Source: Candidatus Methanocorpusculum faecipullorum (GTDB lineage: Archaea > Halobacteriota > Methanomicrobia > Methanomicrobiales > Methanocorpusculaceae). Taken from it: DNA of 38,451 nt. Under the pieces are notes generated by a model. The model did not search any database. It was not told the origin of the DNA and saw nothing but the letters and a program-made list of their open reading frames with translations. The stretch spans positions 42,040 through 80,490 of the forward strand of contig JAHLFR010000002.1 in NCBI GenBank assembly GCA_018883755.1, given 5' to 3'. Of the stretch, positions 1 to 38,451 are shown piece after piece. The position numbers and the translations under genes were made by a program. Within the stretch, counting starts at the first letter, position 1; the number at the start of each line of letters is the position of its first letter.

Positions 1-140
1 TAGTAATTTTTGAAGTGCTGCAATGGCACTGTTTTTCAGAAAGATCACTGGTTGATCTGTTTGCGTAAGATTACGCTAAAGAGCAATGCTACATTATCTT
101 CTAGAGACTAATCCGTAGGGATAAGATACAGTTACTTCTT
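1..140. other. left-edge non-coding stretch
   Basis: No gene can be supported here. One plus-strand frame is open from the window edge to a TAA at 66-68 and could be the last 21 codons of a gene, but nothing in it is recognisable. The TAA lies inside a small inverted repeat (GCGTAA, GA, TTACGC at 63-76). Confidence 0.4.
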
Positions 141-165
141 GGCAAAACAGAAACAAAAAAATGAA
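141..165 (-). terminator. T-rich terminator of nadE
   Basis: Read on the minus strand, a run of seven T followed by further T-rich sequence lies just after the nadE stop codon. This is the usual form of an archaeal intrinsic terminator. No strong hairpin is needed or seen. Confidence 0.5.
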
Positions 166-177
166 CGAAAGCTGTGC

Positions 178-918
178 TTACAGCAGGCTTACTGCCGAAG
201 TCCGTTTGTGGGAACTTTTAGTCACCAGCGCAAGGACCTGTTCTTCAAGAGCATTCTGCGGTACAAATCCATGATCCTCCAGACTCATCAGTGCTGCATC
301 TAGTTCCTGATAGGAAAAACCCAGCTCGTCTTCATCACTTTGGCCCTCCCAGAACCCAGCACTCGGAGCCTTCTCAATAATTGAACGTGGAATATCCAGC
401 TCATCTGCCATCGTGTATACATCTTTTTTCCAAAGGTGCAAAAGCGGCTGAATATCTGCCGCTGCGTCACCCCATTTCGTACTGTAACCGATCATGTACT
501 CGGTCTTGTTTGAGGTCCCACAGACCAGAAAGCCCCGGGCTGCCGCAATATTATAGAGGGTTGCCATTCGCAGGCGGGAAGTGTAATTCCCGCGAAGTAT
601 CGGAGTATCCGTTATATACGGATCAGAAAACGCCGCTGAAACAACATCTCCCAGAGGGACAGTCAGCAGTTCAATACCAAATTTGTCACAAAAATCCTTG
701 GCATCTGCAATATCCAAGGGACTGCTTGACGCAGACGGCATATGTACACCAAGAACATGCTCTGGCCCAAGGGCCTTTACTGCAATCGCCGCTGCGACCG
801 CCGAGTCAATACCCCCGGAAATTCCGACAACAACACCTTTCGCACCCGAAGCCCAGAGGGTCTGGCGGATCAGATCTTTTATGCGGGTGATAGCACACCC
901 AATATCCTTACAGAGCAT
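178..918 (-). CDS. nadE: NAD+ synthase (ammonia-dependent type)
   Basis: Cytosolic enzyme that amidates deamido-NAD with ATP and ammonia in the last step of NAD+ synthesis. The protein has 246 residues, the usual length for the single-domain form without a glutaminase domain. The ATP-pyrophosphatase P-loop SGGIDS is at residues 34-39, and family segments such as GTSNKTEYMIGYSTKWGD and PSAGFWEGQSDEDELG are intact. The frame is open further upstream, but the ATG at 918 is preceded by GGAGAG at a spacing of 8 and was chosen for that reason. The start overlaps the end of the upstream TtuA-like gene by 11 bases, so the two are probably cotranscribed and translationally coupled. A T-rich terminator follows. 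Confidence 0.96.
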   Translation of the reverse strand: MLCKDIGCAITRIKDLIRQTLWASGAKGVVVGISGGIDSAVAAAIAVKALGPEHVLGVHMPSASSSPLDIADAKDFCDKFGIELLTVPLGDVVSAAFSDPYITDTPILRGNYTSRLRMATLYNIAAARGFLVCGTSNKTEYMIGYSTKWGDAAADIQPLLHLWKKDVYTMADELDIPRSIIEKAPSAGFWEGQSDEDELGFSYQELDAALMSLEDHGFVPQNALEEQVLALVTKSSHKRTSAVSLL

Positions 919-1501
919 GATTGGTTCTCTCCAGATAGAGTTGGGGCAGGGCATCCCAGACCTGCATCAGTGCATAGGCCGCAGAAGGATGATCCACCGA
1001 GAAGTGTTCAAGAAACGCACAGATATCCGCAGTAAACGGATCGGACAAACGTGGACGATCATCCACACCGTCCCATCCATGGTGACGGGCATACTGCAAC
1101 ACCTCAACCCTAGGAACTACGGCCAGAGGATCAAGTACTTTCCTGGAAGGGAGGGAGAGTATCTCCGGCGTCGTTCCCGAAATGATCTGTTGAAGAAAGC
1201 AGCAGGCGGAGGAGTCGAGTGTTTCCGATGAAACCACCGCAGTTGCATCAGAAGGATCTGACACTAACGAAACATCACGGCGGCCTGCAAGAATCCTTGA
1301 GAGAAGAACGGAGAGTGCAAATGATTCTGGGCCAAATGACTCCTGAACATACAGTCGTTCCCCAGACGAGATACTACCGCACTTCCGGATCCTTCGTTTT
1401 GCCTTCGCTTCAAGATCGCGGGCAGCATGTACGGCACAGAGGGCTACGCCTGAGTAGGGCTGTACAATCACTGCCTCTTTCCCGCACCGCGAACACTGCA
1501 T
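908..1501 (-). CDS. degenerate TtuA/NcsA-like protein without a PP-loop
   Basis: A 197-residue protein that aligns by eye along the TtuA/NcsA/CTU1 family (tRNA U34/U54 2-thiolation ATPases), but shortened and altered. The N-terminal zinc finger is present (C3, C6, C22, H25) and is followed by the basic helix typical of the family. Where the ATP-binding SGGKDS loop should be (about residues 54-62) there is SFGPES. The central catalytic region is much shorter, and the second zinc ribbon at the C-terminus is missing. The late family block is recognisable at about 124-185 (DPLAVVPRVEVLQYA, then HPSAAYALMQ). I infer that it cannot activate tRNA with ATP and may be a binding or scaffold protein. 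It overlaps nadE by 11 bases, is first in the pair, and probably has a leaderless promoter. The homology is inference from pattern; the loss of the loop is seen directly. Confidence 0.75.
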   Translation of the reverse strand: MQCSRCGKEAVIVQPYSGVALCAVHAARDLEAKAKRRIRKCGSISSGERLYVQESFGPESFALSVLLSRILAGRRDVSLVSDPSDATAVVSSETLDSSACCFLQQIISGTTPEILSLPSRKVLDPLAVVPRVEVLQYARHHGWDGVDDRPRLSDPFTADICAFLEHFSVDHPSAAYALMQVWDALPQLYLERTNHAL

Positions 1502-1521
1502 ATACTACTCAGTTGGTGTTC

Positions 1522-1534
1522 AGCAAATATGTAG
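1522..1534 (-). promoter_or_regulatory. TATA-like box for the TtuA-like gene and nadE
   Basis: Minus-strand CTACATATTTGC lies about 26 bases before the ATG at 1501, which predicts a leaderless mRNA. No ribosome binding site is seen. Confidence 0.45.
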
Positions 1535-1561
1535 ATTCGTTCTCCGGCACATCGGACATGA

Positions 1562-1572
1562 TACTTTTATCC
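1562..1572 (+). promoter_or_regulatory. TATA-like box for the rio2 operon
   Basis: ACTTTTATCC is centred about 26 bases before the rio2 ATG at 1595, again predicting transcription from at or next to the start codon. Confidence 0.5.
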
Positions 1573-1594
1573 CTGCAAAGTCAACCAATATCTC

Positions 1595-2464
1595 ATGCCT
1601 CTGTCAGCCGAAGACATCAAAAACCTCCATAAATATGAAGTCCGCATCCTTCGCGCACTGGAGAGGATGATGCACCGTTATGCCTGGGTTCCTGAAGACG
1701 ACCTTAAGGCCGCTGTCCACCTCTCGGCAGCAGAGACCAAATATCGTGTTGGTAACCTCATTCACCGGGACATGGTCAGATCTGATGCAGTCCCCTACAA
1801 AGGATATGCACTTGTCTTCAAAGGATACGATGCTCTCGCACTCTCTGCCCTGGCACAGAAAAAAACCATATCTGCTCTTGGCACCATGATCGGTGTCGGT
1901 AAGGAGTCCGAAATTTATGAGGCTCTTGGATTTGGTGTGGTTGTGCTGAAACTTCACAAGATCGGCCAGAGATCGTTTCAGACCGTTCGTACAAACCGTG
2001 AGTACATGCCGGAAAAAACCCACTGTCCCTGGATATTTGCCTCTGCAAAATCCGCCGAGCGAGAGTATGAGGCACTTAAAGCACTCAACGGGAAAGTAAA
2101 CGTCCCGGTCCCCATCGATATGAACCGGCATGTAATTGTCATGTCCTTCATTCCGGGAGTAAACCTGCACCGGTGCAGACTCGAAGATCCGGATAAGATC
2201 TGGCAGGAGATCCTCTCCCAGGTAAAGTCCGCATATGATGCAGGGTTCATCCACGGGGATCTCTCCGAGTACAACATCATGTATGACGACACAGCGGTAT
2301 GGATCATTGACTGGCCGCAGTGGATTCCGCCAGATCATGTGAATGCAGATGCGGTTATGCGCCATGACATCGAAACCGTCGCAGCATTCTTCGCAAAAAA
2401 ATACCAGCGGGAGTATGACATTGATGATGCAATCCGGTACGTTACCGGCAGGGAGGTGGAATGA
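1595..2464 (+). CDS. rio2: Rio2-type atypical serine kinase/ATPase
   Basis: Rio2 is an atypical protein kinase/ATPase that acts in small-subunit ribosome maturation in archaea and eukaryotes. The 289-residue protein has the N-terminal winged-helix domain (about 1-85), then the RIO kinase fold. The nucleotide-binding loop GVGKESEIY is at 100-108. The catalytic loop is HGDLSEYN with D222 as catalytic Asp, and the metal-binding Asp is D239 in IIDWPQ. All expected catalytic residues are present, so it should be active. It heads an operon in which its last bases overlap the start of the DUF460 gene by 4 (ATGA), with thiL third. A TATA-like box 26 bases upstream suggests a leaderless transcript. 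Confidence 0.95.
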   Translation: MPLSAEDIKNLHKYEVRILRALERMMHRYAWVPEDDLKAAVHLSAAETKYRVGNLIHRDMVRSDAVPYKGYALVFKGYDALALSALAQKKTISALGTMIGVGKESEIYEALGFGVVVLKLHKIGQRSFQTVRTNREYMPEKTHCPWIFASAKSAEREYEALKALNGKVNVPVPIDMNRHVIVMSFIPGVNLHRCRLEDPDKIWQEILSQVKSAYDAGFIHGDLSEYNIMYDDTAVWIIDWPQWIPPDHVNADAVMRHDIETVAAFFAKKYQREYDIDDAIRYVTGREVE

Positions 2465-4722
2465 GCAGCCTCATATTCGGGATCGATATCATTCGCGGAT
2501 CGGTCCGGTCCGGGACCATCCGGCCGCACTATGCACTTGTCCGTGCAGAGGACGGAGAGGTCATCTCTGAAGAAAAAAACGTCACACGGTTCCGGCTCAT
2601 GCGCTACATCCGTACAGAACTGCCGGAGATTCTTGCAGTTGACAGTATTCAGGAGATAGCACAGGGAACCGCAGATCTGTATACATTTCTTGCTGAATTG
2701 CCCCCTGGTACAAAACTTGTACAGGTTACGGGGGACGGAATAAAAATGGAAACACTGACGCGTGTGGCGGCCCGCTACAACCTCTCATTTGACAAGCAGA
2801 ATCCAATGGAAGAGGCAAAAGCTTCAGCACTCCTCGCATCATTCGGCGCGGGATACGAGGTCCTTGCATACACCGGTATAACTGACATCACAGTCTCCCG
2901 CTGCCGGTCACCGGGGCGCGGAGGATGGAGTCAGAACCGATACGTCCGAAAGATGCACGGTGCCGTCCGTACTCATGCTCGTGACATTGAGATGAAACTT
3001 ATCTCTGCAAATCTTGAGTACTCCATGACGGTCCGCCGTGCTTTCGGGGGAGAAAGCCGGGCAGTCTTCACGGTCTATGCACCGCGTGAACAAATTCCAA
3101 TTTCTCCTTCCAAAGGCGGTGACGTACAGATACGCATCGCAGGACGCAGACGCGACAAGATCGCATTCCAACCGCTGACAAAGAAACCCAGGTACCTGAT
3201 CGTCGGAATCGATCCCGGAACTACCATCGGCATTGCAGCCCTTGATCTCGACGGAACCCTCATCTACCTTGCAAGCACGCGGTTATTCTCCGCGGCTGAT
3301 CTGACCCGCGAGATTGCAACACTCGGAAAGCCGCTCATCATCGCATCCGACAAAGCAGAGATGCCGTTTGGGGTGGAGAAGATCCGCCGTGCATTTTCCG
3401 CAATCGCATGGAACCCGAAAAAAGATATCCTGATCAAAGAAAAGTATGCCCTTGCAGCGGGTTATGACTTCAAAAACGATCACGAACGTGACTCGCTGTC
3501 CGCAGCACTGTATGCGTACCGGACTTACAAAAACAAGTTTGAAAGTATCCTCAAGAGGGCACCTGCAGGAGTTGATACCGATGAACTGCGGGCGCAGATT
3601 GCACGGGGACTCTCACTTGAACAGGCACTATCTCAGATCAGCGGAACTATACCGGCAACAACAGAGACACAAAAAGAAACGGACACTGTTACTGAGATTA
3701 TCTTCGACGAGCGTGATGAACGGATTACACGACAGGAAGAGACCATTCGGAGGCTGAGAGCACTGGTGGAGACACTTTCACGGGAATCCGCAGGAAAGGA
3801 CAAGACAATCTCGTCCCTGCATAAAAAACTCAACGCGGAACGAGAGATGCAGCACACAGAACTGCTTGCACGATCCGAGATTATCGAGCGTGACCGGGAA
3901 ATCGCCGCTGTAAAAAAACAGCTCAGAAAAGAGGAACGCAGGTGCAAAAACCTGCGTGTGCGGTTGGATCGTATGAAGCGATACGTCGCACTGCAGGCAG
4001 GTGAGGGATGTTCCGCTCTCAAGGTTCTTCCGCAGCTATCTCGCGATGCGGTGCGGAGTCTTGATGACGAGATGGGGTTTGGCGAAGAGGATTTACTGTA
4101 TGTTCTCCAGATTGACGGATGGGGAAAGAGCGTTGTGCGAGAACTCGCCGATGCGCGGATAAAAGCTGTTATCCTTCCCCGCCACGTCTATACCCGTGCT
4201 CAGGAGCAGCATCTGATCGAGGAGTTCCGGGAGGCAGGACTGCCGGTTCTTTCCGGAGCAGATCTTTCCCCTCGTGTAAAGGGAAAGATTGGTGTGGCAG
4301 ACACAGCAGCGGTTGAAGAGGCACTTGCCGCATGGGATGCGTCACAAACGGTGTACTCCAAAGAAAAGAAAGCTGCCGTCATCAACTCCATGGTAAAAGA
4401 GTATCAGGTGGAGAGAGTACGGGAGGTGCGGGAGTTAGGAATTGATCCTGCCACGGTTATCCCCGAGCGGTATCTGAGAACCGCTCCGGAACCAAAAAAG
4501 AAGGAAACTATCAAAACCGTTATCAGGAAACCTGTTGAGAACAAAACAAAGGAAGTTCCCGGACAACAAAAACCAGTACCTCCAAAGCCCCTGCCTCCCG
4601 AAGAAAAAGAAGAACATCCCGACAAAACCCAAACATCTGATCAGAATGCCTCTGATCTGTTCACTGCGGTTCTTACAGAGTACCGAGAAAAGAGAAAGAA
4701 AGAGATCTCCGGTGATGAGTAA
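2461..4722 (+). CDS. DUF460 / predicted RNase H-like nuclease protein
   Basis: A 753-residue protein matching the archaeal DUF460 family (COG2433-type, predicted RNase H/RuvC-like nuclease); its biochemical role is not established. The N-terminus opens with an RNase H-like strand (IFGIDI). A second, clearer RNase H-like start lies at residues 245-265 (VGIDPGTTIGIAALD, with D251 as the expected metal ligand). Residues about 410-505 are charged, heptad-like coiled coil. About 510-640 forms a compact alpha/beta region ending in SGADLSPRVKGKIGVAD. The tail (about 680-735) is rich in Lys, Pro and Glu and probably disordered. The gene overlaps rio2 by 4 bases and thiL by 1 base (TAATG), so all three should be translated from one mRNA. 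The context with Rio2 suggests, but does not prove, a role in RNA or ribosome metabolism. Confidence 0.85.
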   Translation: MSSLIFGIDIIRGSVRSGTIRPHYALVRAEDGEVISEEKNVTRFRLMRYIRTELPEILAVDSIQEIAQGTADLYTFLAELPPGTKLVQVTGDGIKMETLTRVAARYNLSFDKQNPMEEAKASALLASFGAGYEVLAYTGITDITVSRCRSPGRGGWSQNRYVRKMHGAVRTHARDIEMKLISANLEYSMTVRRAFGGESRAVFTVYAPREQIPISPSKGGDVQIRIAGRRRDKIAFQPLTKKPRYLIVGIDPGTTIGIAALDLDGTLIYLASTRLFSAADLTREIATLGKPLIIASDKAEMPFGVEKIRRAFSAIAWNPKKDILIKEKYALAAGYDFKNDHERDSLSAALYAYRTYKNKFESILKRAPAGVDTDELRAQIARGLSLEQALSQISGTIPATTETQKETDTVTEIIFDERDERITRQEETIRRLRALVETLSRESAGKDKTISSLHKKLNAEREMQHTELLARSEIIERDREIAAVKKQLRKEERRCKNLRVRLDRMKRYVALQAGEGCSALKVLPQLSRDAVRSLDDEMGFGEEDLLYVLQIDGWGKSVVRELADARIKAVILPRHVYTRAQEQHLIEEFREAGLPVLSGADLSPRVKGKIGVADTAAVEEALAAWDASQTVYSKEKKAAVINSMVKEYQVERVREVRELGIDPATVIPERYLRTAPEPKKKETIKTVIRKPVENKTKEVPGQQKPVPPKPLPPEEKEEHPDKTQTSDQNASDLFTAVLTEYREKRKKEISGDE

Positions 4723-5582
4723 TGGATGATCGACAACTGCTTGAATCAATCCGCGACCTGATCGGCCGCACCGAAACTAGTGACGACTGTGCAGCATTTC
4801 CGCTGGACAACGGGAAAAAGATACTCGTATCAACGACCGATATGCTGCATGAAACTACCGATTTTCCCAAAGGAATGACGGAGTGGCAGATGGGGTGGAT
4901 GAGTGTTGCAGTGAGTCTCTCGGACGTGGCAAGCTGCGGCGCACAACCGACCCAGATACTTGTTGCCGCAGGTCTTGATCGTGCAGAACGGCTCAAACCG
5001 ATCATGGAGGGAGCTGTCGCCTGTGCAAAGGCCTGTGACGCAAAAATTGCCGGAGGAGATATCGACAGCCACACGGAACTGACGATTGTAACAACCGCCT
5101 TTGGAGTGGTAGACAAGGAATACTACTGCACACGCTCCGGGGCACAACCAGGAGATCTTGTTTGTGTAACCGGAAGACCTGGGGCTGCACAGGCAGGGCT
5201 TGACGGGTACAGCGGATACTGGGAAAATCTTGTGATGCCAAAACCACAGGTGTTTACCGGACAGCGGATTGCACATTCTGGGGCGACTGCGATGATGGAT
5301 GTCTCCGACGGCCTTGCAATCTCACTGTATGACATGAGTGAGGCATCGGGAGTCGGATTTGATCTGCGGGAAAATCATCTGCCGCTTCTGCCGATTGCCG
5401 ATGCGAAGAGATATTTCCTCTATGGAGGAGGGGATTACGGGCTTCTGTTCACCATCCCGCAGGAGAAATTTGTGAAAATGGATGTTCCGGTCTCTGTCAT
5501 CGGAGAAGTAGTTGAGGGAGATGGAGTCCGTATGGGAGATGAGCAGGTGGAGAAGCGCGGATATGCGCATCACATAGACTGA
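4722..5582 (+). CDS. thiL: thiamine-monophosphate kinase
   Basis: Phosphorylates thiamine monophosphate to thiamine pyrophosphate using ATP. The 286 residues show the PurM/ThiL-type fold. There is an early DDCAAF segment, STTDMLHETTDFP with the conserved Asp pair, SLSDVASCGAQP, a GGDI motif and MMDVSDGLAISLYDM; GGGDYGLLF comes near the end. Length and motif order are normal for the family. Its ATG shares a base with the stop codon of the DUF460 gene, and GGTGATG lies just upstream as a ribosome binding site. It is the last gene of the rio2 operon and is followed by a hairpin terminator. Confidence 0.95.
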   Translation: MDDRQLLESIRDLIGRTETSDDCAAFPLDNGKKILVSTTDMLHETTDFPKGMTEWQMGWMSVAVSLSDVASCGAQPTQILVAAGLDRAERLKPIMEGAVACAKACDAKIAGGDIDSHTELTIVTTAFGVVDKEYYCTRSGAQPGDLVCVTGRPGAAQAGLDGYSGYWENLVMPKPQVFTGQRIAHSGATAMMDVSDGLAISLYDMSEASGVGFDLRENHLPLLPIADAKRYFLYGGGDYGLLFTIPQEKFVKMDVPVSVIGEVVEGDGVRMGDEQVEKRGYAHHID

Positions 5583-5612
5583 AAGAATTATTCAGATGTT
5601 GCGATAATCCAG

Positions 5613-5641
5613 AAAATTCATTTTTGAAAAATGGAATTTTT
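5613..5641 (+). terminator. hairpin terminator after thiL
   Basis: Arms AAAATTCATTTT and AAAATGGAATTTT pair with one bulged base, and the downstream arm ends in a T run. It lies between the convergent thiL and gyrA genes, 30 bases after the thiL stop. Confidence 0.5.
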
Positions 5642-5675
5642 CCAAAATAAAAAGCGATAACTGCAAAGGTTTCAG

Positions 5676-5691
5676 AAAAAAAGATTGAGAG
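5676..5691 (-). terminator. T-run terminator after gyrA
   Basis: On the minus strand, ATCTTTTTTTCTG follows directly after the gyrA stop codon. Confidence 0.5.
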
Positions 5692-5693
5692 GA

Positions 5694-10362
<4,669 letters not shown>

Positions 10363-10388
10363 GTTCTAAAAAAGATCCAAAAAGGAGG
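10363..10388 (-). terminator. T-rich terminator of the zinc-ribbon gene
   Basis: On the minus strand two T-rich runs (CCTTTTTGG, then CTTTTTTAG) follow the stop codon at once. Confidence 0.45.
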
Positions 10389-10389
10389 A

Positions 10390-10770
10390 TTATTTCTTCT
10401 GTTTTTTCTTTGACATCGACGGCAGATCAAGCATGTACTTTCCGTCATCGACACCGATGATAATATCCTGCGATTCGGCAAGCCGTTCGAGATTCAGTTC
10501 ATACTTCCCCGGACTCAGAATACGAACACTTTCCACCCGCTCCAGAATGTCCGTTGGCCGTGATGCAGGTCCCTGATTCTTAACCTCAAGCACCTCCTGT
10601 TTTGTCTCCTGTGCAATATCGGCAATGCTCTTTTCCTCAAGAACATCTGCATTACGCACGCGGTCACTAACGTAGAGGAACTTTTTTCCGCCGCAACTCG
10701 GACATCCGCGAAGAATCTCAACCGATCCGTCACGGAACTCGCGCCCGCACTGGGTACATTTATGTGGCAT
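10390..10770 (-). CDS. zinc-ribbon protein (OapC-like, COG3364 type)
   Basis: A 126-residue protein with an N-terminal zinc ribbon (C5, C8, C23, C26). A short linker and a C-terminal strand-rich part follow (KYELNLERLAESQDIIIGVDDGKYMLDLPS), ending in a basic KKKQKK tail. It matches the small archaeal zinc-ribbon family found next to the DUF2073 protein and the Era-like GTPase, named origin-associated protein C in Haloferax. Its molecular function is unknown; nucleic-acid binding is a guess from the ribbon. It is the last gene of a three-gene minus-strand operon, 30 bases after the DUF2073 gene. Confidence 0.8.
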   Translation of the reverse strand: MPHKCTQCGREFRDGSVEILRGCPSCGGKKFLYVSDRVRNADVLEEKSIADIAQETKQEVLEVKNQGPASRPTDILERVESVRILSPGKYELNLERLAESQDIIIGVDDGKYMLDLPSMSKKKQKK

Positions 10771-10800
10771 GGCTGTATGTTTCGATGAACGAAATGGTGT

Positions 10801-11175
10801 TTACTGTGCAGCAGACGCCCAGGCAATCAGACGGTCCTTCTCGCGGGTAAGCATCTTCAACTGATCGACCGGTCCGATCACCATCAGTCTGCCGGCAGGA
10901 TTTTTATTTCCGCCGAACAGTTTTGAGAACAGACCCCCTTCTGAAGCATTGTTGGAAGGGTATGTCTCGATCTCAATTCCCGAAAATCCGCCGGGAGAGA
11001 TCTCCATCATCGTTGTTTCCAGAAGTTTTCCCTGCTCCTCAGGAGTCAGGCCCTTTTCAAGAACAACAATATAACCCTGGCGAACGTCATCAAGGATAAG
11101 GCGAATCTTCTCCATGGATGTCATCCGGCTCAAGCGATCGCTTGACAGCATATCAATCTGAACGCCCTGAATCAT
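10801..11175 (-). CDS. DUF2073 family protein (OapB-like)
   Basis: A 124-residue archaeal protein of the DUF2073 family, called OapB in haloarchaea. No catalytic motif is visible. It contains a predicted alpha/beta core (VQIDMLSSDRLSRMTSMEKI, IRLILDDVRQGYIVVLEKGLTPEE) and ends with LTREKDRLIAWASAAQ. It starts 6 bases after the GTPase stop codon behind AGGTGAAGG, a strong ribosome binding site. Its constant partnership with the Era-like GTPase suggests a physical partner or effector of that GTPase; this is inference from gene order. Confidence 0.85.
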   Translation of the reverse strand: MIQGVQIDMLSSDRLSRMTSMEKIRLILDDVRQGYIVVLEKGLTPEEQGKLLETTMMEISPGGFSGIEIETYPSNNASEGGLFSKLFGGNKNPAGRLMVIGPVDQLKMLTREKDRLIAWASAAQ

Positions 11176-11181
11176 TTTCCT

Positions 11182-11808
11182 TCACCTAAATACCTCGGCG
11201 ATCTTTGCATACAGATCGTCCATGTTGTTTCCTTCAAGACCGGAGACCATCACAACTGGATGCTGCGGGAATGCACTCTTAATCCGCTGCGGTGCGGCGT
11301 CTGGCAGATCGATCTTGTTAGCGACAATAATGACCGGCAGTTTGCGGGATTCAATGATACCGACCATCATGATGTTTACATGCATGAACGGATCCTGAGT
11401 ACTGTCAAGCACGTAGATGACACCGTCAATGTCTTCGCGGAGCCAGTGCATTGCCTCGGCGACACCTTCCGTTGCCTCACGGGCACGGGCAACCGCCTCA
11501 TCCTGATCCATACCATACTCAAGGAACTCATGATAGTCGATCTTTGTGGTAACTCCCGGAGTATCCACAATATCGATCAGAAGCTTGTTACCGCCACTGT
11601 TGATCTCAACACCCTCCTTTCTCCGGGCACGGCGGGTTTCATGCGGGACCTCACTCACAGGACCTATCGCTTCTCCCGTAACATCACGGACGATGCGATT
11701 GGCAAGTGTGGTTTTACCGGCATTCGGCGGACCATAAATTCCAACACGCGACCGTTTTTTACCAAACAGCTTTGAGAAAAAGCCTTTTATACGCATCATT
11801 ACTGCCAT
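11182..11808 (-). CDS. Era-like small GTPase (OapA-like)
   Basis: A 208-residue GTP-binding protein. The P-loop GPPNAGKTT is at residues 26-34, the switch II motif DTPG is within DIVDTPGV, and the base-specificity motif NKID is within IVANKIDLPDA. It lacks the KH domain of bacterial Era, so only the G domain is shared. A basic, hydrophobic N-terminus (MRIKGFFSKLFGKKR) could be an amphipathic membrane or RNA anchor. It is the first gene of the operon with the DUF2073 and zinc-ribbon genes, the set known in Haloferax as oapABC. The start has AAGGTG at a spacing of 6, and a TATA-like box lies about 45 bases upstream. Confidence 0.88.
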   Translation of the reverse strand: MAVMMRIKGFFSKLFGKKRSRVGIYGPPNAGKTTLANRIVRDVTGEAIGPVSEVPHETRRARRKEGVEINSGGNKLLIDIVDTPGVTTKIDYHEFLEYGMDQDEAVARAREATEGVAEAMHWLREDIDGVIYVLDSTQDPFMHVNIMMVGIIESRKLPVIIVANKIDLPDAAPQRIKSAFPQHPVVMVSGLEGNNMDDLYAKIAEVFR

Positions 11809-11849
11809 GAAAACACCTTAATTGGGATACGTAGTAGTTCGGTTGTAAA

Positions 11850-11860
11850 GGGATATAAAC
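11850..11860 (-). promoter_or_regulatory. TATA box of the GTPase operon
   Basis: Minus-strand GTTTATATCC predicts a start near 11829, which leaves a leader of about 20 bases that contains the ribosome binding site. Confidence 0.55.
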
Positions 11861-12076
11861 GTTCATGTTCGAAGTGAATTAAGAATAGGTCAAAGAAAAA
11901 AGAAAATTCTCAATATCTTCTATCTATACCCGTCACATCTATAAAATATAATCTTAAGAGAGTATAAATACCCCCCGAGAGTTACAGGAAAAATCGCGAA
12001 GGATGCCGTATTCTCATAAAATAAAGAATAAACATTCCGCGCGTTATTTTTTGAAAAGGGCTCAAAAGATAATGAA

Positions 12077-12085
12077 TTTATACTG
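12077..12085 (+). promoter_or_regulatory. TATA box for the CBS gene cluster
   Basis: ATTTATACT predicts a start near 12107. The leader of about 37 bases contains the site GGAGGTGA at 12126-12133. Confidence 0.5.
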
Positions 12086-12143
12086 GGAAGGAGTATTACT
12101 CAATAATCACCAGAAAAAACAGTGAGGAGGTGAAATACGTCTG

Positions 12144-12704
12144 ATGAGAATACATTCTGATATCCCTGTCAATCGGGGAGATATACGGCTGTTAGAGATA
12201 ATGAGGCCGAACCCTACATTGATTTCTATAGGATCAACCACCGCTGAGGCTGCGGCTCTCATGTGCAGAGACGATGTCGGCAGCTGCATTATTACCGAAA
12301 ACGGAATCCCAAAAGGGATCGTAACAGAGCAGGACTTTAACTGTAAAGTTATGGCAAAGAATCTTCTGCCCGGATCGGTCCGTGTAGAAGATGTCATGAG
12401 TTCTCCGTTAATTACCGTTGAAGAAGAGATGCCGGTGTCCGTTGCGGCAAAGAAAATGATTGAGCATAAAGTGAGAAGACTGCCAGTTACAAACGAAAAA
12501 GGACAAGTGACTGGTATTGTGACTGTTCGTGACCTTCTAGGTGTCACTAATGAGATCAACGAGATCATGACCGAACTTCTCGTGATCAACCGTCCTGACG
12601 ATAAGAGTGGGATGTGCGGCGTCTGCGGAGCAATGTCTGCAGATCTCGTGCCCATCGACGGCGTTCTGGTGTGTCCAAACTGCCGTGAACAGGAACGGAT
12701 CTAA
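12144..12704 (+). CDS. two-CBS-domain protein with C-terminal zinc ribbon
   Basis: A 186-residue protein with two CBS modules (about 14-73 and 76-137; each has the pattern IM-(R/S)-P, an invariant GIVT and a D-L or D-F ending). A small zinc ribbon with C158, C161, C177 and C180 follows. CBS pairs bind adenine nucleotides or similar ligands and regulate an attached or partner protein; here the partner could be held by the zinc ribbon. It has the strong ribosome binding site GGAGGTGA with a spacing of 10. It is the first of three consecutive CBS genes, 23 bases ahead of the next. The ligand is unknown. Confidence 0.9.
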   Translation: MRIHSDIPVNRGDIRLLEIMRPNPTLISIGSTTAEAAALMCRDDVGSCIITENGIPKGIVTEQDFNCKVMAKNLLPGSVRVEDVMSSPLITVEEEMPVSVAAKKMIEHKVRRLPVTNEKGQVTGIVTVRDLLGVTNEINEIMTELLVINRPDDKSGMCGVCGAMSADLVPIDGVLVCPNCREQERI

Positions 12705-12727
12705 ATACAGCCAGATGATCACTTTAC

Positions 12728-13660
12728 ATGCAAAATATCATGACAAACAATCCAAAACAACAGAAGGGGAACCCACGGATTCCAAATGCTGAAGGGAAGG
12801 CGAAGCCGGCAGGCAAGAAGAGCAACCTCTTGAGCATTGCAACAACCAATGTGATATCCGTTCCCCCGACGATGAGTATCATCGAGGGTGTGCAGATGAT
12901 GAGCCGGCACAGCTTCCGTCGTCTCCCGATCACCGATCCCGGAAATAAAAAACTCATCGGCATTGTCACCATCACCGACGTAATCAATATGATGGGAGGA
13001 GGAAGCCGTTACAATCTTGTTGCAAACCGCCACAAGGGTTCCCTCCTTTCTGCATTAAACGACGATATCCGGGCAATTGCTACAGAGAGAGTGGACAGCC
13101 TTTCGCCGTCAACCTCGATTCAGGAGGCAATCTGTCTTCTGGTCAAAAGCGGGCACGGAAGTTTCCCGATCACCAATCCTGACAACACCATTGCAGGAAT
13201 AGTGACCGAGTATGATATCATGAAAATGCTCGCGGGAACCGAGTCAGAACTCATTGTTGACGAGATCATGACACGGAACCCGAAGGTGGTTTCGCCGGAT
13301 GTGGCGATCAACTGTGTGACCAAACAGATGGTGGATCATGATTACCGCCGTCTGCCGGTTGTGTCTAATGATCTCCTGATCGGTATGATCACCGCAACTG
13401 ATATTATGGGATACCTCGGACGCGGCCGGGTGTTTACCGAGATGAAGACAGGGTCAGTGGACGAAGTCCTTAACCTGCCGGTGCGGGATCTCATGACAGG
13501 AGCAAACATACGGACCATGTCACCGGACGAAAAGATCAATGATGTGGCTCGCGAGATGCTAGAGTTTGGTATCGGTGCATTCCCGGTGATTGATGAAGGG
13601 AAACTGATCGGTATTGTGACCGAGTTTGATCTGGTGAAAGGACTCGCGGGAAACGTGTGA
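12728..13660 (+). CDS. four-CBS-domain protein
   Basis: A 310-residue protein made of a short basic N-terminal tail (about 1-32) and four CBS modules. Their GIVT-type ends fall near residues 78, 158, 217 and 300 (IGIVTITDV, AGIVTEYDI, IGMITATDI, IGIVTEFDL). Four modules normally form two Bateman pairs that sense nucleotides. No catalytic domain is attached, so it should act as a stand-alone sensor on another protein. The start is uncertain: ATG at 12728 is used, but ATG at 12740 is equally possible, and neither has a clear ribosome binding site. The 23-base spacing from the upstream CBS gene suggests one operon. Confidence 0.88.
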   Translation: MQNIMTNNPKQQKGNPRIPNAEGKAKPAGKKSNLLSIATTNVISVPPTMSIIEGVQMMSRHSFRRLPITDPGNKKLIGIVTITDVINMMGGGSRYNLVANRHKGSLLSALNDDIRAIATERVDSLSPSTSIQEAICLLVKSGHGSFPITNPDNTIAGIVTEYDIMKMLAGTESELIVDEIMTRNPKVVSPDVAINCVTKQMVDHDYRRLPVVSNDLLIGMITATDIMGYLGRGRVFTEMKTGSVDEVLNLPVRDLMTGANIRTMSPDEKINDVAREMLEFGIGAFPVIDEGKLIGIVTEFDLVKGLAGNV

Positions 13661-13670
13661 TACAAACATT

Positions 13671-13717
13671 GCACCGATCGGCTCTGGAAAAAAGAGAGCA
13701 GATGATCTGACCGGTGC
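13671..13717 (+). promoter_or_regulatory. inter-gene hairpin ahead of the third CBS gene
   Basis: GCACCG and CGGTGC pair around a 35-base interior that itself can fold (GCTCT with AGAG). It lies 11 bases after the stop of the second CBS gene. It could be an attenuator or processing site; there is no T run. Confidence 0.3.
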
Positions 13718-13825
13718 TGAGAATGATCCAGACAGCAGGGGAGATTCCACAGGAAAAAGCTGGAGGAAGTGTTCCTTGCATACTATGTTGAATACAAAAA
13801 GAATTCAAATACAGGAGGCAGCAAA

Positions 13826-14599
13826 ATGAACCAGAAATTAACCGTAAAGGATGTAATGTCCAAGCCAGTGTCAATTGCCAAATCAGCGTTAATCCCTGAG
13901 GCTCTTGACAAGATGCTTGCCGAAGGAGTGGACCCAATTGTTGTGACGAGCGACAGAGTGGTCGTTGGTACCGCATCCCGCCGTAGTATTGCGGAGAAGA
14001 TGGGAAGCAAAAAGACCGGCAACATTCCTGCATCACAGATTCGTGTGGCAAGCGTGACCCGTGAGGACTTCACCTCGGTTTATCAGGATCAGGACGTGGA
14101 TTTGTTAGTCCCGCTGCTCCAGAGATACAAAATCGTTGTTGTATGGGATGAAGAGCACCGGTTGATCGGACAGGTAACGACCGGCGATCTTCTTAAAGTT
14201 GCAAAGCCGGAAGGAGCCATCGACACTATGGTGGAGATTGCCCCAAGAATCTCGCGGGATGACCGTGTTGTCCAGCTTCACCGCCGCATGGTAGGAGACG
14301 GGGCAACGAGATTCATCGTGATGGATGGAAACAAAGCAGTCGGTATTGTGACCGAAACGGATATTGCAAAAATCCTCGTGAAACTCAAGGGAGAGATCGA
14401 CAAGCACTTCGAAAATGCACTGCGCAATGTAACAGCGGCAGATATTATGTCAAGCCCGCTGATTACGACACCTGCAAACACGCCGGTATCCAAGGTAGTG
14501 GATCTGATGCTTTCAAAGAACATCAGTACCATTCCAATCGCAGAGGGTGACAAAGTCATCGGCCTTGCAACCCGCAAGTCGCTGATTGATGCGCTCTAA
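13826..14599 (+). CDS. CBS-domain protein, third in the cluster
   Basis: A 257-residue protein with four CBS-like modules. The first (KLTVKDVMSKPVSI) and last (VTAADIMSSPLITT) begin with the standard VxDVM/ADIM signature, and the third ends with GIVTETDIAKIL. The reading frame is open to 13769, but the ATG at 13826 is chosen because ACAGGAGG precedes it at a good spacing and the protein then begins with a CBS signature. The gap of 165 bases from the previous gene may hold its own weak promoter (GCATACTATG near 13778) and a hairpin. A T run at 14609-14615 ends the cluster. Confidence 0.88.
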   Translation: MNQKLTVKDVMSKPVSIAKSALIPEALDKMLAEGVDPIVVTSDRVVVGTASRRSIAEKMGSKKTGNIPASQIRVASVTREDFTSVYQDQDVDLLVPLLQRYKIVVVWDEEHRLIGQVTTGDLLKVAKPEGAIDTMVEIAPRISRDDRVVQLHRRMVGDGATRFIVMDGNKAVGIVTETDIAKILVKLKGEIDKHFENALRNVTAADIMSSPLITTPANTPVSKVVDLMLSKNISTIPIAEGDKVIGLATRKSLIDAL

Positions 14600-14604
14600 A
14601 AATC

Positions 14605-14616
14605 ATCATTTTTTTA
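14605..14616 (+). terminator. T-run terminator after the CBS cluster
   Basis: CATCATTTTTTTAAC follows 5 bases after the stop codon of the third CBS gene. Confidence 0.5.
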
Positions 14617-14714
14617 ACAGACTATCCAGCAGATTATGTACCGAATCCGACGGCACCACAGTAATCTATGAGATGAACAGTTCTATTTCGAGTAAGTCAA
14701 CCGGATTCGGCACC

Positions 14715-14725
14715 GGTATAAACTC
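14715..14725 (+). promoter_or_regulatory. TATA-like box for dys
   Basis: GGTATAAACT is centred about 27 bases before the ATG at 14747, which predicts a leaderless mRNA. A second AT-rich stretch (TTTTTAATACT) would place the start near an ATG at 14771. Confidence 0.45.
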
Positions 14726-14746
14726 TGACGACCAATTTTTAATACT

Positions 14747-15712
14747 ATGCTGAATAACCCTACAAATCCCATGTACCCGGCAACAAAAATAGATGAGTTG
14801 CTGGACCGGATGAGCCAGACCGGGTTTCAGGGAAGAAAACTTGGTGAAAGCTACCATATCTGGAAAGAGATGATCGAAACCCCCGGAGTAAAGATCATTC
14901 TTGGACTTTCCGGTGCAATGATTCCGGCAGGGATGCAGGAATGTCTTATTCAGCTGGTGGAACACCGGTACGTGGATGCTATCGTATCGACCGGGGCAAA
15001 CATCTTCCACGACATCTGTGAACACCTCGGTGTCAGACACTACAAAGGAACGCACCTTACCAATGACGAGGAACTGTATCAACACGGAATAGACAGAATT
15101 TACGACGTTTTCGCCGTAGAAAAGGAGTTCCAGAATGTTGAGCACTATATTGGGGATTTCGGTACATCCCTTGGGGATGTGCGCATGAGCAGCCGTGCAT
15201 TCCTCAGACAGCTTGGTGAAAAAATTGCAGAGGAACGGCCCGACGGACGAAGTCTTCTTGCTGCCTGTGCAAAATACGATGTCCCGGTGCATGTCCCGGC
15301 ACTTGCAGACTCTGCTATCGGTATCGGCCTTGTCACCGCACACCGACGCGGTGCAAAACTGACAATCGATCAGATAGCAGACGCAAGTGAACTTGCCGCA
15401 TTTGTGGAAAGTGCTGAAAAAACCGGTGTCATCTATCTCGGAGGAGGAACGCCCAAGAACTTTATCCAGCAGACCGAAGTTATTCCGCCGCTGGAAGGCG
15501 AGAGTTACATCGGCGGCCACTCATACGCAATTCAATACACCACCGATGCACCGCATTGGGGAGGACTTTCGGGCTGTACCTTTGAGGAAGCAGTCAGCTG
15601 GGGAAAAGAACTGCCGGATGCAAAAAAACTGCAGTGCTTCTGTGATGTAACCATTGCACTCCCATTGGTTGTCTCAGCACTCATCGCAGCAGATGTTCAC
15701 CGCTGTCCCTGA
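14747..15712 (+). CDS. dys: deoxyhypusine synthase
   Basis: Transfers the aminobutyl group of spermidine to a lysine of aIF5A with NAD, the first step of hypusine formation. The protein has 321 residues. Family motifs are the early TGFQGRKLGES, GLSGAMIPAGM, the NAD-binding VSTGANIFHDICE, HYKGTHLTNDEEL, and the catalytic lysine K237 in LGGGTPKNF. ATG at 14747 is used because the N-terminus then reads like the family (NPTNPMYP). ATG at 14771 is an alternative. No ribosome binding site is seen for either, in keeping with a leaderless message. It stands alone and converges on the next minus-strand gene with 24 bases between stops. Confidence 0.95.
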   Translation: MLNNPTNPMYPATKIDELLDRMSQTGFQGRKLGESYHIWKEMIETPGVKIILGLSGAMIPAGMQECLIQLVEHRYVDAIVSTGANIFHDICEHLGVRHYKGTHLTNDEELYQHGIDRIYDVFAVEKEFQNVEHYIGDFGTSLGDVRMSSRAFLRQLGEKIAEERPDGRSLLAACAKYDVPVHVPALADSAIGIGLVTAHRRGAKLTIDQIADASELAAFVESAEKTGVIYLGGGTPKNFIQQTEVIPPLEGESYIGGHSYAIQYTTDAPHWGGLSGCTFEEAVSWGKELPDAKKLQCFCDVTIALPLVVSALIAADVHRCP

Positions 15713-15736
15713 AACAGCCCATTTCTTTTTTACCGG

Positions 15737-16393
15737 TTACCACATCGTACCGGGAACACGTTTCGTGCTGACGGACGGCGAAAGTTTTCGTTTCATGACC
15801 TCACCCGGATGGACCTGTGCATATGACAGAAGGCCTCCCGGAATAACCGCATACGCATCCGAACCCTCAACGCATCGTACATTTCCGGACGGCGGAACTT
15901 CAGCAAGGACCATCAGAAACTGAACAGGATCCCCGTAAAGATCAACAAGAAGTTTCTTCTTTGCAGAAATCTCACTTCGGAAACCACGAACTCCGGAGGG
16001 ATTGATGATAACCTCACCGAATACTCGGACACCGTCGGAGGTTTTCACCAGGAGATCCATCTCGGCAGCAACTTTTCCGTCAACTCTGAACCGGATACCC
16101 CCATCACGGGAGTACCACAGACCATCTGGCGTATACTTGTCATAGGGGAGATACTCCGCATCGGAAAACTTTGCAGCGATTGAAACGATCGCATCCGAGT
16201 GCTCCGCACATCCAAGCAGCAGTTCATAGACAACTGCTTCAAAATATTTTCCGCTGACAGAGCGGTGCAGAGGGTGTGCCGCATCATACAGGATAGAACG
16301 TTCAGGTTTTGTCAGATGATGAACGGCATGCCGGATATACTGCGGCGTAATCTCTGCATTGGATAGAAGTGCGGCAATCTCGGATGCGGACAT
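15737..16393 (-). CDS. unidentified protein, possible nuclease-like fold
   Basis: I do not recognise the family. From the chosen ATG it has 218 residues, soluble, with no membrane segment. The N-terminal half is helical (SASEIAALLSNAEITPQYI, SILYDAAHPLHRSVSGKYFE). The second half is strand-rich, and EMDLLV followed nine residues later by VFGEVI, then EISAKKKLL, resembles the core of a PD-(D/E)XK nuclease. The usual final lysine of ExK is missing, so any such link is weak. The frame is open up to 16435. An ATG at 16429 has GGTGAAGG six bases upstream but would overlap gltX by 29 bases. The ATG at 16393, 7 bases after the gltX stop, is preferred for operon spacing. It is probably cotranscribed with gltX. 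Confidence 0.6.
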   Translation of the reverse strand: MSASEIAALLSNAEITPQYIRHAVHHLTKPERSILYDAAHPLHRSVSGKYFEAVVYELLLGCAEHSDAIVSIAAKFSDAEYLPYDKYTPDGLWYSRDGGIRFRVDGKVAAEMDLLVKTSDGVRVFGEVIINPSGVRGFRSEISAKKKLLVDLYGDPVQFLMVLAEVPPSGNVRCVEGSDAYAVIPGGLLSYAQVHPGEVMKRKLSPSVSTKRVPGTMW

Positions 16394-16400
16394 GAAAAAA

Positions 16401-18083
16401 TCAGCGGTGGGTGAAGTAGGCAGTGACATGCCCATCCTTCACCGAGTCGATTCTGGCAAACCCGACACGCTCAAACTGCACGATCTTCTGATCATAGTTC
16501 AGCACAGCAACCTCGCAGTACCCTTCACTCGTACCTTCCGGGGTCAGAAGCGAGCAGGGAACACCCGCATCCGTTGGAAGCCATTGAACAATCGGTGCCT
16601 TTGCAGCCCGTGCCTCGGCAAGAGAGTCTCCGGCATACTCGGCACTGCCCTCGCCCGTAATTCTGATATTGAAGAGATCTTTGAGACGAAGCATTCTTCC
16701 GGTTTCAATCTCGGATCTCGGCAGAAGAACACTGCCCGTAAACGAGAGGACACGTTCTCCGCGTTCCGGATGATTCGGGTAAATGGGGGCATGCGCTTCC
16801 ATTGCAGGAGCATTTGCAACGGTAACCGGAACCGCGTCCGGAACAAAGAAGTATCTGTCAGCCTCTGCATCGATGATTGCTTTGTTCTGGGCAAACAGGT
16901 TTTCCCACGAAAACGAGATGTCTGTGTCGCCCATTCCAATATCAACAACCGCAGCCCGTACTGCTTCCGGCTGAATACCGCGGCGGGCAAGAGCACGAAG
17001 CGTTCCGAGATGAATATCATCCCAACCGGTGTAGAGACCCTCATTGATCCCCTTGCGCATACCGGAGGTGGAAAGCTCAAGTCCTGCGATGGACATTCTG
17101 CCATAGTGGTAGAAGTGCGGCATCTTCCAGCCGAAGTACCGGTAGATGTACTCCTGACGGCGGGTATTGGCGATGTGATCCTTGCCGCGGATAACATGCG
17201 TCATACCAAGGAGGTGATCATCAACGGCAACGGAGAAGTTCATCAGCGGATAGACAAAAATTTCGGGACGGCGGGGATGCTTGACGGAGGTGAGAACACG
17301 CATTGCGGCAAAATCACGAACAGCCGGGTCAGGGTGAGCGATATCGGTTTTGACCCGCATGGTGATCTCTCCCTCCTGATATTTTCCGGCAAGCATGTCG
17401 TCGAACCGGCGGAGATTTTCCTCCACGCTGAGGTCGCGGCAGGGACACGGCTGCTTCTTCAGCTTTTTCTCACGGAACTCATCGTTGTCACAGGTACACA
17501 TGTAGGCACCGCCAAGTTTGATTAACTCGCGTGCAAGATCGTAGTAGATCTGGAACCGGTCGGACTGATAGACCACATCCGTAATGCCGATACCGAGCCA
17601 CTTGAGATCCTCCATGACCATGTCGTAGGCTTCAGGATCAACACGCTTTGGATCGGTGTCCTCGACACGGTAGTAGAACTTGCCGCCGTACTTTTTGACA
17701 TAGTAATCATTGAGAACCGACGCACGGGCATGACCGAGGTGAAGCGGACCCGACGGGTTTGGGGCAAACCGCATGACGACCCCGTTACCAGCTTCGGGAA
17801 GTTCAGGGAGTTCATGCACGCGCTCCTTCTTCTCGTGCATCTTCTCGATCATCTCCGGTGAAAGCGCTGTGAGTTTTGCTTCGCGCTCCTCAACAGACAT
17901 TGCCTCAACCTCTGCAAGGATTTCGGGAAGCATCGCATTGATCTCTTTTGCCTGCGGACGAAGCTCGGGATGGGCGCCCATAACCGAGCCGAGAATGGCA
18001 CCAGCCTTAGGAACGGACTTGTGCTTTACTGCGTTTTGCAGTGCGAAAAGATAGATATCATCACGAATATTTGTATCGGACAT
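16401..18083 (-). CDS. gltX: glutamyl-tRNA synthetase, archaeal type
   Basis: Charges tRNA-Glu (and, as is usual in archaea, also tRNA-Gln as substrate for an amidotransferase). The 560-residue class I synthetase has a helical N-terminal extension (about 1-100). The HIGH-type motif HLGH is at 115-118, and a KMSKS-region variant ELSTSGMRKGI follows. The C-terminal beta-barrel anticodon domain is of the archaeal/eukaryotic GluRS-GlnRS type. Its own promoter is visible: a TATA-like AGTATAAACA about 32 bases upstream. The start codon therefore probably has almost no leader. The unidentified gene at 15737 follows after 7 bases. Confidence 0.97.
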   Translation of the reverse strand: MSDTNIRDDIYLFALQNAVKHKSVPKAGAILGSVMGAHPELRPQAKEINAMLPEILAEVEAMSVEEREAKLTALSPEMIEKMHEKKERVHELPELPEAGNGVVMRFAPNPSGPLHLGHARASVLNDYYVKKYGGKFYYRVEDTDPKRVDPEAYDMVMEDLKWLGIGITDVVYQSDRFQIYYDLARELIKLGGAYMCTCDNDEFREKKLKKQPCPCRDLSVEENLRRFDDMLAGKYQEGEITMRVKTDIAHPDPAVRDFAAMRVLTSVKHPRRPEIFVYPLMNFSVAVDDHLLGMTHVIRGKDHIANTRRQEYIYRYFGWKMPHFYHYGRMSIAGLELSTSGMRKGINEGLYTGWDDIHLGTLRALARRGIQPEAVRAAVVDIGMGDTDISFSWENLFAQNKAIIDAEADRYFFVPDAVPVTVANAPAMEAHAPIYPNHPERGERVLSFTGSVLLPRSEIETGRMLRLKDLFNIRITGEGSAEYAGDSLAEARAAKAPIVQWLPTDAGVPCSLLTPEGTSEGYCEVAVLNYDQKIVQFERVGFARIDSVKDGHVTAYFTHR

Positions 18084-18110
18084 TTGCGGGAGTTATATTG
18101 GCGGGAGAGG

Positions 18111-18120
18111 TGTTTATACT
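18111..18120 (-). promoter_or_regulatory. TATA box of gltX
   Basis: Minus-strand AGTATAAACA lies about 32 bases from the gltX ATG, so the leader should be only a few bases. Confidence 0.5.
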
Positions 18121-18164
18121 TTCACAACAAAAAATTCACAGCGGAAAAAATTGTGGCTGTACCC

Positions 18165-18779
18165 TCACGGGAGTTTTGATCTTTTTTGCCAGAGGAGAAG
18201 TTCCTTGTTGACTCTGCTGTCATCCAGAAGAAAAGCAGCCCACGAACGGTTTTGGAAGTCGATTTCTGCCTGACAGTCTTTGAGCGTGGAGATATAGTAG
18301 TTGATCTTCTCATCCACAGCCTGCTCACATGCATCAATGCCAAGTTCGCGGACAATGGCGGTCAACTCATAAAAGACCAGCCCGACTGCATGGGCTTCCG
18401 TATGTACAGCAGAACATGCCTGTCCTACCGCATGGCACAACGCGCAATCCCGCGGGGTTTCAACCTCACGCGCCATGGCATGAACCTGAAGTATCGCTTT
18501 TCGGGCCTCAGGCATCTTCACACATCCCTCAGCCCACATCCGGCATACCCGGACAGCCTCTTCCGGTCTGGTATCATCGGGATACGCTCTTTTCAAAAGA
18601 GCGACCGGATTTTCGGCACATGTAAACGCCCACAGAACGATCGTCCGGTGTTTTTGCAGACAGATCAGACGGATAAGATCCTGCAGGCAGGCACTCTCGC
18701 GGGAAAACAGAAGCTGGTTTTTTCGCCGGTACTTCTCGCGTACATCATCCAGATCAACTCTTCGTTCTAACAGAACCAT
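18165..18779 (-). CDS. Imm5-like (putative immunity family) protein
   Basis: A 204-residue helical protein. Its centre (CAENPVALLKRAYPDDTRPE, then a run of Ala/His-rich helices ending HTEAHAVGLVFYEL) resembles the Imm5-like family annotated as putative immunity proteins of polymorphic toxins. The family also occurs widely without any toxin, and no toxin gene is in this window, so the immunity role is only a label. The N-terminal 50 residues and the C-terminal part (INYYISTLKDCQAEIDF, AAFLLDDSR) look specific. ATG at 18779 is chosen over an in-frame GTG at 18788 because AGGTGA precedes it by 5 bases. It starts 18 bases after the HD hydrolase gene and is probably cotranscribed with it. Confidence 0.65.
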   Translation of the reverse strand: MVLLERRVDLDDVREKYRRKNQLLFSRESACLQDLIRLICLQKHRTIVLWAFTCAENPVALLKRAYPDDTRPEEAVRVCRMWAEGCVKMPEARKAILQVHAMAREVETPRDCALCHAVGQACSAVHTEAHAVGLVFYELTAIVRELGIDACEQAVDEKINYYISTLKDCQAEIDFQNRSWAAFLLDDSRVNKELLLWQKRSKLP

Positions 18780-18797
18780 CCATATCACCTGAAAAGG

Positions 18798-19451
18798 TCA
18801 AACCGCAGACTCCCACTCCGCAAAAAACTCGGTGAGATACTCCTCCATAAATTGGTGGCGCTGATCTGCAAGTATTTTTGCAGTATTGGTGTTCATTCTG
18901 TCACGCAGATGCAGGAGTTTCTCGTAGAAATGATTGACAGTATGCCGGCTGCCGGTACGGTACTCCGCAGCAGTGGTAACCGTCACGATTCCTTCATCGG
19001 GATTGTACAGTTCGCGACCTTTTGCCCCGCCGTAAGCAAATGCCCGTGCAATCCCGATAGCCCCCATCGCATCAAGACGGTCGGCATCCTGTACAATCTG
19101 TCCTTCCAGTGACAGCGGTGTTTGATCAAACCCTCCCTTAAAGCCGAGGTGGCAAATATCAAAGATGATGCCGTTCCAGACCTCATCAGGAAACGCTTCG
19201 CGAATACCAAGCTGATCGATACAGGCAGACAATGCTTCTCCGGGATCACCATCATAGAACTTTTCATCAAAAAGATCGTGCAGCAGGGCGGTCAGCTCAA
19301 CCCGCAGAGGATCTCCTCCTTCGGTCGCGTTGATCTTTGCAGCAAGACCGATAACGCGGAACACATGCCACCAGTCATGACCGGTCGCCTCTCCAAGCAG
19401 GGCCGAACGAACATGATTACGAACAATGGAGGAAACATCTGCCGGAGTCAT
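18798..19451 (-). CDS. HD-domain phosphohydrolase (YedJ-like)
   Basis: A 217-residue metal-dependent phosphohydrolase of the HD superfamily. The metal ligands are in place: H25 and H29 (GHDWWHVFRV), the HD pair H58-D59 (LLHDL) and D122 in VQDADRLDAMGAIGIAR. The late segment TGSRHTVNHFYEKLLHL is typical of the small YedJ-like group, whose natural substrate (nucleotide or other phosphoester) is not settled. ATG at 19451 is chosen over TTG at 19457. No ribosome binding site is seen, and a TATA-like box about 28 bases upstream suggests a leaderless message. The Imm5-like gene follows. Confidence 0.88.
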   Translation of the reverse strand: MTPADVSSIVRNHVRSALLGEATGHDWWHVFRVIGLAAKINATEGGDPLRVELTALLHDLFDEKFYDGDPGEALSACIDQLGIREAFPDEVWNGIIFDICHLGFKGGFDQTPLSLEGQIVQDADRLDAMGAIGIARAFAYGGAKGRELYNPDEGIVTVTTAAEYRTGSRHTVNHFYEKLLHLRDRMNTNTAKILADQRHQFMEEYLTEFFAEWESAV

Positions 19452-19474
19452 TCGCAAGGATATTGCCGCTAAAA

Positions 19475-19485
19475 CAATATGAACT
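19475..19485 (-). promoter_or_regulatory. TATA-like box of the HD hydrolase gene
   Basis: Minus-strand TTCATATTGTT is centred about 28 bases before the ATG at 19451. Confidence 0.4.
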
Positions 19486-19518
19486 CAGAGGAGAGGGAAG
19501 CCCCGAAAAAGTACTGAA

Positions 19519-19531
19519 CCAAAAAAAGAGA
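19519..19531 (-). terminator. T-run terminator of the isoprenoid operon
   Basis: On the minus strand CTCTTTTTTTGG directly follows the stop codon of the prenyl synthase gene. Confidence 0.5.
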
Positions 19532-20503
19532 TTAGTATCCTCTGGTGATAAAGAAATCAACCATCTCAAAGATCAGATCCCGCTCCTCGGATGCAGGAAC
19601 CACATTTGCAAGACCTGCCTTTGAATCCGCGATCAGTTTTTCGGAGATGCTGCGGACTTTTCCGAGGACTCCCGACTCTTCAAGAAGTGCAATTGCCTCT
19701 GCAATCTCCTCTTTTGTAAGATTCTCTTTGTGATACTTGGAAAGATCCACGCCCATCTCGCGGGCAGTAATTGCCAGAATCGTCTGTTTGTTCTCGCGCA
19801 GATCGGATGCCTGATCTTTTCCGGAGATCTCCGGAGGCGTCATCAGATCGATGATGTCATCTTGGATCTGGAACGCAATACCGGTGTTCAGGCCAAGCGT
19901 GTAAAACGCAGAGACCTGCTTCATGTCTCCACCGGCAAGTGCTGCACCAATTCCCGCAGCAGCCGCATACAGAACGCCGGTCTTCTTTCTGACCATCTCA
20001 AGATACTCGTCTGCGGTAACATCATTCCGGGTCTCAAAGGACACATCCTCCTGCTGACCTTCACAGATCTCATAACAGGCGTGCGACAGCATCTGGACCG
20101 CTGCAACCTTTGACTCGGCACTTGCATTCTTCACAGAACACAGGTACTCAAACGCCTTCGCATACAAAACATCGCCTGCAAGAATTGCCGTCGGTTCATC
20201 CCAGACCACATGCACGGTTGGTCTTCCACGGCGCAGTGAGTCCCCGTCCATGATATCGTCATGCACCAGCGTGAACGTATGTGTCCACTCAAGGGCAAGA
20301 GCCGCGGAGAAAACATCTGTGGATGCACCTTTGCGGACAGCATCTGCTGCAAGCAGAACCATTGCCGGACGAAGGCGTTTTCCTCCGCCGAGGAGCAGAT
20401 GTGCGGATGCTTTCTGCAGGGTTGTGTCAGTCGCTTTGCTGTACTCGTCTGCCTCCTGATCAACTTTCGCGGCGACGGATTTCAGATACTCGGATAACTC
20501 CAT
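19532..20503 (-). CDS. idsA: geranylgeranyl diphosphate synthase
   Basis: Short-chain trans-prenyltransferase that builds the C20 (and C15) chains of archaeal membrane lipids. The 323-residue protein has both Asp-rich motifs, DDIMD at 82-86 and DDIID at 215-219. GGGKRLRP is at 39-46. An aromatic residue, F77, sits five positions before the first motif, as in archaeal GGPP synthases where it limits product length. ATG at 20503 is chosen over an upstream alternative because the family begins here. It is the last gene of the isoprenoid cluster, 23 bases after RNase J. Confidence 0.95.
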   Translation of the reverse strand: MELSEYLKSVAAKVDQEADEYSKATDTTLQKASAHLLLGGGKRLRPAMVLLAADAVRKGASTDVFSAALALEWTHTFTLVHDDIMDGDSLRRGRPTVHVVWDEPTAILAGDVLYAKAFEYLCSVKNASAESKVAAVQMLSHACYEICEGQQEDVSFETRNDVTADEYLEMVRKKTGVLYAAAAGIGAALAGGDMKQVSAFYTLGLNTGIAFQIQDDIIDLMTPPEISGKDQASDLRENKQTILAITAREMGVDLSKYHKENLTKEEIAEAIALLEESGVLGKVRSISEKLIADSKAGLANVVPASEERDLIFEMVDFFITRGY

Positions 20504-20526
20504 AATACACACTCTCAATTTTTTGG

Positions 20527-21870
20527 TTATTTCGGAAGAACCAAACGGTCTCCGTTCTGCATAATGTGAATCTCTTTGTTCAGCGCATAACCGAACTCAC
20601 GGCCAAGGGTCACGTACCCGCCCTTCATGTCGAACGGTCCGTGCGACGGAACAATGTGTTCCGGATTCAGCATTGAGATCAGATCATAATGCTCCTGATA
20701 AAACGCGTGACCCGTTACATGAAGACCATCAAAGATTCTTGCACCCTGCCGCAGCAGAAGCCGGTCAACCTCTGCACGCTGGGCATAGTTCACCGGATTT
20801 GGAATGATGTTTGCCGAAAACATCACCTTATCGCCCTTCTCAATCTTGAACGGGGTGTCACCGGAAGCCATGCGGGAAAGCATCGAACCCGGCTCTCCCT
20901 GGTGACCGGTAACCACAAGCAGGAACTTGTCCTTTCCTTCTTTTGCCACACGGCGCAGCATCCGGTCGGTTGTCTTGCGGTTGCCGTAGATACTTGTTCC
21001 CTGCGGGAAGGCAACCTGCTTCATCATCTCGGCGGTTCCGTTGTACCGTTCCATGGATCTCCCCAGAAGAATAGGGATGCGGTCAATCTCGCGGGCACAC
21101 TCGGTGATGGTTTTGATTCTTGCAATCTGTGAAGCAAAGGTCGAGACGATGATCGCGTTCTTATCATCCTCACAACGCGTGATCGCATCCCGCACCCGCA
21201 GACGGGCAACCTGTTCGCTTGGGGCATACCCGCGGTCATCAAGGTTCAGCGACTCAACGATCAGAACCTTCACACCCTCCTTACCGATCGCACGCATGCG
21301 TGCAAGGTCGGGTGCTTCGCCGATCACCGGTGTCATATCCAGCTTGAAGTCGTTGGCATACACGACACAACCCGCTGGCGTGTGAAGCACCGCCATAACG
21401 GAGTCGATAATACTGTGCTGGACACGGACGAACTCCAGCGTCAGGTGCTGGGAGATGGTATATTTGCCGCCTGCTTTCAGCGCAAACGTTTTGTTCGTCA
21501 CCGAGAACTTGCGCTCGCCTTCAATCTGCTGTTTAATCAGTTCAGTCGTGTACGGGGTTGCGATGATCGGGCAGTTATAGCGGTGGGCAAGTTTCTGTAC
21601 TGCACCGATGTGGTCAAGGTGACCGTGCGTACAAACGATCGCCTTGACCGTCCCTTCGACCGAGTTCATCACGGTATCGTCGGGGATTGCACCAATCTGG
21701 ATCAGATCCAGCGAGTGCATATTCTCCATTTCTACATTGTTGTTCCCTGAGATTGGATCAAGATACAGACCCATATCAAAGATAACGATCTCTTTACCGA
21801 CGCGGACCGCGGTCATATTCCTTCCGACCTCGTTGTATCCGCCGACGGCGATGACTTCTATGTCAACCAT
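20527..21870 (-). CDS. rnj: RNase J-type beta-CASP ribonuclease
   Basis: A 447-residue metallo-beta-lactamase/beta-CASP nuclease of the archaeal RNase J family, a 5'-to-3' exoribonuclease in RNA turnover. Motif HGHLDH at 82-87 binds two zinc ions. Further metal or CASP motifs are seen in VYANDFKLD, VVTGHQGEPGSMLSRM and SGH-like VTGHAFYQEH, with HIVPSHGPFDM near the end. It lacks the extra C-terminal domain of bacterial RNase J. It lies inside the isoprenoid gene block, an arrangement known in other euryarchaea. Its start has CGGAGAAA about ten bases upstream. Confidence 0.95.
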   Translation of the reverse strand: MVDIEVIAVGGYNEVGRNMTAVRVGKEIVIFDMGLYLDPISGNNNVEMENMHSLDLIQIGAIPDDTVMNSVEGTVKAIVCTHGHLDHIGAVQKLAHRYNCPIIATPYTTELIKQQIEGERKFSVTNKTFALKAGGKYTISQHLTLEFVRVQHSIIDSVMAVLHTPAGCVVYANDFKLDMTPVIGEAPDLARMRAIGKEGVKVLIVESLNLDDRGYAPSEQVARLRVRDAITRCEDDKNAIIVSTFASQIARIKTITECAREIDRIPILLGRSMERYNGTAEMMKQVAFPQGTSIYGNRKTTDRMLRRVAKEGKDKFLLVVTGHQGEPGSMLSRMASGDTPFKIEKGDKVMFSANIIPNPVNYAQRAEVDRLLLRQGARIFDGLHVTGHAFYQEHYDLISMLNPEHIVPSHGPFDMKGGYVTLGREFGYALNKEIHIMQNGDRLVLPK

Positions 21871-21906
21871 TGTGTTATTTCTCCGAATTTTCAGACCTTA
21901 GGACAT

Positions 21907-22986
21907 TCACATATTTGGTTGCGGCCCAACCATTTCCCGCAATGTTCCCGTAATATATGTTCTTGCGTGCTGAAGAGCGGAAACATCAGGAGATCCGGTC
22001 AGAAACATTGCTGCACGAAGCTGGTAGTGTATGGCGTCAATGGTTCTGTATGTCTCGTCCTCTCCGCACAGTGCAGGAGAGAGTAGAGGAAGTGCCATAC
22101 CCCCAAGTGTTGCCCCGAGCGCTATTCCTTTTGCGATGTCAAGACCCGAGCGCAGACCGCCGGTTGCGATCACAGGTCCTGTTCCTGTCCTGGCTACCTC
22201 AAAAACACTTACAGCAGTAGGAACCCCCCACGTAAGGAGAGTGTCCCCAAGTTCCCTGAGTGCTTTATCACCGGCAGCTCCCCGCTCAGTACAGCGAATT
22301 CCTTCTATTTTTGCCCACGAAGTTCCGCCCATACCGCCGGTATCAATAGCAGCGACTCCGGCATCCCAGAGTCTGGAGGCAACTTCACGGGAGATTCCGT
22401 TTCCGGTTTCCTTAACGATAACCGGGAACTTCACGTCTTTACACAGCTGTCGGATCGCATCCAGGCATCCGACGGCTGAGTGATCACCTTCCGGCTGGAT
22501 AGCCTCCTGCAGGAAGTTGAGATGAATGCAAAGAGCATCTGCATCGATCATCTCGACGGCACGCTCTGCCCACTCAGTACCATGCTCAACAAGCTGGACG
22601 GCACCGAGATTTCCACAGACAAATGCATGCGGTGCGGTCTCACGGACGATTGCAAACGAGTCTGCCAGCTCCGGTTTTTCAAGGGCTGCACGCTGGGAAC
22701 CAACACCGATACCAAGTCCGTAGCGTTCTGCAGCACTGGCAAGGACACGGTTAACCTCGGCAGTGTCCGGGTGACCGCCGGTCATCGCCGCAATGAACAG
22801 CGGTGATGAAAGACGTTTTCCGAGAAACTCAACCGAGAGATCGATTGCGTCCATGTCGCATTCAGGCAGAGCACAGTGAACCAGATGCACATCGTCAAAA
22901 AGTGTTGATCCTGTCTCGATGTCGGTCTGGCTGCAGATACGCAGATGATCCATCTTGCGTGATGAGGTAAGTTTCTCTTTTGTCAT
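21907..22986 (-). CDS. fni: isopentenyl-diphosphate delta-isomerase, type 2
   Basis: FMN- and NADPH-dependent interconversion of isopentenyl and dimethylallyl diphosphate. The 359 residues show the TIM-barrel pattern of the type 2 enzyme: SSRKMDHLRIC at the N-terminus, FIAAMTGGHP, GVGSQRAALE, IHLNFLQEAIQPEGD, VKETGNGIS, DTGGMGGTSWAKIE and ATGGLRSGLDIAKGIALGA near the phosphate site. It sits between isopentenyl phosphate kinase (8 bases upstream) and RNase J, so it is an operon member. No strong ribosome binding site is seen. Confidence 0.96.
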   Translation of the reverse strand: MTKEKLTSSRKMDHLRICSQTDIETGSTLFDDVHLVHCALPECDMDAIDLSVEFLGKRLSSPLFIAAMTGGHPDTAEVNRVLASAAERYGLGIGVGSQRAALEKPELADSFAIVRETAPHAFVCGNLGAVQLVEHGTEWAERAVEMIDADALCIHLNFLQEAIQPEGDHSAVGCLDAIRQLCKDVKFPVIVKETGNGISREVASRLWDAGVAAIDTGGMGGTSWAKIEGIRCTERGAAGDKALRELGDTLLTWGVPTAVSVFEVARTGTGPVIATGGLRSGLDIAKGIALGATLGGMALPLLSPALCGEDETYRTIDAIHYQLRAAMFLTGSPDVSALQHARTYITGTLREMVGPQPNM

Positions 22987-22994
22987 GATTTTCG

Positions 22995-23747
22995 TTACTG
23001 AACAATTGTTCCGCCGTGATCACGGTCTTGCAGGAAGTCCATGACACGGGAGATATGGAAAAGGTGAGACGGAATACCGGCGTCTGCAAGCAGCAGAAGC
23101 TCCTCCACCTTTCCCCGCATTCCTCCGGTTACATCCGTATTTGAGGAACACCCAAGATCGATTTCACCAACGTTTTCGCGGGTGATCACCGGCACAACCC
23201 GATCGTCTGCAAGAACGCCCGGAACATCAGTTGCAACACCGACACGGGTTGCACTGAGAGCCTTTGCCATTGCAGGCACGATCTGATCGCCTGAAACAAT
23301 ACAGGCTCCGCGGACGGTGTCCATTACCACGTCACCGTGCAGAACCGGCACAACGCCAAGTGCAAGAAGGGCCTTGATCTGTTCCTCGCCGGAGTAAACA
23401 AGACGTCCGTCCTTTGCAAGACTCGTACAGAACGGGTGCATGCAAACCGCGTCAACACCTTCGGCACGGAGAAGAGAGACGAACTCTTCGTTCAGTCTCC
23501 GGACGGCAAAGTGGGTAACAGCAATTCCTTCCGCGTTGGATTTAGTGACGCCTTCCTGGATACGGTACTGTTTTGCTTCCGGATGACCGCAGGATCCTGC
23601 ACCGTGTACAATAACAAGCGGGACGGATTTCGCAACCGGTGCAATCTGTGCTGCAAGCTCACGAATTCTGGCAGTATCAATTACACCAGCCTCGGATTTT
23701 TTTGTAACAACACTTCCGCCAAGTTTGAGTACGGTAATTTCACTCAT
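22995..23747 (-). CDS. isopentenyl phosphate kinase
   Basis: Amino-acid-kinase-fold enzyme that phosphorylates isopentenyl phosphate to isopentenyl diphosphate in the archaeal mevalonate routes. The 250-residue protein starts with LKLGGSVVTKK. The histidine characteristic of IPK is H55 in GAGSCGHPEA, and SSNTDVTGGMRGKVEELL near the end is typical. The frame is open well upstream through the mevalonate kinase gene. The ATG at 23747 is clearly right: GGAAGG lies 7 bases before it and the protein then begins at the family N-terminus. It overlaps the mevalonate kinase gene by 8 bases. Confidence 0.95.
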   Translation of the reverse strand: MSEITVLKLGGSVVTKKSEAGVIDTARIRELAAQIAPVAKSVPLVIVHGAGSCGHPEAKQYRIQEGVTKSNAEGIAVTHFAVRRLNEEFVSLLRAEGVDAVCMHPFCTSLAKDGRLVYSGEEQIKALLALGVVPVLHGDVVMDTVRGACIVSGDQIVPAMAKALSATRVGVATDVPGVLADDRVVPVITRENVGEIDLGCSSNTDVTGGMRGKVEELLLLADAGIPSHLFHISRVMDFLQDRDHGGTIVQ

Positions 23748-24612
23748 CTTTTTCCTTCCGTGCACCTTCGGTGTCAATCGTGGTGATGATGGCGCGTGCA
23801 TCGCAGCCCTCAATGGCACCGGCGACCCGGTTGCGTGCGCCCTTTGAACATATGGCATACATACACCCGCCTCCGCCTGCTCCGGTGGTCTTTGCTCCGT
23901 GGGCTCCCGCAGAACGTGCTGCAAGAACAAGTTTCGAGAGAACCGGGTGACCAACACCCAAAGCATCCAGCAGGGCATGGTTCATGTTCATGAGATTGCC
24001 GAGCTCTTTCTGATTGTCCAGATTGTACATCGCCCGCATGGTAATCGCCGCAATGGAGTCAAGAATCGGATTGGCAATGTCCGGAGAGTTCTTACGAAGC
24101 TCGGCAACCTTTCCGACCATCTCCGAGGTGCTGTGCGAGACAAGGGTGTTTCCGATAACAAGCGAGAAGTTCTGCGGGGGAAGGAGACGGCGTTTTTCAT
24201 TGCCGCGAACAAGTACCATCCCGCCAAACGTGGAGACATAGGTATCGGTCGCACTGGCCCGCCCGTTCTGTGCAGACATCTCAACCTGATGAGCGAGATC
24301 CGCGATCTCGGCGCGGGTCTTTTCCAGACCGAACTCATCGTTGATTGCGCACAGCGTTGCAACAGTAACCGCCGCAGATGAACCAAGCCCGGAGGAACTT
24401 GGCAGCTGGGATCTGACGTAAACACTTCCCTTTACATCCATCAGCCGGAAACACTCGGCAATGTAGGGGGAGTTAGGCTTCTGGTGATAACGCGTTTCCC
24501 GAACGGTAACCATAACACGGGGCTTGATTGCCATTGCAATACCGGGCTTTCCGTAGACCACGGCGTGTTCGCCGAAGAGGAAGACTTTGCCAGGTGCACT
24601 CCACGTTGCCAT
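23740..24612 (-). CDS. mvk: mevalonate kinase
   Basis: GHMP-superfamily kinase that phosphorylates mevalonate, feeding archaeal lipid synthesis. The 290 residues show GKVFLFGEHAVVYGKP at the start, the ATP-binding motif PSSSGLGSSA at 71-80 and the third motif KTTGAGGGGCMYA. Length and motifs are normal for the archaeal form. Its first base is the last base of the MEMO-like gene (overlap of 1) and it overlaps isopentenyl phosphate kinase by 8 bases, so translation of the three is tightly coupled. Confidence 0.96.
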   Translation of the reverse strand: MATWSAPGKVFLFGEHAVVYGKPGIAMAIKPRVMVTVRETRYHQKPNSPYIAECFRLMDVKGSVYVRSQLPSSSGLGSSAAVTVATLCAINDEFGLEKTRAEIADLAHQVEMSAQNGRASATDTYVSTFGGMVLVRGNEKRRLLPPQNFSLVIGNTLVSHSTSEMVGKVAELRKNSPDIANPILDSIAAITMRAMYNLDNQKELGNLMNMNHALLDALGVGHPVLSKLVLAARSAGAHGAKTTGAGGGGCMYAICSKGARNRVAGAIEGCDARAIITTIDTEGARKEKDE

Positions 24613-25457
24613 CAGACAACCTCCATTGCCGCATATCCGACAACCTCGCGGTTATCACCGGTTGCATCGCCTGATGTCTGATACATGATAACTTTCGCTT
24701 CCTGTGCGCCACGTTGCTTTGCAACAAGCATCATAACGGCAATACAGCCGTAACCGCACATCGACGGCTGTATCTCGATGAGTTTTTCATAAAACTTCTG
24801 CACGTCGAGTTTTGCAGCTGCGGCAAGAACGGTCAGATCATCCCTTTCTGCAACGGATGCCGGTACATAATGTGAACCGTCGCCGGAAGCAAGAATGACG
24901 ACATTGTCGCTATGTACCGCATCAATTGCCCGTAAGATGGCATCTGCCACGCGGTGAACCTCCGCACAAGACTGCTCCCCCAGCAGAACCGGCACAACTT
25001 TTGCCTGCGGGAACCGGTACCGGATAAACGGCATCTGCACCTCAAGCGAATTTTCCTGAACCCTCAAAAGATCAGGACGATTCGGGATACCAGCCTCACT
25101 CAGTGCTGCAACAAAAGCACGGTCAGGAGGGACCGGACCGATCGGGGTCTCCCATATCAGATCTGCGGTTGCGGTCATACAACCCGCATGGCTTGGACCA
25201 ATCACCACAAATGTGCCGGAGAATGTCTCGGGAATTTTCGCATAAGCGCACGCAGCACATCTTCCCGAGTAGATGTAACCGGCGTGCGGAACCAACACAC
25301 CGCATGGAGAGGTTACAGACGTTACCGTCGACGAAAAGAGTGCATCAAGCAGGGCTTTCAGTTCTTCTGCTTCTTTTGGGTAAAACATTCCCGCAAGGTC
25401 AGCATGCCGACAGCCTGCATCCGCCGTACCAGTAGCAGGGTATTCCTCTATTTTCAT
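24612..25457 (-). CDS. MEMO1/AmmB-like protein
   Basis: A 281-residue member of the MEMO1 family, related in fold to non-haem iron dioxygenases; the archaeal function is not established. Residues matching the metal-binding His and Cys of MEMO are visible in VPHAGYIYSG, VIGPSHAG and SMCGYGCIAVMM. Also typical are the early AGMFYP and SGDGSHY in the middle. It is first in the isoprenoid block, and this place next to mevalonate kinase recurs in many archaea, which hints at a link to isoprenoid supply. ATG at 25457 is chosen over an in-frame TTG nine bases upstream. No clear ribosome binding site is seen. Confidence 0.9.
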   Translation of the reverse strand: MKIEEYPATGTADAGCRHADLAGMFYPKEAEELKALLDALFSSTVTSVTSPCGVLVPHAGYIYSGRCAACAYAKIPETFSGTFVVIGPSHAGCMTATADLIWETPIGPVPPDRAFVAALSEAGIPNRPDLLRVQENSLEVQMPFIRYRFPQAKVVPVLLGEQSCAEVHRVADAILRAIDAVHSDNVVILASGDGSHYVPASVAERDDLTVLAAAAKLDVQKFYEKLIEIQPSMCGYGCIAVMMLVAKQRGAQEAKVIMYQTSGDATGDNREVVGYAAMEVV

Positions 25458-25700
25458 GGATATCAAACGGGTATTACGCCGTAACCAAGGATTTCGTCCG
25501 CCAATCCGCGAAAGATACTATTCAGATATTTGCGGATAGGTGTGTGAAGGTGGTTATGTGTTGGTTTGGCAGGGCTTTAATGATTGCGTCACAACCCTGA
25601 GAGAGTTTGCGGCACCCCAAAACAGAACGCTGGATTGTACCACTGCAAAAGATATCCTGCAGACACAGCCCCTGTCAGAAAAGAACCGGAAGGCAGAGTC
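25458..25700. other. gap between the MEMO-like gene and the rps2 terminator
   Basis: No gene or RNA that I can name. It should contain the promoter of the isoprenoid block, but no TATA box on the minus strand stands out. A small hairpin (GACA, CAGCCCC, TGTC near 25668-25682) is the only structure seen. Confidence 0.3.
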
Positions 25701-25720
25701 AGAATAATACAAAAAAAGAT
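25701..25720 (-). terminator. T-run terminator of the ribosomal operon
   Basis: On the minus strand ATCTTTTTTTGTATTATTC follows the rps2 stop by 13 bases, marking the end of the long translation operon. Confidence 0.5.
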
Positions 25721-25733
25721 GATATGAGTGGAT

Positions 25734-26342
25734 TTAGAACTCAGACTCAAAGTCTTCAAAGGTCAGGGAGGACACAATGCCCTTCTGCTTTAAGACCTCA
25801 CGGGTCAGGAGGAAGTAGACCATGGAGAGTGCCTTGCGACCTTTGTTGTTCGTCGGGATCACGAGGTCGACATTGTTGGTCTGGTTGTTGATATCACAAA
25901 GGGCGATAACCGGAATACCGCACTGGACAGCCTCGGTGATAACCTGCGAGTCTCCGATCGGGTCGGTGACCACAACAACCGACGGCTCGACGTACTTCGG
26001 GAGGACCGGGTTGGTGAGCGTACCGGGGATGAACCGGCCAACGTGAGAGAGTGCGCCGATGGTGTCAGCAAACTTCTGTGCCGGGTACTGGCCGTACTGA
26101 CGGGAGGTAACAACGAAGATCTTCGGTGCTTCGTAGCGTGCAAGGAACTTTGCTACCTGCTTGATACGCTCGTCGGTCTTTCTGATATCAATGATATACA
26201 GACCGTCGGAACGGACGCGGTAGATGAATTCCTTCATGTCATCGTCTTTCTGCTGGGTACCGATGTGGACACCGGCTGCCAGATACTCTTCCACGGATAC
26301 TAATGGTTCGGTCAGTTCAATTCCAAGTTCATTGTCGGTCAT
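25734..26342 (-). CDS. rps2: 30S ribosomal protein S2
   Basis: Small-subunit ribosomal protein uS2, 202 residues from the chosen start, of archaeal/eukaryotic type ([72 protein letters not shown]). ATG at 26342 is used because GAGGAG lies ten bases upstream and the frame's earlier codons overlap enolase. The gene begins one base after the enolase stop codon and is the last of the long operon, followed by a T-rich terminator. Confidence 0.97.
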
Positions 26343-26343
26343 T

Positions 26344-27543
26344 TTAGAAATGCTCCTCAATTCTTATAAGTTCATTTAGTTTAGCAATACGCTCACCGCC
26401 AACAACACCGCACTTGAGGAAGCAGCAGTTGAATGCAGTTCCAAGGTGTGCAATTGTGGTGTCGGTTGTCTCACCGGACCGGTGGCTCATGACGGTCTCA
26501 TACCCATACTCATGGGCAAGACGGATTGTCTCAAACGTATCGGTCAGGGTTCCGATCTGGTTAGGCTTGATTAAGACACAGTTGCCTGCTTCAAGGGTGA
26601 TTCCTTCCTCCAGACGCTTTGCGTTGGTAACAAAGAGATCATCTCCGCAGATGAGTGTGTCACGGCCGGAGACCTCTTCGGTCATCTGTGCGAAGCCTTC
26701 AAAGTCCTCTTCCTGAATCGGGTCCTCAACATAGATCAGATTGTACTGATCCACCAGCTCGGCGATGTATGCGATCTGCTCCTCAGTAGTGCGCTTTGCA
26801 TTCTTATACACATACCGCTCAAGATCAGCATTCCACATCTCGGAAGATGCAACGTCAAGACCCATGCGGACCTCAATTCCTGTCGCATCCTGCACTTTGT
26901 TTACCGCTTCCGCAACGATCTCGAATGCTTCTGCATCGCTGATGTGCGGAGCCCAGGCACCCTCGTCACCCTTGCCGCAACCTTTACCGCGCGCAACAAG
27001 AATCTCTTTGATGGTCTTGTGCACACGGGCGTTTGTAAAGACTGCCTCTGCGGCGGTTGCAGCACCTGTCGGAACGATCAGGAACTCCTGAATATCGGTT
27101 GCATCCACCGCATGGGCACCGCCGCCGATCACATTGCCGAGTGGGAGCGGGGTCTGATCCACAAATGCTCCGCCAAGGTACTGGAACAGCTCAAGATTCA
27201 GGGCAGATGCAGCTGCCTTTGCGTTTGCAAGAGAGAGTGCAACTGCGATGTTTGCACCAATGCCGGAGAGATCCTCGGTACCATCTACATTGCGCAGCGT
27301 CTCATCAAAGGTACGCTGATCCTGCGCATCAAGATCAATCAGTTCCGGAATCAGCCGTGCCTGTGCATCAGCAATTGCTTCAGCACATGGCCGCACTTTT
27401 GCTTCATAGATACCGGTCGATGCACCGCTTGGTGCGCATGCACGGCCGTATCCTCCGCTTGCAGTCAGGATCTCCGCTTCAATGGTCTCATTTCCACGGC
27501 TGTCAAGAATTCTCCGGAGCGTAATGCTGTCAATTGTGGTCAT
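26344..27543 (-). CDS. eno: enolase
   Basis: Dehydrates 2-phosphoglycerate to phosphoenolpyruvate, in gluconeogenesis in a methanogen. The 399-residue protein is a little short for the family. Conserved parts are the N-terminal [22 protein letters not shown], the metal/substrate segment [23 protein letters not shown] with the catalytic Glu, the metal Asp in [11 protein letters not shown], catalytic Lys in [10 protein letters not shown], and [10 protein letters not shown]. The C-terminal block is divergent ([23 protein letters not shown] where most enolases have a TG-x-RSER form). The main catalytic residues are present, so it should be active. It lies in the ribosomal operon between rpoK and rps2, as in other archaea. 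Confidence 0.95.
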
Positions 27544-27544
27544 A

Positions 27545-27733
27545 TTACTGAACCTCTACTTTGTCACCAATGGGGCGCTTAACGGTGATAGGAACCATAT
27601 TCTCTGCAAACTCGGCAAGGGCGATCTCAAGCGGATCGATCTTAGTAGTTCTGACAAGAATAGGGGCACCCATCGAGATCTGTAAAGCGCGCGCACCGAT
27701 GATCCTGGCCCGTTCATAACGAGTGTATATCAT
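27545..27733 (-). CDS. rpoK: RNA polymerase subunit K (Rpo6)
   Basis: Archaeal homologue of eukaryotic Rpb6 and bacterial omega, a small assembly subunit that clamps the largest subunit. It has 62 residues, with the family core [21 protein letters not shown] and KPIG-like [12 protein letters not shown] at 27733 is taken rather than a TTG six bases upstream. It ends one base before the enolase start region and is preceded by tRNA-Pro. Confidence 0.95.
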
Positions 27734-27770
27734 TGGCAATCACATCCATAAAACATAAAGAATGGAAAAA

Positions 27771-27845
27771 TGGGGTCGCTGAGATTCGAACTCAGGTCAC
27801 TACGTCCCGAACGTAATAGGATGGTCCAGGCTACCCTACGACCCC
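27771..27845 (-). tRNA. tRNA-Pro (CGG)
   Basis: A 75-base cloverleaf on the minus strand. The acceptor stem GGGGTCG pairs with CGACCCC, discriminator A. The anticodon stem TTACG/CGTAG holds loop TTCGGGA, anticodon CGG, reading CCG. The T arm is TGAG-TTCGAAT-CTCA. CCA is not encoded and no intron is seen. It lies within the operon between rpoN and rpoK, so it must be cut out of the long transcript. Confidence 0.95.
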
Positions 27846-27859
27846 GCATCATTCATGCA

Positions 27860-28048
27860 TCACGTGTAGGGATACAGCTCATCAACAGTCTCTTTGTGCG
27901 AGAGAAGCATGCGTCTGCAACAATACCGCTCAAGCCCGAGAGAGTCGAGAATTTCTTTCGGATCTTCACCGGCAGCTTTCCGCTGTTGATATTCTTCCCA
28001 TACCGTGGAAATCACTTTCCCACAGGTGAAACATCGAACTGGTATCAT
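27860..28048 (-). CDS. rpoN: RNA polymerase subunit N (Rpo10)
   Basis: Homologue of eukaryotic Rpb10, a zinc-binding assembly subunit that sits with RpoD and RpoL. The 62-residue protein starts [13 protein letters not shown] and has the paired cysteines in [10 protein letters not shown], so all four zinc ligands of the CxxC...CC motif are present. GAAGGAT seven bases before the ATG is a good ribosome binding site. The 92-base gap from rps9 contains a strong hairpin. Confidence 0.96.
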
Positions 28049-28083
28049 TAGTTATCCTTCTAAGGTTATTAATCTGTTGTTTT

Positions 28084-28115
28084 GCAAATGGGGGTGAGGA
28101 TATCATCCCCTTTGC
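28084..28115 (-). promoter_or_regulatory. hairpin between rps9 and rpoN
   Basis: An inverted repeat with 13 base pairs and one bulge: outer GCAAA/TTTGC, inner GGGGGTGA with TCATCCCC, loop of five. On the minus-strand RNA it is not followed by a T run, so it looks more like a processing or stability element than a terminator. Confidence 0.45.
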
Positions 28116-28140
28116 AGAACCCATATTCTGAAAGCTAGAT

Positions 28141-28539
28141 TTAACGGTACGACTTCTGGAACCGTGCACGTGCACCGCGTCCATGCGGCTTCTTGGCTTC
28201 CTTCTGACGGGAGTCATTGACAAGAAGCGTACGGTCGTAGCTGAGGTAAACCTCTTTGATGTGCGGGTCGTTGGTCCAGTTCAGGATGCCGCGGCCGAGT
28301 GCCGTGCGGACAGCCTCTGCCTGGCCCATGACGCCTCCGCCGGAGACATCGATGTCAACATCAACGTTGTCGAGTGCACCCGGTGCGAGAGCGATTGCCT
28401 CGGAGATCTTCATGCGGATGATTTCGCTTCCATAGACCTCAAGCGGGACAGAGTTGATACGGACTCTGCCCTTACCCTCTTTGAGGGTTGCGCGTGCAAT
28501 TGCCGTCTTTCTCTTACCACTGGTGTTAATGATCTTCAT
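28141..28539 (-). CDS. rps9: 30S ribosomal protein S9
   Basis: Small-subunit protein uS9 whose C-terminal tail reaches the decoding site. It has 132 residues. The N-terminus INTSGKRKTAIARATLKEG, the central VSGGGVMGQAEAVRTALGRG and the basic tail ending RARFQKSYR are diagnostic. ATG at 28539 is used because AGAGGTGGAG precedes it; the longer open frame overlaps rpl13. It follows rpl13 with 13 bases between stop and start. Confidence 0.97.
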   Translation of the reverse strand: MKIINTSGKRKTAIARATLKEGKGRVRINSVPLEVYGSEIIRMKISEAIALAPGALDNVDVDIDVSGGGVMGQAEAVRTALGRGILNWTNDPHIKEVYLSYDRTLLVNDSRQKEAKKPHGRGARARFQKSYR

Positions 28540-28552
28540 CTTTCTCCACCTC

Positions 28553-28975
28553 TTAGTACTTTGCTCCAAGGTTGGTGCTGATTGCGCCAACAGTGACGTA
28601 ACGTGCGCTGCTTAAGCGGTCGCGGTGTGCGGCCTCAAGAACCTCTGCCTCTGCGTCCTTAAACTCGTAAGGAACACCAACATATGCCTTGACACGGCGG
28701 AAAGCTGCTGCTCCCGGCCGGGTCTTGTACGGGATCATGCCGCGGACGGTACGCTTGACGATCTGGTCAGGGCGTCTCGGGTAGAACGGACCGCCTTCAA
28801 CGGAACCGCGAACACGCTTGGTGTAGTACTCTTTCATGATCATCGCACGGGAACCGGAGACGATGACTTTCTCGGCGTTGATAATAGCGATCTCTTCGCC
28901 TGCAAGAACGCGCTGGGCAACAAGGCTGCACATTCTTCCGAGCAGAAGATTCTCTCCATCAATAACTGTTACCAT
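28553..28975 (-). CDS. rpl13: 50S ribosomal protein L13
   Basis: Large-subunit protein uL13, 140 residues. It begins MVTVIDGENLLLGRMCSLVA and carries the basic core RGSVEGGPFYPRRPDQIVKR and MIPYKTRPG. The start has GAGGTGA upstream. It lies 6 bases after rpl18e and directly before rps9, the standard archaeal order. Confidence 0.97.
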   Translation of the reverse strand: MVTVIDGENLLLGRMCSLVAQRVLAGEEIAIINAEKVIVSGSRAMIMKEYYTKRVRGSVEGGPFYPRRPDQIVKRTVRGMIPYKTRPGAAAFRRVKAYVGVPYEFKDAEAEVLEAAHRDRLSSARYVTVGAISTNLGAKY

Positions 28976-28981
28976 TTCAGT

Positions 28982-29335
28982 TCACCTCAGGATCCGGACG
29001 CGGCTGCCCTTCGGGTTTGCTGCGACAAGCTCCTCGATTGTCATGCAGGTACCGTTGGCTTCCATGATTTTTTCACGCGCAGCATCGGAGAAGTTAAGTG
29101 CGGCAACCTTGACGGGTGCTGCGATCACACCTGCTGCCAGGACTTTACCCGGAACCAGGATGATCTCATTCTCTTTTGCGTAGCGGCTAATCTTTCCGAT
29201 GTTAACTTCAGCGTAGTTCTTGCTGGACGTGTTCAGGCGCCCTGCAATCTCACGCCAGATATTAGCCTCGTTTTCCCGGGATGCCCGCTTGAGCATACCG
29301 ATTAAGGATTCGAGGCGGGGGTTTGTCTTATTCAT
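28982..29335 (-). CDS. rpl18e: 50S ribosomal protein L18e
   Basis: Archaeal/eukaryotic large-subunit protein eL18, 117 residues, begins MNKTNPRLESLIGMLKRAS and contains VNIGKISRYAKENEIILVPG and the KVAALNFSDAAREKI segment. It starts immediately after the rpoD stop codon. Confidence 0.97.
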   Translation of the reverse strand: MNKTNPRLESLIGMLKRASRENEANIWREIAGRLNTSSKNYAEVNIGKISRYAKENEIILVPGKVLAAGVIAAPVKVAALNFSDAAREKIMEANGTCMTIEELVAANPKGSRVRILR

Positions 29336-30175
29336 TTACAGTCCCTCCGTGGATATGTCCTGTAATGCATCAGTCAGGTCTGTGGATCGTGACTTGATAT
29401 GCAGCAGTGCTCTTTCGATGATCTCTTTGACCGGAAGGGACCCGTCGCTTTCGACAACGAAGATGAACTTCGTACTGTCGGCACCGATGGTGATTGCGGG
29501 GTTTTCACCAATTCCGGTGTTCATACATGCGGTCTCACAGAGACGGCACATTGAACAGTCTTTTTCTTTGCTTTCGCCGTTTACTACGCGGACGTGAACC
29601 ATGTTGTCGGCCACTTCAAGAACGTCGCGCGGACATTCGGAAACACATTTCCCACAGGCATCACAGCTGTCGTGGATGGTGATTACCGGGAACTCTTTGT
29701 AACCGCAGGCAAGAGTCGGCTGCCATTTGGCATGCTCAAGACCGGTGTTGAGTTCGGCGGTGGCTTCCAGAACAATCTTCTGACCTTCCCAGAGCTTCAC
29801 AATTGGAATGTTGTTGTGCACAGGGACTGTGCGCGGGTCCATGGAGATCAGATCACCGGAGGTGACCATGCCCGGACCTTCAACACTCAGAGTGAACGTA
29901 ACCGTGCACTGCGGACAGCCTGCACCACCACAGGTACATTTGCTACGCGGAACAAACTGGGACAGGTCGGTTTTAATCGGAATAAGTCCAAGTCTGTGTG
30001 CAAGGATCTCGTCAAAGAGAACGCTGGTGTTGTCATAGATGCGAACGTCTTCGATGGCAAGGGTTGGCACCTCGCCGATCATAGAGCGTCTGAGGGCGTT
30101 TGCAAATGCCGGAGTCGCTCCGCTGATAGTAAACCGTGCGACAGAGTCATCGAGCCTGCTGAATACAAGATCCAT
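29336..30175 (-). CDS. rpoD: RNA polymerase subunit D (Rpo3) with two Fe-S motifs
   Basis: Archaeal homologue of Rpb3 and bacterial alpha; with RpoL it forms the platform for polymerase assembly. The protein has 279 residues: a dimerisation domain (DLVFSRLDDSVARFTI, FANALRRSMIGEVPTLA), then an inserted ferredoxin-like domain. That domain has two complete C-x2-C-x2-C-x3-C motifs, C171-C174-C177-C181 and C207-C210-C213-C217, so two [4Fe-4S] clusters are likely. A further cysteine set (C80, C82, C87, C90) may bind a metal. The order S13-S4-S11-RpoD matches the bacterial alpha operon. It begins directly after the rps11 stop, with GGAGAG upstream. Confidence 0.97.
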   Translation of the reverse strand: MDLVFSRLDDSVARFTISGATPAFANALRRSMIGEVPTLAIEDVRIYDNTSVLFDEILAHRLGLIPIKTDLSQFVPRSKCTCGGAGCPQCTVTFTLSVEGPGMVTSGDLISMDPRTVPVHNNIPIVKLWEGQKIVLEATAELNTGLEHAKWQPTLACGYKEFPVITIHDSCDACGKCVSECPRDVLEVADNMVHVRVVNGESKEKDCSMCRLCETACMNTGIGENPAITIGADSTKFIFVVESDGSLPVKEIIERALLHIKSRSTDLTDALQDISTEGL

Positions 30176-30571
30176 TCAGACTCTCCTGCCTCTTCTACCA
30201 CCCGCTGGGCGGATGCTGTCGTGCGGTACCGGGGTTACATCTTCGATTCTGCCGATACGCATACCTGCACGGGAAAGCGCACGGATTGCGGCCTGGGCAC
30301 CCGGTCCCGGAGAGCGCTGCTTGCCGTTTCCTGGTGCACGGACACGAATGTGAAGTCCGGTGATTCCCTTTTCCTTTGCTGCCTGGGCAATGTTGATCGC
30401 CATCTGCATTGCTGCATACGGGGAGGATTCATTGCGGGCCTGTTTGACGACCATACCACCGCTGCTCTTGCAGATGGTCTCTGCACCGGACAGGTCGGTG
30501 ACGGTGATGATCGTGTTGTTAAAGGAGGCAAAGATGTGTGCAATGCCCCACTTTTCGCTTGCTTCTGCCAT
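30176..30571 (-). CDS. rps11: 30S ribosomal protein S11
   Basis: Small-subunit platform protein uS11, 131 residues: [39 protein letters not shown], and the basic end [20 protein letters not shown] at 30580 overlaps the rps4 stop by 4 bases and is a possible start. ATG at 30571 is preferred since it gives the usual short N-terminus. It is followed directly by rpoD. Confidence 0.96.
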
Positions 30572-30576
30572 TGTCT

Positions 30577-31122
30577 TCACGCCCTCACATTCATAATACG
30601 CTGGCGTTCACCGTTTGCGTCGTCTGCAAGGCTGGAGGTTGCATAGTATGCAATACCTGCCTCTTCGGAGACGGAAACCATGTAGCTCGGGACGGACACA
30701 CGCTGACCATTAATAGCGATGTGACCGTGGGTGATTAACTGGCGTGCCTGCTTGGGGCTGCGTGCAAGACCCTTGCGGTAGACAATGGTCTGCAGACGGC
30801 GCTCAAGGACGTCTTCAACCTTTAAGGAGAGAATATCATCCATTGCGGCGTTTGCACCAATCATGCCGTAACGCTGAAGGGTGTTGATCAGTTCGTCGCG
30901 GCGTGCGACGGTTTTCGGGGTTTCGCCAACAGCGGACATCATTGCGAGCACTTCACGGGCTCCTCCGCGGTGCTTGCGAAGGATGTCGGTTGCTCTCCAG
31001 ATCTCACGCTTGTTACGAAGACCGTAGGTGATAGCGAGTACACGCTCGCTCTCGATACGCGACTTTTCAAAGCGGCGTTTCGGGGAGGAGTACTGTTTGG
31101 TGTTCTTTCCTGGATATCCCAT
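30577..31122 (-). CDS. rps4: 30S ribosomal protein S4
   Basis: Primary 16S-binding protein uS4, 181 residues, archaeal form. It starts [20 protein letters not shown], and the S4 RNA-binding domain is in about residues 105-155 ([40 protein letters not shown]). In bacteria the S4 protein of this same gene cluster represses its own operon by binding the leader ahead of S13; whether the archaeal protein does so is unknown. It lies 16 bases after rps13. Confidence 0.97.
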
Positions 31123-31138
31123 TCTTCATCACCGTGAA

Positions 31139-31594
31139 TTATGCGTTCCGCCTCTTGGAAACACCGACAATCTTTCCGAACCGTCCGGTGGATTTGGTGC
31201 ACTGACCACGTACCTTCAGGCCGTTCTCATGACGAATACCGCGATAGCAGCGCATCTTCTTCATGAGGTTGATGTCGTCTTCTTTTGCGAGTGCAAGGTC
31301 GCTGCCGTAGAGGTGTTTCGGAACTCCGGTGTACACATCTACCGGGCGGTTGACCATCCATACCGGGACTGAGGTCGGGTATGCAAGTACCTGCTCCTCA
31401 AGGCGCGCGACATCTTCGTCTGCGAGGAGACCCATCGTTGCGTGGGTGTCGACTCCTGCACGGCGGGAGATGACGAGTGCGGCGTGGAGGCCGATGCCCT
31501 TAATTCCGGTCAGTGCAAGCTGTACCGGACGGGTACCGTCCAGATCATTGTTAATGATCCGCACAAAATATTTCAGTTCTGACTCTTCAACCAT
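31139..31594 (-). CDS. rps13: 30S ribosomal protein S13
   Basis: Small-subunit head protein uS13, 151 residues: FVRIINNDLDGTRPVQLALT, GIKGIGLHAALVISRRAG, the basic HENGLKVRGQCTKSTGRFG and tail VGVSKRRNA. The start codon has GAGAGG at 31603-31608 with a spacing of 8. This ribosome binding site lies inside a small hairpin (see the leader entry), so its translation could be controlled. It is the first protein gene of the long operon. Confidence 0.97.
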   Translation of the reverse strand: MVEESELKYFVRIINNDLDGTRPVQLALTGIKGIGLHAALVISRRAGVDTHATMGLLADEDVARLEEQVLAYPTSVPVWMVNRPVDVYTGVPKHLYGSDLALAKEDDINLMKKMRCYRGIRHENGLKVRGQCTKSTGRFGKIVGVSKRRNA

Positions 31595-31686
31595 GATAGT
31601 CGCCTCTCAGTAGAGAGATAAGTCTCATACGTTATGAGCGCTTCGTACTCCTGAACGTTTCAGGGATGTTGCATCCCTGGAATAAG
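31595..31686 (-). promoter_or_regulatory. structured leader between tRNA-Ser and rps13
   Basis: In the minus-strand RNA three hairpins follow one another: CAGGGATG-CAA-CATCCCTG (31661-31679, 8 bp), CTCATA-ACG-TATGAG (31624-31638, 6 bp) and CTCTC-TACT-GAGAG (31604-31617, 5 bp). The last arm of the third contains the S13 ribosome binding site. The layout suggests control of translation of the S13-S4-S11-RpoD genes. The stems are seen; the control is inferred. Confidence 0.6.
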
Positions 31687-31771
31687 CGCAGACGGAGGGA
31701 TTTGAACCCTCGAGTCCCAGGGGGACACAGGTTTAGCAAACCTGCGCCATACCAGGCTTGGCTACGTCTAC
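31687..31771 (-). tRNA. tRNA-Ser (GCT)
   Basis: An 85-base cloverleaf on the minus strand with a long variable arm, as expected of serine tRNAs. Acceptor GTAGACG pairs with CGTCTGC (one G-T pair), discriminator G. Anticodon stem CAGGT/ACCTG holds loop TTGCTAA, anticodon GCT, reading AGC (and AGT). T arm is GAGGG-TTCAAAT-CCCTC. CCA is not encoded. It lies between two structured leader segments at the head of the ribosomal operon. Confidence 0.95.
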
Positions 31772-31930
31772 AGAGAACTCCGCATCTTTCCTGCATTTCT
31801 GCAGGCAGCATACAAACCGCTCACGGTTTGATATGCTTTCGACACTCGCGGTGCCACTTCGCACGGGAAGAATCCTCGTGTGAACGTTCGGGTGTTGCCC
31901 GACACACCGCTCCACTAAATTGAGTGCTCT
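31772..31930 (-). ncRNA. multi-branched structured RNA ahead of tRNA-Ser (unassigned)
   Basis: The transcript predicted to start near 31929 folds by eye into a closed structure that ends exactly at the tRNA-Ser 5' end. The closing stem is AGAGCACTC (31930-31922) with GAGTTCTCT (31780-31772), 8 of 9 pairs. Inside are GCGGTG (31910-31905) with CACCGC (31852-31847), the small hairpins TCGGG-CAACA-CCCGA and CACGAGGA-TTC-TTCCCGTG, a 12-bp hairpin with loop TGAG (31836-31808), and CCTGCA-GAAA-TGCAGG (31805-31790) with a GNRA tetraloop. It does not match SRP RNA, RNase P RNA, 5S rRNA or an H/ACA RNA as far as I can see. It may be a leader domain or an independent RNA. Confidence 0.55.
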
Positions 31931-31950
31931 AATAGATAGGACATGGGATG

Positions 31951-31960
31951 ATATAATACT
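31951..31960 (-). promoter_or_regulatory. TATA box of the tRNA-Ser/ribosomal operon
   Basis: Minus-strand AGTATTATAT predicts a start near 31929, just at the 5' strand of the closing stem of the leader RNA. Confidence 0.55.
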
Positions 31961-31980
31961 TATCCAAGATCGGATCGTTT

Positions 31981-32001
31981 GATGACGTATCCTGCGTCAT
32001 C
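31981..32001. promoter_or_regulatory. operator-like inverted repeat between divergent promoters
   Basis: Perfect 7-bp arms GATGACG and CGTCATC around a 7-base spacer. The repeat lies next to the rpoL TATA box on one side and about 20-30 bases upstream of the ribosomal-operon TATA box on the other, a place where a regulator could affect both. Confidence 0.45.
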
Positions 32002-32009
32002 TATATAGT
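32001..32009 (+). promoter_or_regulatory. TATA box of rpoL
   Basis: CTATATAGT is centred 30 bases before the rpoL ATG at 32035, leaving a leader of only about five bases. Confidence 0.5.
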
Positions 32010-32034
32010 CTCATCCGCCAAATAGGTAATCCGC

Positions 32035-32307
32035 ATGAAGCTGAAGATCATCGAGCTTGAGAAAGGCAAGATACGGCTGAGCCTTGAAGGGGAAGGACAC
32101 ACATTTATGAATGCACTGACCGAGGAAATTCTTATAGACCCCGAGGTTGATGTGGCAAAGTATGTGATTGAGTTCCAGTTCTCCGATCCGGAGCTCTTTA
32201 TTACGATGAAGGAAGGGTCAAAGAAGGATCCGGTTACGGTTATTCGTGAGGCATGTGACCGCATCTCGACGAGATGTGATGATCTGCTTGGATGTCTGAA
32301 AAACTGA
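32035..32307 (+). CDS. rpoL: RNA polymerase subunit L (Rpo11)
   Basis: Homologue of eukaryotic Rpb11 and of the bacterial alpha N-terminal domain; it pairs with RpoD in the polymerase assembly platform. The 90 residues include the family core EGEGHTFMNALTEEIL and the C-terminal helix VIREACDRISTRCDDLLGCL. It is transcribed away from the operon that encodes RpoD, from a divergent promoter region that carries an inverted repeat. Confidence 0.95.
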   Translation: MKLKIIELEKGKIRLSLEGEGHTFMNALTEEILIDPEVDVAKYVIEFQFSDPELFITMKEGSKKDPVTVIREACDRISTRCDDLLGCLKN

Positions 32308-32381
32308 ACAAACAGGATATGACCGGTTCCCCAGTGATGGCATGTTTATGGGGGACAAAACCAATAATACTTTTTTGAACC

Positions 32382-33104
32382 ATGCTTGATGAGATACGGT
32401 ATGCGAGATCAGGCGATGCAAAAATTGCATACCGGATTACCGGTTCCGGAATGCCTCTTGTGATCGTCAGTGGTCTTGGCGACTCGATGAAGGACTGGAA
32501 GGAGTCGATCATCCGGACACTGGCAGAGAGGTTTTGTGTGATTCTGCCGGACAACCGTGGTCTTGGTCTGACCGGGATGGGATCGATTCCTCCCCAGAAG
32601 ATGACAATTATTCAGTACGCGGAGGATATTCACGCGGTGGTAGAGGCAGAAGGGCTCTCGGAGATTTTCCTGCTCGGGCATTCCATGGGCGGGATGATTG
32701 CCCAGGAGTTTGCGGTTCTGTATCCGGAAATGGTAAAAAAGCTCATGCTGTTTGCAACGGATTACGGACCGGAGTCGTCATACCGTGCACATCTGATGAA
32801 CCGTTGTGTGCTCCCGCTCCAGGCATTGTGTGTGGTTGCACCGTGGCACACGAAAGGGTTCCGGGCAGGTGCATGTGCGATTGCGTCGTGGCCGGGATCG
32901 GCAGACCGGCTTGGTGACATTCGCTGCCGGACATTTTTGCTGTTTGGGGATGCGGATTTTCTGATGCATCCTGATGTGGCGCATGAGATGGAGAGAATGA
33001 TCCCTGACGCAGAACTGAAGATGATTCCCGGCGGAACACACCGGATGCATGATCTCTATCCCGAAGAGTTTGCAAATACGGTACTGGTATTTTTTGGGAC
33101 GTAA
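32382..33104 (+). CDS. alpha/beta-fold hydrolase
   Basis: A 240-residue alpha/beta hydrolase. The oxyanion region is VIVSGLGDSMKDW, the nucleophile elbow GHSMGG has the catalytic Ser near residue 105, the likely acid is in LLFGDADFLMHP, and the catalytic His is in GGTHRMHDLYPEEF. The cap region between the elbow and the acid is short. Substrate is unknown; esterase or lactonase activities are common in the family. It may follow rpoL in the same transcript (74 bases between) or use a weak box near 32344. It converges on the aIF2-beta gene. Confidence 0.88.
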   Translation: MLDEIRYARSGDAKIAYRITGSGMPLVIVSGLGDSMKDWKESIIRTLAERFCVILPDNRGLGLTGMGSIPPQKMTIIQYAEDIHAVVEAEGLSEIFLLGHSMGGMIAQEFAVLYPEMVKKLMLFATDYGPESSYRAHLMNRCVLPLQALCVVAPWHTKGFRAGACAIASWPGSADRLGDIRCRTFLLFGDADFLMHPDVAHEMERMIPDAELKMIPGGTHRMHDLYPEEFANTVLVFFGT

Positions 33105-33109
33105 GAGTT

Positions 33110-33149
33110 TTTCAAAAAAAAGTGTACCGGGAGATTCCGGAACAGATAT
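33110..33149. terminator. shared terminator of two convergent genes
   Basis: T runs on both strands (TTTTTC on plus at 33112; a run of eight T on minus around 33114-33121) flank a small inverted repeat CCGG-GAGATT-CCGG. It lies between the hydrolase and aIF2-beta stops. Confidence 0.4.
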
Positions 33150-33150
33150 T

Positions 33151-33765
33151 TTAGAGAATTTTCTGGGTGAATGCAACGGAGCCGGAGATTCTGGTGATCC
33201 GTACTTTGACGGTCTGACCGGCTTTTGCTCCGGAGACATACAGGATATATTTGCCGACGTGGGCAACGCCGTCTCCCTTCTTGCTGATGGATTCTATCTG
33301 AACTTCGAGTTCTTTTCCTTCCTCGATCGCCGGACCCTGGACTTCGGTCTTTGTCTTACGCTTTCGGATCGGGCGTTTGGATCCGCATGCTTCGCAGAGA
33401 AGCATCAGTACACGATCGTCTTTGACGAGTTTTGTATCCGGGCGGCCGCACTCGGAACAGATCACATAGTCGTTTACGTAGGTGGTGACAATTGCTTCAA
33501 ACTGTGACTCTTCGAACTTTCCATTGAAGACACCGCGGGTACCGTCGATCTTGCCGGCGGTTCCAAGCTCACCTAAGATGAACTTCATGAAGTGGTCTTT
33601 GTCACGGTTGAGTGTTCCGGCGATGTCGGCGAAGTTTTCCAGGACGGTGGTCTTACCCTCAATATAGACCTTGGTCTTGGGCATGACGAACCGTTCTCCG
33701 GTGCTTGTCGGTTCCGTCATACCTGAGTATGCCGCCTTCAGCATATCCTCATATGAATCAACCAT
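33151..33765 (-). CDS. translation initiation factor aIF2 beta with C-terminal TRAM domain
   Basis: Beta subunit of the factor that delivers initiator tRNA. The 204-residue protein has the helical N-terminus (SYEDMLKAAYSG), the central alpha/beta domain (to about 98), the zinc ribbon C103, C106, C124, C127, and then an added TRAM domain at about 146-204 (GKELEVQIESISKKGDGVAH, then AKAGQTVKVRITRI). The usual aIF2-beta ends near residue 140, so the TRAM part is a fusion, one that I recall from related methanogens. TRAM domains bind RNA and occur as stand-alone RNA chaperones in methanogens, so the fusion may add RNA binding to the factor. Confidence 0.95.
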   Translation of the reverse strand: MVDSYEDMLKAAYSGMTEPTSTGERFVMPKTKVYIEGKTTVLENFADIAGTLNRDKDHFMKFILGELGTAGKIDGTRGVFNGKFEESQFEAIVTTYVNDYVICSECGRPDTKLVKDDRVLMLLCEACGSKRPIRKRKTKTEVQGPAIEEGKELEVQIESISKKGDGVAHVGKYILYVSGAKAGQTVKVRITRISGSVAFTQKIL

Positions 33766-33861
33766 ACTCCTATATTTTAGCGCTGGAGGCTTAAAGTTCT
33801 GGCGTCACCCGGATACATACAGGTGTTTTTCTTTGCAGCGATCAAATAGTTTGGATAAGTT

Positions 33862-35886
33862 ATGCTGGCAGAACATGATGAGGAGTATATTCGATCCGTT
33901 CTCGGACGGAATCTGAAACCGCTGGAAGCGGCTGCATTTGAAAAAGTGTGGAGTGAAGATTGTAGCTACCGGATTACAAGGAAGCTTCTGGATACACTGC
34001 CGACAATAGGAGGAAGTGTAATTCTCGGACCCGGAGATGATGCGGCGATCGTGAAGTTCTCGGACGAACTTTCCCTGGCAATTGCAATGGGATCACAAAA
34101 CCGTTCAAGTTGTACAAATCCATATCAGGGGGCAGCAACAGGAGTGGGAAGTGTTGTTAGAGATGTGCTTTCGATGGGGGCGCAGCCTATCGGAATACAG
34201 ACTCCCTGGTTCTTTGGAGACATTTCAGACGAAAAAACGCAGTGGATAATTCGTAATGCAACCGCGGGAGCTGCGGATTACAGTAACACAATCAATGTGC
34301 CGGTTCTTCCGGGATACCAAATGTTTGACGAAAGTTTCAGAGGAAACCCGCTGATTAATATGATCTGTTTCGGGGTGATGAAACCGAACCGGTTCATGTT
34401 TGGGAAAGCGTTCAAAACAGGGTGGAAGCTGATCCTCTTTGGCGGAACAACAGGACGGGCCAGTTTCACCGACGTAGAGGGAGATCCCCAGATTGAGGCA
34501 AATCTTATCTCAGCAACTCTGGAGATGTTTGAAAAGAAGACGATCCTTGCATGCCGGGGTCTGGGGACGACAGGAATATGCGGGGCATCTGCTGATATGT
34601 GCGTGGATGTCGGTGTAAGAATTTTTGCAGATGCCATACCTCTGCGTGCGGAAGGGATGAGCACAGAAGAAATTCTGTTTTCCGAAACGCAGGAGAGAAT
34701 GCTTGCAGAGATTCATCCCGACAAAGTGGAGGAGGCAAAGGAGATCTGTGCGAAGTATGGTATTTCATGTGTGGTGGTCGGCGAGACTACAGGATCTGAT
34801 CGGTATGTGGTTGAGTTCGGCGGGGAAGTGGTGTGTGATCTGCCGATAAAACTCCTTGCAGAGGGTGCGCCCGAAAAGGAGTACCCCACAAAACCCTATA
34901 CGGCGGAAAAGCCGTTTGTCCGGCCAGCAGGAACAATCCGGGAGCTTGCCCTCAAAGTGTTGTCTCATCCGGATCTTGCGGACAACAGTATGCACGCAAC
35001 CCAGTTCAACTCACAGGCACAGGGGAGAACTTATGCGGCTACCCCGTTTTACTCGGTACTGGAGCTGGAAGGAAACGGACTCTCACTCGCCTGCGGGTGT
35101 AATGCCAGGCATACCTATCTGGATCCGTACACCGGCGCGGCAAACACAATTCTGGAACTAGCATCCCACATCGTCTCAGTCGGAGGGATCCCGTTCTGTG
35201 CTCTGGACAGTTTAAACATCGGGTCACCGGAAAATCCGGAGATCATGTGGCAGATTTCAGAGATTGTGAAGGGTATAGGGGATATGTGCCGGGTGCTGCA
35301 TATTCCAATTGCAGGGGGAAATGTTTCACTGTATAATGAGTCTGATACCTGTGACACTACGATAAAACCTGCCGCAGCGGTTGCAATGTTTGGAAAAGGA
35401 GATCTGATCGGCTGGGAGTGGCCGGATGTGGGAGACAGCATCGCAATTGTGGGTGAGACAAGATCAGAGATTGGAGGTTCAGTCCTGGATGCGGTAACCG
35501 GATGTGGCGGTACTGCTCCCGAACTCGGAAGCGTTGCGGCATTGCCGGTCATCCGGGATTTGGTCGAAAAAGCTCAGGTAAGCGGTTCGATGGCGATTAC
35601 ACGGGGAGGACTGCTGTATGCGCTGGTGAATCTTGCAGCCCAGGCAAAGGTAACGATCCGGGGAGATGCAGTAACAAAACTGTTCTCAGAAACATACGGA
35701 CGGTTTTTGGTGACGTTTTCGGATGAGCATTTCCTCAAAGAGAGCGGACTTTCCTATGAGATTATCGGAAAAATTACGGCGGACGGAAAACTGACGATTC
35801 AGACCGAAGAGGAGGAAGTAGTACTGACACAGCAGGATCTCTTCATGGCGGGAAGTACGATTACGCGGGCCTGCCGTGCACGGTGA
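33862..35886 (+). CDS. PurL-like protein with altered active site
   Basis: A 674-residue protein that follows the whole length of PurL (FGAM synthase large subunit, purine synthesis) but has lost its signature residues. The usual WSEHCSY is WSEDCSY here (D33). The usual ESHNHPS segment reads GSQNRSS at 77-83, so the Glu and both His are gone. GGE reads PGY, the GGASFAS block is deleted, QVGDPFTEK is not recognisable, and DMGAAGL reads GLGTTGI. Structural parts remain: GPGDDAAIV, PYQGAATGVGSVVRD, SETQERML, DPYTGAANTILE and IAGGNVSLYNES. The frame is intact, so it is not a plain pseudogene. It stands alone, without purS or purQ. I infer a paralogue with a new or regulatory role; a purL annotation would be misleading unless no other copy exists. 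Confidence 0.8.
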   Translation: MLAEHDEEYIRSVLGRNLKPLEAAAFEKVWSEDCSYRITRKLLDTLPTIGGSVILGPGDDAAIVKFSDELSLAIAMGSQNRSSCTNPYQGAATGVGSVVRDVLSMGAQPIGIQTPWFFGDISDEKTQWIIRNATAGAADYSNTINVPVLPGYQMFDESFRGNPLINMICFGVMKPNRFMFGKAFKTGWKLILFGGTTGRASFTDVEGDPQIEANLISATLEMFEKKTILACRGLGTTGICGASADMCVDVGVRIFADAIPLRAEGMSTEEILFSETQERMLAEIHPDKVEEAKEICAKYGISCVVVGETTGSDRYVVEFGGEVVCDLPIKLLAEGAPEKEYPTKPYTAEKPFVRPAGTIRELALKVLSHPDLADNSMHATQFNSQAQGRTYAATPFYSVLELEGNGLSLACGCNARHTYLDPYTGAANTILELASHIVSVGGIPFCALDSLNIGSPENPEIMWQISEIVKGIGDMCRVLHIPIAGGNVSLYNESDTCDTTIKPAAAVAMFGKGDLIGWEWPDVGDSIAIVGETRSEIGGSVLDAVTGCGGTAPELGSVAALPVIRDLVEKAQVSGSMAITRGGLLYALVNLAAQAKVTIRGDAVTKLFSETYGRFLVTFSDEHFLKESGLSYEIIGKITADGKLTIQTEEEEVVLTQQDLFMAGSTITRACRAR

Positions 35887-35895
35887 GATACTGCC

Positions 35896-35918
35896 CGATC
35901 TTTTTTTGTTTTTTTATT
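35896..35918 (+). terminator. T-rich terminator after the PurL-like gene
   Basis: Two runs of seven or more T, split by one G, start 15 bases after the stop codon. Confidence 0.6.
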
Positions 35919-35933
35919 ACTACTATTACTACT
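35916..35933. repeat. tandem repeat of a 9-base unit
   Basis: ATTACTACT is present twice in direct succession, running into the left arm of the adjacent inverted repeat. Confidence 0.6.
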
Positions 35934-35964
35934 ATGTACTGTACTTATGAGTACAGTACATAGT
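35931..35964. repeat. perfect 15-bp inverted repeat
   Basis: ACTATGTACTGTACT and its exact complement AGTACAGTACATAGT are separated by TATG. The stem can extend outward by four more pairs, one of them G-T. It lies in the gap between the convergent PurL-like gene and the small membrane-protein gene. Confidence 0.8.
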
Positions 35965-36065
35965 GGTAGAAGAGAGGTATTCTTTTTTATTGAGAAAAAA
36001 ATGCTCATCAAAGAGCACTGGGAAGTAGGGAGATAAACAGAAAGAATCCGGAATATTCCAAAATG

Positions 36066-36119
36066 GATTGAAAAAAAGATCAAAATTTGTTCCAACTCAT
36101 TTCACAAAATGAGTTTGGA
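36066..36119 (-). terminator. hairpin and T run after the first small membrane protein
   Basis: On the minus strand TCCAAACTCATTTT pairs with AAATGAGTTGGA (one bulge), followed by ATTTTGATC and a run of seven T. It starts a few bases after the stop codon at 36125. Confidence 0.6.
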
Positions 36120-36124
36120 CCGCG

Positions 36125-36430
36125 TTACTCCAGCTCAACTTTTAAACCGCCGAAGACACCCGCAGCGAGATTGTAGATGACTGCCACGATTGCGCCGACG
36201 ATGAACCCAATGATCATACCTATGACAGCGAGGATGACAATACTAATGATTAATCCGACAATACCGGTACCAACTCCGGTAAGACCAGAGATCGTCCCTG
36301 CGACAGACAGGTTGAGGAGGGCAAGAACTGCACCAATGATACCGATGATGACGGTGATAACAAGATTGATTGCCGCACAAAGCTTTGCGGCAGACCATAC
36401 ATCAACGTGTCTGACTTCTTTCGTTTCCAT
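36125..36430 (-). CDS. small glycine-rich membrane protein 1
   Basis: A 101-residue integral membrane protein with no signal peptide. It begins with a charged METKEVRHVDV, then has two or three hydrophobic glycine-rich helices (about 17-40, 47-72 and 73-93) and ends GGLKVELE. It is a paralogue of the next gene upstream, sharing the start (ME-KE---D--S-AK), the motif ALYN/LYN near the end, and the terminal GG-K-ELE. It resembles small archaeal membrane families of the DUF3566 kind, but I am not sure of the family. Function is unknown. A TATA-like box about 30 bases upstream suggests its own leaderless transcript, and a hairpin terminator follows. Confidence 0.75.
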   Translation of the reverse strand: METKEVRHVDVWSAAKLCAAINLVITVIIGIIGAVLALLNLSVAGTISGLTGVGTGIVGLIISIVILAVIGMIIGFIVGAIVAVIYNLAAGVFGGLKVELE

Positions 36431-36454
36431 ATACGGGATATTTGACGCTGCACC

Positions 36455-36466
36455 TTCATATACTCA
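36455..36466 (-). promoter_or_regulatory. TATA-like box of small membrane protein 1
   Basis: Minus-strand GAGTATATGAAG is about 30 bases before the ATG at 36430. Confidence 0.45.
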
Positions 36467-36485
36467 TCGCGGAAACCGGCCCAGG

Positions 36486-36498
36486 CAGAAAAAAGAGA
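36486..36498 (-). terminator. T-run terminator after small membrane protein 2
   Basis: Minus-strand CTCTCTTTTTTCTG follows the stop codon at 36500. Confidence 0.45.
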
Positions 36499-36499
36499 G

Positions 36500-36793
36500 T
36501 TACTCAAGTTCCATCTTGACGCCGCCAAAACTGTTGGCAACAAAGTTATAGAGGAACCCGGATACTGCACCACCGACGAATCCCACAATCACACCAACAA
36601 CTGCTCCGAACAGTGCGGAGAGAATATAGGAGAAGAGTTCTCCGGCAAATGCAAAGACATGATGCGGTGGAAGAGGGGCTGCGGGACCAAAACCTCCCAG
36701 AAGACCGAACAGAAAACCAAAGACCAGACCGATCACGGCAAAGAATTTGGCAACTGAGAGGATATCAAGCGATTTGATCTCTTTTATTTCCAT
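36500..36793 (-). CDS. small glycine-rich membrane protein 2
   Basis: A 97-residue paralogue of the preceding entry. It starts MEIKEIKSLDILSVAKFFAV, has a hydrophobic helix at about 13-36, a proline/histidine loop (AAPLPPHHVFA), then a second glycine-rich helical hairpin at about 50-85, and ends GGVKMELE. Hydrophobic segments rich in G-x3-G spacing suggest tightly packed helices, perhaps an oligomer. Function is unknown. It appears to be transcribed separately from its neighbour since each has its own TATA-like box and T run. Confidence 0.75.
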   Translation of the reverse strand: MEIKEIKSLDILSVAKFFAVIGLVFGFLFGLLGGFGPAAPLPPHHVFAFAGELFSYILSALFGAVVGVIVGFVGGAVSGFLYNFVANSFGGVKMELE

Positions 36794-36818
36794 AACAAGG
36801 AATACCCATAACGTTTCT

Positions 36819-36830
36819 TGGATATAATCT
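36819..36830 (-). promoter_or_regulatory. TATA-like box of small membrane protein 2
   Basis: Minus-strand GATTATATCC is centred about 32 bases before the ATG at 36793. Confidence 0.5.
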
Positions 36831-36852
36831 CAGCGATTCCTGCAAACAACTT

Positions 36853-36869
36853 CCAAAAAAAAGAAAAAA
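36853..36869 (-). terminator. T-rich terminator of pgk
   Basis: Minus-strand TTTTTTCTTTTTTTT directly follows the pgk stop codon. Confidence 0.55.
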
Positions 36870-38093
36870 TTAGATCCTTCCGCCGAAAAGTTCCCAGGAC
36901 TTTTCCAGCGCATCCAGAGCGGGAAGTTTCTTTCCTGTCAAAAACTCAATGCATGCCCCGCCACCGGTTGACAGGTGAGAGAAGTCTGATGCAAGTCCGA
37001 TCTGTTCAATAACAGCCGCAGTGTGACCGCCTCCGCAGACGGAGAACTCGGCCTTCGAAGCTGCATGCAGCAGTTCATACGTTCCCGTTGCAAAATCCCT
37101 CTCCTCAAACATTCCCGCAGGACCGTTAAAGACAACCGTTCCCGACTCGGAGAGCAGTTTCGAGAAGACGCCGATCGACTCAGTACCCATATCAAGAATG
37201 GGGCAATCCGCAGGTGTGGCCCCAACGGCATACTCACGGCGTTCTTCGTTCTCTTTTACCGCCACATACTCAGGCAGAATTACCTTATCCGGGTAGGCAT
37301 CAAGAATCGCTTTTGCTTTGGCAATCTCTCCTTCGTAGCCGAGGGTCTTGATCAGATTTGCGGACGGGGCACCGATGTCAATACCTTTTGCAAGATAGAA
37401 CACATTTGCCACAACACCGATGATTGCAATACGGTCTGCGGTACCGTTCGCCAGAACATGCCCTGCTACTGCAATAGAGTCATCAACCTTTGTTCCGCCA
37501 AGAACAAAGGTCACCGGTTTTGGTGCGGAGGTAAAGACACGGGAGAGATTTTTGACCTCCTTTTCCATCAGAAGACCGGCAACGGTACGCATTGCAAACG
37601 GCAGACCGGTAATGGTCGGCTGGGAGCGGTGGGCAGTTCCGAATGCATCATTGACGCAGAGATCGGCCATCGATGCAAGTTTTCTCACCAGATGCGTATT
37701 CTTTGCATCCTCCGGCTTCATTGTGAGATTTTCTTCGGAGCTGAACCGGACGTTTTCCAGAAGGAGAACATCACCGGGATGTGCTTTGCGGACAGCCTCT
37801 TTGGCACATCGGCCGAAGATGTCATCCACATACATCACCGGCATACCGAGAAGACGCTCTAATCGGTCAGCGTGGGCTTCCAGTGTGGTGAAATCCTTTT
37901 TGCCCGGGCGGCTCTGGTGGGCAAGGACAACAACCCGGGACTCTTCCAAAGCCTGTATGGTCGGGACATGTTCACGGAACCGTTTGTCGTCAAGAATGGT
38001 ATTGGTTGACGGATCGATCGGCGAGTTTAAGTCAACACGGACGAGAACAGTTTTTCCGCGGGTTTCTACATCTGCAAGCGTACCAAATTTCAT
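36870..38093 (-). CDS. pgk: phosphoglycerate kinase
   Basis: Interconverts 1,3-bisphosphoglycerate and 3-phosphoglycerate with ADP/ATP; in methanogens it runs mainly in gluconeogenesis. The 407-residue archaeal form shows the substrate-binding VLVRVDLNSPID, LAHQSRPG, LLENVRFSSEE, NDAFGTAHRSQPT, the lysine-containing VLGGTKVDDS, and the nucleotide-binding FNGPAGMFE and GGGHTAAVIE, then STGGGACIEFLTGK. ATG at 38093 is used; a GTG at 38105 would add four residues. GAGAGAGGGG stands just upstream. A TATA-like TTAATACT near 38166-38173 would give a leader of about 50 bases. Confidence 0.96.
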   Translation of the reverse strand: MKFGTLADVETRGKTVLVRVDLNSPIDPSTNTILDDKRFREHVPTIQALEESRVVVLAHQSRPGKKDFTTLEAHADRLERLLGMPVMYVDDIFGRCAKEAVRKAHPGDVLLLENVRFSSEENLTMKPEDAKNTHLVRKLASMADLCVNDAFGTAHRSQPTITGLPFAMRTVAGLLMEKEVKNLSRVFTSAPKPVTFVLGGTKVDDSIAVAGHVLANGTADRIAIIGVVANVFYLAKGIDIGAPSANLIKTLGYEGEIAKAKAILDAYPDKVILPEYVAVKENEERREYAVGATPADCPILDMGTESIGVFSKLLSESGTVVFNGPAGMFEERDFATGTYELLHAASKAEFSVCGGGHTAAVIEQIGLASDFSHLSTGGGACIEFLTGKKLPALDALEKSWELFGGRI

Positions 38094-38105
38094 AGTGTCT
38101 GACAC

Positions 38106-38307
38106 CCCTCTCTCACAATTGTCATAGAACAGCGATCACTCGTAATTACAACTATTCATTATGACAGTATTAAACCCATCGAAGGAAAGATGTGAGAGCT
38201 GGCAGACCGCAGGTATCGAATTTTCAGCTGCTCAGAACCAGGGAAAGATCAAACAAAACACCGGAACCACGGCGGGAAAGAGAAATGACCGTTCCAAAAA
38301 AGCTCAC
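38106..38307. other. gap upstream of pgk
   Basis: No gene is supported. It contains the pgk promoter region on the minus strand (TTAATACT near 38170) and, at its right end, the T-rich terminator of the next gene. Confidence 0.4.
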
Positions 38308-38321
38308 AAAAAATAAAAAAA
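38308..38321 (-). terminator. T-rich terminator of the right-edge gene
   Basis: Minus-strand TTTTTTTATTTTTTG follows the stop codon of the partial gene. Confidence 0.55.
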
Positions 38322-38451
38322 TTATTTTTCTGATTTACCCTTCACTCTCTTCATACGGAACAGCTCTTCGCGTTCCATCTCATCGAGACGCATCTTGATA
38401 AAGTTCCGTGCCTCGATCAGCTCCGGAATCACCTTGAACTCCAGTGCATTC
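38322..38451 (-). CDS. 3' end of an unidentified gene (partial)
   Basis: The last 42 codons and the stop of a minus-strand gene cut by the window edge. The visible part is strongly helical and charged ([19 protein letters not shown], then [19 protein letters not shown]) and ends in a basic tail. Codon use matches the neighbours, and a T-rich terminator follows. I do not recognise the family from this fragment. Confidence 0.7.

Follow-up and report, generated by a model that had tools for sequence, protein, structure and literature searches.

An orphan small PurL of Methanocorpusculum that has lost its catalytic signature while under purifying selection

Introduction

Why would a gut-type methanogen preserve, in an unbroken reading frame, a homologue of FGAM synthase II from which the catalytic signature has gone? 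The question is raised by P0001, a gene that we chose for study because its frame is intact, and that lies on a stretch of 38,451 nucleotides from Candidatus Methanocorpusculum faecipullorum, the whole of which is referred to here as the window (C9:42040-80490). The species is known from one MAG representing a single strain, whose assembly of 1.25 Mb comprises 46 contigs and is 79.9% complete. Displacement by a large PurL is already known in this genus, as passages in Brown et al. (2011, PMC3261824) report that M. labreanum possesses a clostridial-type large PurL and lacks purS and purQ. In the literature that we searched, we found no description of a small PurL surviving as an orphan.

Results

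The initial annotation of this locus described a PurL homologue with an open frame of 674 codons, and we found no internal stops within it (Table 1). The substitutions that it listed, comprising D33, G77, Q79, R81 and S82 together with GLG at residues 233-235, are all present as described, with WSEHCSY reading WSEDCSY in P0001. Two further losses required qualification. The GGE motif is absent as claimed, but its loss is not private to P0001, as the sister genus has RGD in its place and all six orthologues of the genus have SGY or PGY. The GGASFAS block is likewise absent; in detail, however, what P0001 alone has is an in-frame deletion of 21 codons over the DGxGGAxFAS loop. In the alignment with T. 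maritima that had been proposed as a check, the residues lost in P0001 match H32, E70, H72, H74 and D236. These residues, along with D94 and Q208 of the T. maritima protein, are presumably catalytic or metal-binding.

Table 1. Coordinates of P0001 and associated features, numbered from the first base of the window.
Feature	Position	Strand	Remark
aIF2-beta (eIF-5_eIF-2B + TRAM)	33151..33765	-	divergent neighbour marking the ancestral locus
15-base leader element ATACAGGTGTTTTTC	33817..33831	+	31-45 nt before ATG
P0001, orphan small PurL, 674 aa	33862..35886	+	catalytic signature lost
codon 33, GAT (Asp)	33958..33960	+	His (WSEHCSY) in the other 10 family sequences compared
GSQNRSS, residues 77-83	34090..34110	+	replaces ESHNHPS
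junction (approximate) of 21-codon in-frame deletion	34450..34470	+	exact edge ambiguous in the alignment
GLGTTG, residues 233-238	34558..34575	+	replaces DLGAAG
C-half, residues 325-674	34834..35883	+	tightly constrained half on the window branch (dN/dS contrast)

With respect to family membership, P0001 scores 570 bits against TIGR01736, above the cut-off of 525.75, which by sequence score makes it an FGAM synthase II and bears out the warning that automatic annotation as purL would hide the change. Its score against NF002290 is 540.3, below the 648 of that model. P0001 resembles small PurL proteins (TIGR01736; Thermus 3viu, T. maritima 2hs0) in length, in the ancestry of its locus and in its predicted fold, which is that of a complete PurL with two PurM-like halves and whose lowest-confidence loop, residues 201-204, falls at the deletion junction. 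It differs from them in that the motifs WSEHC, ESHNHPS and DLG/DMG are lost, the DGxGGAxFAS loop is deleted, and the partners PurS and free PurQ were found neither in the assembly nor in its 24 congeners. The earlier observation that no purS or purQ lies beside the gene therefore extends to the whole assembly, at 79.9% completeness.

A search for a second, canonical purL, which the initial annotation had also proposed, did find another PurL, but not a canonical small one. Elsewhere, at C17:14172-17849, the assembly has a bacterial-type FGAM synthase that is intact and forms a single chain (TIGR01857, 1823 bits). Its motifs read WSDHCRH, ETHNHPT and DFGAGG, and WSDHCRH, ETHNHPT and D[FL]GAGG occur in all 22 of the N-terminal parts of the large enzyme that were read. 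The large enzyme is present in 24 of the 25 genomes of the genus, the exception being G025 (71% complete). It is absent from all eight sister-genus genomes and from every other genus represented in a set of 232 genomes from the order, and in a sample of 392 genomes from the phylum it was confined to one genus of 136, Methanocorpusculum. PurS was found in none of the 25 genus genomes versus seven of eight in the sister genus, and the counts for free PurQ over the cut-off were the same (0/25 versus 7/8).

The small PurL is present in six of the 25 genomes of the genus and missing from 19. An order-wide search returned four one-piece matches from the genus with scores of 1089 to 1531 bits, the window included, and two more that were split in two pieces; the best match outside the genus scored 658 bits. 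The five other orthologues, among them those of M. petauri MG (G015; L057), a marsupial isolate according to a passage in the 2023 genus paper (PMC10035134), and the MAG Hm464_bin161 (G030; L056), occupy the same locus as P0001 and are likewise orphans beside the large enzyme. In all six genus loci, as well as in all four sister-genus loci laid out, the gene is divergent from aIF2-beta, with a spacing of 97 to 1638 bp. Given this common arrangement, the small PurL was inherited vertically. The earlier suggestion that this PurL homologue diverged within the methanogen lineage is supported.

In a tree of the large PurL, the six species with a small PurL fall into one clade together with G024 and G029 (support 95/90); G000 is placed near G015 at an open fork (83/92), and the small-PurL data favour G000 outside. 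The genomes G024 (73% complete) and G029 (61% complete) thus lie inside the gene-keeping clade and have no copy. Among the 19 genomes without the gene, G029 gave no aIF2-beta match, and the 18 aIF2-beta regions read from the others contained no small PurL remnants (best tblastn E 0.026). In G024 (L174, C272), the sequence that adjoins aIF2-beta, 190 bases from where the contig ends, does not run into a small PurL, possibly reflecting recent loss or rearrangement. PGK adjoins aIF2-beta in three of these 18 regions. In the window, two adjacent small membrane proteins that match DUF3566 and are mutually paralogous (36125-36430 and 36500-36793, both on the minus strand) lie between the P0001 gene and PGK.

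Upstream of the gene we identified a conserved leader element, ATACAGGTRTTTTTC, which in each of the six species with a small PurL lies 31-45 nt ahead of the start codon. The four sister-genus loci lack it before the gene, and eight genomes that have no small PurL lack it next to aIF2-beta, a distribution consistent with retained expression of the small PurL. The 15-mer was also considered as a regulon marker and rejected: it has nine exact places in eight of the 25 genomes, six of them before the small PurL. The other three places are single (G010 C43, G011 C1 and G013 C14).

As a reference for the residue changes we used 140 sites that are conserved in at least 95% of 52 dereplicated small PurLs. 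All six genus members differ at 19 of these and some of them at another eight, while a further 21 are lost only in P0001, 19 in the N-half (four via the deletion) and two in the C-half. Private changes at these conserved sites number 0 to 2 in each of the five other orthologues, which serve as a control and which, unlike P0001, retain WSEHCSY, ESHNHPS, DLGAAG and the Gly-rich loop. We therefore consider that two steps, one common to the six species and one private to P0001, led to loss or alteration of function. The common changes include RGD to SGY or PGY, which places the loss of GGE in the first step, and the QVGDPxxEK region; in addition, where the sister genus has Asp in LMDP, all six have Ala or Thr, a common difference that falls short of the 95% rule. 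Among the sites invariant in the five other orthologues, the N-half has 230, of which 39 are changed in P0001, and the C-half has 246, of which 11 are changed; with the strictest sites alone, the contrast between halves has p=0.086 (15/75 versus 2/34). The small PurL of G032 (L038) exhibits the reverse of P0001, its C-half being the most changed (26 of 238 sites that are invariant in the other four); the C-half is therefore not the protected half everywhere.

The initial annotation had also proposed a dN/dS comparison among close relatives. Using a codon model scripted for this analysis, which assumes one base composition though GC3 is 0.51 versus 0.61-0.66 and in which dS is near saturation, we obtained a dN/dS of 0.083 for the window branch and 0.095 for the rest, and the neutral model was rejected (p=8e-25). 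Two other topologies likewise led to rejection of neutrality for the window branch. Across five species, dN/dS is 0.085 in the small PurL and 0.078 in the large enzyme. The corresponding values on the window branch are 0.045 for the large enzyme, 0.050 for aIF2-beta and 0.077 for a neighbouring hydrolase; the small PurL is thus at about twice the value of the large enzyme, so some relaxation is real. This branch is uneven along the gene, at 0.126 in the N-half and 0.046 in the C-half (p=2.7e-6), a contrast that is stable to half boundaries at 300, 370 and 400 and across three topologies, and opposite to the pattern in the large enzyme (0.014 in the N-half, 0.067 in the C-half). The neutral phase was estimated as 0 for the whole gene or both halves, and as 7.5% of the branch for the N-half alone (p=0.004). 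P0001 hence combines the loss of catalytic residues on an intact predicted fold with purifying selection, as a pseudoenzyme would, and has neither the stops and frameshifts nor the whole-gene neutral evolution of a pseudogene. A pseudoenzyme, one of the two options of the initial annotation, is likelier than a pseudogene.

Discussion

We suggest, with a probability of roughly 0.6, that P0001 is a displaced archaeal small PurL that has become a pseudoenzyme and is kept by selection for binding rather than catalysis. On this account, the gene would be the original FGAM synthase II of its lineage. Gain of a single-chain clostridial-type FGAM synthase by the genus would have been followed by loss of PurS and PurQ, leaving the small PurL an orphan that was presumably deleted in most of the genus and kept under purifying selection in one clade, altered at sites that are invariant elsewhere. 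The window species would then have gone further, losing the ATP/Mg and catalytic residues of the N-half while the C-half became tightly constrained. P0001 would be a folded and probably expressed scaffold; its residues indicate that it is catalytically dead, and the selection acting on it points to its being kept for a function. The present role is best read as lying mainly in the C-half. What it binds is a matter for speculation: the second PurM-like half might hold a nucleotide or purine intermediate, or the scaffold might bind a partner, for example the large FGAM synthase. A more specific version, which we regard as tentative, is that the displaced PurL has turned regulator, with a C-half that still binds either a nucleotide of the purine pathway or the large FGAM synthase, thereby tuning or scaffolding the latter, while the catalytic half degenerates.

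The main rival is partial decay confined to the N-half. A gene on its way out, recently rendered useless in the window species and in early decay with its frame intact by luck, is somewhat unlikely, although most of the genus evidently dispenses with the small PurL, P0001 is losing invariant residues, and dN/dS on the window branch is about twice that of the large enzyme. If all of the N-half excess is read as 0.16 units of neutral time, 3.4 stops would be expected and the chance of none is 0.03; with 0.05 units that chance rises to 0.34. Decay should, however, affect both halves, whereas the whole gene has a neutral fraction of 0 and a C-half under tighter constraint than the background, and neither stops nor frameshifts have appeared and the leader element is intact. 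The codon models reject a simple pseudogene, although the N-half still shows partial relaxation.

An active enzyme that has changed its substrate, in the window species and its five relatives alike, appears improbable. Purifying selection throughout the clade would agree with it, and the five other proteins combine retained WSEHCSY, ESHNHPS and DLGAAG motifs with the common changes in RGD and the QVGDP motif; these five may indeed be enzymes with a new substrate. In P0001, however, both His residues and the Glu are gone from ESHNHPS, as are the WSEHC His and the DLG Asp. Since four residues aligned at the ATP/Mg and catalytic site of T. maritima are gone, the new-substrate enzyme offered by the initial annotation is unsupported for P0001.

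That P0001 continues to serve the organism as its FGAM synthase II is very improbable, its TIGR01736 score and complete predicted fold being set against the lost signature and the intact large enzyme, which together with the PurS and PurQ searches also rule out a plain purL with overlooked partners. A chimeric assembly or a sequencing error at the motif positions, conceivable for a MAG in 46 contigs, is just as hard to credit, as each altered codon differs by one to three bases from its counterparts in the five nearest orthologues (at residue 33, for example, GAT replaces CAC) and so is not single-base noise, the multi-base changes are scattered from residue 33 to 322 of the N-half, the GC3 of the gene (0.51) is close to that of the large PurL of the same genome (0.52), and the flanks are collinear with those of relatives.

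If P0001 is the displaced pseudoenzyme that we favour, a comparable case may be the gammaherpesvirus vGATs, PFAS/PurL homologues that are described in passages of one paper (PMC10820379) as pseudoenzymes recruiting cellular PFAS. Going by those passages, the vGATs, like P0001, have the FGAM synthase scaffold without its catalytic residues in a cell with a working enzyme. Unlike P0001 they are viral, derived from the large form and linked to host immunity, such that the likeness is by analogy and at the level of the family. Should the regulator reading be true, P0001 would be a cellular counterpart of these viral PFAS-like pseudoenzymes, and one genus would contain a series from enzyme to orphan to pseudoenzyme. 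The steps would form a dated series, from the three-part FGAM synthase of the sister genus, through displacement by a bacterial single chain and an orphan with altered substrate-side residues, to loss of the catalytic half under selection; such transitions are seldom caught with close relatives at every stage. They also illustrate that equivalog-level annotation can label a dead scaffold as an enzyme, which affects reconstruction of the archaeal purine pathway.

A second PurF of Methanocorpusculum (Mlab_0150; Brown et al. 2011, PMC3261824) is, like P0001, a purine amidotransferase paralogue of the same genus in which the catalytic residues of one domain are lost. It is a different enzyme, and because it occurs also in species without a small PurL, a link between the two was dropped. 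Matches to purF were found in 24 of the 25 genus genomes. The second copies at G000:C30:529-1860 (L207) and G015:C54:61813-63144 (L209) start with MSGIAGI, in which Cys has become Ser, a Ser that passages of the same paper already note for M. labreanum. In these copies VSVALV replaces the HNGNLV of the first copy and VDDSIVRGTTS is retained, residues that indicate a dead glutaminase half beside an intact PRPP motif.
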